DNA of 64,000 nt from Candidatus Thiovulum imperiosus (GTDB taxonomy: Bacteria > Campylobacterota > Campylobacteria > Campylobacterales > Thiovulaceae): NCBI GenBank assembly GCA_024281175.1, contig JAMJTW010000031.1, positions 84,100 through 148,099 of the forward strand, read 5' to 3'. The first letter of the stretch is position 1; every line of letters begins with the position of its first letter. The translations under genes were made by a program, and so were the position numbers. The notes beneath the pieces were generated by a model. It was not told where the DNA came from. It searched no databases and saw only the letters and a list, made by a program, of their open reading frames with translations. This document shows positions 1 through 64,000 of this stretch, piece by piece.

Positions 1-294
1 GAGGTCTTCTGCATTAGAGTCAAACTTGTAAGTTAGGTGAATTTCATTGAATTTTTTTGGAGGCTCTCCATTTCGGACAACTTCACCAACTATCTCAATA
101 TTTGAAATTTCATATCCCTGCTTTTTTGGTAGAACCACCATATCTGTTGTTGAACAAGCAACTGTTCCAGCAAGAAAATACTCAACTGGAGAAATCTCTT
201 TTGGTCTAATTTCAAAAGAGCTTTTGCTTGTTTCAGCTTTCAAAACCATATCTTCAGAGGAACTACCCTCCAGATGTTTTAAAACTATTTTCAT
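1..294 (-). CDS. OsmC/Ohr-family protein, partial (N-terminal part)
   Basis: Ninety-eight codons read from the ATG at 294 down to the window edge without a stop, so the C-terminal part is missing. The translation begins [20 protein letters not shown] and contains [19 protein letters not shown], the typical first helix of OsmC-type peroxide reductases with one redox Cys (about residue 46). Members reduce organic hydroperoxides in the cytoplasm; a second Cys would lie outside the window. The start overlaps the metK stop as ATGA, so it is probably translationally coupled to metK. The forward ORF over the same bases is a shadow. The family is fairly sure; the substrate is unknown. Confidence 0.75.
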
Positions 295-1445
295 TTTAAA
301 AACTCCAAGATTTCAGTAACTTTATCTTTTTTCTCCCAAGTAAATTCTGGAAGTTCTCGTCCGAAGTGTCCATAAGCCGAAGTCTTTCGGTAGATAGGTC
401 TAATTAGGTCTAAACTCTCAATGATACCTTTTGGAGTAAGTTTAAAAATTGCTCTTACCATTTCGACAAGTTTCTCTTCAGAAACTTTGCTAGTTCCGTG
501 AGTATCGATATGAATTGAGATTGGCTCAACAACTCCAATTGCGTAAGAGAGTTGGATTGTGGTCTTTTCAGCAACACCAGAAGCTACTATATTCTTAGCG
601 ATATATCTTGCCATATAGGCTGCACTACGGTCTACTTTTGTTGGGTCTTTTCCAGAAAAAGCTCCTCCACCATGAGGACAACTTCCACCGTAAGTATCAA
701 CAATTATCTTTCGTCCTGTAAGTCCAGCATCACCTTGAGGGCCACCAATTACAAATTTTCCAGTTGGATTTATGTGATAGATGATATTTTCAGAAACCAT
801 CTCTGCTGGAAGAACATGTAAAATTACCTCTCGAATTACATCTTCGCGAATTTGCTCTTGAGAGATTTCAGGGTCGTGTTGAGTTGAAACCACCACTGTA
901 TTTACTCGAACAGGTTTCTCATTTTCATACTCCACTGTAACTTGAGCTTTTCCATCTGGTCGAAGATAAGGCAAAGTTCCATTTTTTCTAACTTCTGCTA
1001 ATCTCTCTGTAATTCGATGAGAAAGATATATCGGTAGAGGCATTAGAGTTGGAGTCTCTTTTGTAGCATACCCAAACATAAGTCCTTGGTCTCCAGCACC
1101 AATTTCACCATCAGCTCTATCAACACCTTGGTTTATATCTGGAGATTGCTCACCAATTCCATTTAAAACTGCACCACTTCGATAGTCAAAACCGTACTCA
1201 GCATTTGTATAGCCCATCTCTTTTACAACTTCCCGAACTATATCTTGCATTGGAGTATAAGCGTGTGTTTTAAGTTCTCCAGCAATTACACAAAACCCGT
1301 TTGAGAGTAGAGTTTCACAAGCAACTCTTGCTTCTCTATCTTTACTCAAAATATCATCAAGAATTGCGTCACTGATTTGGTCAGCCATCTTATCAGGATG
1401 ACCCTCTGTCACAGACTCTGATGTAAAAAGATAACTTTTTGACAT
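291..1445 (-). CDS. metK: S-adenosylmethionine synthetase
   Basis: MetK makes S-adenosylmethionine from methionine and ATP in the cytoplasm. The 384-residue length is normal for the family. Visible motifs are GHPDK at residues 15-19 (ATP binding), [12 protein letters not shown] near residue 120 and the glycine-rich [16 protein letters not shown] loop near residue 260. The ATG at 1445 is preceded by a GAGG Shine-Dalgarno and, on the minus strand, a TATAAT box at 1465-1470. The gene is divergent from the pseudopilin gene and its stop overlaps the start of the OsmC-like gene. Nothing is unusual. Confidence 0.97.
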
Positions 1446-1464
1446 TCAACCTCTTTTTATCTGA

Positions 1465-1470
1465 ATTATA
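1465..1470 (-). promoter_or_regulatory. -10 box for metK
   Basis: TATAAT on the minus strand, about 20 bases before the metK ATG, in a 77-base divergent intergenic stretch. No clear -35 is needed in this phylum, where AT-rich tracts upstream usually suffice. The start point is inferred. Confidence 0.5.
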
Positions 1471-1498
1471 TCCATTCTAACATCTTTCATAATTTAAG

Positions 1499-1504
1499 TA
1501 GAAT
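1499..1504 (+). promoter_or_regulatory. -10 box for the pseudopilin gene
   Basis: TAGAAT in the context AAGTAGAATG, followed by a purine-rich AAAGAGA and the ATG at 1523. The same TAGAAT form recurs before fumarase beta, nusA and tsaE, which supports it as the local housekeeping -10. Confidence 0.45.
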
Positions 1505-1522
1505 GCTAAAAAAAGAGATTTA

Positions 1523-2368
1523 ATGCGAAACTCTTTCTCTCTTTTGGAACTAGTTTTTGTAATTGTAATAGTTGGTATTGTCGCTGGTTCAACATTTCAA
1601 TTTATGTTAAAAATTTATAACTCTTATAGATATATTAGAGATATAAGCTATTTAGATTTAGAAGTTACAAACGCTTCTATGATTTTGACAAAATATCTCG
1701 AATTTAGAATTGAGGGTAGTGCTACTAGTTTTGATGGTAGCTCGTATATAGATTTAGACTTAGATGACTCTGAAGATACTCTACTTTGGATTTCAAGAGC
1801 TTTCGATATTCACAATGGAGTTTGGAGTAGTGATGAGAATATTACACTCTCAACTATTTCAGGATTTATCGATTTAGTAGATGACCACAATAGCACAGTT
1901 TTAGTTCTACCAGAAGAGAATAGCTCTTTAACAGCAACTGGAGAGATAGTATCAGCTCTTTCAAATGATGAGGTCAATATATCAGAAACAGACTCTTTTG
2001 CTATCTTTTTTAAAGGTGGAAGATTTGGATATGATTGGAGTAGCAGGAGTGGTGGATATTACGGAAATTTTTTACAAAAAGATAAAAATTATTTTTTAAG
2101 TTCAGGATTTTCTACAATTTATGAGCAGTTTTTCCTCTCTTGGAGAGCCTATGGAGCAAAAGTGGAAAATGGAGATTTGTATCTTTATAGAAACTTTAAA
2201 CCTTGGAAAGGTGAAACATATTTAGATGGAAATCGAACTCTTTTTTTAAAAGATGTTTCAGAATTCAAATATAGCCATACTGGAGCAACAGTTCGATTTC
2301 GAATTTGTGTTGAGAGAGGAGCAGAAGAAGATAAGGCATCTTTCTGTAGAGATAGTATTGTCTACTAG
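1523..2368 (+). CDS. Pseudopilin-like protein with type IV prepilin leader
   Basis: The N terminus MRNSFSLLELVFVIVIVGIV is a class III prepilin leader: a short basic stretch, Phe at +1, Glu at +5 and a long hydrophobic helix. The residue before the cleavage site is Ser rather than the usual Gly, so processing by PilD may be weak or altered. The remaining 250 residues are acidic and beta-rich and end in a Cys pair region near residue 262-275. It is probably a minor pseudopilin of a type II secretion or type IV pilus system, assembled in the inner membrane. No other secretion gene is nearby. It converges with hemD, overlapping by four bases. Confidence 0.75.
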   Translation: MRNSFSLLELVFVIVIVGIVAGSTFQFMLKIYNSYRYIRDISYLDLEVTNASMILTKYLEFRIEGSATSFDGSSYIDLDLDDSEDTLLWISRAFDIHNGVWSSDENITLSTISGFIDLVDDHNSTVLVLPEENSSLTATGEIVSALSNDEVNISETDSFAIFFKGGRFGYDWSSRSGGYYGNFLQKDKNYFLSSGFSTIYEQFFLSWRAYGAKVENGDLYLYRNFKPWKGETYLDGNRTLFLKDVSEFKYSHTGATVRFRICVERGAEEDKASFCRDSIVY

Positions 2369-2994
2369 TTTTTACTTATCTTCTTTGCAAGTTTGTAACA
2401 CGCTTCAAGAGAGGGTTCTGGTGGAACAACAGTTATAAATTCTGCTGGAACTGTTTTTGCAGTTGTTTCCCCGATGGAGACAAATTTAGTACTTTTTGGA
2501 ACAGTGTAATTTTGAAAAAAGCACTTTAAAGTTGATGGAGAAGTTGCAATTACAATAGAGTCTTCTGAAATTATCTCTCTACTTATCTTACATCTTGTCT
2601 CATATAAAATTTTATTGACAACAAAAATACCTCGAGTTTTTAACTCTCTACTCAAATCCAAAGCTACTCTTTTTGGACGAATATAGAGAAATCTCCTATC
2701 ATGAAACTCATTTAAAATTAGTTCAAGTACTGATTTGCTATCTCCTGAAGCCTCTTTTAAAATTGTGCCTCCAAATTTTCGAACCTCATCAGCACTCTTT
2801 TTTCCAACGACAATTGCGGGAATTCTTTTCCAGTTTCGATTTACTCTATTTAAACTCTGAACACCAACTTTAGAGGTAAAAATTAAAGTATCTATTCCAC
2901 TGAAAGAGACCTTTTTTGGTAACTGCTCTATCTCTATTGTAGGTAAGGGAATAGCATTTTCTACTATTTTAGGGGAAAGTGAATATATCTTCAT
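2365..2994 (-). CDS. hemD: Uroporphyrinogen-III synthase
   Basis: HemD closes hydroxymethylbilane to uroporphyrinogen III with inversion of ring D in haem and sirohaem synthesis. The 209 residues show the two-lobed layout of this weakly conserved family: FTSKVGVQSLNR near residue 40, VGKKSADEVRKFGG near residue 63, and the C-terminal-lobe VIATSPSTLKCFF followed by FVSIGETTAKTV. It stands alone and converges with the pseudopilin gene. Assignment rests on these signatures because overall identity within the family is low. Confidence 0.85.
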   Translation of the reverse strand: MKIYSLSPKIVENAIPLPTIEIEQLPKKVSFSGIDTLIFTSKVGVQSLNRVNRNWKRIPAIVVGKKSADEVRKFGGTILKEASGDSKSVLELILNEFHDRRFLYIRPKRVALDLSRELKTRGIFVVNKILYETRCKISREIISEDSIVIATSPSTLKCFFQNYTVPKSTKFVSIGETTAKTVPAEFITVVPPEPSLEACYKLAKKISKN

Positions 2995-3016
2995 ATTTTT
3001 ATTTTATCAGAAATGG

Positions 3017-3022
3017 TAGAAT
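3017..3022 (+). promoter_or_regulatory. -10 box for the hydro-lyase beta-subunit gene
   Basis: Extended -10 TGGTAGAAT, 19 bases before a TTG start that has an AAGGA Shine-Dalgarno. The divergent neighbour hemD begins at 2994. Confidence 0.45.
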
Positions 3023-3040
3023 GGTAGAAAAGGAATTTTA

Positions 3041-3598
3041 TTGAGTAGAACATATAACTTATCAACTCCACTCTCTTTAGAAGAAGTTAAAGAGTTAAAA
3101 GCTGGAGATATTGTAAATTTTACAGGAATAATATATACAGCAAGAGACGCCGCACATAAAAAACTTGTAGACCTCCTTGAAGCTGGAAAAGAGTTACCTT
3201 TTGAATTAGATGGTGCTGTTATCTATTTTGTTGGACCAACTCCACCAAAACCAGGTGAACCAATTGGTAGTGCTGGACCAACAACAAGTTATAGAATGGA
3301 TAGCTACTCTCCAACTCTAATTGCAAAAGGGTTAAGAGGAATGATTGGAAAAGGGCGACGAAACCAAGCTGTAAAAGATGCCTGTTCAGAATATGGTGCT
3401 ATCTATTTTGGTGCTACTGGTGGTGCAGGAGCTTTACTTGGCAAAAGAATTAAAAGTGCTGAAATAGTAGCTTATCCTGAACTTGGACCCGAAGCGATAA
3501 GAAAACTTGAAGTTGAAAATTTCCCTGTAACAGTAATCAATGATAGTTATGGTGCTGATTTATACCAACAAGGTAGAGAAGCCTACGAAGTAGTTTAG
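3041..3598 (+). CDS. Fe-S hydro-lyase beta subunit (class I fumarase / tartrate dehydratase type)
   Basis: The 185 residues match the beta (C-terminal, swivelling) subunit of two-subunit class I fumarate hydratases, with LKAGDIVNFTGIIYTARDAAH near residue 20, GPTTSYRMD near residue 85 and GKGRR near residue 111. The enzyme interconverts fumarate and malate in the TCA cycle. The alpha subunit, which carries the [4Fe-4S] cluster, is normally next door but is not in the window, so it must lie elsewhere. The start is TTG at 3041, chosen because AAGGA lies just upstream and no ATG fits. The stop sits inside a hairpin shared with the next gene. Confidence 0.88.
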   Translation: MSRTYNLSTPLSLEEVKELKAGDIVNFTGIIYTARDAAHKKLVDLLEAGKELPFELDGAVIYFVGPTPPKPGEPIGSAGPTTSYRMDSYSPTLIAKGLRGMIGKGRRNQAVKDACSEYGAIYFGATGGAGALLGKRIKSAEIVAYPELGPEAIRKLEVENFPVTVINDSYGADLYQQGREAYEVV

Positions 3599-3615
3599 AG
3601 GCAGAAGCCTCTAAA
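3594..3615. terminator. Bidirectional hairpin between convergent genes
   Basis: A perfect 9-bp stem TTTAGAGGC/GCCTCTAAA with a four-base loop. It contains the stop codons of both flanking genes. There is no U-tract, so termination efficiency is uncertain. Confidence 0.6.
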
Positions 3616-3856
3616 GAATATGAACCTCATATATGTAGTCATCTTCATCAAGTCCATATCTAACTTCTCGGAAATAGACGCTTTTATCAAACTCTTTGTC
3701 AAAGTGTTTAACAAGTTGGTTTAAAGACTTTTGACTATTTGTTCTATCAAAGTAGATAATAGCTTCTCCCTCGGAACTGGCTCTATTTTCAATCTCTTCG
3801 AGAGTTATTACTTCGGGGTTACTTTCTAAATCAACTCTTGCTAATTTCAATTTCAT
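3611..3856 (-). CDS. HP0268-like small protein
   Basis: An 81-residue acidic protein. From memory its length and pattern follow Helicobacter pylori HP0268: an MKL-LA start, an IIYFDRTNSQK strand in the middle and a FREVRYGLDEDDYIYEVHIL end. HP0268 has an Smr-like fold and reported nuclease activity in vitro; the physiological role is unknown. The family appears restricted to Campylobacterota, which supports the taxonomic assignment. It converges with the hydro-lyase gene through a shared hairpin and is divergent from nusA. Confidence 0.65.
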   Translation of the reverse strand: MKLKLARVDLESNPEVITLEEIENRASSEGEAIIYFDRTNSQKSLNQLVKHFDKEFDKSVYFREVRYGLDEDDYIYEVHIL

Positions 3857-3945
3857 TCAAATCCCTTTAACCATTTTTAAAAGAGCAAAAAATGTTCGAC
3901 TATTTTAACATTTTTTATATAAATAATGTCTAAAGGAAAATGTAG

Positions 3946-3951
3946 TAGAAT
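3946..3951 (+). promoter_or_regulatory. -10 box for nusA
   Basis: TAGAAT in the context TAGTAGAATGG, followed by AAAGGAGA at 3967-3974, which is the Shine-Dalgarno for the ATG at 3982. Confidence 0.45.
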
Positions 3952-3981
3952 GGTGGAAGTTCCGTGAAAGGAGAAAGAAAT

Positions 3982-5130
3982 ATGGAAGAGTTAGATATCG
4001 GTGCCATTATTAAAAAGATATCAGAAGATAAGGGTGTTGAAAGAGACAGAATTGAACTAGCTATCAAAAGTGCATTCATAAAAACAGCACGAGAAATTAT
4101 AAATGATAGAGCAAAGTTTGAGATAGATTTCTCAGATAATACAGCAACTGTTTATGAAGTTGTACCTGTTGTTTCAGACCAAAAGAAGTTTGGAGAGGGT
4201 ATAAAATTGTCAGAGGCGAAAGAGCGATTTCCAGATGAAGATATAAAAGTTGGAGATGAGCTTCAAATTCCTCACGATTTAAGTAAATTTGGAAGAAAAG
4301 GTTCTGAAGCTCTATATGCCTATATTGAAAAGAGTATTGAAGAGACAAAAGGAAACTCTCTCTATTTTAAATATAAAGATTTGATAGGTCAGAAAATTAA
4401 GGGTAGAGTTATCTTTATTGATAAGGAAGAGAACACAATTTTAGATATAGAGAATAGGGATATTCAAGCTATTATTAAAAGAAGAGATAGGATTAAGGGT
4501 GAAATACTTCGAATTGGTTCTGAAATTTCAGCAGCAATTAAATATGTGAAGATAGATAAATATGATAATAAAATTACTTTAGAGCTATCTCGAACAAACT
4601 TGAAGTTTCTTCAATCTCTTTTTGCAATATCTGTACCAGAGTTAGCTGACGGAGTTATCTCCATAGAGGGTAGTGCTAGAATTCCTGGAGAGAGAGCAAA
4701 AGTTGCTGTAAAGAGTTCAAATCCAAAAGTTGATGCAATCTCTGCAATGATAGGAACAAAGGGAGCTAGAATAAATTCTGTTTCTCGGGAGTTGAATGGA
4801 GAGATAATTGATATTATTGGCTATTCAGCAATTCCAGAGATATATATTAAAAATGCGTTATCTCCAGCAACAGTTGGAGCTATCAAAATTGGAGAGACTG
4901 AAACAGCAGAAGGTGAAAAACTTGAAACCGCTTATGTTATGATAAACAGAAGTGAAAGAGGAAAAGCTATTGGTAAATCTGGGATAAATCTCCGATTAGC
5001 AAAAATGCTTACAGGCTACGAAATCAGACTTCTCACAATTGATGATAAACAACAACCTTTCTCAGATGTTCCTAAAAAAGAGGAGAAAAACCTTTCTGCC
5101 GATGATGTTTTAGGTGCTTTATTTAAATAA
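3982..5130 (+). CDS. nusA: Transcription termination/antitermination factor NusA
   Basis: NusA binds RNA polymerase and nascent RNA to control pausing, termination and antitermination. The 382 residues contain the N-terminal polymerase-binding domain, an S1 domain (GQKIKGRVIFIDKEENTIL, about residues 133-150), KH1 with IGTKGARINSVSREL near residue 260 and KH2 with AIGKSGINLRLAKML near residue 330. As in other Campylobacterota there is no acidic-repeat extension. I place the start at the ATG 3982 rather than a GTG at 3964, because AAAGGAGA overlaps that GTG and is correctly spaced for the ATG. Confidence 0.95.
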   Translation: MEELDIGAIIKKISEDKGVERDRIELAIKSAFIKTAREIINDRAKFEIDFSDNTATVYEVVPVVSDQKKFGEGIKLSEAKERFPDEDIKVGDELQIPHDLSKFGRKGSEALYAYIEKSIEETKGNSLYFKYKDLIGQKIKGRVIFIDKEENTILDIENRDIQAIIKRRDRIKGEILRIGSEISAAIKYVKIDKYDNKITLELSRTNLKFLQSLFAISVPELADGVISIEGSARIPGERAKVAVKSSNPKVDAISAMIGTKGARINSVSRELNGEIIDIIGYSAIPEIYIKNALSPATVGAIKIGETETAEGEKLETAYVMINRSERGKAIGKSGINLRLAKMLTGYEIRLLTIDDKQQPFSDVPKKEEKNLSADDVLGALFK

Positions 5131-5155
5131 TAAAATTTGATACTTTAATTATCTC

Positions 5156-5225
5156 TGTCACCTCGACTAAAACGAAATGGAGAGGTTTTTTATTTCTCCA
5201 AATATATTCGTTTTGTCGAAATGAC
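5156..5225. repeat. REP-like palindromic element, copy 1
   Basis: A nested inverted repeat between nusA and the BatB-like gene. The outer arms read TGTCAcctCGAC and GTCGaaaTGAC, the middle arms ACGAA/TTCGT, and the inner arms GGAGA/TCTCC. The termini resemble those of the element at 50092-50186. Its right end touches an exact GATGAGGT octamer at 5226. It could also act as the nusA terminator, because the inner stem is followed by a T-rich loop. Confidence 0.6.
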
Positions 5226-5259
5226 GATGAGGTTTTCAAAATATTTGCAAGGAGTTAAA

Positions 5260-7071
5260 ATGGAGTTTTTATATCCGCAATTTTTTCTAATATTTTTTCC
5301 ACCTCTAATTTGGTTAGTCTACATTTTAGTTACAAAGAAGAGGGCAGAACAGGATATTTTTTCAAAAGAGGTTTTAAAGAAATTGACCTCATCAGTAGGA
5401 GGGTTTTCAACAAGAGTTAGAACTATTTTAGCTCTCATCTCTCTACTTCTTATGGTTGTTGCACTAGCAAGACCAGTAGAGAGTAGCGGTGAAATAGCTG
5501 TGGAGTCTACCAAAACAGATATAGTTATCGCTATTGATATTTCTAAATCGATGTTGGCAAAAGATATCTATCCAAACAGAATAGAGTTTGCAAAGTTGAA
5601 AATTCTTGAACTGTTACAGAAAATTGGAAAAAACAGAGTTGGAGTTGTAGCTTTTGCAAATAGCTCCTACACAGTTTCTCCATTAACTTTTGATAAAAGA
5701 GGTGTCTCATATCTTGTTAGAAATCTTGATAGTAAAAATATCTCTCAACAAGGGACTTCAATAAAAAACCTCATCAGCTCAGTAGACCTGTTTCTAAAAG
5801 AGAATAGAGATAGAGTTCTTTTAGTTTTGAGTGATGGTGGAGACTCTTTTGACTATTCAGAAGAGATTGAGATGGCAAAAGAGAGTGGATTGAAAATATT
5901 TGTTTTGGGAATTGGTACAGAACTTGGTGGACCAATTGAATTGGAAGATGGAACATATTTAGAAGATAGTGGAAAAATCGTTGTTACAAAGTTCAATTAT
6001 GCAATAAAAGATTTAGCATTTGATACAGATGGAGTTTTTGTTTCAAGTGTAAATTCAAATAGTGATGTTGAACTGCTTTTAAATGAGATAGAGAATTTAG
6101 AGAGTAGTGATAGTAAATCTGAAAATGTTCCACTCTATAAAGAGTATTTCATCTTTCCTTTAATTGCCTCTCTACTATTTCTATTTCCTGTTCTCTTTTC
6201 ACTACCAAGAATGAAATTTCTCTATATCTTGCCTCTTCTCTTTGTTCCAAAAGCGGAAGCTGGTTTACTAGATTGGTGGTATCTTGATAAAGCTGAAAAC
6301 TCTTTCAACTCTGGAAATTACCAAGAAGCCAGAGATTTCTGGAAAGAGGTTGATAATTCTGATGAGGTTAGCTTCAATATCGGAAATTCATACTATCGTG
6401 AAGGAAACTACTCTGAAGCAGTCCAAAATTATAAAACAGTTTCTGGAGATTTAAAGCAGAATGCCCTTTTTAACTCTGGAAACTCCTATGTAAAAATGGA
6501 AAAACTTTTACAAGCAAAAGAACTTTATGAAAAAGCCTTGGAACTTGGCGAAAAACCCAACATTCGTGAAAATCTTGAGTGGGTAAAAAGGCAACTTAAA
6601 AAAGAGAATCAAGATGAGAAGCAAAAAGATTCAAAAGAGAACTCCAATTCACAAGAAGAGAATCAAGAAGAAAATTCCAATTCACAAGAAGAGGATTCTG
6701 AAAAGAAGCAAGATTCTAAAGAAACTAAAGAATCAGAAAATGAATCAAAAGAGAAATCTGAAGAATCTGAAGAAGATTCCGAAAAAAAGGGAGATTCTGA
6801 AAATATAGATAGTAAAAAATCTGAAACTGGTGAAAAGTCTGAAGAGGAGAGAGAAGATGTTGTTCAAAAGAGAAGTGAAGGAGAAGTTGTAGAGGAGAGA
6901 GAAGTAAATGAGTCACAATTTGTGGAGATGGCTGGAGAGGAGATGTTAGAAAATGGAGAAAATAGAGAAGAGATGAAAATTTTTCAGATTCTAAATGAGA
7001 CTCAAGGAGGAACAAAAGTCTATTCAATTCCTATAAATAGGAGTAGAGAAGAGAACTTGAAACCTTGGTAA
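5260..7071 (+). CDS. BatB-BatC fusion: VWA-domain membrane protein with TPR tail
   Basis: The ATG at 5260 has AAGGAG at the right distance; an upstream ATG lies inside the palindromic element and is unlikely. The 603-residue protein has two N-terminal membrane helices, a VWA domain with the MIDAS motif DISKSMLAKD (about residue 93) and further helices near residues 300-340. The last of these ends in VPKAEA like a signal peptide. A TPR region (NSFNSGNYQEARDFW, NIGNSYYREGNYSEA, SGNSYVKMEKL) follows, then a Glu/Ser/Lys-rich tail. This joins BatB and BatC, which are usually separate genes in the Bat aerotolerance locus with a MoxR ATPase. No MoxR or other Bat gene is in the window. The role is probably envelope stress or complex assembly. 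Confidence 0.82.
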   Translation: MEFLYPQFFLIFFPPLIWLVYILVTKKRAEQDIFSKEVLKKLTSSVGGFSTRVRTILALISLLLMVVALARPVESSGEIAVESTKTDIVIAIDISKSMLAKDIYPNRIEFAKLKILELLQKIGKNRVGVVAFANSSYTVSPLTFDKRGVSYLVRNLDSKNISQQGTSIKNLISSVDLFLKENRDRVLLVLSDGGDSFDYSEEIEMAKESGLKIFVLGIGTELGGPIELEDGTYLEDSGKIVVTKFNYAIKDLAFDTDGVFVSSVNSNSDVELLLNEIENLESSDSKSENVPLYKEYFIFPLIASLLFLFPVLFSLPRMKFLYILPLLFVPKAEAGLLDWWYLDKAENSFNSGNYQEARDFWKEVDNSDEVSFNIGNSYYREGNYSEAVQNYKTVSGDLKQNALFNSGNSYVKMEKLLQAKELYEKALELGEKPNIRENLEWVKRQLKKENQDEKQKDSKENSNSQEENQEENSNSQEEDSEKKQDSKETKESENESKEKSEESEEDSEKKGDSENIDSKKSETGEKSEEEREDVVQKRSEGEVVEEREVNESQFVEMAGEEMLENGENREEMKIFQILNETQGGTKVYSIPINRSREENLKPW

Positions 7072-7077
7072 ATTTTG

Positions 7078-7096
7078 GAAGAGTCAAAGACTCTTC
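7078..7096. terminator. Bidirectional hairpin terminator
   Basis: A perfect 8-bp stem GAAGAGTC/GACTCTTC with an AAA loop, between the convergent BatB-BatC and DJ-1 genes. The plus-strand side is followed by TCAATTTTATC, a weak U-tract. Confidence 0.6.
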
Positions 7097-7102
7097 TCAA
7101 TT

Positions 7103-7657
7103 TTATCTACAATAGTCTGCAAGAAGTCCTGATTTCAGAGCATTATAAGTTTCATCGCCAACTAAATCTTTTACAATTTGAAGACCAAAACAGATAGAAG
7201 TTCCGGGACCTCTCGAAGTGATAATATTTCCATCTCGAACCACCATTTTGTCAAAAGAGTATCCAGTTTTACTAATTTTCTCTTCAGCAGATGGATAACA
7301 AGTAAAGTTATCTTTTAAAACTCCAGCAACATCTAAAGCGTAAGGTGCAGCACAAATTGCTCCAATAGGTTTCTTTTGAGAGTTCATCTCTTTTAAAATA
7401 GTTTGAACCTTTTCATCAGAAGCTAAAATATCAGTACCACCCCAACCTCCAGGTAGAACAACCATATCAAATTCTGTTACTGAAACTTCAGAAATCAAAA
7501 TATCTGTCTGAATTGTGATTTCATTCGCACCTTTAACACTACTTTCATTTACTCCAGCAACAACAACACTAATTCCAGCTCTTCTCAAAACATCAATAAG
7601 TGAAACAGCTTCTATCTCTTCAAAACCATTTGCAATTGGAATAAGAACTTTCTTCAT
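7103..7657 (-). CDS. DJ-1/PfpI family protein (YajL/ThiJ-like)
   Basis: The 184-residue length and the start MKKVLIPIANGFEEIEAVSL are typical of DJ-1 family members of the YajL type. The nucleophile elbow is visible as GAICAAPYALDVAG with Cys near residue 94, and a second signature, ITSRGPGTSICFGLQIV, lies near residue 148. Relatives are described as covalent chaperones or deglycases that protect proteins from oxidative and glyoxal damage; the exact activity is debated. It is a single gene, divergent from pseF. Confidence 0.9.
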   Translation of the reverse strand: MKKVLIPIANGFEEIEAVSLIDVLRRAGISVVVAGVNESSVKGANEITIQTDILISEVSVTEFDMVVLPGGWGGTDILASDEKVQTILKEMNSQKKPIGAICAAPYALDVAGVLKDNFTCYPSAEEKISKTGYSFDKMVVRDGNIITSRGPGTSICFGLQIVKDLVGDETYNALKSGLLADYCR

Positions 7658-7714
7658 TATAAAATCCTAAACTTTCTTTATAATATAAGAAAATTTACCT
7701 TAGATAGAAATAGT

Positions 7715-8386
7715 ATGAAATTAGCTGTAATTCCAGCTCGAGGTGGAAGTAAAAGAATACCTCGAAAAAATATAAAAGAGTTTCACGGAAAACCGCTTAT
7801 CGCTTACTCCATAGAAGTTGCTAAAAGTAGTGGTCTATTTGATAAGATAGTTGTTTCAACTGATGATGAAGAGATAGCTGAAGTCTCTCGAAAATATGGT
7901 GCTGAAATTCCATTTCTAAGACCCAAAGAGCTTTCTGATGACTTTACAGGAACTGATGCTGTAACAGAACACTCATTGCAATTTTTTAAAAATACAGAAT
8001 TTGTTTGCACAATTTATGCAACTGCACCTTTTTTAAAAGCTGAGTTTTTAAAAGAGGGATTTGAGAAATTAGCAAAAAGCGATGCGATAAACTCTTTTTC
8101 AGCAACCTCTTTTCCATTTCCAATTCAGAGAGGATTTAAAATTGTCAATGGTAGAGCAGAGATGTTTCAACCAAAACACTACTTTACCCGCTCTCAAGAT
8201 TTAGAAGAGGCTTTTCATGATGCTGGACAATTTTACTGGAAAAGAGTTGGAAAAAGTAGCAAAATTATGTTTGGAAAAGAGTCAATTCCAATCATAATTC
8301 CAAGATATCTAGTTCAAGATATAGATACCTTGGAAGATTGGAAAAGAGCTGAAATTATGTATAAAGTTTTAAAAGAGAGCTTTTAG
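7715..8386 (+). CDS. pseF: Pseudaminic acid cytidylyltransferase
   Basis: PseF activates pseudaminic acid with CTP to give CMP-pseudaminic acid, the donor for flagellin or surface-glycan modification. The 223 residues start MKLAVIPARGGSKRIPRKN, the signature CTP-binding loop of CMP-sialate-type synthetases, followed by FDKIVVSTDDEEIAE and FTGTDAVTEHSLQF. The C-terminal ARRYLVQDIDT-like segment is present as PRYLVQDIDTLEDW. It is the only plus-strand gene at this end of the glycan locus. A TAGATA-type -10 lies so close to the ATG that the message may be leaderless. pseC lies 11.6 kb away at the other end of the cluster. Confidence 0.88.
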   Translation: MKLAVIPARGGSKRIPRKNIKEFHGKPLIAYSIEVAKSSGLFDKIVVSTDDEEIAEVSRKYGAEIPFLRPKELSDDFTGTDAVTEHSLQFFKNTEFVCTIYATAPFLKAEFLKEGFEKLAKSDAINSFSATSFPFPIQRGFKIVNGRAEMFQPKHYFTRSQDLEEAFHDAGQFYWKRVGKSSKIMFGKESIPIIIPRYLVQDIDTLEDWKRAEIMYKVLKESF

Positions 8387-8387
8387 C

Positions 8388-8954
8388 TTATCTCTTTCTT
8401 ATAAGTTTGGCTGGAACTCCACCAACAATTGAAAATGGCTCTACATCTTTTGTTACAACAGAACCAGCTCCTACTATTGAACTTTTTCCAATTTTTGTAT
8501 TTGCAGTAATTACAGAATTGGAAGCAATCCAAACATCATCTTCTATAACTATCTCTCCGTAAGTATGTCCCTGTTGAAGAAAAGGAGTATTAACTCTCTC
8601 AAAATTGTGATTAGAAGCTCTTAAAACACAATTTGGAGCAATTGCACAGTTCTCGCCAATTTCTATCTTTCCAGACGATGCACCTAGCTGTGAATTTGTA
8701 TTCATTGTAAAGTTATCTCCAATTTTGAGATAACCGTCATCATTGGCGTAAAGATAACTATTTTTGGAGATGGAGATATTTTTGCCTAATTCAATATTTT
8801 CAAAACCGTAAATTGTTACACCATCTTCTATTCGGAAAACTCCTTTTACCGATTTGAAAAGAGGTCTGTATCCGAAGTATCTTAGTTTCACACCAATTTG
8901 AGTTGGAATTGAACTTAAAAATGCTATATAAATCTGAAAAAACAGTTTCTTCAT
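8388..8954 (-). CDS. Left-handed beta-helix acyltransferase
   Basis: The 188 residues carry imperfect hexapeptide repeats from about residue 45 on (for example IGDNFTMNTNSQLGASSGKIEIGENCAI) and end in the classic VGAGSVVTKDVEPFSIVGGVPAKLIRKR of O-acetyltransferases such as WbbJ. It probably transfers an acetyl group from acetyl-CoA to a sugar of the surface glycan. The start directly abuts the stop of the cyclase gene upstream, so both belong to the same minus-strand operon. The acceptor cannot be deduced. Confidence 0.85.
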   Translation of the reverse strand: MKKLFFQIYIAFLSSIPTQIGVKLRYFGYRPLFKSVKGVFRIEDGVTIYGFENIELGKNISISKNSYLYANDDGYLKIGDNFTMNTNSQLGASSGKIEIGENCAIAPNCVLRASNHNFERVNTPFLQQGHTYGEIVIEDDVWIASNSVITANTKIGKSSIVGAGSVVTKDVEPFSIVGGVPAKLIRKR

Positions 8955-9599
8955 CTACTCTCCAAAAACTGTGCAAGGGAGACCATCGGAATTTGAAATA
9001 CAAAGAGGAGAAACAATTACCTTTTCTAAACTCTCCACTTCTCTCAAATCCATATCTTCAAGAATTAAAATTGGTCTATCTGGATTTAAAAAAGTTTTAT
9101 GAGCTTTCCGCCCTTCGATTCGATTTTGAAAACTTGAAATTGAAATTGAATCGAAACCAATGACTCTAATTTTTGGAAATTTGGAAACTAAAAAGTCATA
9201 GAGCTTTTCAGAAAAGCCGTAGTTCTCTCTCCAAAATCTCTCTTCTTCTCGAAAATGGCAAATTCCAGTCTTAATAATTAGAATATCGTAATCTTTCTCT
9301 ACTAATTTCTCCAATTTCTCCACAACCTCATCATAAATCAGAAGAGTTTTTGGCTCTATCTCAAGAAAAAGGGGTTTCTCAAAAAACCAAAAATTGGCTG
9401 GAAAACTAGAAATATCTTGTCCATTTTCGTAAAAGTGGTAAGGCATATCTATATGAGTTCCAATATGGACAGTTGTAGAGATAAAAGAGTCGTTGGCTAC
9501 ATCTCCATTTGAGATAGAACTTTTCTGTGCGATTTCAAATCTATTTCTATTTCCGTAAGTTGGTGTGTTTTTATCTATTGGGTAAGAGAGAAATTTCAA
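8955..9599 (-). CDS. Cyclase-family (kynurenine formamidase-like) metal-dependent hydrolase
   Basis: The 214-residue protein has the metal-binding motif HIGTHIDMPYHF near residue 46, the hallmark HxGTHxDxPxH of the cyclase superfamily, and a later VIGFDSISISS segment. Relatives hydrolyse N-formylkynurenine or cyclic amides. Within a glycan operon the substrate is probably a modified sugar, but this is inference. The start is TTG at 9599, overlapping the epimerase stop. Confidence 0.8.
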   Translation of the reverse strand: MKFLSYPIDKNTPTYGNRNRFEIAQKSSISNGDVANDSFISTTVHIGTHIDMPYHFYENGQDISSFPANFWFFEKPLFLEIEPKTLLIYDEVVEKLEKLVEKDYDILIIKTGICHFREEERFWRENYGFSEKLYDFLVSKFPKIRVIGFDSISISSFQNRIEGRKAHKTFLNPDRPILILEDMDLREVESLEKVIVSPLCISNSDGLPCTVFGE

Positions 9600-10474
9600 A
9601 ACTCATCCTCCGAAATAGTTCTAATCACCTCTAAAAGTCCTTGACCTAAATCTACGAATGGATTTGCTACAAGTTTTTTAGCGACAGTTGGATGAAAAGC
9701 GTAAGGTGTAATTTTATAGTGTCCAAAATAGTCTCTATCGATATTTACAATTTCCAATTTATTCCCTAAAATCTCATTTATCATAGTGAGCAATTCCACT
9801 CTCTTCATCTTTTCTAAACCAGTAAGAATTAGATGTTCATTCTCAAACTCAATATTTTCTAAAATATCAACTGATAGTCTAGCAGTATCGACAACATGGA
9901 TATACTCTCTAACATCTTCTCCATCTCCTTTATACTCTAACTTTCCAGTTTCTAAAGCTTTGGAGATGAGGTTGTAGATATAGTTATTGTGACTAGCCCT
10001 CTCTCCATAAACTGAACCGTAACGGATAATAGAGTATTTTAATCCATATCTCTTATAATACTCCTCAATGATTTTTTCACTTGTCCGCTTGGAAATACCG
10101 TAAAAAGAGCCATCTTCAGAGAGTGCGTAAGCACTGGAGGCATAAATAAATCTCTCAACTGTTCTGTTGTTTCTACACGCTTCAAGAATATTCATATTTC
10201 CAATGACATTTATTGTCATAGTATCCATAGGTTTGCCTATTGCTTCATCAAGATTAGCCACAGCTACAAAGTTATAGACAAAATTTGCATCTTCTATAGC
10301 TTTTTCAACAGACTCTCTATTTAAAATATCAACTTCGATAAACTCTTGAGAAGTTCGAAGATAGGGAGATTTAACTCTATCTGCTATAACAACACGGTAA
10401 TCTCTTCTACTAAGCTCATCAGCTACATAACTCCCAAGAAAACCACTTCCTCCAAAAACTACTGCTTTTTTCAA
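9596..10474 (-). CDS. NAD-dependent sugar epimerase/dehydratase
   Basis: An extended SDR of 292 residues with the nucleotide-binding motif GGSGFLGSYVADEL at the N terminus and the catalytic YGISKRTSEK near residue 124. The REYIHVVDTARL segment near residue 195 is typical of sugar-nucleotide epimerases. It should modify a nucleotide sugar for the surface glycan; the substrate is unknown. Translation starts at TTG 10474, decided by GGAGGA just upstream. The first 25 bases of this start region are duplicated at 10797-10821, on the other side of the truncated nuclease. Confidence 0.85.
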   Translation of the reverse strand: MKKAVVFGGSGFLGSYVADELSRRDYRVVIADRVKSPYLRTSQEFIEVDILNRESVEKAIEDANFVYNFVAVANLDEAIGKPMDTMTINVIGNMNILEACRNNRTVERFIYASSAYALSEDGSFYGISKRTSEKIIEEYYKRYGLKYSIIRYGSVYGERASHNNYIYNLISKALETGKLEYKGDGEDVREYIHVVDTARLSVDILENIEFENEHLILTGLEKMKRVELLTMINEILGNKLEIVNIDRDYFGHYKITPYAFHPTVAKKLVANPFVDLGQGLLEVIRTISEDEF

Positions 10475-10821
10475 TTATCCTCCAATTTTAAATATTTCTC
10501 TATCTTTTCGAGTTACTTCTTTTGTTCGCTATCTTATCGCTATTTAAATAAGATGTAAGTTGCTCAAAATCTCTGTTAGAAAGTTCTACTTCAACTCTTT
10601 TGGCTTCAAGAAAAAATATTTTTCCATTAGCAGAAAATTTAATATCAACTCTCCTGTTTGTAACCGTTGTATCCTCAAAAATGATATTTTCACTCATACC
10701 GATTTCCCAACCAAAATGTTTGAAAAAAGGCATGATTAGATGAAACATTGTTCCTGTTTCTGACAAGTCTTTTGGAAATGCAAGAAGTTCTCTTATTTCT
10801 TTTTTCAATTATTCTCCAATT
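10465..10821. repeat. 25-bp direct repeat bracketing the nuclease fragment
   Basis: The sequence CTTTTTTCAATTAT then C or T then CTCCAATTTTAA occurs at about 10465-10490 and again at about 10798-10823 with one difference. Each copy holds a Shine-Dalgarno, a TTG start and the first codons (Leu/Met-Lys-Lys). The repeat spacing is 334 bases. It suggests that the fragment between them arrived by a duplication or recombination at the epimerase start. Confidence 0.65.
10500..10808 (-). pseudogene. Truncated HsdR_N-like nuclease fragment
   Basis: Only 102 residues remain. The stretch TGTMFHLIMPFFKHFGWEIG, then RRVDIKF and FFLEAKR, matches the N-terminal PD-(D/E)xK nuclease domain found in type I restriction subunits and stand-alone relatives, with the Asp and the ExK catalytic residues present. 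After LTSYLNSDKIA the reading becomes Asn/Ser/Lys-rich and stops. Reading one base off continues as TKEVTRKDREIFKIGG and stops just before the epimerase start, which suggests a frameshift. The fragment starts with TTG behind GGAGAA. It may be dead, or a minimal nuclease. Confidence 0.55.
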
Positions 10822-11343
10822 TTAACTGTAAAGTTGTGATAGTCTATATTCTTGATTGCAAGAATATAGATTTATCTTATTTCCATTTCTATTTTTTGAA
10901 GTAGTGCCTTTATTAAGTTTTGTTGTAAATGCTATTTTTTTAAAGAAAATATCTTTTTTGAAACTTGAATTCAACAATCTTGCTTGACGAATTAGATATT
11001 CAGCAAAATTTTTGCTAACTAAAAGTTGTTTATAAGCACTCCTTGGATTATCAGACTTTAAATCTATAAGGAGAACAATGAGTTTTTCTTCCAGTTCAAT
11101 AAAGATGATTGCATCAGCTTTTTTATTAATAGTTGCTACATGAGAATTGAAAAATGGAAATATCTGACAGTTTCTTAATTCTATATCAAGGGAAAAAGCG
11201 ACAACTCGTTTAGAAGTTTGAATAGAAACTTTTCTACATTGTGCATTTTCTTTTTTTTCTATAAGCTCTATTTTTCCACCACTATTTGATATCTTAAATC
11301 TACTATCAATAACCTCATCTAAAGTGGAAATGAAACTACTCAA
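10822..11343 (-). CDS. Uncharacterised partner of the AAA ATPase
   Basis: The 173-residue protein is not recognised with certainty. The middle reads KKADAIIFIELEEKLIVLLIDLKSD, a pattern compatible with a small PD-(D/E)xK-type core (Asp, then DxK), followed by a helical AYKQLLVSKNFAEYLI. The C terminus is Asn/Lys-rich and has several aromatic residues. Its start overlaps the stop of the upstream AAA ATPase gene by eight bases, so the two are coupled. ATPase plus small nuclease-like partner is a common arrangement in antiphage systems, so a defence role is a reasonable inference. Confidence 0.5.
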   Translation of the reverse strand: MSSFISTLDEVIDSRFKISNSGGKIELIEKKENAQCRKVSIQTSKRVVAFSLDIELRNCQIFPFFNSHVATINKKADAIIFIELEEKLIVLLIDLKSDNPRSAYKQLLVSKNFAEYLIRQARLLNSSFKKDIFFKKIAFTTKLNKGTTSKNRNGNKINLYSCNQEYRLSQLYS

Positions 11344-12709
11344 CTTCTAAATCTTCCATTTTAGAGTAATAGATATCATCAGATGAACTATTTAAAGAGT
11401 TTATGACATCATCAAATGTTTCAGCCAAAATTCCATTTTGTGAATTTATTTCCATCTCAAGAATAGAGTTCTTATTTAAAAGATAAGCAGAAACATCTTT
11501 TACCTCAAGCAAACTATCTTCAGAGTAATCATACTTTTTTAATAGCTCATCTCTACCTTTGAAATTCTCTTTTAACATAATAAGATTATTAAGTTCTCTA
11601 ACTATATAATCGCTATGAGTTGAAAGAATTATATTTATTCCCCTATTTACAGTTTTTACTAATAACCTAGCAATATTTCTCTGATTATCTGGGTGCAAAT
11701 TTAACTCTGGTTCATCAATAATAAGATAATCCCCTTTTTTAGCAATATGCTCTAAATAGAAAGATAGTGAGAAAAATGTTTTGACAGTTGATGATGTCAG
11801 GTGAATAGGTATAGATTTATTGAAATTATTTCTATTGTTTTGACGGTTTTTATAGGGCAAATAAGTTATTCCCTCTTTATCGACTTTATACCTTCCATTT
11901 AAAATTGTCTTATTTAAATCTGACGACAAGTCAATGAACTCTGTCTTTAACTTTTTGAGGTTGTGTATTTCATTCAAAAACTCTATATAATCGGCTATTG
12001 GTTTTGGATATTTAGAAAAAACTAAATCTTTAAATAAATCTAACGGTTCTATATCACTTTTTTGTAGATGGTCAAAAAGTGTATTCCGTTTTGTATTTAG
12101 CTCTCTATAAAATAGATTTAATCCTGTTCTTTCAGCAGGAAGCAGAAAAATATTCTCTTCTTGAAAAATGATACTTAGAAAAACTGAAGCTATCCTAGAA
12201 TAAATGAAGTCTGAAGGCATTTTCTCTTCTAAAATAAAAGTTATTTCATAACTATCCTTTTCTTTTATCACTCCAAAGATTTTTTTTCTATTTTTTCCCA
12301 AAGATATATTGTCAGATATAGTCTTACTTTGAAGATTTTCAAGTATCTTTTTTTTGTTTAAACCTACTTCTATTTCAAAATTTTGAAAAGTATCTTCGGT
12401 AGTAGAAAAAAAGTTGTGAATATATTTTTTTATATTTGCTTGTCCAGTTTTTTGGAATATTTCAAAATTACTTGATATAAACTCATATACATCTAATTTA
12501 TATATTCCGTTTTTATCTAACTCTTTTTTTATAGGCTCAAAAATTTTTTGTTCTATAAAAAAACTTTTTTCTGTTAAAGCCATATACAACATATAGTTTA
12601 GGTATGTTTTTCCGCTATTGTTCTGTCCAACAACAATAGTTAGCTTGTTTAACTTGACACTACCATCTTCGATATTTCCCAAGTTTTTAACTTTTATTTG
12701 CTCTATCAC
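11336..12709 (-). CDS. OLD/RecF-like AAA ATPase (AAA_21/AAA_15 type)
   Basis: The 457-residue protein has Walker A GQNNSGKT at residues 28-35 within an N terminus typical of overcoming-lysogenization-defect ATPases (KVKNLGNIEDGSV). The ABC-like Walker B LIIDEPELNLHPDNQR and the switch His in ILSTHSDYIVRELNN lie in the C-terminal half. No TOPRIM domain is fused, so nuclease activity would need a partner, plausibly the next gene. The start is GTG at 12709, overlapping the dehydrogenase stop as GTGA. The base composition looks more A+T-rich than the flanking sugar genes, consistent with later arrival. Confidence 0.8.
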   Translation of the reverse strand: MIEQIKVKNLGNIEDGSVKLNKLTIVVGQNNSGKTYLNYMLYMALTEKSFFIEQKIFEPIKKELDKNGIYKLDVYEFISSNFEIFQKTGQANIKKYIHNFFSTTEDTFQNFEIEVGLNKKKILENLQSKTISDNISLGKNRKKIFGVIKEKDSYEITFILEEKMPSDFIYSRIASVFLSIIFQEENIFLLPAERTGLNLFYRELNTKRNTLFDHLQKSDIEPLDLFKDLVFSKYPKPIADYIEFLNEIHNLKKLKTEFIDLSSDLNKTILNGRYKVDKEGITYLPYKNRQNNRNNFNKSIPIHLTSSTVKTFFSLSFYLEHIAKKGDYLIIDEPELNLHPDNQRNIARLLVKTVNRGINIILSTHSDYIVRELNNLIMLKENFKGRDELLKKYDYSEDSLLEVKDVSAYLLNKNSILEMEINSQNGILAETFDDVINSLNSSSDDIYYSKMEDLEVE

Positions 12710-13617
12710 TTCCCAAAAAACTCCCGAATATGTCTAATAGCACTCATTCCCATCGCCTCAACTGCCTCTTTTGCATTTCCGCCAATATGAGGAGTTGTTA
12801 TAAGGTTTGGTAACTCTATCAGTTCTCTATCTTCTGGAGGCTCAGTCACATAAGCATCGACAGCTCCACCAGCAATTTCACCACTTTTTAGAGCATTTTT
12901 AAGAGCTTCTTCATTAATTATCCCACCTCTTGCAGAATTTAGAATAAATGCACTCTCTTTCATTAATTTGAACTCTCTCTCTCCGATGAGGTTTTCAGTA
13001 GATTTATCGAACGGAGTGTGAATTGTTACAAAATCGGCTTCTCTGTATATCTCATCTTTACTCTTCTCAACCGCTCCAACACTTTTATAGTATACATCTT
13101 GTTCAATAATATCATTTACAAGTATCTTGCATTGAAAAGGTTCTAAAAGTCGGATTAGCTCTTTTCCAATATGACCGACTCCAATTATTCCAACTGTTTT
13201 TCCAGTAAGTTGGAAACCTCCAGATTTGTTCCACTCTCCAGACTTGAGTTGATTAGATGTTATGTATAAATTTCTAGCTAACATTAACATATATCCAAGA
13301 GTCATTTCCGCAACAGAAAGGCGATTTACCCCTCCGCTCCAGCCAATTTTTATATTTTTATCTGTAAATGTGATGTTGTTTAAGCCAACTCCATACTTTG
13401 AGACAATCTTGATATTTGGACACTTTTTAAGAACCTCATCATCAACTGGTTCTAAACCGACAATTACGCCATCAGCATCTTCAATAAATTGGATAAGCTC
13501 CTCTTTAGAAAAGCGTTTCCCCTCTAAATTTAGTTTTGCATCTGGAAAGTATCTATAAATCTCTTTTTGTAAATTTTTGTTCTTTGAAAATGATGGTGAA
13601 GTAGCAACTATCTTCAA
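12706..13617 (-). CDS. D-isomer-specific 2-hydroxyacid dehydrogenase
   Basis: The 303 residues show the NAD-binding fold with GIIGVGHIGKELIRLL near residue 143 and the catalytic set: Arg in LNSARGGIINEEAL, Glu in TEPPEDREL and His in TTPHIGGNAKEA. It resembles phosphoglycerate dehydrogenase without the C-terminal regulatory domain. In this glycan operon it probably oxidises or reduces a hydroxyacid precursor of an unusual sugar rather than serving serine synthesis, which is inference. The AAA ATPase gene follows directly with a four-base overlap. Confidence 0.88.
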   Translation of the reverse strand: MKIVATSPSFSKNKNLQKEIYRYFPDAKLNLEGKRFSKEELIQFIEDADGVIVGLEPVDDEVLKKCPNIKIVSKYGVGLNNITFTDKNIKIGWSGGVNRLSVAEMTLGYMLMLARNLYITSNQLKSGEWNKSGGFQLTGKTVGIIGVGHIGKELIRLLEPFQCKILVNDIIEQDVYYKSVGAVEKSKDEIYREADFVTIHTPFDKSTENLIGEREFKLMKESAFILNSARGGIINEEALKNALKSGEIAGGAVDAYVTEPPEDRELIELPNLITTPHIGGNAKEAVEAMGMSAIRHIREFFGK

Positions 13618-13625
13618 TGTAATTC

Positions 13626-15089
13626 CTATAAATCAAATGCTTTTATTATATTCTCTTCTGTGGGTTCTACAAAAAAATTATCTTTATACCAGTTTGCAAT
13701 TTCAGAAACTCTTTCAGGGTTCTCTTCTCTAAACTTGGAGAGTTGTTCAATTTTTTCTTCTAATTCCTCTTTTTCATAAACGATATCCCAAATTTCACCT
13801 TTACCAAATTCAACAAGAGGGTTGGCAGTAAGGTTGTCTTGAGAAGCGATAAGAATTACAGAGACTCCAACTGCAACAGCCTCAACTGCTGTTCCAGAAC
13901 CAGAAGTAATTATAAGTTTTGAAGTTTTAAAAATATCATAGAGATTTCCAGAGAGAATTTGAAAATTGTTTGGAATTTTAAAATCTTGAGGTTTGTAGAG
14001 AGGGTGCAATTTAAGAAATATCTCACTCTCTATCTCTCTTCCAAAATCGATAATAAAATCTGTGTCAGATTTGATATATGAACCCATGAGAACTATTTTC
14101 TTCTGCCCTTCTGCTACAAAGTTAAAAATCGATTTGTATCGAAATGCTACGCCTGTTTTGTAGAGAGAGTTTTTCAAATAGTGTTTTCCATTTGCTAAAA
14201 CAGAGTGTGGAGCGTACCCCAACTCTCTATCAACTTCAAAAATATTGGAGTGTAGATAAGAGGGGTAGACTAAAAAAGTTTGAGTAGCATATATCTTTCC
14301 AGTTCCACCAGAAGAGAGATAACCTAAATTGAAACTTCTCTCAATTACTTGAAATTCACTCCATGAAACTATCTTTTTAAACTCCATTTCAGCAACTCTT
14401 TTCCCAACAAAATATCTTACAAATGCTTCCAAGCTCTGATTTCTTATATCTCTGATGAGGTGATAATTTAAAAGCTTATCTTTTCCTAGAAGAAGTAGAG
14501 TCTGAAAAGGGTAGAGAGAGACTTGAAAGAGAATTTTGAAAATATCTATAAAAGAGATAAGTTCATAGTCAAAAACAAAATTCTTATCTTCTCTTTGAAG
14601 AATTAGAAGCAGTTTTATAAATTTTATTGGATTAATTCCAATCTTATAAATTCGAGGAAGAAATGAGTATTTCAAATTTCTCTTTTCTAAAACTTTGTAG
14701 AGTCCTTCAAAGTAAGAGTCATCATATTTTTCCTTTTCCAAAATCTTATCTGAAAGAAAAAATATATCGATTAGAATTTCAGATTCTCCACCCTTTTTTT
14801 TCCAAATTAGATGAAAAACTATTTTTTGAGTTGTAAAGATTGCAAGTTTTAGGGAGATTTTAAGATAGAAAATTAGAAAAGAGAGAAAGAGTTGGAAAAC
14901 AGTCCAATTTCTCCTCTCTTTTAGAAACCACTCTTTTGGGAAATCAGAAGTGTAAGGGTTTGAGATAACTGTTGTATTGATTACAGAGTAGAGTCCAGAC
15001 AAATTGGACTTCTTTACTCTATTTATATACCTAAAATACTCTTCTCTCCGTTTTTGAAACTCCTCATCTAAAGTTCTTGCATCCATCAT
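13626..15089 (-). CDS. GT-B-like glycosyl/polymer transferase
   Basis: The 487-residue protein has a hydrophobic segment near residues 68-95 (VFQLFLSFLIFYLKISLKLA) and a C-terminal half resembling the donor lobe of GT-B transferases: IVLMGSYIKSDTDFII, then SEIFLKLHPLYKPQDF, then SKLIITSGSGTAVEAVAVG. The last two are reminiscent of CDP-glycerol or capsule-type transferases that bind a CMP- or UDP-linked donor. The gene overlaps the adjacent cytidylyltransferase by four bases, so it may use the CMP-linked product. The exact family was not identified. Confidence 0.6.
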   Translation of the reverse strand: MMDARTLDEEFQKRREEYFRYINRVKKSNLSGLYSVINTTVISNPYTSDFPKEWFLKERRNWTVFQLFLSFLIFYLKISLKLAIFTTQKIVFHLIWKKKGGESEILIDIFFLSDKILEKEKYDDSYFEGLYKVLEKRNLKYSFLPRIYKIGINPIKFIKLLLILQREDKNFVFDYELISFIDIFKILFQVSLYPFQTLLLLGKDKLLNYHLIRDIRNQSLEAFVRYFVGKRVAEMEFKKIVSWSEFQVIERSFNLGYLSSGGTGKIYATQTFLVYPSYLHSNIFEVDRELGYAPHSVLANGKHYLKNSLYKTGVAFRYKSIFNFVAEGQKKIVLMGSYIKSDTDFIIDFGREIESEIFLKLHPLYKPQDFKIPNNFQILSGNLYDIFKTSKLIITSGSGTAVEAVAVGVSVILIASQDNLTANPLVEFGKGEIWDIVYEKEELEEKIEQLSKFREENPERVSEIANWYKDNFFVEPTEENIIKAFDL

Positions 15090-15835
15090 TTGTAAGGGGT
15101 TTCTTCTTCAGAAAAGTTGTGTTCAAGTAACCATCTTGTTGTCATATCTATCTGCCAACTTGTATCAATATCACAACCAAATGTATTATAAATTGGAACT
15201 ATCTTCTGTCCCATCCACTTTTGAGGAAGAAGACCACTCTCCAAATCATCTAAACATTTTGCTCTTACAACAGAATGGCTCATATCAGCAAAGAAAACAT
15301 CACCTTGAGAGTCTCGATCACAATTGAGAGTTGCTGGGTCTCCAAAACAGTCGAAACCTACAAATGGGTCTAAGAAACCATCGCTATTCAATTTTCTAGC
15401 TCGGAGAGGACTATACATATTGAATTTTGTTACAGTAACAGCTGAATCAGCTTCAGGATTTTTTTGAAGTGTTTCAAGAGCTTCATCGATAAGTCTATTA
15501 TCTACGGTGAGTGCATTTCCCATTAAGACAACTACATTTTGAACATCTACTCCAAATTTTTCTTTTATTTTAAAATAGGCATCAACAAGAGCATCTTCAA
15601 ATAAAGCTCCATCAGTTGCTAAATAGTCTGGTCTCTCAACTCTACGAATTCCATTCTCATCTGCATATTTCATAATATCTTCATCATCTGAAGAGATGAA
15701 AACCTCATCAACATATTTTGAGTTTTGAGCCGCCATAATTGGGTATGCAAAAGCTGGTCTCCCTAAGATAGACATCTTGTTTTTATCTTTAACCCCTTTT
15801 GAACCTTTTCTTGCTAAAAGTATTGCTACTGTCAT
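15086..15835 (-). CDS. Second CMP-sugar cytidylyltransferase
   Basis: The 249 residues begin MTVAILLARKGSKGVKDKN, the CTP-binding loop of NeuA/KdsB-like enzymes, with VDEVFISSDDEDIMKYA near residue 42 and a C-terminal GCDIDTSWQIDM metal-binding stretch. It should activate an acidic sugar as its CMP derivative. It differs clearly from PseF, so the locus may use two different CMP-sugars. No NeuB-type synthase is in the window, so the acid it activates cannot be named. It is coupled by four-base overlaps to the genes on both sides. Confidence 0.82.
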   Translation of the reverse strand: MTVAILLARKGSKGVKDKNKMSILGRPAFAYPIMAAQNSKYVDEVFISSDDEDIMKYADENGIRRVERPDYLATDGALFEDALVDAYFKIKEKFGVDVQNVVVLMGNALTVDNRLIDEALETLQKNPEADSAVTVTKFNMYSPLRARKLNSDGFLDPFVGFDCFGDPATLNCDRDSQGDVFFADMSHSVVRAKCLDDLESGLLPQKWMGQKIVPIYNTFGCDIDTSWQIDMTTRWLLEHNFSEEETPYK

Positions 15836-16548
15836 ATTTGACCTCCATTCACATCTATTATAGAACCTGTTATATAACTAGAAGCATCTGATGCCAAAAA
15901 TAGTATTGGTCCAACTTGATCATCAACTTCCGCTAATCTCTGAAGAGGTATCTTCTCTTCTAAATTCTTCAACTCTTCTGCTGTCATACTCTCCATCAAC
16001 ATATCTGTTTTTGTTTGACTTGGAGAGAGAACATTTACATTTATACCAAAAGGTGCTACTTCAAAAGCTAACTGTTTTGAGAAACCGATAATTCCAGCTT
16101 TACTTCCGACATAGTGAACTCCACTTACAGGACTTCTATGTCTTCCAGCAATAGAAGAGACATTTACTATTTTTCCATATCTTCTCTCTTTCATTCCTCT
16201 AACTACATGTTTGGATATTAGGAAAAAAGATTTTAGATTTACATCTAAAACAGAACTCCACTCTTCGGCTGAAATATCTTCAATTTTATGAGTGAAATTT
16301 ATTCCAGCAACATTTACTAAAATATCTACTTCACCACTCTCTTTAAGAGCCTCTTCTATCTCCTCTTCACTTTCTAAATCCACTTTTAGAAATCTTGTAT
16401 TTGGTATTTCTCCACTGCTTCTTGAGAAGTAAGTCACTTCAGCTCCAGCTTTTAGAAAGGCTTCAACAACACCTTTTCCAATTCCTCGACTACCGCCAAC
16501 AACCAAAACTCTCTTCCCCGTAAAGTCATATTTCACATTTTGAAACAT
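15832..16548 (-). CDS. Short-chain dehydrogenase/reductase (FabG-like)
   Basis: A classical SDR of 238 residues: GGSRGIGKGVVEAF near residue 17, the NVAGIN loop near residue 80, Ser in VNVSSIAGRH and the YVGSKAG active site near residue 149, and the C-terminal SSYITGSIIDVNGG. It resembles 3-oxoacyl-ACP reductase, but the operon points to reduction of a sugar or sugar-acid intermediate. The overlap with the cytidylyltransferase start is four bases. Confidence 0.88.
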   Translation of the reverse strand: MFQNVKYDFTGKRVLVVGGSRGIGKGVVEAFLKAGAEVTYFSRSSGEIPNTRFLKVDLESEEEIEEALKESGEVDILVNVAGINFTHKIEDISAEEWSSVLDVNLKSFFLISKHVVRGMKERRYGKIVNVSSIAGRHRSPVSGVHYVGSKAGIIGFSKQLAFEVAPFGINVNVLSPSQTKTDMLMESMTAEELKNLEEKIPLQRLAEVDDQVGPILFLASDASSYITGSIIDVNGGQI

Positions 16549-16550
16549 TT

Positions 16551-16979
16551 CTACTCTTCTGTATAGATATGGTCTACATCTGGTCTAGTTATAGCTAATC
16601 GAATTCCAGGTTTATCTCCCACACACTTAATTTTGTGTTTAATTCCCTTTTTAACGACGATGATGTCATGTTGAGCAACTCTTTTTGTTCCAACTCCATC
16701 TATATACCACTCCCATTCGCCTTCTAAAATTATCCAAGACTCATCTGCATCGGAGTGGTAATGCTCTCTATTGCCCTCTTCTGGAAATTGTCGAATTAGA
16801 ACTCCACCAAAAAGTTCATTATAGATAACTCTAACAGCCCAAGAGTCATCTTCTCCAAAATTGCTTTTAAGTTCATTTAAATTTACTGTTGGTAAGTTCT
16901 CATACTTTGTAAGAATGACATTATTAACACCATCATCTTTCAACACATTATTAACATCATCATCATGAATTTCTTTCAT
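16551..16979 (-). CDS. Cupin-domain protein
   Basis: The 142-residue protein has one cupin barrel with the metal-binding pattern REHYHSDADESWIILEGEWE (His-x-His then Glu) near residue 82 and a second motif KHKIKCVGDKPG near residue 116. Small cupins in glycan loci act as isomerases or epimerases of sugars or as binding proteins; nothing here decides which. It lies two bases upstream of the SDR gene and overlaps the sulfotransferase gene by four. Confidence 0.78.
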   Translation of the reverse strand: MKEIHDDDVNNVLKDDGVNNVILTKYENLPTVNLNELKSNFGEDDSWAVRVIYNELFGGVLIRQFPEEGNREHYHSDADESWIILEGEWEWYIDGVGTKRVAQHDIIVVKKGIKHKIKCVGDKPGIRLAITRPDVDHIYTEE

Positions 16980-17797
16980 CTATTTTCCTTTTCTATAAAT
17001 TCTAAATCGTTTTTTGAAAAGTGATTTTTATAATCACCAATTACACCTTTTCGTGGTGCAACACTTGAATTCTTATACAGTAGCCAAGCCATTCTAGCTC
17101 TTATTTTGTCTAAAATAACATTTCCTGTTGGTTTTAAAAATTCAGGTTTCTGAATATCATCAACTAGCTCATTTTCTACATTTAGCTCTTTTGCAATCTC
17201 TTCAATTGTTCCTACAAAATCTTTTTTTAAATTTCGATAGTTTATGAAAACATCAGCACTCTCTTTCCAAGTAGAGTTATGATAGTTCCAATATTTAACA
17301 AGGTTTCCATCTTTTTTCTCCTCAAACCCACGAGATGGCATTATTCTAAAATTTGTAGAACGAATAAAATCAGAAATATTCTCTTGTTTAACTCTTTGCT
17401 TCATGGCATTATGAAGACCGCCACCTTTTTTCATGTAGTAGAATAGAGAAACAAGAACATCTTTTACATCTCTTTTGATGTATATCTTATAAGAGTTCTC
17501 GTAAACCTCTTTTATAATTTCTAAATCTTTTTCTGAATTAAAAAAAGCTTCTTGAGTTCTATATGTTTCAATTTCTTCAGGCAACATATGTGTTTTAAAA
17601 ATTTTGATACCTTCAGTTTCAAAAGTATATTCGTAAAATTCATCTGTTACACTTTGGTCATGAGGAAGAAACAGGTTTTCTAAAGATGAAAAGGAGGGTC
17701 GTATTTTTGGAAATATTGCACTCTCTATATTTTTAACTATTGAGTCTATAAGAAAATGAGTTCCTGACCTTTCGTGTGAAATTACTAAGACATTCAT
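16976..17797 (-). CDS. Sulfotransferase-domain protein
   Basis: The 273 residues start MNVLVISHERSGTHFLIDSI, matching the 5'-phosphosulfate-binding loop of PAPS-dependent sulfotransferases. A conserved IYIKRDVKDVLVSLFYYMK segment (Arg and Ser of the 3'-phosphate site) follows near residue 99, and FINYRNLKKDFVGTIEEIA lies near residue 184. It probably sulfates the surface glycan using PAPS. Sulfation genes are uncommon in characterised Campylobacterota glycan loci, which makes this noteworthy. It is coupled to the genes on both sides. Confidence 0.8.
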   Translation of the reverse strand: MNVLVISHERSGTHFLIDSIVKNIESAIFPKIRPSFSSLENLFLPHDQSVTDEFYEYTFETEGIKIFKTHMLPEEIETYRTQEAFFNSEKDLEIIKEVYENSYKIYIKRDVKDVLVSLFYYMKKGGGLHNAMKQRVKQENISDFIRSTNFRIMPSRGFEEKKDGNLVKYWNYHNSTWKESADVFINYRNLKKDFVGTIEEIAKELNVENELVDDIQKPEFLKPTGNVILDKIRARMAWLLYKNSSVAPRKGVIGDYKNHFSKNDLEFIEKENR

Positions 17798-18717
17798 CTA
17801 TTTTTTACCCACCTTACAAATTTATCTATTCCAGTTTCTAAATCTATTTTTGGTTTCCAGAAATCTCTTTCCAACTCTGAAATATCAGCGTAAATTCCAA
17901 AAGTATCCCCAGAAGTTCCATAATCTGCATACTCTATTGGATACTTTTCATCTCCCCAACTTTTTGCCAAAACTTCTAAAAGCTTTTTTACTTTACTCTT
18001 TTTTCCAGTTCCTAAGTTATAGACTTTTCCAAAACTCTTTTCAAGATTTACACTCTCTAACCAGATATCGACAACATCGTCTATATGGATAAGGTCTCTA
18101 AATCTATCTCCGCTCCCTTTTACAAAAACAGGTTCTCCTTTTAAGAAATATGCGAGATAGATACTTACCATTCCCTGCTTTAAATTCTCCATATTTTGAC
18201 CTTCACCATAAACATTAAAGAGTCGAAAAGAGGTTGTATTGAGGCGGTCTGAAAAAGCAGAGACATAGTTTTCACCAGCAAGTTTTGTGATGCCGTAATA
18301 TGATTTTGGATTTTTACAAATATCCTCAGAAATTGGCTTATCTTCAACATCACCATAGATAGTCATAGAAGAAGCGTAAATGAAACGAGATATTTTCTGT
18401 TTCACAGCAAAATTCAAAAGATTTAGAGTTCCAAGAGCATTTGTTTGAACATCGTATTCAGGCTTCTCATAACTTATCTCTCCAGAGCTTTGAGCTGCGA
18501 GGTGAAAGATGCCGTCAATTTGAAATTTCTCCAGCTTTTCCAAATCCTCTACTTTGGAAATATCACCCTCTATAAAATCTATTTCACTTAGGACTTCTCT
18601 ACGATATCCTGTTAGGAAATTATCAATTCCAACAACTTTATCACCATTTTCTAAAACTCTTTTAGCAATTGCTGAGCCAATAAAACCAGCGACTCCCGTA
18701 ATTAGGTAAGTTTTCAT
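17794..18717 (-). CDS. UDP-sugar epimerase/dehydratase (GalE-like)
   Basis: An extended SDR of 307 residues with TGVAGFIGSAIAKRVL at the N terminus, FHLAAQSSGEISYEKP near residue 70, the active-site Ser in YASSMTIYG and YYGITKLAGE (Tyr-x3-Lys) near residue 143. RFRDLIHIDDVVDIW is the usual substrate-site segment. It likely converts a UDP-hexose for the glycan. It is the first gene of the minus-strand operon running down to 8388 and is divergent from leuC. Confidence 0.87.
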   Translation of the reverse strand: MKTYLITGVAGFIGSAIAKRVLENGDKVVGIDNFLTGYRREVLSEIDFIEGDISKVEDLEKLEKFQIDGIFHLAAQSSGEISYEKPEYDVQTNALGTLNLLNFAVKQKISRFIYASSMTIYGDVEDKPISEDICKNPKSYYGITKLAGENYVSAFSDRLNTTSFRLFNVYGEGQNMENLKQGMVSIYLAYFLKGEPVFVKGSGDRFRDLIHIDDVVDIWLESVNLEKSFGKVYNLGTGKKSKVKKLLEVLAKSWGDEKYPIEYADYGTSGDTFGIYADISELERDFWKPKIDLETGIDKFVRWVKNR

Positions 18718-18780
18718 ATTTTCCTTTTTAATAGAGATTTTATCGAGTTTGATAAAATTTCAAGAAACAGAAAGTAGAAA

Positions 18781-20037
18781 ATGGGATTAACAATAACAGA
18801 AAAGATTTTTAGCGAACATGCTGGAAAAGAGGTGAAAGCTGGAGATATAGTTGAAGTTCCAATTGATATGGTAATTGGAAATGATATTACAACTCCAATT
18901 TCAATACGAGCATTTCGAGAGAGTGGAGCTAAAAAGTTAGCAAATCCAGATGGATTTTCTATCGTCCTTGACCACTTTATTCCTGCAAAAGATATAGCCA
19001 GTGCAAATCAGGCGAAGATTTCTCGAGAATTTGCATGGGAACAGGATATGAAGAATTTCTTTGATGAGAAAGATATGGGAATTGAACATGCTCTACTTCC
19101 TGAAAAAGGTCTTATCTCTCCAGGTGATGTTGTAATTGGTGCTGACTCTCACACTTGTACTCACGGTGCATTGGGGGCTTTTGCTACTGGAATGGGTTCT
19201 ACGGATTTGGCTTATGCGATGGTTACAGGTGGAAACTGGTTTAAAGTTCCAGAAACAATAAAAGTTATCTTTTCTGGAAAACTTCAGGAACATGTAACAG
19301 GAAAAGATTTGATTTTAGAACTAATTCGACAAATTGGAGTTGATGGTGCTTTATATCAAGCTCTTGAATTTACTGGAGATACTATTGCAACTCTTGATAT
19401 GGACTCCCGTTTCTCACTTTGCAATATGGCAATTGAGGCTGGAGCTAAATCTGGTATCATCGCCGTAGATGATATTACAAGAGAGTTTTTGAATTCTAAA
19501 AACCTTGCAAGAAAACCTAAAGAGTTCTACTCTGACCCTGATGCAAAATATGTGCAAACTATTGAAATAGATGTTGAAAATCTTGAGCCTGTTATCGCCT
19601 ATCCTCACTTGCCATCAAATGGGCATTCTCTAAGTAAGGCAGTGGAAGACCAGATACGAGTAGACCAAGTTTTTATTGGAAGTTGCACAAATGGTAGACT
19701 TTCTGATATTGAGGTAGCTTCCAAAATTGTAAAAGGGAAAAAAGTAGCTCGACACACTCGACTTATCGTAACACCAGCTACTCAGAAGATTTTGGAAGAG
19801 GCGACAGAAAAGGGGTTTGTAAAAGACCTCATCGACGCTGGAGCTGTTGTTAGTAATCCAACTTGTGGTGCTTGTCTTGGTGGATATATGGGAATTCTTG
19901 CTGATGATGAGGTTGCAATTTCCACTACAAACCGAAACTTTGTCGGTAGAATGGGAGCAAGAAGTTCAAAAATCTATCTCTCAAACTCTGCTGTTGCTGC
20001 TGCTTCCGCTATTGCTGGAAAAATAGCAAGACCTTAA
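18781..20037 (+). CDS. leuC: 3-isopropylmalate dehydratase large subunit
   Basis: LeuC with LeuD isomerises 2- to 3-isopropylmalate in leucine synthesis. The 418-residue length fits the shorter, archaeal/thermophile-like LeuC (HacA/LeuC2) class. The [4Fe-4S] ligands are visible as GSCTNGR near residue 301 and CGACLGGYMG near residue 361, with GADSHTCTHGALGAF near residue 120. The ATG at 18781 has no clear Shine-Dalgarno; a TAAAAT box at 18753-18758 would leave a short leader. leuD, leuA and leuB are not nearby, and placing leuC next to pseC inside a glycan locus is odd. Confidence 0.92.
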   Translation: MGLTITEKIFSEHAGKEVKAGDIVEVPIDMVIGNDITTPISIRAFRESGAKKLANPDGFSIVLDHFIPAKDIASANQAKISREFAWEQDMKNFFDEKDMGIEHALLPEKGLISPGDVVIGADSHTCTHGALGAFATGMGSTDLAYAMVTGGNWFKVPETIKVIFSGKLQEHVTGKDLILELIRQIGVDGALYQALEFTGDTIATLDMDSRFSLCNMAIEAGAKSGIIAVDDITREFLNSKNLARKPKEFYSDPDAKYVQTIEIDVENLEPVIAYPHLPSNGHSLSKAVEDQIRVDQVFIGSCTNGRLSDIEVASKIVKGKKVARHTRLIVTPATQKILEEATEKGFVKDLIDAGAVVSNPTCGACLGGYMGILADDEVAISTTNRNFVGRMGARSSKIYLSNSAVAAASAIAGKIARP

Positions 20038-20048
20038 AAGGAGATTTG

Positions 20049-21143
20049 ATGATACCTTATGGGAAACAGAGCATCGATAGTTCCGATATTGAAGCTGTTT
20101 CAGAAGTTCTAAATTCAGACTTTCTAACAACTGGTCCAAAAGTGAAAGAGTTTGAAGAGGCTCTTTCAAAATATACAGGTGCAAAATATGTTGTAGCTCT
20201 TTCAAGTGCTACGGCTGCTCTCCATCTCGCTTCACTCTCTCTTTTGAAAAAGGGAGATAAAGTTCTTACAACTCCAAACTCTTTTCTTGCAACTTCAAAC
20301 TCTATTCTTTATGCTGGTGCTGAACCAGTTTTTGTAGATATAGAAGAGAGTGGAAATATAGATTTAGACCTTGTTATAAAAGAGTTGGAAAATGGAAATG
20401 GAGATGCTCTTTATGGAGTTCACTTTTCTGGAAATCCAATGAACTTTGAAAAATTGAGAGAGATTCGAAACAGATTTCAAATTCCGATTCTCGAAGATTC
20501 AGCTCATGCAATTGGAGTTCCATTTTCTGGAATTTCTGACGCTTCAATTCTCTCTTTTCACCCTGTAAAAAATATGACAACAGGAGAGGGTGGAGCTGTT
20601 ATTACAAATTCTGAAGAGATTTATAAGAAAGTTTTACAACTTAGAAATCATGGAATGGTAAAAACTCCAGAGATGAAGCCGTGGGAGTATGAGATGGTAG
20701 ATTTAGGTTTCAACTATCGAATTACAGATTTTCAGAGTGCTTTGGGAATCTCACAACTTTTGAAACTTGATTCTTTTTTGGAAAAGCGAAGAACTCTTGT
20801 TCAGAGATATGAAGAGAAATTAGCAGGTAGTGAAGTTCGTCCTCTTTACAAATTCCGAAAAGAGTCAGCTTATCATCTTTTTGTAGTGAGATACCATTTT
20901 AGAAATATCTCAAAAGAGGAGCTTTTTATAAGAATGCGAGAAGCAGGTATCATTTTACAACTTCACTACATTCCAATAAATAAGCAACCATATTATAGAA
21001 ATTTTGGATATGGCGATGAGGTCACTCCAAATATGGATAGATATTATAAAGAAGCCTTTTCACTACCACTCTATCCACAATTGAGTTTTGGAGAGCAAGA
21101 TTTTATTCTCTCAAAACTTTTTGAAATTTTAGAGTCTTTTTAG
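20049..21143 (+). CDS. pseC: PseC-like nucleotide-sugar aminotransferase
   Basis: A PLP-dependent aminotransferase of the DegT/DnrJ/EryC1 family, 364 residues. MIPYGKQSIDSSDIEAVSEV, then FLTTGPKVKEFEEAL, is typical of PseC, which makes UDP-4-amino-4,6-dideoxy-N-acetyl-altrosamine in pseudaminic acid synthesis. The PLP Lys lies in SFHPVKNMTTGEGGAV near residue 180 and the family NYRITDFQSALG follows near residue 223. The ATG at 20049 is favoured over an upstream TTG by AAGGAG at 20038-20043. It follows leuC by 11 bases, so the two are probably cotranscribed. Confidence 0.88.
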   Translation: MIPYGKQSIDSSDIEAVSEVLNSDFLTTGPKVKEFEEALSKYTGAKYVVALSSATAALHLASLSLLKKGDKVLTTPNSFLATSNSILYAGAEPVFVDIEESGNIDLDLVIKELENGNGDALYGVHFSGNPMNFEKLREIRNRFQIPILEDSAHAIGVPFSGISDASILSFHPVKNMTTGEGGAVITNSEEIYKKVLQLRNHGMVKTPEMKPWEYEMVDLGFNYRITDFQSALGISQLLKLDSFLEKRRTLVQRYEEKLAGSEVRPLYKFRKESAYHLFVVRYHFRNISKEELFIRMREAGIILQLHYIPINKQPYYRNFGYGDEVTPNMDRYYKEAFSLPLYPQLSFGEQDFILSKLFEILESF

Positions 21144-21149
21144 ACTCTA
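21130..21149 (+). terminator. Hairpin containing the pseC stop codon
   Basis: A perfect 8-bp stem TAGAGTCT/AGACTCTA around a TTTT loop; the pseC stop TAG lies in the stem. There is no downstream U-tract, so it may only attenuate transcription into the helicase gene 14 bases later. Confidence 0.5.
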
Positions 21150-21162
21150 CAAAGAGAGAAAT

Positions 21163-24100
21163 ATGAAAAAATATAAATTTACAAAAGATGATTTAAAAAC
21201 CATTTTTAAGAAAAAAGTTATAAAAGAGGCAGAAGAGATACTTATTAGTTCAACCCATGATTATAGAGCTCCAATTCACGGTTTACAATATTACAATGAT
21301 GAAGATAAGATATTTATTACTGCTGAAGTTATAAGTATGAGTTATTATCGTAGATATGAAACTTCCATAGAATTAGATGTTAATAAAGGAAAAATAGGTA
21401 ATGCAAAAGTCTATTGTGACTGTATTGCTACTGGTATATGTAAACACGCTGCGGCAATAACTCTCAAATATTTAGAAGTTACAAGTCCAGCATATATTAT
21501 TAGAGAAACAGAGAGAGAAGTTGATAGATGGATAAGCAATCTCTCAAATAGTTATGAAGAGAAAAGTAAAAGAAAAATAGACTACTTTTTCGCTTTTAAA
21601 ATTTTAGATTATGATGATGGTCATCGTCTTTCTGGATTTAAAAAAAGAATACTCAAAAGTGGTGGAATTAGTAAAAGTGATACAAGTGTAGAGCTTGAAT
21701 ATATTTTTAGAAAAGGGAGACCAGAATATGTCTCTTTTGAAGATTTTGAAACAGTCTCTTTAATGTATGGTCTTGCTGATGAACATCAGAGTTTGAAAAG
21801 TAAAATAGAGGGAGAGAGTGGATATATAATTCTTCAAAGACTCTTAAAATCGGAAAAGCTCTACTATGGAGAGACATTAGATATTCCTCTAAAAGTTGGA
21901 GAGAAAAAGAGACTCCAATCCCATTGGGAGAAGAACTACTACGATAAATATGAGCTGAAATTTTTTGATGAAAATATAGATTTGCTGAAAACTACGCCAC
22001 CACTCTATCTTGATAAAGAGAGGAGCGTTCTTGGTGAAGTAGATTTAAATGGTGTTGATATTGAGTTATTTAACAAAATTTTGAAAACTTCACCTCAAAT
22101 TCCAGAAGAGAGTATAAAAGCGGTTTCTGAAAAAATTTCCAGAGGAGTTCCATTTGTAGCTCCTCTAATTTCCGAAGAAGATGAGTTGATTGAGTTTAAT
22201 TCGAAACCAATAATAAATCTTTTTTTAGGTAGAAAACATTTTTCAAATTTTAGTGATGAGTCTGAAACAGAGTATATGAGTTTAGAATTCAATTACTCTG
22301 GATATACAATTTTCCACTCTGATAACCGTCAAAATATAACTTATAGTGAAGCTGGAAAAACTTACTCTATAACTCGAGATTTTGATTTAGAGATGTTTGC
22401 AAAAGAGCTGATTTTGAAAGAGGGTTTTTCAGAATTTGATAAATATTTTATAAGTCCACTTGAACCAGATTTAGCCTCTTCAATTGAGAGATGGAGAGTT
22501 TTTAAAGATGAGATTATTCCAAAACTTGAAAAAGATGGTTGGATAGTTTTCATATCAAAAGAGTTCTCTTATGACTTTCAAGAAGTTGAGAGTGTTGATA
22601 TAAATATTGAAGATGACAATGACTGGTTCTCTATGGAAATATCTGTTGATATTGATGGGAAAAAGGTCTCTCTGCTTCCGATGGTTACACAGTTTCTGAC
22701 TCAGGTTGAAGATATCCACAATTTAGATGATAAGATAAATATTCCTTATCAAGATGGAAAATTTGTTCGGGTCTCTTCTCAAACTATGAAACCTATCATA
22801 GATACTATTGTAGAGATTTACGATGGAAAAGGTGATAAGTTAAAAGTTGATGCTTTTGAGGCTCACACAATTGACCTTTTTGGAAATACAGAAAATATGA
22901 TAATCACAGGTTCAAACAGACTTCAAGAACTCTCTAAAAAGTTGAAAGAGTTTGAAGAGATTTCAGAAGTGCCTCCTCCAAAAGAGCTAAATGCTGAACT
23001 TCGAGACTATCAGAAAGCTGGAATAAATTGGTTGAATTTCTTAAGAGAATTTAGTTTTGGTGGAATTCTTGCTGATGATATGGGACTTGGAAAGACAATT
23101 CAAACTCTTGCATTTCTTGAAAATGAGAGAGAAAATGGCAGATTGGAGAAGCCTGTTCTTGTTGTTGCTCCAACTTCTCTACTTGGAAACTGGAGACGAG
23201 AAGCTGAAAAGTTTACTCCAAAATTGGAGGTTCAAATCATTCATGGAAATGGACGAACCAAAAAGATAGCAGATATGGAAAAGTATCACCTTAACATCAC
23301 AACTTTTGGTCTTATCATGAGAGATTTCGAAAAGTTAAAAGGGCATAAATTCTATTACATCATAGTTGATGAAGCTCAAAAGATAAAGAACTTTCAGGCG
23401 AAAACTTCTCAATATCTTCGACAACTCTCTACTGAAAACCGTATCGCTTTAACTGGAACTCCGATGGAAAATCATCTTGGAGAGTTGTGGTCAATTTTCA
23501 CATTTTTGATGCCAGGCTTTTTAGGAAAATTGGAGAATTTCAACAAAACTTTCCGAAAACCTATTGAGAAAGATGGTGAAGATGAGGTTCGGGAAAGACT
23601 TAAACATAGAATTGCTCCATTTATGTTGAGACGAAGAAAAGAGGAAGTTGTCAAAGAGTTACCTCCAAAAAATGTGATTGTTCAAGCTGTTACACTTGAA
23701 AATAAACAGGCAAAACTTTATGAAACTGTTCGAATTACAATGGAAGAGAAAGTTCAGAGAGCTATTGCTGAAAAGGGTCTTGCGAGTAGTCATATCACAA
23801 TTTTAGACGCCTTATTAAAACTTCGACAAGTCTGCTGTGACCCATCTCTACTAAAATTGGAAGATAATAAAGTTACAGAAAGTGCAAAACTTGACGCTCT
23901 TTCCGACCTTTTGGAAGAACTTGTCAGTGAGGGAAGACGAATTCTACTCTTTTCACAATTTACATCAATGCTTGAAATAATCGAAGAGCGAATTACAAAA
24001 CTTGGACTCTCTTACACAAAACTTACTGGTAGCACAAGAGATAGAGATAGCGTAATCGAGAAGTTCAAAAGTGGTGAGGTGAATATCTTTCTAATTAGCT

Positions 24101-24390
24101 TAAAAGCTGGTGGAGTTGGTCTAAACTTAACTGAAGCTGATACAGTAATTCACTACGATCCTTGGTGGAACCCAGCTGTTGAAGAACAGGCAACTGATAG
24201 AGCTTATCGAATTGGTCAAGATAAGCAGGTTTTTGTCTATAAACTCATTGTTGAAAATAGTGTTGAAGAGAAAATTTTAGGTCTTCAAGAACAGAAGAGA
24301 AAATTGACAAATGCGATGATAGAAGACTCTCAAGAGAAATTCCAACTCTCTCAAGATGATATCCGAGAACTATTTGCCCCAATCTCATAA
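21163..24390 (+). CDS. SWIM-domain SNF2/RapA-like helicase
   Basis: A 1075-residue ATP-dependent DNA translocase. A SWIM zinc finger (YCDCIATGICKHAAA) lies near residue 86, then a long poorly conserved middle, then the SNF2 motor from about residue 610: Walker A ADDMGLGKTIQTL, DEAQ box VDEAQKIKN, motif III ALTGTPMENHLGELWS, and motifs V-VI LKAGGVGLNLTEADTVIH with DRAYRIGQ. Such proteins remodel nucleoprotein complexes or recycle RNA polymerase; in some genomes they lie in defence loci, but the gene next door does not suggest that here. Start ATG 21163 follows AGAGAG. Confidence 0.92.
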   Translation: MKKYKFTKDDLKTIFKKKVIKEAEEILISSTHDYRAPIHGLQYYNDEDKIFITAEVISMSYYRRYETSIELDVNKGKIGNAKVYCDCIATGICKHAAAITLKYLEVTSPAYIIRETEREVDRWISNLSNSYEEKSKRKIDYFFAFKILDYDDGHRLSGFKKRILKSGGISKSDTSVELEYIFRKGRPEYVSFEDFETVSLMYGLADEHQSLKSKIEGESGYIILQRLLKSEKLYYGETLDIPLKVGEKKRLQSHWEKNYYDKYELKFFDENIDLLKTTPPLYLDKERSVLGEVDLNGVDIELFNKILKTSPQIPEESIKAVSEKISRGVPFVAPLISEEDELIEFNSKPIINLFLGRKHFSNFSDESETEYMSLEFNYSGYTIFHSDNRQNITYSEAGKTYSITRDFDLEMFAKELILKEGFSEFDKYFISPLEPDLASSIERWRVFKDEIIPKLEKDGWIVFISKEFSYDFQEVESVDINIEDDNDWFSMEISVDIDGKKVSLLPMVTQFLTQVEDIHNLDDKINIPYQDGKFVRVSSQTMKPIIDTIVEIYDGKGDKLKVDAFEAHTIDLFGNTENMIITGSNRLQELSKKLKEFEEISEVPPPKELNAELRDYQKAGINWLNFLREFSFGGILADDMGLGKTIQTLAFLENERENGRLEKPVLVVAPTSLLGNWRREAEKFTPKLEVQIIHGNGRTKKIADMEKYHLNITTFGLIMRDFEKLKGHKFYYIIVDEAQKIKNFQAKTSQYLRQLSTENRIALTGTPMENHLGELWSIFTFLMPGFLGKLENFNKTFRKPIEKDGEDEVRERLKHRIAPFMLRRRKEEVVKELPPKNVIVQAVTLENKQAKLYETVRITMEEKVQRAIAEKGLASSHITILDALLKLRQVCCDPSLLKLEDNKVTESAKLDALSDLLEELVSEGRRILLFSQFTSMLEIIEERITKLGLSYTKLTGSTRDRDSVIEKFKSGEVNIFLISLKAGGVGLNLTEADTVIHYDPWWNPAVEEQATDRAYRIGQDKQVFVYKLIVENSVEEKILGLQEQKRKLTNAMIEDSQEKFQLSQDDIRELFAPIS

Positions 24391-24820
24391 TTTAGAAATT
24401 AGACTCTCTGAACTGGAAAAGAGAGTCTCTGAACTTGAAAAACTACTTTCCAAAAGTGAAACTTCAAATATCTTTTATGATGAGGTTTCGAAACTATACT
24501 GGGAAATTAAAGAGGAAAATTTAGAAAATCGATACACATTTTCAGAAGCTGAAGAGTATTTGAAATTTGCAAATAGCTCGAAATATGGCGGTTTTTCAGA
24601 TTGGAGAATTCCAACAAAATCTGAACTTGAAACACTTTTTCAAAAAGAAGATATTTTAAAAAATCTACCTAAAAAAATGAAACCGATATATTGGAGTTGC
24701 AGTCTGGAAGAGGACTCTCCAAAAGTTTGGGTGGCCTATTTTCATCACCTTTTTGGAGATTTTAAATATAAAACTCACTCCTATTTCCTACGACTTGTTA
24801 GAAAGTCTGTTTTACAGTAA
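24356..24820 (+). CDS. DUF1566-domain protein with N-terminal coiled coil
   Basis: The 154 residues begin with a heptad-like Leu/Glu coiled coil (about residues 14-36: IRLSELEKRVSELEKL) and continue with a DUF1566/Lcl-like domain recognisable by TFSEAEEYLKFAN and GFSDWRIPTKSELETLF. Members are often surface or ligand-binding modules; this one has no signal peptide. It overlaps the helicase 3' end by 35 bases if the ATG at 24356 is used; a TTG at 24374 is an alternative start. Confidence 0.75.
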   Translation: MISENYLPQSHNLEIRLSELEKRVSELEKLLSKSETSNIFYDEVSKLYWEIKEENLENRYTFSEAEEYLKFANSSKYGGFSDWRIPTKSELETLFQKEDILKNLPKKMKPIYWSCSLEEDSPKVWVAYFHHLFGDFKYKTHSYFLRLVRKSVLQ

Positions 24821-24873
24821 ATCAAAATTAAGTTTAAAGTCAAAAAAGAAGATTTCTCAATATAAAGTTTTGG

Positions 24874-24879
24874 TAGAAT
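24874..24879 (+). promoter_or_regulatory. -10 box for the tsaE-lptB-rpoN operon
   Basis: Extended -10 TTGGTAGAATT, about 20-30 bases before the tsaE start. The preceding gene ends at 24820, so this 77-base gap probably drives the three-gene operon. Confidence 0.45.
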
Positions 24880-24897
24880 TTCCAAAAGTAGAGAGAG

Positions 24898-25335
24898 GTG
24901 GTACTATTGTTAAAAAAGTTTAAAGCTAAAGAGGTCTCTATTCCAAAAGTAGTAGCGGAAACTTTAGCATTTATAAATAGACCAAATGCAATAATTCTCA
25001 TAGAGGGAAATTTAGCTTCTGGCAAAACAACTTTTGTAAAAGAGTTTGTAAAATATTTTGATATTGGTGATGAAGTAAATTCACCAACATTCTCTATTCA
25101 AAATATATATGGTTCAAATATTCACCACTACGACATTTATCAAAAGGGTGTTTCAGAATTCTTAAAACTTGGACTTTTTGAGATGCTTGAAGAGAGTGGT
25201 TACCACCTCATCGAATGGGGAAATATAGAGTTAGCTTCTATTTTAAAAAAGTACGGTTTCCAATATTGGCATTTAAAAATAGAGATTTTAGAAGATAGTC
25301 GAATATATCAAGTGAGTGATGAATGGCTATCTTAA
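24898..25335 (+). CDS. tsaE: tRNA t6A-synthesis ATPase TsaE
   Basis: TsaE is the ATPase of the TsaBDE complex that makes N6-threonylcarbamoyladenosine in tRNA. Walker [15 protein letters not shown] lies near residue 37, followed by [18 protein letters not shown] and LIEWG, the usual family order. The 145-residue length is normal. The GTG at 24898 overlaps the apparent ribosome-binding sequence GAGAGG, so the TTG at 24907 may be the true start. It overlaps lptB by 13 bases. Confidence 0.9.
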
Positions 25336-26045
25336 CAGCTCAAAATCTAAGAAAGACTATTAAGAAAAAGACCATAGTTACTGATGTTTCTCTAAATGTA
25401 AATTCTGGTGAAGTTGTAGGACTTTTAGGGCCAAATGGTGCTGGAAAAACAACAACATTTTATATGATTTCTGGCTTACTTACCCCAACTTCTGGAGTTG
25501 TAAAATTGAACAATGTAGATATCACCTCTTTTCCAATTCATCGTAGAGCTAGATATGGTATTGGATATCTACCTCAAGAGTCCTCTATCTTTAGAGATTT
25601 AACCGTAGAAAACAATATCTTACTTGCTGGAGAGGTATCTATCAAAAATAGAGCTGTTAGAGAGAAGAGAATGGAAGAGCTTCTTGAACTTTTCAACATA
25701 GAACCAATTCGTCACAATCTTGGAGTATCTCTTTCTGGTGGAGAGAGGAGAAGAGTTGAAATAGCTAGAGCATTAGTGAATGGTCCAAAGTTTCTTCTAC
25801 TTGATGAACCTTTTGCTGGAGTAGACCCAATTGCTGTAATTGATATTCGGAAAGTTATCCACCAACTTACAGAAATTGGTATTGGAGTTCTTATTACAGA
25901 CCACAATGTTAGAGAAACACTACAAACTTGTGATAGAGCTTTTGTAATTAAATCTGGAAATCTTTTAGCACATGGAACGCCAGAGGAGATTTCATCAAAT
26001 GAACTTGTAAGAACTCACTATCTGGGAGAAAATTTTAGTTTCTAA
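25323..26045 (+). CDS. lptB: LPS export ABC transporter ATPase LptB
   Basis: LptB powers LPS extraction from the inner membrane with LptFG and LptC. The 240-residue ATPase has Walker [14 protein letters not shown]-loop [16 protein letters not shown], signature [15 protein letters not shown], Walker [14 protein letters not shown] and the switch His in [11 protein letters not shown], all characteristic of LptB rather than branched-chain amino-acid transporters. Coupling to rpoN through a TAATG overlap is the familiar lptB-rpoN arrangement of Proteobacteria. Confidence 0.95.
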
Positions 26046-27265
26046 TGGAGATAAAAGAGAAGCCAACTTATAAAAATCGTCTCTCCTCTGTTTTGAGAAA
26101 TTGGCTTCCGATTCTTCAAGCGAATTTAAGTGAACTAGAAGATAGTCTGAAGAAATATAGAGAAGAGAATCCATTTCTTGAAATTCATTCAGGATTTGAA
26201 AACTCTTTTTCGAACTTTGCAGAGAATCGAGACTTAGAAAATTTTGCATCGAACAAGTCTCTCTACTCGACTCTATTAGAGCAGATAGTATCACCACTTT
26301 TCCCGACACCATTTTCAAGAGAAGTTGCAAAAAAGATAGTGGAAGATATAGATGAGAATGGTTATTTTAGTGGTGACCTTGAAGGTATGGCTTATGAGTT
26401 TGAAAAGAGTTTAGATGAGGTAGAAGAGATAAGAGGTCGGTTCAAATATTTAGAGCCGAGTGGGGTTGGTGCTTTAAATATGGTTGAGTCTCTTCTTTTT
26501 CAATTGGAAACTTCAAACTTAGATGATGAGGTTTATGAACTATCTGTAAAAATTGTTCAAGATTTGGAAAATATCCATAAATTCAAAAATATAGAGGGTT
26601 TTGAAAAGGCAGCAAAAACTATTCGCCATCTTCAAATACCTCCAGCAGTAGAGTTTTTTGAAGAGTCTCAAAAAATTGTTCCAGATTTATATATTATAAA
26701 TGATGGTGGTTTTAAAATCTTTGGCAATGAATCTCACTATCCAAAAATTGAGATAAATAGAGATTTAGAAAATTTGGATAGTGAGTTTGTTTCTCAGAAA
26801 TTGCAAGAGGCAAAACTTCTGATTGATGCTGTTCAGATGAGAAAAGCTACTCTCTATAAAATAGGAGTTATGCTTTTAGAGTATCAATATGACTTTTTTA
26901 TGGGAGGTGAAATCAAACCTCTAACTTTGCAAGTTCTTGCAGATGAGTTTGGACACAACATATCTACTATAAGTCGTGCTGTTTCTAACAAATATATTCA
27001 GTGTAATAGAGGAGTCTATCCAATGAAATTTTTCTTCTCAGCTGAAGTTGATGATGGAATTAGTAATAATTCAATTCGAAATAGAATTTCTGAAATTATT
27101 TCAAAAGAGAATAAAAACTCTCCACTCTCAGATGAAAAAATATTGCACAAAGTTCGAGAGCAGTTTGGAGATTTAAAACTTGTTCGACGAACAGTCACTA
27201 AATATAGAAAACAGCTTGGAATTCCAACTTCAAGTCAGAGAAAGAAGCTCTACTCTCTTAAATAA
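26045..27265 (+). CDS. rpoN: RNA polymerase sigma-54 factor
   Basis: Sigma-54 of 406 residues. The N-terminal activator-interacting region is short (LRNWLPILQANLSELEDSL, with ENPFLEIHS), the core-binding region spans the middle, the helix-turn-helix is at NISTISRAVSNKYIQC near residue 312, and the RpoN box reads RRTVTKYRKQLGIPTS near the C terminus. In Campylobacterota it controls class II flagellar genes. It needs an AAA+ activator, none of which is in the window. Its 3' end overlaps the convergent NYN gene by eight bases. Confidence 0.95.
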   Translation: MEIKEKPTYKNRLSSVLRNWLPILQANLSELEDSLKKYREENPFLEIHSGFENSFSNFAENRDLENFASNKSLYSTLLEQIVSPLFPTPFSREVAKKIVEDIDENGYFSGDLEGMAYEFEKSLDEVEEIRGRFKYLEPSGVGALNMVESLLFQLETSNLDDEVYELSVKIVQDLENIHKFKNIEGFEKAAKTIRHLQIPPAVEFFEESQKIVPDLYIINDGGFKIFGNESHYPKIEINRDLENLDSEFVSQKLQEAKLLIDAVQMRKATLYKIGVMLLEYQYDFFMGGEIKPLTLQVLADEFGHNISTISRAVSNKYIQCNRGVYPMKFFFSAEVDDGISNNSIRNRISEIISKENKNSPLSDEKILHKVREQFGDLKLVRRTVTKYRKQLGIPTSSQRKKLYSLK

Positions 27266-28517
27266 CACCATTTTCAAAAATATCTAACAAGATATCATTT
27301 TTTACATCACCTAAATAGTCTCGTACTTTCTCTTCAGAAATAGTTTTCACTCTATTTTCAACTTCTGAAATAGGCATATCCATTACCATAAGTTGGTTCT
27401 CTTCTAAGTTATCTCCAAGTCCAACTTTCTCTAAGATGTTTAGAGAGATAGAGGAGATGATAAAGTATTTCACATATTGAATATCATTCTCTTTTTCAAA
27501 ATAGGAGATGAGGTCTTTATAACTTTTTGTTGGCGTTTCTCTACCAAAATCAAAGAGCTTTTCCGCATTTTCTTTAAAATTTTGTATAGATTTGTATCTT
27601 AAAAATGGCTGTGTATTTCCAATAATATCTTTATAGTTTTGAATAGAGTGTATCTCTCTCTCATCGAGATATCCGACATCTTTAAATCCTGCAATTGAGA
27701 CATTTCGATAAGCAATTCTATATTCAGATGGTGCTTTTAAAAGAAGTTTCAAACCTGTAAAACTTGTAAAATATCTTAAGAAATCTACAAACTTTACAAA
27801 ACCACTACTTTTTGTCTCAAATCCAATTAGAAAGTGGTCAAGAGCCTGTTTTACAATAGAGATATTCATACCCTCTTCTCTAAAAAGGGATTTTGCTTCT
27901 GGAACTTTCTGAATATCATCAAAAAGTGCCAAGACACTCTCTCTTACAGAGTTTCTACTGTTTCCAGCTTCTCTCTTTTCAAAATATTTAGAGAGTCCCT
28001 TTAAAACAGGGTCTTTAAGTTCAATACTCTTTTTCTGAACTTCAACTATTGGCTCTTCTACAAAAATAAAATCATCACAAGCAACTTTAAAAATGTTATT
28101 TGTTGTCTTCTTATAGGCGACACCAATCACATTTTTACTATAACTGCGAACCCTTTTTGCAAGAGCTGAGAATGCACCATCACCTGAAACTATTATATAC
28201 TGCTCAATATTCTCTTTTAAAAAGAGAGTCTCCATCACATCTATCACAAGTTGGATATCTGAAGCGTTTTTTCGGTTTCCTTTTCCAAAACCAAACATCT
28301 GAATAGGCTCAATTCCTAAATCTACAATATCACCTTTCATCTTATTTAGACGAAAGTTACTCCAGTCAGCATATGCTTTCTGAATAGCTATCTTGCCAAT
28401 AAATTTACTCTTTTCGATTTCATAAAATATCTCTTTTAAAGAGATATTTTCAATCGCCTGTTGGTCACCATATCCACCTATCAAATTTTCAATATCATAA
28501 AATATAGCAGTTATCAT
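27258..28517 (-). CDS. NYN-domain (LabA-like) putative RNase with LOTUS-like C-terminal region
   Basis: The 419-residue protein has an N-terminal NYN/PIN-like nuclease fold with conserved acidic residues in FYDIENLIGG, ASDIQLVIDVME and YIIVSGDGAFSALAKRVR (about residues 8, 86 and 110). A segment near residues 215-260 (ISIVKQALDHFLIGF, then GFVKFVDFLRYF) resembles an OST-HTH/LOTUS RNA-binding domain. It is probably an RNA-processing or RNA-decay nuclease. Its ATG overlaps the stop of the hendecad-repeat gene as TAATG, so the two products are likely made together. Confidence 0.75.
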   Translation of the reverse strand: MITAIFYDIENLIGGYGDQQAIENISLKEIFYEIEKSKFIGKIAIQKAYADWSNFRLNKMKGDIVDLGIEPIQMFGFGKGNRKNASDIQLVIDVMETLFLKENIEQYIIVSGDGAFSALAKRVRSYSKNVIGVAYKKTTNNIFKVACDDFIFVEEPIVEVQKKSIELKDPVLKGLSKYFEKREAGNSRNSVRESVLALFDDIQKVPEAKSLFREEGMNISIVKQALDHFLIGFETKSSGFVKFVDFLRYFTSFTGLKLLLKAPSEYRIAYRNVSIAGFKDVGYLDEREIHSIQNYKDIIGNTQPFLRYKSIQNFKENAEKLFDFGRETPTKSYKDLISYFEKENDIQYVKYFIISSISLNILEKVGLGDNLEENQLMVMDMPISEVENRVKTISEEKVRDYLGDVKNDILLDIFENGVI

Positions 28518-29470
28518 TACTCTCTCCCAATCTTATCAAGCGCTGAAATAGTAACTTTTCTCAACTCAACTTGCTGTTTTAAAGTCTCTAAATCATACTC
28601 ATGATTTTTCTCTATTATCTCTTTTGTAATTTCGGATATTATCTCAAGATGCTTATCAGCCGTTTTCAAAGGTTCAAACTCTTTATCAAGAAGAAGGTGT
28701 AGTGATTTCAAAACTGTTTCTGAAAGATGTTTCATAGTGCCATCAATTAGAAGACCAAAATTTTGAATTACCATTGCTGTTTGAAGAATAATATGTTCTG
28801 TGTGAACAATTCTATCACTCATCTCACCTATTCTATCAGCCATCAATCCAATTTCAGAAGCCATCCAGAGAACTCTGTTTGCCATCTCACCAACCTCTTC
28901 ACCTTTAGAAGCAAACTCATAACCATATTGCATTCCTTTAGAAGCAAACTTATAACCATAATCCATTCCTTTAGAAGCAAAGTTATAAGCATCTTTTCCC
29001 ATACTGGAAGCGAAATTGAAAGCGTCATCTTCTGTTTTCATAGCAAAGTTATAAGCGTTATCTCCCATATTGGAAGCAAACTTGTAGCTATTATCTCCTG
29101 TTTTCACAGCAAATTTATAAGCTAAATCTTTTATCTCTATAAATTTTGAGAATACATTTAGAAACTTCTCTATTTTATCTAAATCGCCACTTTTGGAGAC
29201 CTCATCAGCTAACTCTGAAACTCTATTTTCTAATTTCAAATAGATATTTTCCATACTCTCTCTACTTTCAAGAGTATCGAGAATGTCCACTATACTTTCG
29301 TCTTGTAATATATAACCAAGTTTTAAAAGACCACTTCTACTAAAAAAAATAGAACCACCCTCTTTAGTAAAATCTTTTTTCTCTGATAATTTATCTCTAT
29401 TTTTATGGAAATCTTCTTCTATATCCCGTTTAGATAGTCGGGCAACTCTCTCTAAGGGAATTAAGGACAA
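28517..29470 (-). CDS. Uncharacterised hendecad-repeat protein
   Basis: I do not recognise this 317-residue protein. Residues 117-193 are seven consecutive 11-residue units of the form A/G-Y/F-x-F-A-S-x-x-x-D-x, for example AYNFASKGMDY and GYKFASKGMQY. These continue into a degenerate MA-x-R-I-G-x-M series (LMADRIGEMSDRI). An 11-residue periodicity with small and aromatic residues suggests a right-handed or amphipathic helical rod that could assemble or lie on a membrane. There is no signal peptide or membrane helix. TTG at 29470 is chosen from the AGGA upstream. It is the first gene of an operon with the NYN nuclease. Confidence 0.7.
   Translation of the reverse strand: MSLIPLERVARLSKRDIEEDFHKNRDKLSEKKDFTKEGGSIFFSRSGLLKLGYILQDESIVDILDTLESRESMENIYLKLENRVSELADEVSKSGDLDKIEKFLNVFSKFIEIKDLAYKFAVKTGDNSYKFASNMGDNAYNFAMKTEDDAFNFASSMGKDAYNFASKGMDYGYKFASKGMQYGYEFASKGEEVGEMANRVLWMASEIGLMADRIGEMSDRIVHTEHIILQTAMVIQNFGLLIDGTMKHLSETVLKSLHLLLDKEFEPLKTADKHLEIISEITKEIIEKNHEYDLETLKQQVELRKVTISALDKIGRE
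28892..29122 (-). repeat. Seven 33-bp tandem units coding the hendecad repeat
   Basis: Minus-strand units run from 29122 down to 28892. They are similar at the base level (for example repeats of GAAGCAAACTTATAACC on the plus strand) but not identical, so this is an older expansion under protein-level selection. Confidence 0.75.
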
Positions 29471-29482
29471 TATTTTTCCTAT

Positions 29483-29509
29483 AAAAGAGGAAAAGAGCTT
29501 TCCTCTCTT
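29483..29509 (-). terminator. Intrinsic terminator of rpsF-ssb-rpsR
   Basis: An 11-bp stem AAAAGAGGAAA/TTTCCTCTTTT with a five-base loop, directly after the rpsR stop on the minus strand, with U-rich arms on both sides. The downstream hendecad gene starts 13 bases further on, so its transcription may depend on readthrough. Confidence 0.75.
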
Positions 29510-29514
29510 TTTAT

Positions 29515-29784
29515 CTACTTCTTATCGTAAGGTTCGTAAGATGTTAGAACTACACTTTTTCTATCCACAACATAAGGAACAAGTGCTATCTGTCTTGCTT
29601 TCTTAATTGCATCTGCAACCATGTCTTGATGTCGCTTACAGTTTCCTGTTAATCTTCTAGGCATGATTTTGTATCTCTCTGAAAGAGAGTGTTTGTAAGA
29701 GTCTACATCTTTGTAATCGATAAACTCAACTTTCTCAGCACAATATTTGCAATATCTTTTTTTAAATTTTCTCTTTTCTGCCAT
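29515..29784 (-). CDS. rpsR: Ribosomal protein S18
   Basis: An 89-residue S18 with [20 protein letters not shown] at the N terminus, where two Cys form the zinc-ribbon-like start of C+ S18, and the rRNA-binding [20 protein letters not shown] in the middle. It is the last gene of the rpsF-ssb-rpsR operon, followed by a strong terminator. S6 and S18 form a heterodimer on the 30S platform, which explains the pairing. Confidence 0.96.
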
Positions 29785-29800
29785 CTATTTTCCTAAAATT

Positions 29801-30295
29801 CTAAAACGGTATTTGATCGTCCATATCGTTTATATCAACTTCTGGTATTTTATCTTCCCGTTCTTGATGAGAAGATTTAGGGTTATTTTGATAATTTTGG
29901 CTTTGGTTCTGATTTCCCCAATTGGAGTTTCTGTTTTGATTGTTTCGATTGGAATTTTGGTTTCCACTACTACTCTTACTATCTGGAAAAAAGAAACTTT
30001 CAACTACAATAGAGTGTTTACTTCTATTCATTCCATTTTGGTCTTGCCACTGACTGAAGTCAAGCCGTCCTTCAACAAGAATTTTTGAACCTTTCTTAAA
30101 CCATTTTGAAGCAGTTTCAGCAGTTTTCCCAAAAATTGTAATATCGATAAACATTGTCTCATCTCTATATTCACCAGACACTGTTTTCGCTTTGCGATTT
30201 ACTGCAAGACTACTTTTTCCAATAGCAAAATCATTTTGTGAATATCTAACCTCTATATCTTTAGTCAAATGACCAAGTAAAATAACCCTATTCAT
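29801..30295 (-). CDS. ssb: Single-stranded DNA-binding protein
   Basis: SSB of 164 residues with an N-terminal OB fold (MNRVILLGHLTKDIEVRYSQ, then FIDITIFGKTAETA and KKGSKILVEGRLDFSQWQDQ), an Asn/Gln-rich linker and the acidic C-terminal tip ending DMDDQIPF that docks partner proteins. It protects single-stranded DNA in replication, repair and recombination. Position between rpsF and rpsR is the standard bacterial arrangement. Confidence 0.96.
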   Translation of the reverse strand: MNRVILLGHLTKDIEVRYSQNDFAIGKSSLAVNRKAKTVSGEYRDETMFIDITIFGKTAETASKWFKKGSKILVEGRLDFSQWQDQNGMNRSKHSIVVESFFFPDSKSSSGNQNSNRNNQNRNSNWGNQNQSQNYQNNPKSSHQEREDKIPEVDINDMDDQIPF

Positions 30296-30298
30296 TTT

Positions 30299-30715
30299 TT
30301 ATCCCTCTTGAGGAACTTCCTCAGCTTTTGTCTCTTCTGTCGCTTCTCTTTTAACTTCAGGTTCTGGTTTCTCTTCAACAACACCATTCACCTTATTTAC
30401 CATTTTTTGAAAAGCGTTTATCATCTTTTTAGACTCATATTTAACTGTTAAAAACTTTAACACATCTTCTGAAATTCTTAAAAGTCTCTCAAGTTCTAAA
30501 ATAGCTGAAGGCTCACTTGTGAAATAGATAACACCATAAAAACCTCTTTTTTGGTTCTCTATCTCATAAGCCAGTGGTTGAGTTCCATTCTCTTGAAATG
30601 CTAAAATCTCTCCACCATTATTAGTAATACTATTTTTGATAACTTCAATTCTGTTTGCCGTCTCTTCTGCTGTAAGAGTTGGCTTTAGAATAAAGACCTG
30701 CTCGTAATGTCTCAA
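30299..30715 (-). CDS. rpsF: Ribosomal protein S6
   Basis: S6 core in the first ~100 residues, beginning MRHYEQVFILKPTLTAEETA, with NQKRGFYGVIYFTSEPSAI and LRISEDVLKFLTVK. A Glu/Lys-rich tail of about 30 residues (VEEKPEPEVKREATEE) extends beyond the common length, as in several Campylobacterota. It is the first gene of the S6-SSB-S18 operon. Confidence 0.95.
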   Translation of the reverse strand: MRHYEQVFILKPTLTAEETANRIEVIKNSITNNGGEILAFQENGTQPLAYEIENQKRGFYGVIYFTSEPSAILELERLLRISEDVLKFLTVKYESKKMINAFQKMVNKVNGVVEEKPEPEVKREATEETKAEEVPQEG

Positions 30716-30774
30716 AAAGACTCCTTATGGATTTTTACCCCTGTTTTGGGCAAGGAAATTGAAAGCGAATTCTA
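30716..30774 (-). promoter_or_regulatory. rpsF operon promoter and leader
   Basis: On the minus strand a TTAGAAT box lies at 30769-30774, then a leader of about 47 bases with a GCCCAAAACAGGGG element that can fold into a CCC/GGG hairpin, then AAGGAG before the ATG. An S6:S18-binding autoregulatory leader is possible, but I cannot show the consensus. Confidence 0.4.
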
Positions 30775-30791
30775 ACACACTTTTTTAAAAT

Positions 30792-31178
30792 TTAGATTGA
30801 GTCAAGAACTCCGTTTATTAGTCCTTTTGCAGGTTCAACACCAAACTCTTTTACAAGTTCAAGAGCTTCATTAATAACTATTGCTTTTTCAGTTCTTTGA
30901 AATTTAATTTCAAAAACTCCAACTCTTAAAATAGATTTTTCAACTCTACCAATTTCATCAAGATTTTTTTCTGTAAGATGTTCAGTAATTGTTGCATCTA
31001 TAAAGTCTAAGTTTTGTATAGTTCCATCAAAAAGTGTGATTGCAAACTCTTTTTGTCGATTTCGTATTTTTCTTTCACTCCAAGTATTCTCTTTTAACTC
31101 TTCTATACCATCTTTTCCAAAACCGTAAGCGTAAAGAAGAGAGACAACACTACTTCTAGCTTGATGAACAGTAGCCAA
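30792..31178 (-). CDS. nusB: Transcription antitermination factor NusB
   Basis: NusB binds boxA RNA with S10 in rRNA antitermination. The 128-residue all-helical protein shows HQARSSVVSLLYAYGFG at the N terminus, IGRVEKSILRVGVFEIKF in the middle and AIVINEALELVKEFG followed by KGLINGVLDSI at the end, all normal NusB signatures. It follows ribH without a gap, the usual ribH-nusB pairing. Confidence 0.94.
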   Translation of the reverse strand: MATVHQARSSVVSLLYAYGFGKDGIEELKENTWSERKIRNRQKEFAITLFDGTIQNLDFIDATITEHLTEKNLDEIGRVEKSILRVGVFEIKFQRTEKAIVINEALELVKEFGVEPAKGLINGVLDSI

Positions 31179-31649
31179 CTACTTCTCCAACTCTGAGTAT
31201 AAGTTCATCATCTCAATAAGTCCAGTCATAGCTTCTCCACCCTTATTTCCAGCTTTACTACCAGCTCTTTCAATAGCTTGTTCAAGAGTATCAGTTGTGA
31301 GAAGTCCGAAAGAGACGGGAACATCATGTTTTAAAGATATAGTTGCGATACCTTTTGTAGCTTCAGCAGAAACATAATCAAAATGTGGTGTTGAACCTCG
31401 AATTACAGCACCAACACAGCAAACAGCATCATATTTTTTGGAGTTAAGAACTCTATTTAAAGCCATTGGTAACTCAAATGCTCCAGGAACAAGAATTAAA
31501 TCTAAATTTTCTCTCTTTCCACCATGTCTTACATAGCTATCTTCAGCACCTTCTACCAATCTATCTGTAATTATATGGTTAAATCGACTAGCAATAATTG
31601 CTACTCTGCTTTCACTATTTACTTGAAAATTTCCCTCTATTTTTCTCAT
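31179..31649 (-). CDS. ribH: 6,7-dimethyl-8-ribityllumazine synthase
   Basis: RibH joins a ribitylamino-pyrimidine with dihydroxybutanone phosphate to give the riboflavin precursor lumazine. The 156-residue protein has [53 protein letters not shown] and [20 protein letters not shown] with [10 protein letters not shown]-type ending, matching the family throughout. Members form 60-subunit capsids or pentamers. nusB follows immediately. Confidence 0.96.
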
Positions 31650-31698
31650 AAGTTTCTCTTTTTTGAGAATTGTATCATCACTTTTTAAATTGGAAATT

Positions 31699-31717
31699 GG
31701 AGAGAGAGCTTCTCTCC
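31699..31717. terminator. Hairpin upstream of ribH
   Basis: A 7-bp perfect stem GGAGAGA/TCTCTCC with a five-base loop, between the rpsB 3' end and the ribH start. With the neighbouring hairpin at 31734-31749 (CTAAAT/ATTTAG) it probably ends rpsB transcription on the minus strand. No U-tract is seen. Confidence 0.5.
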
Positions 31718-31733
31718 GTAAGTTTGGGACTCA

Positions 31734-31749
31734 CTAAATAGTGATTTAG
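31734..31749. terminator. Hairpin directly after rpsB
   Basis: A 6-bp stem CTAAAT/ATTTAG with the loop AGTG, starting four bases downstream of the rpsB stop on the minus strand. Confidence 0.4.
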
Positions 31750-31753
31750 AGTT

Positions 31754-32593
31754 TTACTCTTTTGTTACAGTAGGAATTGCTTCCTCTTTACTCTCTTTTG
31801 GAGTCTCTTCAGTAGATGGTGCAGTTTTCTCTTCGCTCTTTTCAACAGCTTCTGTAATTTCAGCAGATGGAATATTTTCTACAATCTCATCACCACCTTC
31901 GCTATCTTCAGCATTAGCAGTAGCTTTACCTTCAGCAATAGCTTCAGCCACCTCTTTACAGAAAAGATTGATTGAACGAATAGCATCATCATTTCCAGGA
32001 ATTGGGTAGTCGATAACATCTGGGTCACAGTTTGTATCTAACGGTGCAATTACAGGAATTCCTAAAGAACGAGCCTCTTCAACAGCAATTTTCTCTCTAA
32101 CAGCATCAACAACAAAAAGCATATCTGGAAGCTCTTTCATATTTCGTATACCACCAAGATAAGCAATAAGTTTATCTTTTCTTCTACTATGAGTTAGTTT
32201 CTCTTTTTTTGTAAGCATGTCCATTTGACCGCTCTCTTCCATCGCTTCAATACTTTCAAGTCTCTTTATTGATTGCTTGATTGTTGAGAAATTTGTAAGC
32301 ATTCCACCTAACCATCTATTGTTTACATAAGGCATTCCACTCTGCTCTGCCCACTCGGCAATTGAAGCTCTAGCCTGTTTTTTTGTTCCAACAAATAGAA
32401 TTGTTTTTCCCTCTGCTGAAGCGTCTTTGATGATATTGTAAGTGTATCGGAAATATCGTAGAGTTTTCTGTAAATCGATGATATAGATATTCTTTCGAAC
32501 TCCAAAGATATATTTTTTCATCTTTGGATTCCATCTTCGAGTTTGATGTCCGAAATGAACTCCAGATTCTAAAAGGTCTTTAATTGTAACCAA
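31754..32593 (-). CDS. rpsB: Ribosomal protein S2
   Basis: S2 core over about 225 residues: [59 protein letters not shown] and [25 protein letters not shown] Glu/Ser/Thr-rich C-terminal tail of about 50 residues follows, which is longer than the family's usual end. Unlike in many bacteria tsf does not follow directly; hairpins and ribH do. The 5' leader is long and structured. Confidence 0.96.
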
Positions 32594-32695
32594 ATGTTGT
32601 CTCCTAAAATAAGTTTTCTCTAAAGGTAGCCACTACAAAAATTTGCAACCTATCAGGATTGCTACCATGATAACTTTTTTGTGGGCGGAATTATA
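32594..32695 (-). promoter_or_regulatory. rpsB promoter and structured leader
   Basis: On the minus strand TATAAT lies at 32690-32695, giving a leader of about 90 bases. The leader has a GGTAGC/GCTACC stem (plus coordinates 32625-32630 with 32661-32666) and an inner GCAACC/GGATTGC alternative, then AGGAG before the ATG. Structured rpsB leaders that bind S2 are known in other bacteria; the consensus was not tested here. Confidence 0.5.
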
Positions 32696-32718
32696 TCTAT
32701 TTCAATCCATAAATGGAA

Positions 32719-32748
32719 ATTCCCACTCTGATATACTCAGAGGGAAAT
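32719..32748 (-). terminator. Terminator after folE
   Basis: Arms ATTCCC-A-CTCTGA and TCAGAG-GGAAAT form a 12-bp stem with one bulge and the loop TATAC, immediately after the folE stop on the minus strand and just upstream of the rpsB promoter. Confidence 0.65.
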
Positions 32749-32750
32749 AT

Positions 32751-33302
32751 TTAGATTTGTGAAAGAAACTCTTTTTTAACTTCTTTATCTAAAAATGCAC
32801 CTCGATAAGATGAAGTAGTAGTTTGACTTCCACACTTTTCAACTCCTCGCATCTCCATGCACATATGTCTTGCTGTTACAACAACACCAACACCTTTAGG
32901 AGAGATGGAGTTATCAATTGCATTTGCTATCTGTTCTGTCATATTCTCTTGTATCTGAAGACGCCGTGCAAAAACATCAACAACTCTAGGTAGTTTACTA
33001 AGTCCAGTAACCTTTCCATTTGGAATGTATCCAATAGATGCTTTTCCAATTATAGGTAACATATGGTGTTCACACATAGAGTAGAACTCTATCTCTTTGA
33101 CAACAACCATTTCACTGTTGCTTGTTTCAAACATAGCAGATTTTAAAATTTTTTCAGCATCTTTATCATATCCACCAAACAGATGTTTAAAGGCTTTTGC
33201 TACTCGATAAGGGGTCTTTTCTAACCCCTCTCGATTTCTGTCTTCTCCAATAGCTTCTAAAATATTTGAAACAGAATTTTCTATAATTTCTCTATTATCC
33301 AT
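32751..33302 (-). CDS. folE: GTP cyclohydrolase I
   Basis: FolE opens GTP to dihydroneopterin triphosphate, the first step to tetrahydrofolate. The 183 residues include [20 protein letters not shown] (zinc ligands Cys and His), [20 protein letters not shown] and the later Cys in [13 protein letters not shown]. Length and order are standard. It follows the ankyrin gene by six bases and is probably cotranscribed with it. Confidence 0.96.
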
Positions 33303-33308
33303 AATATC

Positions 33309-33683
33309 CTAAAGGAAACTTAAGAAATCAAATCTTCCAAATTTATTTGCAAGGGCTTGAGCAGACGCTCCTCTGTGATTGATTAAATCTTTTTTACAAC
33401 CTCTTTCAACTAAAATTTTTCCAAATTCAGCTTTATCATCAACAACTGCTTCCATAAGAGGAGTCCAACCAACACTATCAACAAAGTCTAAATCAGCACC
33501 ATTATCTAATAGATATAGAAAAACTTCCATTTGTCCATATCTAATAGCTATATGTAGTAGAGAAGAACCAAACTCTCCCTGCTCACTGCTGTTTACATCA
33601 AAACCACTTTCAATAGCACTTTTGATAGACTCAATATCACCTTTTTTTATAAAACTTTCAACTTCTGCAAAATTAACAGCCAT
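33309..33683 (-). CDS. Ankyrin-repeat protein
   Basis: The 124 residues form about three ankyrin repeats: KGDIESIKSAIESGFDVNSS, SSLLHIAIRYGQMEVFLYLL with DNGADLDFVDS, and GWTPLMEAVVDDKAEFGKIL. There is no signal peptide, so it is cytoplasmic and presumably binds a protein partner. It precedes folE. Function is unknown. Confidence 0.85.
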   Translation of the reverse strand: MAVNFAEVESFIKKGDIESIKSAIESGFDVNSSEQGEFGSSLLHIAIRYGQMEVFLYLLDNGADLDFVDSVGWTPLMEAVVDDKAEFGKILVERGCKKDLINHRGASAQALANKFGRFDFLSFL

Positions 33684-33785
33684 GTAATCTCTACCCTCGA
33701 AATTTAGTGAAGAGAATTCTATCCAAAACTATTATTGTTTTTTACTTTGAAAATTTTCGTAACTTATAAAATTGAAATTTTCTAA

Positions 33786-33791
33786 TATAAT
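33786..33791 (+). promoter_or_regulatory. -10 box for the 617-residue lipoprotein gene
   Basis: TATAAT in the 138-base divergent gap between the ankyrin and lipoprotein genes, followed 30 bases later by AAAGG and the ATG at 33822. Confidence 0.5.
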
Positions 33792-33821
33792 AAAGAAGTA
33801 AATTTACTATAAAGGTTTAAA

Positions 33822-35675
33822 ATGAGGTATTTAGTTTTAGCTCTATCAACTCTACTCTTTGTTTCTTGTGGTGGAGGAGATAGTAGTAGCGAAACAACTA
33901 CTGAAAATGTAGTATCTGATGATGCAACTTCTGTTGAAGATGGCAATCAGAATGCAGAATATTGGGGTTCTTGGAAAGATGTTGAGAGTGGAGAAGAGAT
34001 ATACATAACTTCTAAAACAGTTTCAAATATTGAGAAAGTAGATGAGAGACTTATCAAAATTGAAAACTCATACTATCTTCGAAGTGGAGCTAGAAATGTC
34101 CAACTAAAAGGTAGTCTCTATACAGCAGAGAGTCGAGAGACAAAAGGTCTTGGAGATGTCGCTTCTATTGAGGTAATTTTCAAGAATTTAAAAGACTCAA
34201 ATATTCAAACAACTGTAAATAGTGATGATAGTGGAGATTTCCAAAATAGTGACTTACCAACTGGAACTTATGAATTGACAGCTCAAAGTGGAGACCTCAT
34301 CGTCACCAGTGAAGTTGAACTTGTAAAAGATAGTGAAGATATTGGTAGTTTCAAATTGGTAGACTCTTCATTACCAAACTTTAAAGTAGAACTAATTCTA
34401 AATCAAGATAGCTCTACTCTATATGCTGATGGAAATGAGTATAGCGGAACTATTAGAATTTATAACATCGGAAGTAGTGTTGCAAGAGGTCTTGTTGTTA
34501 CACATGGAGTATCTGAAATATATGAAACAGAAGAGAGTGTTGATGATATCATCTCAAATAGTTTTGAAGAGATAGAGACAAGTTTTGAATTTGGAAATTA
34601 TCAAAATAGAAATGTTGAGTATCACAATTTAGTTGTAACTATAAAAGATGAGCAAGATAATGAGTGGAATGAAGAGATAACTCTACCAGTTCACAAAGGC
34701 AATTTTGAACTCTCTTTTAAAAGTCAAGACTCTATTCGACTTCAAGGAGTTCTAACATCTCCAAATGGAATTTCTACATACTTTGATAGTAAAGAGACAA
34801 ACTTTGAACTTCCTCTACTAAATTCAGATGAGCAGAACTACACAATCTCATTTGTAAATTACAGTAGAACAGATGGCTTCTACTACAGCCTAGCTTTAAA
34901 TTCTAAAATTGAAGAGTTAGAGAGTTTAGACAAATCTGAACTTATAAACTTTGTCATTGGGCTTGATGAGGTTCGAAGTAGTTGGCTCTCTGTTGGCGAT
35001 TTAGACACTTGGATAATTTCCACTAAAGACACAGAAACTTCTGAAGAAACTGGAAACGCAACAGGCGATACACCACCATCAATTCCATTAGAATATGCAA
35101 CAGAGGACGAAACTACTTCTGTAGCAGAGGACGAAACTACTTCTGTAGCAGAGGACGAAACTACTTCTGTAGCAAAGGACGAAACTACTTCTGAAGCAGA
35201 GGACGAAACTACTTCTGAAGCAGAGGACGAAACTACTTCTGTAGCAGAGCCAAACAAAGTAGATGAAATTACTTCAGCAGTAGATTTACAAAATGATTTT
35301 GCAGAAGAGAGAGCAAATGTGGCTATGTCAGGGATTTACACTGTGAAAGTTACAGTTCAAGCCAGTGGAGATAAAGAGTGGGATATTCTTGGAAATGCTC
35401 CAGATATTTCAGCAGCAATTATAATTGGAAAGGAGACAATCTATTTAGAGAAAAAACAGGACTCTTATGTAAATAGCAAAACTTTCTCTGCTTATATAGA
35501 AGGTGGAATAGCAATTACAATTACAGCTTATGATGAAGATATTCAAATAAATGACAGAATTGGTGCAGGTTCTTTTGAGTTTGATGGAGAGAGTACAAAA
35601 GTAGTAAATTTAGGTAGTAATGGAACAGCTTCCTTTGAGTTTCAATTTCTAAATTATGTATATGAACCAGAGTAA
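33822..35675 (+). CDS. Repeat-bearing surface lipoprotein of unknown function
   Basis: The 617 residues begin with a lipoprotein signal, LALSTLLFVSCGGG, with the lipidated Cys at residue 16. The mature part is acidic, with Ser/Thr/Asp/Glu-rich beta segments: a carboxypeptidase-regulatory-like stretch near residues 125-160 (DSGDFQNSDLPTGTYELTA) and a CARDB-like stretch near residues 190-290. A linker of six 8-residue repeats (EDETTSVA) lies near residues 428-475, followed by a C-terminal beta domain. It is probably outer-membrane or surface anchored. It stands alone with its own promoter. Function is unknown. Confidence 0.75.
   Translation: MRYLVLALSTLLFVSCGGGDSSSETTTENVVSDDATSVEDGNQNAEYWGSWKDVESGEEIYITSKTVSNIEKVDERLIKIENSYYLRSGARNVQLKGSLYTAESRETKGLGDVASIEVIFKNLKDSNIQTTVNSDDSGDFQNSDLPTGTYELTAQSGDLIVTSEVELVKDSEDIGSFKLVDSSLPNFKVELILNQDSSTLYADGNEYSGTIRIYNIGSSVARGLVVTHGVSEIYETEESVDDIISNSFEEIETSFEFGNYQNRNVEYHNLVVTIKDEQDNEWNEEITLPVHKGNFELSFKSQDSIRLQGVLTSPNGISTYFDSKETNFELPLLNSDEQNYTISFVNYSRTDGFYYSLALNSKIEELESLDKSELINFVIGLDEVRSSWLSVGDLDTWIISTKDTETSEETGNATGDTPPSIPLEYATEDETTSVAEDETTSVAEDETTSVAKDETTSEAEDETTSEAEDETTSVAEPNKVDEITSAVDLQNDFAEERANVAMSGIYTVKVTVQASGDKEWDILGNAPDISAAIIIGKETIYLEKKQDSYVNSKTFSAYIEGGIAITITAYDEDIQINDRIGAGSFEFDGESTKVVNLGSNGTASFEFQFLNYVYEPE
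35103..35246 (+). repeat. Six 24-bp tandem repeats inside the lipoprotein gene
   Basis: The unit GAGGACGAAACTACTTCT plus GTAGCA or GAAGCA is repeated six times without gaps, with only three substitutions. Each unit codes EDETTSVA or a variant. The near identity implies recent expansion and possible length variation between strains without loss of frame. Confidence 0.9.
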
Positions 35676-35708
35676 AAAAGGTGAAAAATCGAAACTTTTC
35701 TTTTGTGA

Positions 35709-35714
35709 TATACT
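35709..35714 (+). promoter_or_regulatory. -10 box for the traL-like gene
   Basis: Extended -10 TGTGATATACT, 24 bases before the ATG at 35738, in a 62-base gap. Confidence 0.4.
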
Positions 35715-35737
35715 TAAAAAAAAATTAGGAATAGGGT

Positions 35738-36442
35738 ATGATACATCTAATACTTCAGGGAAAAGGTGGGGTTGGTAAAACATTTGTAAGTTCTATGCTA
35801 ACTCAATTTTTAATGACAAAACATAGTGTAGTAGCATTTGATACAGATAGTGTAAATCCAACATTCTCTCAATATGAGTCTTTAAATGTTAGAAGAATAG
35901 ATTTAATGGACGGAAGTAAAATAAATGAGAGAAATTTAGATGTTCTGATTGAAGCATTCTTAACAGAAGAGGCTGACCATCTTGTTGTTGATAATGGTGC
36001 TTCTTCTTTCGTTCCTTTCTCCAACTATCTTGTGGAAAATGAAGTTATTGAGATGTTAAAAGAGGCTGGAAAAGATATTATGGTTCATACTGTTCTTGAA
36101 GGTGGTCAAGGTATGAACGATACGCTTCAAGGTCTCAATGTTCTTGCAAAATATTTCAACAACATCTTTGTTTGGCAGAACCAATATTATGGAACTATCT
36201 CTTATGAGGGTAAAAGTTTTGAAGAGACAAAAGTTTATAAAAACAATGAAGAGAAAATCTTTGGAGTTGCAATAATTGGAGACCGAAGTCGAGATACATT
36301 TGGGAAAGATATCGAAAATATGTTGAAATACAAAATCTCTTTTGAAGAGGTAAAAAGCGATAGCAGATTTCCAATTATGTCAAAACAGAGGTTAAATATC
36401 TTTAAGAAAGATATTTTTGGACAACTCGAAAACCACTTCTAA
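35738..36442 (+). CDS. traL: TraL-like ParA-type ATPase of a conjugation locus
   Basis: The 234-residue P-loop protein starts MIHLILQGKGGVGKTFVSSM (deviant Walker A) and, from memory, matches IncP plasmid TraL along its length: DTDSVNPTFSQYESLNVRR, DNGASSFVPFSNYL, VVHTV-like MVHTVLEGGQGMNDTLQG and the ending MSKQRLNIFKKDIFGQLE. TraL belongs to the DNA-transfer region of RP4-type plasmids and its role is poorly defined. Here it is alone apart from a TraM-like protein two positions on, with no relaxase in the window, so it looks like a remnant. Confidence 0.75.
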   Translation: MIHLILQGKGGVGKTFVSSMLTQFLMTKHSVVAFDTDSVNPTFSQYESLNVRRIDLMDGSKINERNLDVLIEAFLTEEADHLVVDNGASSFVPFSNYLVENEVIEMLKEAGKDIMVHTVLEGGQGMNDTLQGLNVLAKYFNNIFVWQNQYYGTISYEGKSFEETKVYKNNEEKIFGVAIIGDRSRDTFGKDIENMLKYKISFEEVKSDSRFPIMSKQRLNIFKKDIFGQLENHF

Positions 36443-36445
36443 AAA

Positions 36446-36463
36446 TAGGGGACTCTTCCCCTA
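36446..36463 (+). terminator. Hairpin after the traL-like gene
   Basis: A perfect 7-bp stem TAGGGGA/TCCCCTA with a CTCT loop, four bases after the stop. No U-tract. Confidence 0.5.
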
Positions 36464-36472
36464 ACTTCTCAA

Positions 36473-36604
36473 ATGAAATTTATAGATTTTTGTGCTGGAA
36501 TTGGTGGAGGACATTTAGGTTTAGAACAGATTAGAATGTCTTGTATCGGCTTCAGTGACATCATTCAAAAAAAACATTTTTATAAAATAGAAAATAGGAT
36601 TTAA
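36473..36604 (+). pseudogene. 5'-stub of a DNA (cytosine-5) methyltransferase
   Basis: A 43-codon reading frame begins MKFIDFCAGIGGGHLGLEQI and continues to CIGFSDI. This is motif I (S-adenosylmethionine binding, FxGxGG) and the start of motif II of cytosine-5 DNA methyltransferases, which normally run to 300 or more residues. After about residue 31 the sequence turns into Lys-rich noise and stops directly before the next start. It is too short for the usual ORF cutoffs. It is a decayed fragment from a restriction-modification gene. Confidence 0.7.
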
Positions 36605-37348
36605 ATGAATATAGAGGAATTAAGAGCTGATATATTCAAACTCTTCAATTTAAAAGTAGATAAAGATGACCCCATTTGGGCGTTCCTTTATGCCAATCGA
36701 GAAGTTATTCACAATCTTGAAGATATTTTAGAACTCTCTAAAGCTGAAAACCGTGAGTATCATAAAAATCTACGATTGGAATTAGAAGAGTTTAGAAAAG
36801 TAGCTAAAGATAGTGTTCATACTGCAATTGAGCAGTTTGATTTCAGACTTGATGAGTTTCATAGAGATATTACAAGAATGGAGAAACATCATCAAGATGC
36901 AATGGCTTTTCATGAGCGATTTCGTATGAATAGTAATAAAGAGTTAGATAAAAAATTAGAACATATGAGTAGCCTTTTTGATGCCAATCTTATGGCAATT
37001 GAAGAGAGAATAAATGATATTATTGATGCCGTAGATTACACTAGATTTAGCGATACAATTGAGAGAGAAGTTTCTGATGTTGTGAAGAATTCACTGCATG
37101 AAGTTAGAGCTGGAGTTTCAATAAATAAAAAGGGTATTGAGAATTTACGAGAACTCAGAGATGAGAATGAGTCAGCAATTAGAAGACTTGAGATGCGAGT
37201 TAGTTCTTTAACAACTCTTGCAATTTTCCAGACAATTCTTTTTGGTGCTTCACTCACACTTTTAGCAGTTGTATACTTCTCTCAAGGAACTCTAAAATTT
37301 GGTGGAGTTGAAGAGGAAACTATAACAGAAAGGAGTGTTTCAAAATGA
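36605..37348 (+). CDS. TraM-like coiled-coil protein with C-terminal membrane anchor
   Basis: The 247 residues are largely coiled coil (about 45-205) ending in one membrane helix, LAIFQTILFGASLTLLAVVYF near residue 212. Near the N terminus, KVDKDDPIWAFLYANREVI resembles the RDDPILILHTINE-type segment that I associate with IncP-type TraM. TraM follows TraL in RP4, matching the order here apart from the methyltransferase stub between. The family assignment is tentative; the coiled-coil and tail anchor are clear. The stop overlaps the CinA-like start. Confidence 0.5.
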   Translation: MNIEELRADIFKLFNLKVDKDDPIWAFLYANREVIHNLEDILELSKAENREYHKNLRLELEEFRKVAKDSVHTAIEQFDFRLDEFHRDITRMEKHHQDAMAFHERFRMNSNKELDKKLEHMSSLFDANLMAIEERINDIIDAVDYTRFSDTIEREVSDVVKNSLHEVRAGVSINKKGIENLRELRDENESAIRRLEMRVSSLTTLAIFQTILFGASLTLLAVVYFSQGTLKFGGVEEETITERSVSK

Positions 37349-38079
37349 GATTTTTTGGAGTTATTATCGGTTCAGAAATTTTAGATGGTCGAAGAGATGA
37401 TAGTCACTTTGATTTTCTCCAAGCAGAACTTGAGAAGAGAAAATGGGGTTTATCAGGTGTTTTTATAATTGAAGATGACCCGCAACTTATGAGAGAAACT
37501 TATAAGATGTTATCTGAAATTCCACACTCTGTTATCTTCTCTTTTGGAGGTATTGGAGCGACTCCAGATGACTACACAAGAAAAGTTGTAGCAGAAGTTT
37601 TCCGAGATGGAAAGATGGAATACAATGCGGAATTTAAAGAGAAGATAATATCTCGATTTGGAGATGATAGTGAAAGAAGATTTCCACTTTGTCATCTGCC
37701 AGAAGGTGCAGAACTATTAAAGAATAATCCTGTAAATGGAATGTATGGCTTCTATTTGAATGACCGTTTCTTCTTTGTCCCAGGATTTCCAGAGATGGCA
37801 TATCCGATGGTTCGAGAAGCTCTTGATAAGTTTTATCCGAAATCAACTAAGAAGATGTTTTACAAATCCATATTTGTAGAGACTTCAGAGTCAAACCTCA
37901 TCAGCTGGATGGAACAGCTTCCAGAAATTGTATCACTTTCAAGTCTTCCAAAACTAAATTTTGATGAGAATGGAAAACTTGTTCCAACAGTAGATATAAG
38001 AATTGGTTCAGAAAATTCTAACATTTTAGAAGATGAGATGGATAAACTGTATGAACTTTTGGAGGAATTAAATGTCTAG
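37345..38079 (+). CDS. CinA-N/MoaB-like molybdopterin-binding-fold protein
   Basis: The 244 residues match the MoCF/CinA N-terminal domain: GVIIGSEILDGRRDDSHFDF at the start and FSFGGIGATPDDYTRKVVAE (GGxGxTxxDxT-type motif) near residue 66, then FFFVPGFPEMAYPM near residue 145. It lacks the nicotinamide-nucleotide amidase domain of full CinA. Relatives act in pyridine-nucleotide repair as ADP-ribose pyrophosphatase-type enzymes or in molybdopterin synthesis. It is cotranscribed and overlapped with ispDF, an arrangement familiar in Campylobacterota. Confidence 0.8.
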   Translation: MRFFGVIIGSEILDGRRDDSHFDFLQAELEKRKWGLSGVFIIEDDPQLMRETYKMLSEIPHSVIFSFGGIGATPDDYTRKVVAEVFRDGKMEYNAEFKEKIISRFGDDSERRFPLCHLPEGAELLKNNPVNGMYGFYLNDRFFFVPGFPEMAYPMVREALDKFYPKSTKKMFYKSIFVETSESNLISWMEQLPEIVSLSSLPKLNFDENGKLVPTVDIRIGSENSNILEDEMDKLYELLEELNV

Positions 38080-39202
38080 TGTATCTCTACTACTTCTCTC
38101 TGCTGGCGAGTCTAGCCGTTTTAATTTTCGAACCAAAAAGCAGTGGCTTCGAGTTGAAGGAGTTCCTTTATGGGTGAAAGTTTTAAACAAATTCCAGAAA
38201 ATGGGTATGTTTGGAAAGATTGTAATTACAGCACATAAAGATGAGGTTTCACTTTTTAGAAAATTCACAACCGTAGAAGTTGTTTCAGGTGGAAAAGATA
38301 GACAGGAGTCTATACAAAATGGTCTTCAAAAGATATCTTCAGAATTTGTGATGATAAGTGATATTGCAAGATGTGATATTCCTTTAGAGATGGTCAATAG
38401 ACTTCTTGAGAGTAGATATCTTGGAGATGTTATTGTTCCATATTTACCAGTTTCTGATACAGTTGTAGTTGGTAATAGTTCTGTAAATCGAGATGAGGTG
38501 AAACTTGTTCAGACTCCACAACTCTCCAAAACAGAGATTTTAAAAGAGCTTTTAAAAGAGCCTAAAGATGGATTTACAGATGAGAGTTCACTATTTCCAA
38601 AAGAGAGTAGATATTTTGTATTGGGAGATAAGAGAGCAGAGAAATTAACTTTTCTTGGAGATATGAAAACTTCTTTCTGTTTTAAAGCTGACTATTTTGG
38701 CAGAGTCTCTGTTGGAAACGGTTTTGATGTTCACCAATTTAGTAGAGAAGAGAACCGAGATATGGTTTTGGGTGGAGTTGAAATAGATACACCTCTCTCT
38801 TTTAAAGCTCACTCTGACGGTGATGTAGTTATACACTCTGTAATAGATGCTCTTTTGGGTGGTGCTGGAATTGGAGATATTGGAGAACTATTTCCTGATA
38901 GTGATGAGGTTTGGAAAAATGCAAACTCTATGGAACTACTAAAAAAGGTTGCAAATCTTCTTCATAAAATAGGTTTAGAAGTTGAACATGTTGATATAAC
39001 TATCATTGCTCAAATTCCAAGAATTGGAAATTTGAAAATGGAGATGAAAAAAGAGATTGCAAAAGTTTTAGAAATTCAACTTTGGAAAGTGAATGTGAAA
39101 GCGACAACTACGGAAAAACTAGGTTTTATAGGTAGAAAAGAGGGTCTCGGAGTTCTTGCAACAGCAACAATTCAAGAAGTAGATTGGAGAAATCTTGTCT
39201 AA
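38072..39202 (+). CDS. ispDF: Bifunctional IspD/IspF enzyme of the MEP pathway
   Basis: Residues 1-205 are IspD, the CTP-dependent cytidylyltransferase for methylerythritol phosphate (LLLSAGESSRFNFRTKKQWL, later VKLVQTPQL). From about 215 IspF, the cyclodiphosphate synthase, begins with VGNGFDVHQF (metal Asp and His) and continues SFKAHSDGDVVIHSVIDALL, GIGDIGELFPDSD and ATTTEKLGFIGRKEG. The fusion is characteristic of Campylobacterota and some alphaproteobacteria. It overlaps the CinA-like gene by eight bases and the lipoprotein gene downstream by eight. Confidence 0.95.
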   Translation: MSSVSLLLLSAGESSRFNFRTKKQWLRVEGVPLWVKVLNKFQKMGMFGKIVITAHKDEVSLFRKFTTVEVVSGGKDRQESIQNGLQKISSEFVMISDIARCDIPLEMVNRLLESRYLGDVIVPYLPVSDTVVVGNSSVNRDEVKLVQTPQLSKTEILKELLKEPKDGFTDESSLFPKESRYFVLGDKRAEKLTFLGDMKTSFCFKADYFGRVSVGNGFDVHQFSREENRDMVLGGVEIDTPLSFKAHSDGDVVIHSVIDALLGGAGIGDIGELFPDSDEVWKNANSMELLKKVANLLHKIGLEVEHVDITIIAQIPRIGNLKMEMKKEIAKVLEIQLWKVNVKATTTEKLGFIGRKEGLGVLATATIQEVDWRNLV

Positions 39203-39581
39203 ACTCTACCTGCTTCTTCCTCTATTTCTAATTTCATGCAATGCTCCAATCTATAAAGAGGCAAAAATTTCAGAAGTTTTAGAGTGTTTGAAATTAGATG
39301 CTATTGAGGGAGAAGCAGAAGCTAGAGAACTATTTCATTTTTCCAAAACTTGTGATACAACTCTACTTTTAGACTCTCATTTTATTCATAACTGCCATAA
39401 TCCAAGAGTAAAATCTTTGGGCAGTGATTTTGATGGATATGTCTCTCTAAGAATAGAAGAGAATGGAACTCTGCTTTACCGTTCTCAAACAGATTTTAAA
39501 GGAGATGATACCGTATATCATCTAAAAAGACTTTTGGAGGAGTTGGTAAAAGAGCATTCTGTTCAAAAGGTTTTGAAATAA
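39195..39581 (+). CDS. Small lipoprotein of unknown function
   Basis: The 128-residue product starts at a TTG behind GGAG and has the lipobox LFLISCNAP with Cys near residue 15. The mature part includes three further Cys residues (ECLKL, KTCDT, HNCHN) that might form disulfides. I do not recognise the family. It sits in the ispDF operon and is followed by a TPR gene, so a periplasmic or outer-membrane role is likely. Confidence 0.65.
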   Translation: MSKLYLLLPLFLISCNAPIYKEAKISEVLECLKLDAIEGEAEARELFHFSKTCDTTLLLDSHFIHNCHNPRVKSLGSDFDGYVSLRIEENGTLLYRSQTDFKGDDTVYHLKRLLEELVKEHSVQKVLK

Positions 39582-40576
39582 GATTTCTTCTTTTGATTCC
39601 AGTTCTACTTTTTGGAGAAATTTCCAAAGAGATTCACTCAAAACTTTCTGAAGTTAAAAACCTCATCGCCAAAAATTCCCTTTTAAAAGCAGACCTAATT
39701 CTAAAAAGAGTTTTAGAAAAAGCTGGTAGTCGAGAAGAGAGAGATTTAATAAACTATTTTCAGGCAAACTTATATCTTTTACAAGGAAATTCATCTCTTG
39801 CAACTCTACTTTTGAACTCTATTCTGCAATCAAAACTTCTAAATAGAGAAATTTTGAATGAAGTTGAAAGAGAAGTTGTAAATTTACATATGAACCGAAA
39901 AGAGTTCTATTCAGCACTACAATTTGTGAAAAGCGTAGATGGTAGAGAAAATGTTGCAATGAAATATAAGATATATAAAGGGCTTGGAGATTTTAGAGAG
40001 AGCTACCGCTATTTAGAGATTTTAATTGATGGTGGTTCTAAAAATTTTGAATTTTGGGAAGATTACATCATGTTTCTCCAAAGTTTTGGAATAGAGAATT
40101 CAAAAATAGATACTTCATCTCTACTCCTCTCCCTCTCCTATCCAGAAGAGTTTCAAACTTTCACTTCTATTTTTGAAAAGTATAAACTCTATTTTCACAA
40201 AGCAGAGTTCCTTCATTTTGGAATTGAAAACGGTTTTTTAAGAGGCTCTAAAAATGAGATTTTAGATGTATTACAAATCTATAAGAGTTTTGGAGACCTC
40301 TACAATTTAGAGAGATTTTTAAATACTCTTATAGCTCTTGAGCGAATTCCAGAAAAAGAGATTTTTCAAATAGAACTTGCAAAACTATATCTTGAAACTG
40401 GAGATTTTGAAAAGGTAGAAGAGCTTTTACAAAATATTGAGAGTGGAGAGAAATATATGATTTTAGGAGAACTTTTTCAACTTTTGGGAATGGAAGCAGA
40501 AGCTCAAAAATCATTTTTAAGAGCTACGCACTTCCCAGAAACTCGAGGAGAAAGCTTGAAAATGCTTCAAGACTAA
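39578..40576 (+). CDS. Exported TPR protein, probable ATA start
   Basis: A roughly 330-residue protein with loose tetratricopeptide helices (LLQGNSSLATLLLNSILQ; AKLYLETGDFEKVEELLQN; LFQLLGMEAEAQKSFLRAT). No ATG, GTG or TTG gives a sensible N terminus: the first TTG at 39593 would cut off half of a signal peptide. Reading from ATA 39578 gives a good export signal (Met)RFLLLIPVLLFGE, with AAAAGG at 39565-39570 and an overlap with the preceding TAA stop. It resembles the TPR gene at 47831. The start is inference; a base error turning ATG to ATA is also possible. Confidence 0.65.
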   Translation: MRFLLLIPVLLFGEISKEIHSKLSEVKNLIAKNSLLKADLILKRVLEKAGSREERDLINYFQANLYLLQGNSSLATLLLNSILQSKLLNREILNEVEREVVNLHMNRKEFYSALQFVKSVDGRENVAMKYKIYKGLGDFRESYRYLEILIDGGSKNFEFWEDYIMFLQSFGIENSKIDTSSLLLSLSYPEEFQTFTSIFEKYKLYFHKAEFLHFGIENGFLRGSKNEILDVLQIYKSFGDLYNLERFLNTLIALERIPEKEIFQIELAKLYLETGDFEKVEELLQNIESGEKYMILGELFQLLGMEAEAQKSFLRATHFPETRGESLKMLQD

Positions 40577-40582
40577 ATCTCT

Positions 40583-41152
40583 CTAACCAATTAGCCACTC
40601 TAAAATTAGATTTGCAATAACTTGATGTCCAATATCAGATGGATGAAAATCATCAACTCTATCCATTTTCTCAAACCAATCCTTTTTCTTACTAAGCTCT
40701 TTGTAAAGAGAGAGGTATGGAATTCCTAGTCTGTTTCCCAATTTGTGAAAAGCGTCATCTAATTTCTCTAACTTCTTATTAAACTCTTTATCTATAATTG
40801 GAGGAGGACCGACAAAGAGAAGTCTTCCCATTTTATGAGCTTTCTCTAAAATTTTATGACTATTTGAAATGCTCTCTTCAATATCCATCTCCATATTTAT
40901 ATCATTAGTTCCAAAAGAGAAGATGAACAGAGTTTCCAACTCAACTCTATTTCTAATTGCCACTTCCTGTTCCCATCTATTCAATATATCTCTTGAAGTA
41001 TCTCCCTTAATTCCAAGATTGTAGTGAGTTATCTCAAAACCTTTTCTCTCAATCTCTAAGCTAACTCTACCAGCCCAACCGAGTTTCCGAGAATCTCCAA
41101 AACCGTTCACATATGAATCGCCTATAAAAAATATCTCAATCTGATTTTTCAT
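40583..41152 (-). CDS. SGNH/GDSL-type hydrolase
   Basis: The 189 residues have block I FIGDSYVNGFGDSRKLGWAG with the catalytic Ser near residue 13, a Gly in GIKGDTSRDIL, the Asn block FSFGTNDINMEM and the C-terminal DDFHPSDIGHQVIA with the Asp-x2-His pair. It is probably a lipase, esterase or carbohydrate deacetylase. There is no signal peptide. It is the last gene of a minus-strand group with a glycosyltransferase and glycerate kinase. Confidence 0.9.
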   Translation of the reverse strand: MKNQIEIFFIGDSYVNGFGDSRKLGWAGRVSLEIERKGFEITHYNLGIKGDTSRDILNRWEQEVAIRNRVELETLFIFSFGTNDINMEMDIEESISNSHKILEKAHKMGRLLFVGPPPIIDKEFNKKLEKLDDAFHKLGNRLGIPYLSLYKELSKKKDWFEKMDRVDDFHPSDIGHQVIANLILEWLIG

Positions 41153-41184
41153 AATAATCCTTTTTTAAATGGAATTTTACTTTG

Positions 41185-42282
41185 TTACTTTTCAGTTCTC
41201 TGAAAATGAAAAGGAATACCAAAAAGTTTCAGGAAAAAACGCCAGATTCCATAAAGCGGAGGTAGTGAATTTATACTCATTCGAAATAAGAGATAGAAAG
41301 TAAGTTTCCAACTCCAATCCATTTCAATAAAGTCTGCAACTATTTTGTGGAAATAGAGGAAAAAAAGAGTTGTGAAAATGATGATTGAGATTTGGAGTTC
41401 ATTACCAAAAAAGAGGGCGTAAAGAACTAGAATAGAACCGAGAAACCAATCAAAAATATGTAGATATCTTCTAAAAAATTTAGAAAAGTCATTCCAAGAG
41501 AGTTCTACAAATTGTGGAAAGAGAAAATCGCCTAAAAACCATCTTCCTCCTTGTCTTATGTAAGTAATTGGAGAGTCTGGTGAGGAGGAGTTATCAAAAT
41601 AGGGTAGAGGTGTTGGATAGAACCCTTTTAAATGAGTTTGATATCCAAAAATCAAATCTTCTGTGAGAGTTTTTTCACAAAAAGGGAACTCTTCTAAAAT
41701 ATCTTTTTTAACAATTAGACCATGACCAATAAGATAAGAGAACTTTTTTCGAATAGAAGCTGAAAGCTCAAAAGCTAAAACTCTTCTACTCTGATATAGT
41801 GCTGAAGCCTTTCCAAACATAGATTTTCCATGAAAGATTGTATACATTTGGTAAATAGGTTTTTCACCACTATTTTGAACAAACTCAATACCTCTAAAGT
41901 CTGGACGGGAGTCAGCATCAAAAATAGCAATATAGTCACTATGAATTTGGGAAATTGCCCAATTTAGTTGAGAGGCTTTATATCCTCGAATATTGGGAAA
42001 CTGCATAATTTGGAAATTTGAGAAACGACGAATTATCTTTTCACTCTCTCCACTATCTCGAATGGAAGTTATAAAAATTGGAGTGAAACTGCTCTTTTTC
42101 CAGAATTGTAGAGTCTCTTTTAAAATATTCTCTTCACTAAAAACAGGAATTAGAATTGTAACTTCTCTATTGAAACTTAATTTTTCATCTCTCCAGTGTT
42201 GAATGAAAGAGATTGCTCTAAAGAGTCTCCAGAGTTGCTGAAAAACTCTAATAAAAAAGTAAGTAGTTATGAAATATATCAA
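41185..42282 (-). CDS. Membrane family-2 glycosyltransferase
   Basis: The 365-residue protein has a GT-A fold with VTILIPVFSEENILKETLQF, then YIAIFDADSRPDFRGIEF (DxD metal site) near residue 115, TEDLIFGYQTHLKGF near residue 215 and the RQGGRWFLGDF (Q-x-x-R-W-like) acceptor motif. C-terminal hydrophobic segments (FLGSILVLYALFFG; ISIIIFTTLFFLYFH) anchor it in the inner membrane. That layout is typical of processive polysaccharide synthases or lipid-linked transferases. The start overlaps the glycerate kinase stop. Confidence 0.82.
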   Translation of the reverse strand: MIYFITTYFFIRVFQQLWRLFRAISFIQHWRDEKLSFNREVTILIPVFSEENILKETLQFWKKSSFTPIFITSIRDSGESEKIIRRFSNFQIMQFPNIRGYKASQLNWAISQIHSDYIAIFDADSRPDFRGIEFVQNSGEKPIYQMYTIFHGKSMFGKASALYQSRRVLAFELSASIRKKFSYLIGHGLIVKKDILEEFPFCEKTLTEDLIFGYQTHLKGFYPTPLPYFDNSSSPDSPITYIRQGGRWFLGDFLFPQFVELSWNDFSKFFRRYLHIFDWFLGSILVLYALFFGNELQISIIIFTTLFFLYFHKIVADFIEMDWSWKLTFYLLFRMSINSLPPLYGIWRFFLKLFGIPFHFQRTEK

Positions 42283-43484
42283 GGTTCTAAAAGAATGAGA
42301 ATTGTATCCATAACATTGGTGCCACTCTTTGTAAAAATACTGCCACCAATAAGTTGGAAAAGAGTTCCAGAGTCATTCCAATTGAGATAGTTGTGTAAAT
42401 TTAGATGTAGCAGTTTTGCAAATTTATAACTCTCACTATTTAAGAGAACTCCAGTAGCTGATGAGGTTCCATCTTTTCCATCTGTTCCAGAAGCTAAAAT
42501 TGTAATTCCAGAACTCTCTCTCAACTCAATTAGAGCAGAAAGACCTATTTCATGATTTCGTCCTCCAATACCTTTTCCTCTTACTGTTACAGAACTTTCA
42601 CCTCCAAAAATCAGCAGAGTAGGTTTTGAAACTTTTTCTAATTTCGCTTTTGCAATAGAGACTATAAATTTTCCAATCTCTCTAGCTTCACCTTTAAAGT
42701 CTACTCCACAAATCTCTGTCTCCAACCCTTCTGCCTTTCCAATTTTAGAAAGAGCATTTAAGAAAATTCTATTTCCTCCAATTAGTGTATGTTTTGGATT
42801 TTGAAAACTCTCTACTTTTTTACCCTCTAAAACTTTTTTCACACTATCTGGAAATTTCTCAAAAATTCTAAATCTCTGAAGTATCTCTTTTGGATTATCA
42901 CACTCTTTTGCAAATAGAGGTCCGGAACCGACTACTGAAAAGTCATCTCCAAAAACATCGGAGAGAACCAAAACTTCTCCTTCTGCTTTTAGAAAATTTA
43001 GAGTTTTTCCACCTTTCACTTTTGAAATCGCTTTTCTAACACAATTCACCTCATCAATAGATAGGGGATTTGAGAGAAGCAATTTATAGCTCTTTTGTAA
43101 ATCTTTTAGTGAAATACCATCTTCTGGCAATTCAAACATAGCTGAAGCTCCACCAGAAAGGAGAAAAAGATATCTACCTTTTACATCTTTCATCTTTTTC
43201 AAAAGAGCCTTTGTAGAAGAGATGGAATTCTCAGCAGGAATTGGGTGGTCTCCTTTTAAAACTTCAAAATCTTCTCTTTCAGAATTTGAAATGAGATTTA
43301 CATTATAAACTTCTGCTCTTTTTATTATCGCTTCAGCCATCTCAATAGACGCTTTTCCAACTCCAAAAATATGAAATTTCTCTTTTGGTAATTCTACTTC
43401 TTTTAATAATTTATCCGGCCTTACTTCTTCTAAAGCCTTTGTGAAAATTTTTTCTAAATCTATCATCTTATACATTTCGTTCAA
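42279..43484 (-). CDS. Glycerate 2-kinase (GckA/MOFRL family)
   Basis: The 401 residues contain the DUF4147 N-terminal domain (HIFGVGKASIEMAEAI; LLSGGASAMFELPEDG) and the C-terminal MOFRL domain (GIGGRNHEIGLSALIEL; ASGTDGKDGTSSATGVLL). It phosphorylates D-glycerate at position 2 using ATP. MYKM at the start offers a second ATG at 43466. It overlaps the glycosyltransferase gene by four bases; no metabolic link between the two is obvious. Confidence 0.9.
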   Translation of the reverse strand: MNEMYKMIDLEKIFTKALEEVRPDKLLKEVELPKEKFHIFGVGKASIEMAEAIIKRAEVYNVNLISNSEREDFEVLKGDHPIPAENSISSTKALLKKMKDVKGRYLFLLSGGASAMFELPEDGISLKDLQKSYKLLLSNPLSIDEVNCVRKAISKVKGGKTLNFLKAEGEVLVLSDVFGDDFSVVGSGPLFAKECDNPKEILQRFRIFEKFPDSVKKVLEGKKVESFQNPKHTLIGGNRIFLNALSKIGKAEGLETEICGVDFKGEAREIGKFIVSIAKAKLEKVSKPTLLIFGGESSVTVRGKGIGGRNHEIGLSALIELRESSGITILASGTDGKDGTSSATGVLLNSESYKFAKLLHLNLHNYLNWNDSGTLFQLIGGSIFTKSGTNVMDTILILLEP

Positions 43485-43507
43485 AAGTAGAAATTACTAA
43501 ATAGTGT

Positions 43508-43531
43508 AGAAGTCTCAAAAAAGAGACTTCT
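43508..43531 (-). terminator. Hairpin after ychF
   Basis: A perfect 9-bp stem AGAAGTCTC/GAGACTTCT with a six-A loop, 15 bases downstream of the ychF stop on the minus strand. Confidence 0.6.
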
Positions 43532-43546
43532 CAACAAGTTCAGGAA

Positions 43547-44647
43547 TTAAACATTAAATCGAAAGTGAATAACATCTCCATCAGCAACAACATAATCTTT
43601 ACCTTCTAACCTCATCGCTCCAGCCTCTTTTGATTTCGCTTCACCACCATATTTTACATACTCTTCATATCCAATAATTTCAGCTCGAATAAAACCTTTT
43701 TCAAAATCGTTATGAATTACAGAAGCAGATTTAGGAGCTTTCCAACCTTTCTCAATTGTCCAAGCTCGAACCTCTTTTACTCCAGCTGTAAAATATGTGA
43801 TAAGTCCAAGTTTTGCAAATCCCGTTCTGATGATAGTATCCAAACTCGACTCTTCTACACCCATAGACTCTAGGAACTCTATCTGCTCTGCCTCTTCAAG
43901 ACCAACAAGTTCCTCTTCAACTTTTGCACAAAGTTTTATAGTTTCAGCGCCAACCTCTTTAGAGTATTTTTGAACCTCTTTTACAAAAACATTATCCTCT
44001 TCAAGTCCATCTTCATCAACATTTGCTCCGTAAATAACATCTTTATTTGTCAAAAATCTTAAAGCAGTATCAAGTTTCTGAAACTCTTCACTATCTCTTT
44101 CTGGAAATGTTCTCGTAGGTCTGCTCTCTTCAAGATGTGCTAAAACTTTCTCAATTAGTTCCAACTCTTTTCTAGCATCTTTATCAAATTTTGCCTGTTT
44201 TGTTGTCTTCTCTTTTCTCTTTTGAAGAGTCTCCAAATCAGCAAAAAGCAGTTCAAGCTCTATGATTTCAATATCTCGAATTGGATTTATGTTTCCTTCA
44301 ACATGAGTTACATTACCATCTTCAAAACAGCGAACCATGTGAAGAATTACCTCTGTTTCTCGAATATTTGCCAAAAACTGGTTTCCAAGTCCTTCCCCTT
44401 TACTAGCACCTTTTACAAGACCAGCAATATCTACAAATTCAACAACCGCATGTTGAATTTTCTCTGGATTTACAATTTTCGAGAGTTCATCTAATCTACC
44501 ATCTGGAACTGGAACAATAGCTTTATTTGGTTCAATTGTGCAGAATGGGTAGTTTTGAGCTTCAGCATTTTGAGCTTTTGTTAGGGCATTAAAAGTTGTA
44601 GATTTCCCAACATTTGGAAGTCCAACAATTCCTATACTTAATCCCAT
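43547..44647 (-). CDS. ychF: Ribosome-binding ATPase YchF
   Basis: YchF is an OBG-family P-loop protein that prefers ATP and binds the 50S/70S ribosome. The 366 residues have G1 GLPNVGKSTTFN, G3 in FVDIAGLVKGASKGEG, a long central coiled coil and the C-terminal TGS domain ending VVADGDVIHFRFNV. The start MGLSIGIVGLPNVGKS at 44647, with AAAGGAA upstream, is chosen over an ATG six codons earlier. Confidence 0.96.
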   Translation of the reverse strand: MGLSIGIVGLPNVGKSTTFNALTKAQNAEAQNYPFCTIEPNKAIVPVPDGRLDELSKIVNPEKIQHAVVEFVDIAGLVKGASKGEGLGNQFLANIRETEVILHMVRCFEDGNVTHVEGNINPIRDIEIIELELLFADLETLQKRKEKTTKQAKFDKDARKELELIEKVLAHLEESRPTRTFPERDSEEFQKLDTALRFLTNKDVIYGANVDEDGLEEDNVFVKEVQKYSKEVGAETIKLCAKVEEELVGLEEAEQIEFLESMGVEESSLDTIIRTGFAKLGLITYFTAGVKEVRAWTIEKGWKAPKSASVIHNDFEKGFIRAEIIGYEEYVKYGGEAKSKEAGAMRLEGKDYVVADGDVIHFRFNV

Positions 44648-44695
44648 ATAATTCCTTTTCTGCAATTTTACAAGAATAGAGAATTATAACTCTGA

Positions 44696-44701
44696 TAAAA
44701 T
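44696..44701 (+). promoter_or_regulatory. -10 box for the diguanylate cyclase gene
   Basis: Extended -10 CTGATAAAATGC, 27 bases before the ATG at 44728, with GGAG at 44718-44721. Confidence 0.45.
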
Positions 44702-44727
44702 GCTGTAATTAGATTTTGGAGTTTATC

Positions 44728-47082
44728 ATGAAGCAAGATGGCAAAATAAAAACTATTTTTACAATTCTCTTTTTCTATATAGTAATAGAAGTTTTAGTTG
44801 GGTATTACTTTTTACAAAAAGAGAGTAATGAAATTGCAAATTACACTTCTGAAAAAATTGAGAGTCAATATCAAGATTTTGTAAATGTTTATCAAAATAT
44901 TGAAAATAGCATTCTTTCTAAAGTATTCAACTTCAATAAACCTGAAGTTATCTCTATTTTGACGAAAGCCAATGAAACAGAAGATAGTGAAGAACTTGCA
45001 AAATTACGGGGTGAACTCTATACCTCCTTTCAACCACTATTTTTGGAATTAAATCAAAATGGCATTGAGATTTTTCATTTTCATCTACCAAACTCTATCT
45101 CTTTTCTTAGAATGCATCGACCAGATAAGTTTGGAGACTCTCTTTCTAACATTAGAACCTCCATCTCTAAAAGTCAAAAGAACCTCATCTTTGTTCAAGG
45201 ATATGAGGGAGGCAGAATAAAGAGTGGTTTTAGAAATATAATTCCAATATATAATAAAAATAGACTCTTAGGTAGTGTTGAAATCTCTTTTTCAGAAAAG
45301 AAATTACTTCAAGAGTTAAAACAAATCACAAACAATCGTTACTCATTTATTCTTAAAAAGAGTTATATTGATGGTAAAGTTTGGGATGAGTGGTCAGATA
45401 TCTACTCTTTATCAGGAATAGATAAAAACTTTGTAACCTTACGATCTTATGAGAATAGTTTTCTTGTCCATAATAGAATAGCTTATGAACATATTAATAC
45501 TCTATTGAGTCATCAAATAGAAAAAGAACTTTTAAAATTTCAAAGATTTTCAAAATATATTCAATATGAAGACCAAGATATTTTAGCCTCTTTTATCCCT
45601 TTGAAAGATTTTGATGGAGAAAATATTGGTTACATAGTTGGATATAAAGATGATGCAAAATATGAGGTAATTAGAGCTAATAACTCTTTAGAACTTTATA
45701 TAACTTCTCTTATCATAACTCTATTTTTTATTTTCATCTACTATTACATTTCAAAATCACAACAAGTTAAAGTCCAAAGAAAATATTTTGATACTATTTT
45801 TAATACTCAAAAAGATATTGTTGTTATCACAGAGGGAACAACTCTTTCTGATGCCAATAAGACATTTTTTGAATTTTTTGGTTTTAGTGATATCGCTCAA
45901 TTTAAAAGCAAACATGACTGTATCTGTGAATATTTAGAGAAGATTGAGAAAGATGATTTTATATACAAAGACAAATATGGAGAGAATTGGGTTCAAACAA
46001 TTTTAAAAAATCCTCAAGTAGATTGGAAAGGTGAGATTATTAAAAACTCTAAAAAGTATACTTTTTCAATTGAGGCTATCTATCTCTATTTTGATGAAGA
46101 GGAGAGAAGTTTAGTTACATTTCACGATATAACTTCTATTATAAAAACTAAAGATGAGTTAGAAGAGAAAGTAAAAGAGAGAACTCATGAGTTGGTTGAA
46201 CAGAAACAGGAGTTAGAAAAATATAGAAATCTTGTAGATGAGAACATCATTATCTCTTCAACTGATATGAGTGGTATTATCACTCATGTTTCAGAAGCAT
46301 TTGTAAAAATCTCTGGATATAGTAGAGAAGAGTTGCTTGGTTCTAATCACAATATTGTAAGACACCCAAACAATCCAAAATCTCTATATAAAGATATGTG
46401 GGATTTACTTTTAGCTGGAAAGGTTTGGAAGGGTGAAATTAGAAATATGAATAAGAGCAAGGAGGCTTATTGGGTTAAGGCAAGTATATATCCTAAATAC
46501 AGTAGTAGTGGAGACATTTCTGGATATACAGCAATTAGACAAGATATTACAGATAAAAAGATAGTTGAGGAACTATCAGTTCGAGACCCTTTAACTGGAC
46601 TTCTAAATCGTAGAAACTTCAATAGTGTAATTTTAGAAGAGATGAGAAAAGCAAAAAGTAGAAACACCTCTTTTTCATTTATTGTAATGGATGTAGACAA
46701 TTTCAAAAAGTATAATGATAATTATGGTCATCAAAATGGAGATGCTGTTTTGAAGTCTGTTGCTAGAGTTTTTAAAACTGAGATTGGTTGTGAAGATTGT
46801 TACACATTTAGATTAGGTGGAGAAGAGTTTGGTGCTATCTATTCTGGAAACTCTCGAGATGAGTCATTAGAGATAGCAGATAGATGTCGAAAAGAGTTGG
46901 AGAATTTAGCAATTCTACATGAACACAATTCAGGTTTTGGAGTTGTAACAGGTTCATTTGGTTTAGCTTTTGCAAATAGTGTAGATGGTGTAACAGACCA
47001 TGACATGTATAAATATGCTGATGAGGTTCTTTATAAAGCTAAAAATAGTGGAAGAAATAGAGTGGAGATAAAAGAGATTTGA
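44728..47082 (+). CDS. Membrane diguanylate cyclase with Cache and PAS sensors
   Basis: The 784-residue protein has a membrane helix near residues 12-30 and a periplasmic dCache-type domain recognised by IEIFHFHLPNSISFLRMHRP and KFGDSLSNIRTSI. A second helix (LITLFFIFIYYYIS) lies near residue 335. Two cytoplasmic PAS domains follow (the second SSTDMSGIITHVSEAFVKIS), then a GGDEF domain: LTGLLNRRNFNSVI, VMDVDNFKKYNDNYGH and active site RLGGEEFGAIY. The RxxD inhibitory site is absent (GCED at that place), so product inhibition is probably missing. It should make cyclic di-GMP in response to a periplasmic ligand. ATG 44728 is set by GGAG. Confidence 0.9.
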   Translation: MKQDGKIKTIFTILFFYIVIEVLVGYYFLQKESNEIANYTSEKIESQYQDFVNVYQNIENSILSKVFNFNKPEVISILTKANETEDSEELAKLRGELYTSFQPLFLELNQNGIEIFHFHLPNSISFLRMHRPDKFGDSLSNIRTSISKSQKNLIFVQGYEGGRIKSGFRNIIPIYNKNRLLGSVEISFSEKKLLQELKQITNNRYSFILKKSYIDGKVWDEWSDIYSLSGIDKNFVTLRSYENSFLVHNRIAYEHINTLLSHQIEKELLKFQRFSKYIQYEDQDILASFIPLKDFDGENIGYIVGYKDDAKYEVIRANNSLELYITSLIITLFFIFIYYYISKSQQVKVQRKYFDTIFNTQKDIVVITEGTTLSDANKTFFEFFGFSDIAQFKSKHDCICEYLEKIEKDDFIYKDKYGENWVQTILKNPQVDWKGEIIKNSKKYTFSIEAIYLYFDEEERSLVTFHDITSIIKTKDELEEKVKERTHELVEQKQELEKYRNLVDENIIISSTDMSGIITHVSEAFVKISGYSREELLGSNHNIVRHPNNPKSLYKDMWDLLLAGKVWKGEIRNMNKSKEAYWVKASIYPKYSSSGDISGYTAIRQDITDKKIVEELSVRDPLTGLLNRRNFNSVILEEMRKAKSRNTSFSFIVMDVDNFKKYNDNYGHQNGDAVLKSVARVFKTEIGCEDCYTFRLGGEEFGAIYSGNSRDESLEIADRCRKELENLAILHEHNSGFGVVTGSFGLAFANSVDGVTDHDMYKYADEVLYKAKNSGRNRVEIKEI

Positions 47083-47834
47083 GATTAAATAGATATATTG
47101 CTCACAATAGCAGATATAGTAGAAGAGAAGCTGACCAGCTAATTTTTGATGGTAAAGTAAAAATTGATGGAAAAGTTATTTCAAACCCAGCAACTACAAT
47201 AGAAAATGAGAAAGTTTCTGTAAATGGAAACCTCATCACCAAAAAGAGTGAATATACATTTTTAGTTTACAATAAACCAAAAGGGGAGCTTGTTACAAAA
47301 AGTGACCCTCAAGGTAGACGGACAGTTTTCCATTCACTTGGAAGTAGATATAGAGGATTTTCACCTGTTGGAAGATTGGATTTTAGTAGTGAAGGTGTTC
47401 TAATTTTCAGTGATGCTATTGATATAGTTGATAAACTTATGAGTAGTGATTTAGAGAGAGTTTATAAAATCAAAGTTGCTGGAAAAATAACTCAAGCTGT
47501 AATTTCAGCAATGGAGAGTGGTCTTGAAATTCCTGATAATGTTGGTGGTCATGAGAAGAGTGAAATTACAAATATGGAAATTCAGAAATTCAACTGGTTT
47601 GAAATTCAGAAAAACAGTAGAAATTACTCTATTTTAAAAGTTAGTATTAGTGAGGGAAAGAATAGAGAATTACGGCGCTTTTTTGCCAATTTTGGATTAG
47701 ATGTTTTAGATTTAAAAAGAGTTAGTTATGGTTGGATAAATCTAAATGCCTTGCCAACAGGAAAAAAAAGGTTCTTTTCAAAAGAAGAGTATGATGAATT
47801 ACGAAAGTTTCTAAAAAAGGAGAGAGAGATTTGA
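47079..47834 (+). CDS. RsuA/RluB-family 23S rRNA pseudouridine synthase
   Basis: The 251 residues have an N-terminal S4 RNA-binding domain (MRLNRYIAHNSRYSRREADQ, then VKIDGKVISNPAT) and the synthase core with YNKPKGELVTKSD and the catalytic Asp in VGRLDFSSEGVLIF. ISEGKNRELRRFFANFG closes the family signature. It probably modifies a large-subunit rRNA uridine, as RluB does. TTG at 47079 overlaps the cyclase stop, giving a coupled operon. Confidence 0.9.
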   Translation: MRLNRYIAHNSRYSRREADQLIFDGKVKIDGKVISNPATTIENEKVSVNGNLITKKSEYTFLVYNKPKGELVTKSDPQGRRTVFHSLGSRYRGFSPVGRLDFSSEGVLIFSDAIDIVDKLMSSDLERVYKIKVAGKITQAVISAMESGLEIPDNVGGHEKSEITNMEIQKFNWFEIQKNSRNYSILKVSISEGKNRELRRFFANFGLDVLDLKRVSYGWINLNALPTGKKRFFSKEEYDELRKFLKKEREI

Positions 47835-48961
47835 AAAAAGTAATACTTTTACTATTGCCAATAATTCTTTTTGGCAAAGGTGATGATGAGGTAGATTATG
47901 TTGGTTTAGCATCAATTCTAATTAGAGATGGACATTATGATAGAGCATTAGAGACTTTACAAGAGGTAGATTTAGATAGTAATAGTACAGATAAGATGCG
48001 TTTTTACACTCTTCGAGGTGTAATTCATATGAAAAAAGAGAACTACTATTCAGCAATAAGTGATTTTGAGGACTCTTTCTTTTACGGGAAAAATGAGAGA
48101 AAAATTAGAGTCTACATTGCAAAAGGGTATTTTACAACAAAGAATTATGATAGAACAATTTTAGCTCTAAACATGGTTCCAGAAATATATATAAATGACC
48201 CAGCTCTAATTAGCATGAAGGCTCAATCTCACTGGAAATTAGGAGAGAAAGAGGAGGCGTTAGAAACTATCTCTTTTGGAATTTCCAGGTTTCCAGATTT
48301 TGCAAACTTCTATAAACAGAAATTTTTCTACCTCATCGACTTAAAACTTTTTCAAGAAGCTAAAACTGTTGGCTTAAAATTTTTAGAGTTGGGAGAACCA
48401 GATGCTGAAGACTATTTAGGAATTGGTAATGCTTTTCGAAGAAGTGGTGATTTAGATGAAGCTCTAAAGTTTCTCCAAATTGCACAGTTGAAGTTTCCAA
48501 ATAGTGCTAGGGTTCTAATTGAGATGGGACATGTTTATATTGATAAAGACCAACTTCTTTCTGCTGCTCAAGTTTTTGAAAAGGCGAGTCTTCTTGATAA
48601 TAAATATTCTCAAGAGGCAAGTGAACTCTATCGTAGAGTAAAACGGTTCTACCACACTCTATACCTCAATGCAAAAATCATAGACCAAAAAGAGAAATTT
48701 AAACAGAGAATGGCTCTCTATTTGGAACTTGGACATTTTGAGAGTGCTGCCGCAATGGAGGTTGGTTTAAGCAGAATTGGACTTTTAGAAGATGAAAATA
48801 TCAGATATGCTCTCGCTTTTGCACTCTCTAAAATTGGAAAGTATGACGCTTCAGAAAAACATCTGAAATATATTACAAATAGTTCTCTTTTCAAACAAGC
48901 AACCCAGCTTAGAGCTTCCATGGCAGATTGTAGAGTTGATATGTGGAAATGTGAATTGTGA
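47831..48961 (+). CDS. Exported TPR protein
   Basis: A 376-residue protein with an export signal (MKKVILLLLPIILFGKGDDE, TTG start) and at least six tetratricopeptide units from residue 25 on (GLASILIRDGHYDRALETLQ; GNAFRRSGDLDEALKFLQIA; GHVYIDKDQLLSAAQVFEKA). It has no enzymatic motif. It probably scaffolds a periplasmic or outer-membrane complex. It overlaps the genes on both sides by four bases. The partner is unknown. Confidence 0.8.
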   Translation: MKKVILLLLPIILFGKGDDEVDYVGLASILIRDGHYDRALETLQEVDLDSNSTDKMRFYTLRGVIHMKKENYYSAISDFEDSFFYGKNERKIRVYIAKGYFTTKNYDRTILALNMVPEIYINDPALISMKAQSHWKLGEKEEALETISFGISRFPDFANFYKQKFFYLIDLKLFQEAKTVGLKFLELGEPDAEDYLGIGNAFRRSGDLDEALKFLQIAQLKFPNSARVLIEMGHVYIDKDQLLSAAQVFEKASLLDNKYSQEASELYRRVKRFYHTLYLNAKIIDQKEKFKQRMALYLELGHFESAAAMEVGLSRIGLLEDENIRYALAFALSKIGKYDASEKHLKYITNSSLFKQATQLRASMADCRVDMWKCEL

Positions 48962-50070
48962 AAATTCTTCACACTTCAGATTGGCACTTAGGTCAAAGTT
49001 TTATGGGCTTCTCCAGAGAGGAGGAGCATCTAAAATTTTTTGAGTGGCTTTTAGAAAAGATAGAGAGTTACAAGATAGAAGTTCTTATTGTCTCTGGCGA
49101 TATTTTTGACTCTATGACTCCACCAAATTACGCACTTAAACTCTACTACTCTTTTCTTTCAAAACTTGCTAAAACTAATATTGCTCAAGTTGTAATTATT
49201 GCTGGAAACCACGATTCCATTTCTACAATTTCAGCACCAAAAGAGATTTTAGAAATCTTAAATATTAGAGTTGTAGCGAGTAGCGGAGAGATAATTCATA
49301 TTCCAGAAGTTGGTATAGTTTGTGCAATTCCTTTTCTTCGAGATAGTGTAATAAAAAAGTTTGTGAGCAAAGAGAATTTAGAAGCTAGAGTGGAGGCCAT
49401 TCAGAAAGGTGTAAAAAGACACTATTTTGAGATGTTCCAGAAAGCGAAAGAGATTTCTAAAGAGTTGCCAATTATTGCTACTGGACATCTAACAGCTTGG
49501 AATGTTAAAAATGGAGATGGTGAGAGAAATATTGGAAATCTTGAGGGATTACAAAAAGATACATTTCCAGATTTTGATTACATTGCTCTTGGACACATTC
49601 ACAAATTTCAGAAAGTTTCTGAAAATATATTTTATAGTGGTTCTCCAATTCCAATCACTTTCAAAGAGGCGAAATATAAGAAATTTGTAATAGTTCAAGA
49701 TTTAAATAGTAAAGAGTTTCAAAAATTAGAAGTTCCAAAATTCCGTGAGATTCTCTCTATCTCTACCAAGTTTGAAAATATTGAAGAGGAATTTTTAAAA
49801 GTTCCCAAAAAGAGTTTTGTAGAACTCTATATCGAAGATGACTTTGGAGATGCTATTGTTGAAAGAGTAGACCAATTGGCAAATTTATACAATTTCCACA
49901 TCTTGGCAAAAAAGTTTGAGACAAAAAAAGAGAATTTGAGTAGAGTAGAAAATATTGAAAATATTGAAGAGCTTTCACCTGAAGATATCTTCTCAAGAAG
50001 AGTAGAGGGAATGGAAAAGAGCGAAGAACTTTGGGAAGCGTATAGAGAAATTTCAGCAATTTTGGAGTGA
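48958..50070 (+). CDS. sbcD: Nuclease SbcCD subunit D
   Basis: SbcD is the Mre11-type phosphoesterase that, with SbcC, cuts DNA hairpins and blocked ends. The 370 residues contain the metal motifs LHTSDWHLGQSF, VSGDIFDSMTPP, IAGNHDS and ALGHIHKFQ, in order, and SGSPIPITFKEA. The start is GTG 48958, overlapping the TPR stop. sbcC would be expected next but the gene is followed by a palindromic element and a convergent gene, so SbcC lies elsewhere. Confidence 0.92.
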   Translation: MKILHTSDWHLGQSFMGFSREEEHLKFFEWLLEKIESYKIEVLIVSGDIFDSMTPPNYALKLYYSFLSKLAKTNIAQVVIIAGNHDSISTISAPKEILEILNIRVVASSGEIIHIPEVGIVCAIPFLRDSVIKKFVSKENLEARVEAIQKGVKRHYFEMFQKAKEISKELPIIATGHLTAWNVKNGDGERNIGNLEGLQKDTFPDFDYIALGHIHKFQKVSENIFYSGSPIPITFKEAKYKKFVIVQDLNSKEFQKLEVPKFREILSISTKFENIEEEFLKVPKKSFVELYIEDDFGDAIVERVDQLANLYNFHILAKKFETKKENLSRVENIENIEELSPEDIFSRRVEGMEKSEELWEAYREISAILE

Positions 50071-50091
50071 CCAAATAGATTTGTGTCTCTC

Positions 50092-50186
50092 TGTCATTTC
50101 GAAATGAGCGAAGCGATTGAGAAATCTTGGAAACTTACCGTTTTACTAAAGAAAAGATTTCTCACCCGAAAGGGTTCGAAATGACA
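50092..50186. repeat. REP-like palindromic element, copy 2
   Basis: A 95-base imperfect palindrome between the convergent sbcD and DUF1800 genes. The left arm TGTCATTTCGAA pairs with the right arm TTCGAAATGACA, and the inner TGAGAAATCTT pairs with AAGATTTCTCA. Internal hairpins GCGAAGC and CCCGAAAGGG lie in the arms. The termini resemble those of the element at 5156-5225. The format fits an interspersed non-autonomous repeat, which could also terminate both genes. Confidence 0.75.
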
Positions 50187-50203
50187 TATAACCACTCCTG
50201 AAA

Positions 50204-52813
50204 CTACTGCTCTATCACCATAAATTCTGGAGAAGTTGCAAGGTATCGAATTGCATCATTTACAATACTCTGTATTTTTGTGGTCTCTTTGTTGTTTGTA
50301 TAAGTCATAAGTACTTCTAATAGTTCTCTCTTATACTCTCTACTCAAAGTTCCTCCAAACATCTTATAATCCAAATACTCAACAACATGTTCTCGAAGCA
50401 CACCTTTCCCAAAGTTTCCAGTTTCGGTTTTGTGTCCTCTCTCTTCAGAATTTAAGTTTTCAAAAGTTCCATTTGTATCACCATCAAGAGATAGTTCTAT
50501 TGCATTGTAGATAGGTTCTAAATCCAAATATATATTTCTATTACTAGCTCTTGAAACCTCATTTTTATCAACCCACTCCTCCATTGTATTTGCCTCTTTT
50601 GGATTGTAGAGACGAAGTTTCAACATTCGATACTTTTCATAATTTAGAAGTGTAAAAAACATATTACTAAAATTTATAACATTGTTTGTATCTCGCAATT
50701 CAAGTTCTGGTGAGTAGATAGAGTTTGTAGCAAAATAGGTATCACTTGGAATATATTCTGGACTGTAAAAGTTGAAAACTGTTCCCGCATTTAAAGGCTT
50801 TTGGTCGTAAAAGAGAGAAGTTGGGTCGAACCAATATTCGTTGTAAATTTTTATCATCTCCGCATCTCGATTTGCAGTGTCATAAAAATAGAAATAGGGT
50901 AGAGGTTTTGCATTTAGAGCGTGTAAAAGGTGGGTCGTAGCCACAACAAACTCTTCAACTTTGCCAAAATTTGGAACTTTATACTCCCCTCTAGCTTCAG
51001 GGTCAAGAAGAATTGCTTTAACAACAGTACCTAAATCTCCCCGTTCTCCATCTCCATTGTCGTTGAAAACAGTAGCAATTCTCTCTATATATGCTGGAGT
51101 TGGATTTGATGTAACAAGTCTTGTGATAAGACTTCGACTGACATGAGGAGCTACATTCTGATTTGCAAAGATAATGTCTAAAGCTCTCTCTCTATCCTCT
51201 TCAGCACTCAAATTTGCCTCAATAGTCTCTCCAAGAACTACTTTTTCACCGTAATCATGAAACTCTTCTGTAAATTGGAGAGGTTTTAAATAGGAGTGAA
51301 CATAGTAGGAGTTTGAACCATATCTTGAACTTGCATATCCCTTATCACCTTTCACTAAAGAAGAGGGCAAGTCCCAACCTGTAAAGACTCGACTCAATTC
51401 TGAAACATCATCTTGAGTGTAACTTGGAATTGGATTTCCTCTACTATCAAGTTTTACTGTACCATTCAACTCCATCTCATAGAGTCCAATTGTAAAGAGT
51501 TGCATAAGTTCTCTGGCGTAATTCTCATCAGGTGTTACACCAGTTTCAGGGTCGCTCTTTTTTCCACCAATGAAAGTTAAAAAGTATCCCATTGCTGAAC
51601 TTTTGGAAATATCGCCGATGAGGTCTCGAAAATTTCCAAAAGAGTGTTTGACAAGAGTATCGTAGTATTGAGCAACAGCTTCAGCTCGGAAGTAAAGCCC
51701 ATTTCCAACAGTCGATTGTTGAGAAACTACAAGAAGTTGGCTTAATGCATAAGCGACTCTCTGTCGAAGTTGGTCGTCACTGTGAAGAAACTTCTTCCAG
51801 ATAATTGCATTGTTGAGAGCCTCTTTTCTCTCTTTATCCAGATACTCTTCCAAATTCTCAACAGGATTTGAGACAACCTCATCGGTATATTTTTCTGGAT
51901 AGCATCTTTGGAGAAACTCCATTGTAGATTGGAGATAACCATACCTATCATCACTTTCACTATCAGAGTCACTTGGTAGAGCCATCTGATACTCAATCCA
52001 CGCTTTGTAACCATTCTCCATGATATAGGAGATATTGCCCTCTTCTGCCACAAAACTAGCTTGTCGTAGAAGTTTATAAGCATCACTTCGTGTTATCTCA
52101 TCTGGAGTAGACCTCAAAATCACTTTCAAGCCATCTTTCTCAAAAACTGCTGAAATAGAACTATCTCCTGAAATATACCCATCTTCTATAAAACCTCTCT
52201 GGAGATGTGATAGTGTGAAATCACTCAAATTGACATCTTGAAGAGAGATATTTAGTTCTCCACTTTCAACTTCTCGAACAATTACAGAACACTCCTCCTC
52301 TTCAGCTGAAATCAAAATAGTCTCATTCTCTTCAGAATAGACCCAAAACCCCTCATTTCTACCTATCTCTTCTACCTCCTCTGGAAGTTTCCAACCATCT
52401 CTAAAAATCCAAACTCTCCTATCTCCAAAAGTACTATTCAAATCGATATCTTTTCCACTTCCAAGCAAATTCCAACCCTTTTGAAGATGTATTCTCTCTT
52501 CCTCATCTTTTCCATCAAATGGAATTGGAACTCTCTTTTTACTATAAACCCAAAATCCACTGTTTTCTGGCACTGTTTTAAACTTCTTGAAATTTCCAAC
52601 TCCAAAATCTTTAAAAAACATCGCTTCCCACTCACCATTCTGATATGTAAAAGCGAATTCGCTATCTTTGAGAAATTTGAAATCTCTCATTTTGCTACCA
52701 CTTCCAAGAAGCGTCCAACCGATATTCCCCTCTCTATACCCTCTTTTACAGCTGTCTGAAAACTCTAGTGAGTGTAGGGAAATTGTAAAGAGAAGTAAAA
52801 ATAGTAGTTTCAA
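50204..52813 (-). CDS. Exported DUF1800 protein with N-terminal GWNLLG modules
   Basis: An 869-residue secreted protein with signal MKLLFLLLFTISLHSLEF. Two N-terminal modules follow, NIGWTLLGSG near residue 30 and LQKGWNLLGSGKDI near residue 109; each continues with a W-x-F/x-DG-W stretch and a GFWVYS end. The DUF1800 domain starts near residue 285 (WKKFLHSDDQLRQRVAYALS; PDENYARELMQLFTIGLYEM; FTGWDL; LNAGTVFNFYSPEY). DUF1800 proteins normally accompany DUF1501 proteins; the partner here lies 3 kb away beyond two unrelated genes. Function is unknown; polymer or sulfatase-linked roles have been proposed for relatives. Confidence 0.85.
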   Translation of the reverse strand: MKLLFLLLFTISLHSLEFSDSCKRGYREGNIGWTLLGSGSKMRDFKFLKDSEFAFTYQNGEWEAMFFKDFGVGNFKKFKTVPENSGFWVYSKKRVPIPFDGKDEEERIHLQKGWNLLGSGKDIDLNSTFGDRRVWIFRDGWKLPEEVEEIGRNEGFWVYSEENETILISAEEEECSVIVREVESGELNISLQDVNLSDFTLSHLQRGFIEDGYISGDSSISAVFEKDGLKVILRSTPDEITRSDAYKLLRQASFVAEEGNISYIMENGYKAWIEYQMALPSDSDSESDDRYGYLQSTMEFLQRCYPEKYTDEVVSNPVENLEEYLDKERKEALNNAIIWKKFLHSDDQLRQRVAYALSQLLVVSQQSTVGNGLYFRAEAVAQYYDTLVKHSFGNFRDLIGDISKSSAMGYFLTFIGGKKSDPETGVTPDENYARELMQLFTIGLYEMELNGTVKLDSRGNPIPSYTQDDVSELSRVFTGWDLPSSLVKGDKGYASSRYGSNSYYVHSYLKPLQFTEEFHDYGEKVVLGETIEANLSAEEDRERALDIIFANQNVAPHVSRSLITRLVTSNPTPAYIERIATVFNDNGDGERGDLGTVVKAILLDPEARGEYKVPNFGKVEEFVVATTHLLHALNAKPLPYFYFYDTANRDAEMIKIYNEYWFDPTSLFYDQKPLNAGTVFNFYSPEYIPSDTYFATNSIYSPELELRDTNNVINFSNMFFTLLNYEKYRMLKLRLYNPKEANTMEEWVDKNEVSRASNRNIYLDLEPIYNAIELSLDGDTNGTFENLNSEERGHKTETGNFGKGVLREHVVEYLDYKMFGGTLSREYKRELLEVLMTYTNNKETTKIQSIVNDAIRYLATSPEFMVIEQ

Positions 52814-52833
52814 GAAAATCCTTTTTTATAAGA

Positions 52834-52839
52834 TAAAAT
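52834..52839 (+). promoter_or_regulatory. -10 box for the STAND/iSTAND-TPR genes
   Basis: TAAAAT in the context AGATAAAATAT, only seven bases before the ATG at 52846. Transcription would begin at or near the start codon, so the message looks leaderless. Confidence 0.45.
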
Positions 52840-52845
52840 ATTTGC

Positions 52846-54138
52846 ATGGAAAAACAGGCAAAAAATTTAGAAGAGTTATATCAAATTTTTGACAATCAAG
52901 AGTACCTTGAAAAGGGAAGTCCTTTTTATGTAGATATTTTTGAGAAAGATATCAAAAAACTTAAAACAGCTATAAAATTGAACAGAAATCCAAAAAAGAA
53001 ATTTTTTGTTGCAGGACAGAGTGGAAGTGGAAAAACAACTTCTCTAAATTTTCTAATTGATGAAAAAATTGAGGATAAATATAGTGTGAAATTTATCAAA
53101 GGAAGGGACCTTTTTCTACTTAATGATGTCGATATTGTGGATATTCTTTTGATGACAGGATACAAACTAATTGAAGAGGAGGAAGAACTTCAAGCCGAAT
53201 TCTTTGAGAGTCTTGAAAAGGTTAGAAAGAAAAAGTTAGGAGCTTATGAAGAGACCGAAGAGAGAAGAGCAAAAGAGTCGAAAAGTGGAGAGGTTCAGGC
53301 AAAAGCTGGAGTTGGAACTTCACTACTCTCTCTTATAACTTTCAATTTAAATATGTTTGCAAAGTATAAAACAGATAAAACTTATAAAACTACTGTTAGA
53401 GAGATGTTTGCTCTAAATAGAAGAGAACTTGTTAAGGAAGTAAATGAACTTATTCAGAAATATAAAGAGAAGAAAAACAAGGAACTTTTACTCATTTTTG
53501 ATGATTTAGAAAAGATGAAAAAGTTAGACCAAATTGATGAACTTTTTATAGAGAATGGAGAACTTTTTGATGAGTTAAATTGTGTCAAAGTTTTGACAAT
53601 CCCAATCTATTTGACAACAAAAAACTCTATGTTTAATGATGATGTATTTAAATTTAGTTTTAGGATAGATAAGAGTCCTATCGATGTAAATGAGAGTGAT
53701 AAGAAGCCCGAAGAGAATAGAGAAAAACTTCGAGAAGTTATTTTTCAAAGAGCTGATAGAAATCTAATTGATGATGAGGTTATTGAAAAAGTTATTGAAT
53801 TTAGTGGTGGAAATTTGCGTCTGCTAATTCAACTTATTCAAAGAGCTTCACTTAGTGCAATTAGTTTAGATGATGAGGCTTCAAAAATTACACTTGAAGA
53901 TTTTGAAGAGGGTGTAAAAGACCTGCGAAACTCATATGCTACGGCAATTATTGATAGAGTTAATACTTTAAATTACATTCTTGAAAATAATAGGCTTTCT
54001 GATGAACAGGAAGATAAGCTGGATAAACTTAGAGAGTCTCTTCTCGATAATATGGCGTTTTTATACTTCAATGGAAATCCTTGGTATGATGTAAATCCTG
54101 TTATCAAAGATACGGTCAGAAAGTATAGTAAAAAATGA
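52846..54138 (+). CDS. STAND-like P-loop NTPase
   Basis: The 430-residue ATPase has Walker A GQSGSGKTT at residues 57-65, preceded by KKLKTAIKLNRN, and Walker B LLLIFDDLEKM near residue 218. A hydrophobic insertion AGVGTSLLSLITFNLNMF lies near residue 157, inside a charged helical region. A lid-like region (VIEFSGGNLRLLIQLIQRAS) and a winged-helix-like C terminus follow. This is the layout of STAND/KAP-like conflict NTPases. It shares the KLNRN segment with the next protein, which it overlaps by four bases. The pair is probably a sensor and ATPase in a stress or antiphage system. The family is inferred, not matched. Confidence 0.65.
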   Translation: MEKQAKNLEELYQIFDNQEYLEKGSPFYVDIFEKDIKKLKTAIKLNRNPKKKFFVAGQSGSGKTTSLNFLIDEKIEDKYSVKFIKGRDLFLLNDVDIVDILLMTGYKLIEEEEELQAEFFESLEKVRKKKLGAYEETEERRAKESKSGEVQAKAGVGTSLLSLITFNLNMFAKYKTDKTYKTTVREMFALNRRELVKEVNELIQKYKEKKNKELLLIFDDLEKMKKLDQIDELFIENGELFDELNCVKVLTIPIYLTTKNSMFNDDVFKFSFRIDKSPIDVNESDKKPEENREKLREVIFQRADRNLIDDEVIEKVIEFSGGNLRLLIQLIQRASLSAISLDDEASKITLEDFEEGVKDLRNSYATAIIDRVNTLNYILENNRLSDEQEDKLDKLRESLLDNMAFLYFNGNPWYDVNPVIKDTVRKYSKK

Positions 54139-55979
54139 CATCTCTTCTCTCTCCAAATGAACTACTTCAAATAAAGAAAATTAGAACTGCTATCAAATTG
54201 AATAGAAATAAGAATTTGATAATTGTTGGAGTAAATAGTTCTGAACTTGGAGATGCCTTTCAAGATTTTTTTAAAAGTGAAATAGAATTAGAAATTTGTA
54301 GAGAGTTCCAAACAGCTTCTCTTTTAAGTGATATTTTAGAAAAGGATTTAAAAAATTACTTTCTAATAGATTTGTACTCAAGAGATTTTTCAGGAAAAGA
54401 GAAAGAAGAGATAGCTCAAGATTTACTTTTCAATCGAGACTATATTCCAGAGAAGAATCTGAAATTGATTTTGGTTGTTGAAGAAAGTTTCTTGAATTAT
54501 CTGAAAAATAAAATCGCTGACTTTATCTCCTTTTCAAAAGCTACCTACTCTTTTAATTATCAGAAAATTGAGATAGGTGAAATTGATACTTCTGAACTTG
54601 ATGAAAAGATAGTAGAGTTTAAAGAATTTAGAAAAAATAATCCTAGTGCTAAAAATGAGATAGTAGTTTCAAAAATTATAAATGAGATAGTTCCCTTAGC
54701 TTTTCAATTTGGAGAGTATCAAATTGCTTTAAAATATCTAAATATTGCTTTAAAGAAATCCAAAAAAGATTTATATATGAAAGGTGTTGTTTTAAACAAC
54801 TTTGGAATTTTGTATGACAATAAAGGAGAATTGGATAAGGCTTTAGATTTTTACCAGAAATCTTTAGGAGTTTCAAAAAAGTTGAATAATAAATATGGAA
54901 TTGCTTCATCTTTAGGAAATATTGGAAAGATTTATGAACTCAAAGGAGAGTTAAAAAAAGCCTTAGATTTTTATCAAAAGTCCTTTAAGATTTTTAAAGA
55001 AATAAATAATAAAAATGGAATTTTTATATCTTTAGATAACATTGGAAATATTTATAGAAGTAAGGGAGAATTAGATAAAGCCTTAATCTTTTTTAAAGAG
55101 TCTCTTGAAATTGCAAAGGAGTTGAATGATAAAAATAGTATTTCTTCTTATTTAAATAATATTGGAATATTACATGATAATAAAGGAGAGTTAGATAAGG
55201 CCTTAAGTTTCTTTGAAGAAGCCCTTGTAATTGCAAAGGAATTGAATGATAAAAATAGTATTTCCTCTTCTTTAAATAATATTGGGAATATTTATCGCAA
55301 TAGGGGAGAATTCCAAAAAGCATTAGACTTTTATCAAAAGTCTTTAGAAATTTCACAAGAATTGAATGACAAATTTGGAATTGCATCTTCTTTGACAAGT
55401 ATTGGAAATATTTACAGTGAAAAAAAAGAGTTAAAAACAGCTTTAGATTTTTATGAAAAGTCTTTAAAATTTTATAAAAATCTAAAAAATAAAAGTGGAA
55501 TTGCTACTTCTTTTAATAATATTGCCAATGTTTATAGTAATAAAGGAGAATTTCAAAAAGCCTTAGATTTTTATCAAAAGTCCCTTAATTTGAGAATAGA
55601 ATTAAATTCTAAAACAGGTATATCTTCCTCTTTTACAAATATTGGTGTATTGTTTTTAGCTCATCATGAGTTCAATGAAGCTATGAATTTTTTCGAGAAA
55701 TCTTTAGAAATTTCAAAAGAGCTAGATGATAAAAATGGGATTGCCCTTGCTCTAAACAATATTGGAATTATTCATTTAGAAAAAAAAGATTTTAAAAAAG
55801 CTCTTAATTCCTTTGAAGAGTCTTTAAAAATATCTCAAGAATATGGATATAGTGGAAACCTCATCAACATTTATAATAATCTTTCAAAACTGTATAGAGA
55901 GACAGGAGAGTCTGAAAAGGCGAGAAGATATGAGAAGAAAGCAGAAGAACTTTCTGGAGTTATAAAAATAAAGGAGTGA
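54135..55979 (+). CDS. iSTAND-like domain fused to ten TPR units
   Basis: The 614-residue protein has an N-terminal domain (about residues 1-170) that starts IKKIRTAIKLNRNKNLIIVGVNS, like the neighbouring ATPase but with the Walker A loop lost. It continues with DLLFNRDYIPEKNLKLILVV and FLNYLKNKIADFISF, a pattern I associate with inactive STAND (iSTAND) domains. Ten near-regular 40-residue tetratricopeptide units follow from about residue 215 (for example NNIGNIYRNRGEFQKALDFY). The unit length fits the TPR_12 form. It is probably the recognition partner of the upstream NTPase. The repeats are alike at the base level, so length may vary between strains. Confidence 0.65.
   Translation: MTSLLSPNELLQIKKIRTAIKLNRNKNLIIVGVNSSELGDAFQDFFKSEIELEICREFQTASLLSDILEKDLKNYFLIDLYSRDFSGKEKEEIAQDLLFNRDYIPEKNLKLILVVEESFLNYLKNKIADFISFSKATYSFNYQKIEIGEIDTSELDEKIVEFKEFRKNNPSAKNEIVVSKIINEIVPLAFQFGEYQIALKYLNIALKKSKKDLYMKGVVLNNFGILYDNKGELDKALDFYQKSLGVSKKLNNKYGIASSLGNIGKIYELKGELKKALDFYQKSFKIFKEINNKNGIFISLDNIGNIYRSKGELDKALIFFKESLEIAKELNDKNSISSYLNNIGILHDNKGELDKALSFFEEALVIAKELNDKNSISSSLNNIGNIYRNRGEFQKALDFYQKSLEISQELNDKFGIASSLTSIGNIYSEKKELKTALDFYEKSLKFYKNLKNKSGIATSFNNIANVYSNKGEFQKALDFYQKSLNLRIELNSKTGISSSFTNIGVLFLAHHEFNEAMNFFEKSLEISKELDDKNGIALALNNIGIIHLEKKDFKKALNSFEESLKISQEYGYSGNLINIYNNLSKLYRETGESEKARRYEKKAEELSGVIKIKE
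54785..55900 (+). repeat. About ten 120-bp tandem units coding TPRs
   Basis: Repeated motifs such as GCCTTAGATTTTTATCAAAA recur every 120 bases. Units differ by point changes, so they are an older array than the 24-bp array at 35103. Confidence 0.8.
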
Positions 55980-55981
55980 AA

Positions 55982-57508
55982 ATGACAAGAAGAGAGTTTT
56001 TGAAAATGAGTGGTGCAATTCCACTTCTACTTTCGCTACCAAGCAAAGGGTTTGCTGAAGAGAGTTTTAGTGATTATAAAGCGATTGTAGTTCTAAATTT
56101 GGGTGGTGGAAATGATGCAATGAATATGTTCATTCCAACAGGAGAGACGCCATACACTGAGTATTCCAGAGTTCGGGGTGAATTGAAAGTAGAAATTGAA
56201 AACCTTTTTGAAGACCAATTTTATAGAACAGATGAGAATGGATATTTTGTTTCAAATGGTGGTGAGGAGCAACCCTATTTTACAACAGACCCAGAAGACT
56301 CTACGGATACAGCAACTCGAAGTGCGATGTATCGAAAAGGTTCTTATCATGTTGGTTCAGGAACTCAACAGCTTGGAATTCATGGACTTATGCCTGAACT
56401 TGCATCACTTTATGAGAAAGGAGTTCTCTCTATTGTTTCAAATGTTGGAACTCTTGTAAGACCAACAACAAAAGCAGAGATAGAAGATGGTAGTGCAGAA
56501 ATACCAGTTTTTCTTTTTGCTCACAATCACCAAGCTAGAGCTGTTGCTACGGCACAAGCAGAAACTTTAGGAAAGAGTGGTTGGGCTGGACGAATTGCCG
56601 ATAGCTGGAGAGTGAATGGAGATATTGGATTAAATATCTCATTTTTCAAAAGCCAACTTTTAATGATGGGAGTTGAAACTTCACATCTCTCAATGAAGCC
56701 AACAAAACTTACTTCTTATAGTGGAACAGGTGATTTTGGTGCAAGTCTCTCATCTTTCAGCTCTACTCTATCTTACAGAAACCATTTTCGTAGATTTTAC
56801 AACGAACTCAATATAAAAACTGGAAATCTCTCTTCAATTTTAGAGAGTGCATGGAGTGAAGCAGTGGACTTTTCAGATTTTTCAGCAAAAAACTCTTATG
56901 GAGAGAACCTTTTTACTATTTCTAACTATACAAAAACTTTAGGAATGTATACTCACCACGGTTTGAAAGAAGAACTTTTTCAACAGTTGGAAGCTACGGC
57001 AAAAATGGTAGAACTCTCTAAAAATAATTTGGGACATAAGAGACAAATCTTTTATGTAACTAGTAACGATTATGACTCTCACTCTGGACAAGTTAATGAA
57101 CATTCTCAAAATCTTAGAACTATTAGCTTAGGAATTTCTGATTTCTATAAAGCTCTTGAAGAGATGAATTTACATGAAGAAGTCATGGTGATACTCACTT
57201 CAGAATTTGGTCGAACTCTATACACAAATGGAGATGGTACAGACCATGGCTGGGGCGGTAACAGTTTTCTACTTTGTGGAGACCCAAATTTCAATGGAGG
57301 AAATATATTTGGAGAAGTGATGGAAGATTTTTCCCTCTACTCCTATACAGAAAAAGCTCGTATTATTCCAACAACTTCAATTGAACAGATGTTAGCTCCT
57401 GTTCTAAATTGGTTTGGAGTTGATGAGGTTCTTATGAGTAGTGTTCTTCCAAATCTACAAAATTTTGGTAGCGGAGAAGATGCTTTTCTTCAGGGAGTTT
57501 TTTCTTAA
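55982..57508 (+). CDS. DUF1501 protein with Tat signal
   Basis: The 508-residue protein starts MTRREFLKMSGAIPLLLSL, a twin-arginine export signal (RREFLK) with a hydrophobic stretch and an FA-EE cleavage region. The mature domain contains VVLNLGGGNDAMNMFIPTGE, WAGRIADSW, VMVILTSEFGRTLYTNGDG and TDHGWGGNSFLLCG, the alkaline-phosphatase-like DUF1501 signature. It is exported folded to the periplasm. ATG 55982 is selected by AAGGAG at 55971-55976; it follows the TPR gene by two bases. Its DUF1800 partner lies on the other side of the STAND pair. Confidence 0.9.
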   Translation: MTRREFLKMSGAIPLLLSLPSKGFAEESFSDYKAIVVLNLGGGNDAMNMFIPTGETPYTEYSRVRGELKVEIENLFEDQFYRTDENGYFVSNGGEEQPYFTTDPEDSTDTATRSAMYRKGSYHVGSGTQQLGIHGLMPELASLYEKGVLSIVSNVGTLVRPTTKAEIEDGSAEIPVFLFAHNHQARAVATAQAETLGKSGWAGRIADSWRVNGDIGLNISFFKSQLLMMGVETSHLSMKPTKLTSYSGTGDFGASLSSFSSTLSYRNHFRRFYNELNIKTGNLSSILESAWSEAVDFSDFSAKNSYGENLFTISNYTKTLGMYTHHGLKEELFQQLEATAKMVELSKNNLGHKRQIFYVTSNDYDSHSGQVNEHSQNLRTISLGISDFYKALEEMNLHEEVMVILTSEFGRTLYTNGDGTDHGWGGNSFLLCGDPNFNGGNIFGEVMEDFSLYSYTEKARIIPTTSIEQMLAPVLNWFGVDEVLMSSVLPNLQNFGSGEDAFLQGVFS

Positions 57509-57584
57509 AATCTATAAAATATGGGAAGTTACTAAAGAGTCTATGATTTAAAACTCTATTTGGTCACCCTTAAAATTTGATAAA

Positions 57585-58982
57585 ATGGAGAAAAATCATT
57601 TTAAAGAAATAGAAGTGAATAGAGAAATAAATGAAGAGTGTGCTGTTGTTGGCGTATTTAATAACAGTGATGCCTCAAAATTAGCCTACTTCTCTCTTTT
57701 TAGTATGCAACATCGAGGGCAGGAAGCGTGTGGAATTAGTAGTTCTGATGGAAATAGAATGCATACAATTAAAGATAGAGGTTTAGTTACGGGAGTTTTT
57801 GATGACAATAAAATAGCTACTCTCTGTGGAGACATAGCGATTGGACATACTCGATACTCTACGGCAGGAGATGACTCTATTCTTGATGCACAGCCAGTTT
57901 ATGCTCGTTATGATTTGGGTGAGATGGCAATTGTTCACAATGGAAACTTTACAAATGCAAAGAGTGTAAGAGATAAACTTATAAAAAAAGGTGCAATTTT
58001 TCAAACCCATATGGATACTGAAAATCTTATCCACCTCATCGCCAAAAGTGATAAAGATGCTCTTCTTGATAGAATTATTGATGGTGTTCAAAAAGTGGAA
58101 GGTGCTTACTCTCTACTCTTCTCAAATGAGAGTCAAATGTTTGCAATTCGAGACCCACACGGTTTTAGACCTTTAAGTTTAGGTAGAGTTGGAGAAGATG
58201 GCTATATAGTTGCTTCAGAAACTTGTGCTTTTGATTTAGTTGGTGCCAAATTTATTAGAGATGTACGACCTGGAGAGCTTCTCATCTTTGAAAAGGGAAA
58301 AGCTCCAAAATCTATGCAGATAGCTGAGCCAACTCCAAACCACTGTATATTTGAATATGTCTACTTCTCTCGACCTGACTCTACTGTTTTTGGAAAAAAT
58401 GTCTACTCTCTTCGAAAAGAGATGGGTAGAACCCTCGCAAAAGAGAGTTATGTAGAAGCTGATATGGTCATTCCAGTTCCAGATGGTGGTGTTCCTGCTG
58501 CTCTTGGCTATGCTGAAGAGAGTGGTATCCCTTTCAATATGGCAATTGTCCGAAATCACTATGTTGGTCGAACTTTTATTGAACCTACTCAAGAGATAAG
58601 AGATTTGAAAGTGAAAATGAAACTATCTCCAATGAGTGAAGTGATTAGTGGAAAAAGAGTAATAATTATAGATGATAGTATTGTCAGAGGAACTACAAGC
58701 CGACAGATAGTTAGAATGTTAAAAGAGGCTGGTGCAAAAGAGGTTCATATGAGAGTTAGTTCTCCTCAAATTACTCACTCTTGCTATTATGGTGTTGATA
58801 CTCCAGAAAAAGAGAAACTTATTGCACACAATTACGATACACCAACAATTGCAAATTATATAGAAGCTGACTCTCTCGAATATCTTTCTCTTGATGGTCT
58901 TCTAAACAGTTGCGGTAGAGATTTAAATTACTGCACATCATGTTTTGATGGTAATTATGTCGTTGAACCAGAAAACAGCTAG
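57585..58982 (+). CDS. purF: Amidophosphoribosyltransferase
   Basis: PurF makes 5-phosphoribosylamine from PRPP and glutamine, the first step of purine synthesis. The 465-residue protein has a short propeptide ahead of the catalytic Cys in EECAVVGVFN (Cys 19), FSMQHRGQEACGIS and the PRPP site VIIIDDSIVRGTTSRQIV. Cysteines in HCIFEYVYFSRPDS and the C-terminal YCTSCFDGNYV match the [4Fe-4S] ligands of the Bacillus-type enzyme. The ATG at 57585 lies inside a TAAAAT box and lacks a Shine-Dalgarno; an in-frame GTG at 57615 would shorten the propeptide to 8 residues. Confidence 0.93.
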   Translation: MEKNHFKEIEVNREINEECAVVGVFNNSDASKLAYFSLFSMQHRGQEACGISSSDGNRMHTIKDRGLVTGVFDDNKIATLCGDIAIGHTRYSTAGDDSILDAQPVYARYDLGEMAIVHNGNFTNAKSVRDKLIKKGAIFQTHMDTENLIHLIAKSDKDALLDRIIDGVQKVEGAYSLLFSNESQMFAIRDPHGFRPLSLGRVGEDGYIVASETCAFDLVGAKFIRDVRPGELLIFEKGKAPKSMQIAEPTPNHCIFEYVYFSRPDSTVFGKNVYSLRKEMGRTLAKESYVEADMVIPVPDGGVPAALGYAEESGIPFNMAIVRNHYVGRTFIEPTQEIRDLKVKMKLSPMSEVISGKRVIIIDDSIVRGTTSRQIVRMLKEAGAKEVHMRVSSPQITHSCYYGVDTPEKEKLIAHNYDTPTIANYIEADSLEYLSLDGLLNSCGRDLNYCTSCFDGNYVVEPENS

Positions 58983-59018
58983 AAAATTAGAAACTGGCTA
59001 AATAGCTTTTTAGGGAAA

Positions 59019-59096
59019 ACACTCTGAGGGAGGTTCTTCTGAACTAACCGAAGAGTCTGCGATTTGAGGTAGACTCTGCGACTACACTCAGAGTGT
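59019..59096. ncRNA. Candidate three-way-junction RNA or palindromic element
   Basis: A closing stem ACACTCTGAG/CTCAGAGTGT of 10 perfect base pairs encloses two shorter hairpins: GTTC/GAAC with loop TTCT at 59033-59044, and GAGTCT/AGACTC with a 12-base loop at 59053-59076. No promoter or U-tract is visible, and I cannot match it to a known riboswitch or RNA family. It could equally be a non-coding repeat or the purF terminator. Confidence 0.35.
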
Positions 59097-59236
59097 AAAT
59101 TCTACTCTATTTCAAAAAAATTGTTGTCTTTGTCAAAATCTCAATGCATGTATTTGTCGCACTACCTCTAAAATGTCAAAAACTCTTTTTTGGTTTTTTG
59201 AATTGTCATCTTGGTTCTAAATTTTCTTTTGTGAAG

Positions 59237-59259
59237 ATTGCCTAGTCGAGCTAGGCAAT
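59237..59259 (-). terminator. Hairpin after the 1328-residue protein gene
   Basis: A perfect 9-bp stem ATTGCCTAG/CTAGGCAAT with a five-base loop, 22 bases after the stop on the minus strand. The downstream tract is A-rich rather than U-rich. Confidence 0.55.
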
Positions 59260-59281
59260 GCAGAGAAGAGACTGAAAAGCA

Positions 59282-62200
59282 TCAGTTACATAGAAGCCAA
59301 AAACCTACATTTGGTTCGATTTTCTCGAAAGTTGGAGACTCTAAGTTATTTTCAATAGATGCTTTCCAAATTCCATTTTCAAAAATCCAAGCAAAACTTG
59401 TTTCCATTTCTCCACAAGAGAGTTCAGAAGCTGAAAGCTCTACACCAGTTCCAAGCAAATTCCAACCCTGTTTTAGTGAGTAGCTGTTTTCAGAGTTTGG
59501 AAGAATTTGGATTTCTGTTTCTGAAAGAGTTTTTATCCAAACCCCCTCACTATTTTCCAGAGAAGAGAAAGTTTGATAATTAGAGTATTTATCTTCATAA
59601 ACTCCAGTTCCAAAAACAGACCAATTTTCATTATATTTCCAGAACAGAATGTTTTCAGGAATTCGGTTTAAGTCGAAGTTGCCTGAGACTAAATTCCAAA
59701 TATTTGGGATTTGGAGGGTTTTAAAAATATTTCTTACATATCCACCATTCTCAATAAGGTCTTCTATCGAAACTGTTTCATCTCCAATTATTGTAGTTCC
59801 ATTGTTTTCTGAGCTATTCAAATCATAAATCAAGTCTAAAATATCTGGAACTCCATTTCCGTTTTCATCACTACTATATCGAGAGTCAGTTGGAAAAATA
59901 TCTTTACTATCTGGAATTCCATCAAAGTCGCTATCTGTAAAATTTACATCAATGACAACAGAAATAAAGTTTGTTACATCTCCATTTTGTAGAGTTAGAT
60001 AGAGAGTGTTTCGAGCAATATAGAGTTGTGAAGAGTTTATTTCAGAGTTTTCAAAAACGACACTGTCGCTACTATCAAAAATAGATAAATCATCATCAAT
60101 TTGAAGAGCTGTAATATCTGGAGGAGTTGGAATAGTTAAAATATCTCCATACTCAACTGAGAGAGGCTCAATTTCAGCTTTTGGAAGTTGGAAAAGTTTT
60201 GAGATAACTCCTACAATTTCACCCCGAGTTACGGTCTCATTTCCATCTTCTAAAAGTCCATAATTTTGAGAAGTTTTAGAGTAGTTTCCATCAGGTGAGT
60301 AGAGATTTAAACCAAGAACTAAAATTTTTGCGACCTCATCACGAGTTGGATAGATAACAGATAAATCTTTGTAATTCTCTATCGCATTTTGATTTCTACC
60401 AAAAGTGTAGTATGGAGAAGCCCAACTTGGGAAGACTGAATAGAAATACTCTTCATCTTTTGGAAGTTCTATCAAACCAGACTTATTTGCACTTAAGAAA
60501 ATCATCTTTAGAACTTCAGCAAGTGATGGAGTTGAGTCTGGTCGAAAATCTCCACTATCGTAACCTTTTACAATCCCTTTTTGAGTTGCAAATGCTATAT
60601 CTTTATAGTGTTTATGAGAGTTTGGAACATCTGGATAGAACTCTAAATCTCTATCTTCAACAATGTAGTTTGGCTTTTCAACTTCAGTTTTCACAACTGC
60701 CCAAAAATTTTCTGAATTTCCAACTTTTACAATAGTTCCATTTGAGTCAATGAATTGGAGAGTAATTTTATTTTCAGAGAGTGAAGTGTTTGGAGTTAAA
60801 TCTATTGAAATAGCTAAACCATTGTTTTCTAAATTCTCATAACTGCTGAAAGTTGAATTAAGAATTGAAATTGAGAGGTTTTCGATATTTTCTGAGAAGC
60901 TCCAAATTTTTGTGAATGGTTCTGTTTGAAGAGAGTAGTCTTTTGGAGACTCTGAAGTTAGTCGAATGGAGTTTGGAGTTGATGAGGTTTTTATTACTTC
61001 GGATGTAAAGAATTGTTTTTTATGAAAACTATCATCTATTATAAAAACTAGTTGCTCTGTGCTTGGTGCATTTACAGGAGGCTCTTTGACTAAAACATTT
61101 GTAGAAATAGTAGCTTCTTTTTCTGTATGGTCATGAACTTTTACAGTTACAGTGTAATTTCCACTATTTTTATATATATGAGAAAAAGAGACTCTTTGAT
61201 TTGTTCCATTTAGCTCTTTTTTATCTTGTGAACCATCTCCAAAATCAATAGAAACATTTTTTAAATTCTCATTCTTATCATCAATTTGTAGCTCTATTTC
61301 AAAAGTTTCTCCCTTAACAATTGAACTATCGTATAAAATTACTTTTACTTCTGGGTCATACTTAATTTCTGGTTTCTCATTTACTTTAAACTCAATAGTG
61401 ACTGAATAGTCTCCTTGTAAAACACCATTTTTAAAAATACCAAATCTAGCAATTATATCTCCAGTTGTATTTATTTGCCTTGTAATTGAACAACTTGTAG
61501 AACTACAAGAAACCTCTTCATGTCCGCCAGGGTTACTTTGGTTTATCCACTCATATCTTCCATTTTCTTTGCTACCAAAACCTATATAGACTTTTTCTTC
61601 TGAAGAAAGGTTGGCATACAAATCAGCAGAGAATTCAAACTCATCTCCTGAAATTCCCTCATCTTTCTCTACATTTACATCTGTAAAGTAGTTATTTTTA
61701 ACCTTAACACTTCCATAAACAGTAGTTTTTCTTTCTGTATGGTCATGAACTTTTACAGTTACAGTGTAATTTCCACTATTTTTATATATATGAGAAAAAG
61801 AGACTCTTTGGTTTGTGCCACTCAATTCTTTTTTATCTTCTGAACCATCTCCAAAATAAATAGAAACATTTTTTAAATTCTTATTTTCATCATCGATTTG
61901 TAACTCAATTTCAAAAGTTCCTCCCTTTACAATTGGACTATTACTAGAAACAATATCTACTTCTGGGTCATACTGAATTTCAGGTTTCTCATTTACTTTA
62001 AACTCGATAGTGCCTGAATAGTTTCCTTGTAAAACACCATTTTGAAAAATACCAAATCTAGCAATTATATCTCCAGTTGTATTTATTTGCCTTGTAATTG
62101 AACAACTTGTAGAACTACAAGAAACCTCCTCATGTCCTCCAGGACTACTTTGATTTATCCACTCATATCTTCCATCTTCTTTGTTACCAAAATTAATATA

Positions 62201-63268
62201 AACTTTTTCTCCTGAAGATAAATTTCCATACAAATCAGCTGAAAACTTAAACTCATCTCCTGATGTTCCTTCATCTTTATCTATCCATACACTTGTAAAG
62301 TAGTTAAACTCTACAGAAATATAGATGTTTTCAGAACCATCAATTACATCACCACCACTGTTTTCTTTTAAGTAAAATCTCTTGCTTCCAGAACTGTTTG
62401 GAACATCACATTTTAAAGTTACACTACTTCCACTACCTGAAACATAAGAACAGTGTGTTTGACTTCCATGAATGTTTCCAACTATGGTTGTTGGCAAATT
62501 TGAACCAAAAATTGTAAAGTTCTTTCTCTCTCCAGTAATTGCTGTTGTTGGTGATACTCTTGTTACTTCTGGAGTATTATCTTCAACTTGAATATAGATG
62601 TTTTCAGAACCATCAATTACATCACCACCACTTACTTCTTTTAAATAAAATCTTTTGTTTCCAGAACTGTCTGGAACATCACACTTTAAAGTTACACTAC
62701 TTCCACTACCTGAAACATAAGAACAGTGTGTTTGACTTCCATGAATGTTTCCTACTATTGTTGTTGGCAAGTTTGAACCATAAATCGTAAAGTTCTTTTT
62801 TTCTCCAGCAATTGCTGTTGTTGGTGATACTCTTGTTACTTCTGGGGGTGCTTCCTCAACTACTATTGGGTCATTTATTCTTAAATAAACTGCATAATCT
62901 TCTGCCTTCATTGCAGTAATAATTTTATATTTTCCTGCTTCAGGAGAAAAGGTTACATATCCTTTATTTGTACCTTTTAAATCTGAACTAGTTGTAACAT
63001 GATTACTAGTTGAAAAAGAGTTCTTAAAAACTACAAACTTTGTTGGAACAGTGAAACTATTTCCATCACTTGTTTTAAGCCAAATTTTCACTTTTCCGCT
63101 TGAGATATATCCATATGCATATACAATTCCTGTTGTATCTTCTTTTACTTCTCCATCATCTATTTGATACTTATCGCTATAAACTTTTTCATTTTTATTT
63201 ACAACAATAAATTCTTCACCTAGCAAAATACTTTGAATAAGTATCAATCCAAAAAATATCTTTTTCAA
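59282..63268 (-). CDS. Giant exported protein with TIG-like, PKD-like, SLH-like and GWNLLG modules
   Basis: A 1328-residue protein with export signal MKKIFFGLILIQSILLGEEF. Two 91-residue IPT/TIG-like repeats follow from residue 143 (EVTRVSPTTAIAGEKKNFTI). Two 204-residue repeats start at 324 and 528, each ending in a PKD-like unit (NVSIYFGDGSEDKKEL; NSGNYTVTVKVHDH). An S-layer-homology-like region lies near residues 875-990 (YKDIAFATQKGIVKGYDSGD). Thrombospondin-3-like calcium loops follow near 1110-1145 (DSDFDGIPDSKDIFPTDS), then two C-terminal GWNLLG-type modules like those of the DUF1800 protein. It is likely a cell-surface or adhesion protein. Only its partner upstream is cotranscribed. 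Confidence 0.8.
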   Translation of the reverse strand: MKKIFFGLILIQSILLGEEFIVVNKNEKVYSDKYQIDDGEVKEDTTGIVYAYGYISSGKVKIWLKTSDGNSFTVPTKFVVFKNSFSTSNHVTTSSDLKGTNKGYVTFSPEAGKYKIITAMKAEDYAVYLRINDPIVVEEAPPEVTRVSPTTAIAGEKKNFTIYGSNLPTTIVGNIHGSQTHCSYVSGSGSSVTLKCDVPDSSGNKRFYLKEVSGGDVIDGSENIYIQVEDNTPEVTRVSPTTAITGERKNFTIFGSNLPTTIVGNIHGSQTHCSYVSGSGSSVTLKCDVPNSSGSKRFYLKENSGGDVIDGSENIYISVEFNYFTSVWIDKDEGTSGDEFKFSADLYGNLSSGEKVYINFGNKEDGRYEWINQSSPGGHEEVSCSSTSCSITRQINTTGDIIARFGIFQNGVLQGNYSGTIEFKVNEKPEIQYDPEVDIVSSNSPIVKGGTFEIELQIDDENKNLKNVSIYFGDGSEDKKELSGTNQRVSFSHIYKNSGNYTVTVKVHDHTERKTTVYGSVKVKNNYFTDVNVEKDEGISGDEFEFSADLYANLSSEEKVYIGFGSKENGRYEWINQSNPGGHEEVSCSSTSCSITRQINTTGDIIARFGIFKNGVLQGDYSVTIEFKVNEKPEIKYDPEVKVILYDSSIVKGETFEIELQIDDKNENLKNVSIDFGDGSQDKKELNGTNQRVSFSHIYKNSGNYTVTVKVHDHTEKEATISTNVLVKEPPVNAPSTEQLVFIIDDSFHKKQFFTSEVIKTSSTPNSIRLTSESPKDYSLQTEPFTKIWSFSENIENLSISILNSTFSSYENLENNGLAISIDLTPNTSLSENKITLQFIDSNGTIVKVGNSENFWAVVKTEVEKPNYIVEDRDLEFYPDVPNSHKHYKDIAFATQKGIVKGYDSGDFRPDSTPSLAEVLKMIFLSANKSGLIELPKDEEYFYSVFPSWASPYYTFGRNQNAIENYKDLSVIYPTRDEVAKILVLGLNLYSPDGNYSKTSQNYGLLEDGNETVTRGEIVGVISKLFQLPKAEIEPLSVEYGDILTIPTPPDITALQIDDDLSIFDSSDSVVFENSEINSSQLYIARNTLYLTLQNGDVTNFISVVIDVNFTDSDFDGIPDSKDIFPTDSRYSSDENGNGVPDILDLIYDLNSSENNGTTIIGDETVSIEDLIENGGYVRNIFKTLQIPNIWNLVSGNFDLNRIPENILFWKYNENWSVFGTGVYEDKYSNYQTFSSLENSEGVWIKTLSETEIQILPNSENSYSLKQGWNLLGTGVELSASELSCGEMETSFAWIFENGIWKASIENNLESPTFEKIEPNVGFWLLCN
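61076..62299 (-). repeat. Two 612-bp tandem copies (PKD-containing unit)
   Basis: Minus-strand copies at about 62299-61688 and 61687-61076. Long stretches are identical in bases, for example around 61131-61200 against 61732-61810, so the duplication is recent or kept alike by gene conversion. Confidence 0.85.
62309..62842 (-). repeat. Two 273-bp tandem copies (TIG-like unit)
   Basis: Minus-strand copies at 62842-62570 and 62569-62309 encode near-identical segments (SNLPTTIVGNIHGSQTHCSY in both). Base identity is also high. Confidence 0.85.
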
Positions 63269-63280
63269 AACAACTCCTTT

Positions 63281-64000
63281 TTAATTTTCAACATCTACAA
63301 TAAAACTTTTCTTATCTGTGTAACTACCTAAGATTTCACCATCTTTAGAAATTATAAATAAGTCAAAGTTTTGAGAATTCCCAAACTCATCATGAGCAGT
63401 AAATGAAATATTGCTTTTATACATCTTTACACTTGAAATAGAATAGTTCTCTTTTTCATAATGAAAAATAGTCTTTCCATTTAAAACAATAGAGTTGTCT
63501 TTTACATAAACCGAATTTCCATTTTTATAGGAAAAGAGATGTGTGTTTAAATTCAGCGAATAATTATTGCTTCCGCTTGTATGAAAAACATCTCCTACTA
63601 ATTCACCATAACGAGAAACTCCATCAAAGAAATAAACAGTATCTTCATCAACCGAGAGAACCTTTTTAACTTCAACATCTCCAAAATACTCTACTCTTGA
63701 TTTATCAGAGATTACTTCTGGTTTCCAAACACCATTCACAAATTTAGAGACAAAAAGAGTTGCATTCTTAGAGTTTTCATATAGAGAGTAATAGAGATTT
63801 CCATTTGAAAGTTCTTGAATATCGATAGTTTTTCCTGAAATTATTTCTTCCACACTTTCAGTATTCAGATTTTCATCTAAAATACAGTGGTAAATAGTTT
63901 CACTACCTGAAAAAGGTTTGTAGATAATATGAAATTTTCCACCAAAATATTCTATTTTGTGCTGATTTGAACCACCAGAAGATTGATAACAGATATTTTG
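63281..64000 (-). CDS. Protein of unknown function, 5' end outside the window
   Basis: The frame is open from the window edge to the stop at 63281, giving at least 239 residues; a GTG at 63853 is internal, not a convincing start. The sequence has repeated short motifs (KFHIIYKPFSGSETIYHC; GNLYYSLYENSKNATLFVSK; SYKNGNSVYVKDNSI) suggestive of WD-like or beta-propeller blades. I do not recognise a family. It lies 12 bases upstream of the giant exported gene and is probably in the same operon. Confidence 0.6.
   Translation of the reverse strand, partial: QNICYQSSGGSNQHKIEYFGGKFHIIYKPFSGSETIYHCILDENLNTESVEEIISGKTIDIQELSNGNLYYSLYENSKNATLFVSKFVNGVWKPEVISDKSRVEYFGDVEVKKVLSVDEDTVYFFDGVSRYGELVGDVFHTSGSNNYSLNLNTHLFSYKNGNSVYVKDNSIVLNGKTIFHYEKENYSISSVKMYKSNISFTAHDEFGNSQNFDLFIISKDGEILGSYTDKKSFIVDVEN

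Follow-up and report, generated by a model that had tools for sequence, protein, structure and literature searches.

Avs and bNACHT combine a P-loop NTPase switch with a repeat sensor and TIR-type effectors, elements that recur in the gene pairs described here. A second, predicted arrangement is the nSTAND2 dyad, in which the effector resides on the inactive protein and is 'most commonly', although not absolutely, a GT4 or HEPN domain (PMC8195603). In the iSTAND ternary systems, a Walker-less domain is the proposed sensor of an NTPase-gated conflict logic (PMC7159879), and SoFic is an abortive-infection AMPylase (PMC12249575). We compared with these systems a gene pair found in a 64,000-nucleotide stretch of DNA, the whole of which is called the window below. 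The pair is probably a horizontally moving two-gene conflict module, likely directed against phages, in which one protein would serve as the sensor and its NTPase neighbour as the switch.

The two overlapping genes of the preliminary description are both present where it had placed them: in the window ORF list, an NTPase frame (52846-54138) and a partner frame (54135-55979) share 4 bp in the sequence ATGA. The features of the locus are the following.

50204 to 52813, minus strand: DUF1800 gene, left border, its start 32 bp away from that of the NTPase gene
52846 to 54138, plus strand: NTPase gene, 430 aa, an ATPase_2/AAA_16/KAP-like P-loop NTPase
53014 to 53037, plus strand: Walker A, GQSGSGKT, residues 57-64, with G57, G60, G62 and K63 invariant in 15 relatives
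53278 to 53385, plus strand: insert of the family preceding Walker B (residues 145-180 approximately), of variable length and without a domain match
53485 to 53514, plus strand: Walker B, LLLIFDDLEK, residues 214-223
53749 to 53820, plus strand: lid region containing the invariant R302 and also SGGNLR (R325), like lids of the ORC/RFC/TnsC/KAP type
54135 to 55979, plus strand: partner gene, 614 aa, a Walker-less N-domain followed by ten TPRs
54135 to 54689, plus strand: partner N-domain, about residues 1-185, with no Pfam match
54435 to 54437, plus strand: Arg101, invariant in the N-domain and an inferred candidate for an arginine finger in trans
54519 to 54521, plus strand: invariant Asp129 of the N-domain
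54771 to 55970, plus strand: ten 40-residue TPR units, residues 213-612, putative sensor array
55976 to 57508, plus strand: DUF1501 gene, right border, with an overlap (GTGA) between its listed start and the stop of the partner gene

The upstream protein is a P-loop NTPase, as had been claimed, with intact Walker A and Walker B motifs. Among the Pfam families, ATPase_2 matches it best (7.9e-8), at 32.8 bits just below the cutoff of 33.2; AAA_16 and AAA_22 match more weakly, and nSTAND_NTPase5 and NPHP3_N gave weak matches when STAND models were tested. The KAP_NTPase model is matched by 7 of 15 relatives (best 4.5e-9) and nSTAND_NTPase5 by 9 of the 15. The window NTPase itself reaches 13.4 bits with KAP_NTPase, below the cutoff of 20, and a related NTPase of Nostoc C057 passes that cutoff (34.4). 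Sensor repeats are absent from the NTPase polypeptide and are located on the partner instead. An AF2 model of the NTPase, built from a two-sequence alignment, was poor (pLDDT 44). Searches with domain models revealed no effector domain in either window protein, in agreement with the preliminary description, and among the PADLOC models nothing beyond generic TPRs was matched by either protein; DpdC and mad8, which the NTPase matched with E values of about 0.01, were taken as chance matches. The suggestion that an insertion around residue 157 might be the effector finds no support in the alignments, in which this insert is present in 7/7 Campylobacterota NTPases and, in a shorter form, in the cyanobacterial ones. 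Because it is found in all seven of the former, the segment resembles a structural insert of the family, and we rejected it as an effector.

The N-terminal part of the partner (about 185 residues) contains neither Walker motifs nor a match to a Pfam family. A homologous N-domain was found in 17/17 examples examined, 16 of them aligned and that of Acidisarcina recognised by inspection. Arg101 and Asp129 are its only invariant residues in the 16 aligned sequences, which suggests an arginine finger acting in trans; we infer this role because Arg101 is invariant and because the same proposal exists for the nSTAND2 dyads. The preliminary description had called this domain a relative of the NTPase and had given it the iSTAND label. 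When the two profiles were compared with hhalign, the probability was 1.3-1.8%, and 2 of 40 block-shuffled decoys scored equally high, so this comparison was rejected as proof of homology, even if the best match pairs the presumed Walker B strand of the partner with the Walker B strand of the NTPase. The iSTAND label is left without support on this account and because no MoxR or vWA gene adjoins the Campylobacterota pairs. The AF2 model of the N-domain (pLDDT 51, two-sequence alignment) was also poor, and the Foldseek result obtained with it (best E 0.2) was set aside for that reason. Since decoys match the hhalign score and the AlphaFold models are poor, an inactive P-loop fold is for this domain only possible. 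In a reverse search with the N-domain profile, full-length matches were confined to genomes carrying the NTPase-partner pair. The sole exception above background, a partial N-domain frame of 61 codons in G030 (L059:1483-1668), has no adjoining NTPase gene and looks like a relic; weak matches in G314, G338 and G360, which covered about 55 positions and scored about 20 bits, were deemed unreliable.

The C-terminal part of the partner holds exactly ten TPR units of 40 residues, the number counted in the preliminary description. The gene has the lowest GC content (0.262, z -2.8) among the 42 ORFs of the window. Within the G025 partner, the inner units are 72% identical to one another. Between the window and G025, which carry the closest homologues, units at the same position resemble one another (0.52) no better than randomly paired units do (0.51), so that the units turn over; the NTPases are 66% and the N-domains 56% identical. 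The homogenisation of the units fits a rapidly evolving recognition surface.

We then considered how the pair is distributed. The NTPase was found in 4/60 relatives and 3/397 genomes of the class, the window genome being counted in both; with a wider profile, G011 proved to have a third copy. Altogether, eight loci were collected from six Campylobacterota genomes (G000, G025, G039, G011 with three, G233 and G320). The NTPase gene lies directly 5' of the gene for an N-domain and TPR protein in all eight, one G011 contig terminating within the partner gene, and for this reason the pair is no chance adjacency. The genomic surroundings differ at every locus. The preliminary description had set a unit at variable positions against one always found at the same place with housekeeping genes, and the latter is excluded: the two genes stay together (8/8) and each pair occupies a different site. 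The chromosomal copies are found mostly among housekeeping genes (nif/dnaK, hydrogenase and lon, for example) and mostly outside defence islands. The pair is absent from G001, of the same genus, and from G002-G004, of the same family. Moreover, NTPase identity to the window copy is decoupled from that of PurF: it is 66% for G025 and 36% for G039, with PurF values of 70% and 69%. No relatives of the pair were detected in phage records and viral contigs. The pair is a real, rare and patchily distributed unit.

In the window, it lies between the DUF1800 and DUF1501 genes. In G038, G433 and G245, these two genes form a tandem separated by a few bp, and in other relatives they are close together. 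The window DUF1800 gene departs from this tandem order, being inverted with respect to DUF1501, and the insertion was thus more than a simple one. In G002, which belongs to a sister genus, the same gap is occupied by Septu (L027:2577-5127; PtuA 3e-45, PtuB 4e-42), and two different cassettes are thus found there within one bacterial family. A general hotspot was not upheld, a cassette being present there only in the two f1-family genomes whose DUF1501 genes are intact. DUF1501 was likewise rejected as a component of the system, because it adjoins DUF1800 in relatives without the pair. In G001, the region is a remnant (L021/L029, contig C47), in which DUF1800 is reduced to its first 29 codons, close to a piece of DUF1501 that is interrupted.

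Outside the phylum, plasmids of Acaryochloris, Calothrix, Nostoc and the acidobacterium Acidisarcina carry this NTPase, and the gene after it encodes a protein bearing the N-domain. The cyanobacterial partners have WD40 repeats in place of TPRs and, once, an nSTAND1 NTPase between the N-domain and the WD40 repeats. On the Acidisarcina polymorpha plasmid pACPOL1 (L039:7242-8888), the N-domain of the TPR protein lies in frame upstream of the annotated start, which appears to have been set about 220 codons too late, hiding the domain. The Acaryochloris 'Moss Beach' copy adjoins NB-ARC, TIR and TPR genes, and the one of MBIC10699 adjoins HicAB, a NACHT gene and integrases. The Nostoc C057 plasmid p057_J (L040:2087-7260) carries a SAV_2336 N-terminal domain fused to a related NTPase, with a MoxR-like ATPase adjoining and, downstream of the fusion, HEAT-repeat and formylglycine-generating-enzyme-like genes.

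Two effector fusions were found, a single Fic and a single TIR, both on the NTPase of relatives. In G011:C228, the N-terminal part of the NTPase is an intact Fic domain (Pfam 3.2e-18; PADLOC SoFic 2.9e-33), which is absent from the window pair. This domain contains the Fic motif HPFDDGNGRVVR and the inhibitory motif SSTIEG. An extra NTPase copy of Calothrix ends in a TIR domain (1.5e-33). On plasmid4 of Calothrix NIES-4101 (L033:6667-8760, 2615-6517), the NTPase-TIR fusion lies between the NTPase and the WD40 partner, and this partner has two N-domains in tandem. Both fused domains are effector types known from antiviral systems; they speak more strongly than any other finding for a conflict role, although they come from relatives and not from the window copy.

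The conflict-system reading of the preliminary description is partly retained, insofar as the pair is a unit that varies in position and is missing from close relatives, with Fic and TIR fusions in two relatives and Septu at the same site of a sister genus; the iSTAND label and the effector role of the insertion are not. According to the scenario we propose, the fast-changing repeat array of the partner (TPR here, WD40 elsewhere) would bind the trigger, and the N-domain would dock onto the NTPase. ATP binding and oligomerisation of the NTPase, possibly completed in trans by Arg101 of the partner, would then activate the output. In the relatives, this output would be the fused domain, either a TIR domain or a Fic AMPylase that contains an inhibitory motif of its own. 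Because the window copy has no visible effector domain, its output may be the NTPase or else a partner encoded elsewhere.

Other explanations share part of these observations. The pair might belong to the predicted nSTAND2 system, in which an active and an inactive STAND protein assemble into a mixed ring and the inactive one bears the effector (PMC8195603). The nSTAND2 genes likewise form a mobile operon of two genes, which encode an active NTPase and an eroded one; the window pair also joins a protein with intact Walker motifs to a Walker-less one, the top hhalign match aligns a strand of the partner with that of Walker B, and the NTPase profile weakly matches mS29 (E 0.02), of the Dap3 family named in the same paper (PMC8195603). 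We nevertheless regard this assignment as unlikely, since the similarity of the partner to the NTPase is within the decoy range, the Walker-less protein here bears TPR or WD40 repeats, and Fic and TIR are carried by the active NTPase and not, as are GT4 and HEPN, by the inactive protein.

It is more doubtful still that the pair is a non-immune switch, regulatory or chaperone-like (MalT-like signalling or protein quality control, for example), the patchiness of which would reflect repeated loss. An NTPase with TPRs is indeed a layout common to ordinary regulators, and the housekeeping surroundings of most chromosomal copies would suit such a role. No DNA-binding domain was detected, however, and sites that differ from genome to genome, decoupling from PurF, carriage on plasmids, the Fic and TIR fusions and the presence of Septu in the same gap of the sister genus all argue against it. 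We give least credence to a toxin-antitoxin-like pair, in which the NTPase would be the toxic output, by nucleotide depletion for example, and the TPR partner would restrain it. The tight ATGA coupling, the constant presence of two genes and a window copy devoid of a separate effector would agree with this idea, but the NTPase matches no nucleotide-hydrolase effector family, and the effectors known in relatives are enzymes distinct from the NTPase to which they are fused, which makes the latter switch-like. We consequently prefer the mobile conflict module with its sensor and its switch.

In a bolder version, which we put forward tentatively, the pair would represent a split NLR-like immune family that is undescribed in the open-licence literature and spans at least three phyla. 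Its NTPase, of the KAP/ATPase_2 type and with interchangeable effectors (Fic, TIR or none), would be licensed in trans by a separate sensor. The Walker-less N-domain of this sensor would provide an arginine finger, and recognition would be served by swapping and homogenising its C-terminal repeats (TPR, WD40). If this is true, an NLR-like switch and its sensor are divided over two proteins with modular outputs, and the trans-activation becomes accessible to a direct test on the two purified proteins and a single arginine mutant. The partner N-domain would then also define a family of sensor domains previously unannotated.

How does the pair compare with the systems known so far? The NTPase resembles the KAP family, whose model is matched by 7 of the 15 relatives examined, but the window protein falls below the cutoff. 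The Fic domain of G011 matches the SoFic model and retains the Fic motif, as in this single-gene Fic defence (PMC12249575); unlike SoFic, it is fused to, and presumably controlled by, an NTPase-sensor pair, the window copy of which lacks Fic. With the iSTAND ternary systems (PMC7159879), the pair shares a Walker-less domain as proposed sensor and the NTPase-gated logic, and the distant Nostoc C057 NTPase with SAV_2336-NTERM adjoining a MoxR-like ATPase is a further likeness; the pair has two components, however, and neither MoxR nor vWA was seen in the Campylobacterota neighbourhoods read. Its likeness to the nSTAND2 dyad (PMC8195603) lies in a mobile two-gene operon, an active and an apparently inactive NTPase and a predicted conflict role. 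It differs in the repeats of the Walker-less partner (TPR, WD40 or nSTAND1-WD40 instead of GT4 or HEPN), in the Fic and TIR domains that relatives carry on the active NTPase, and in a Walker-less domain whose homology is unproven. Finally, it differs from Avs and bNACHT in that switch and sensor are on two polypeptides and that the NTPase is of the ATPase_2/KAP-like group. Judged from its sequence and against the open-licence literature, the pair is most likely a new variant of the two-component STAND-type conflict systems.
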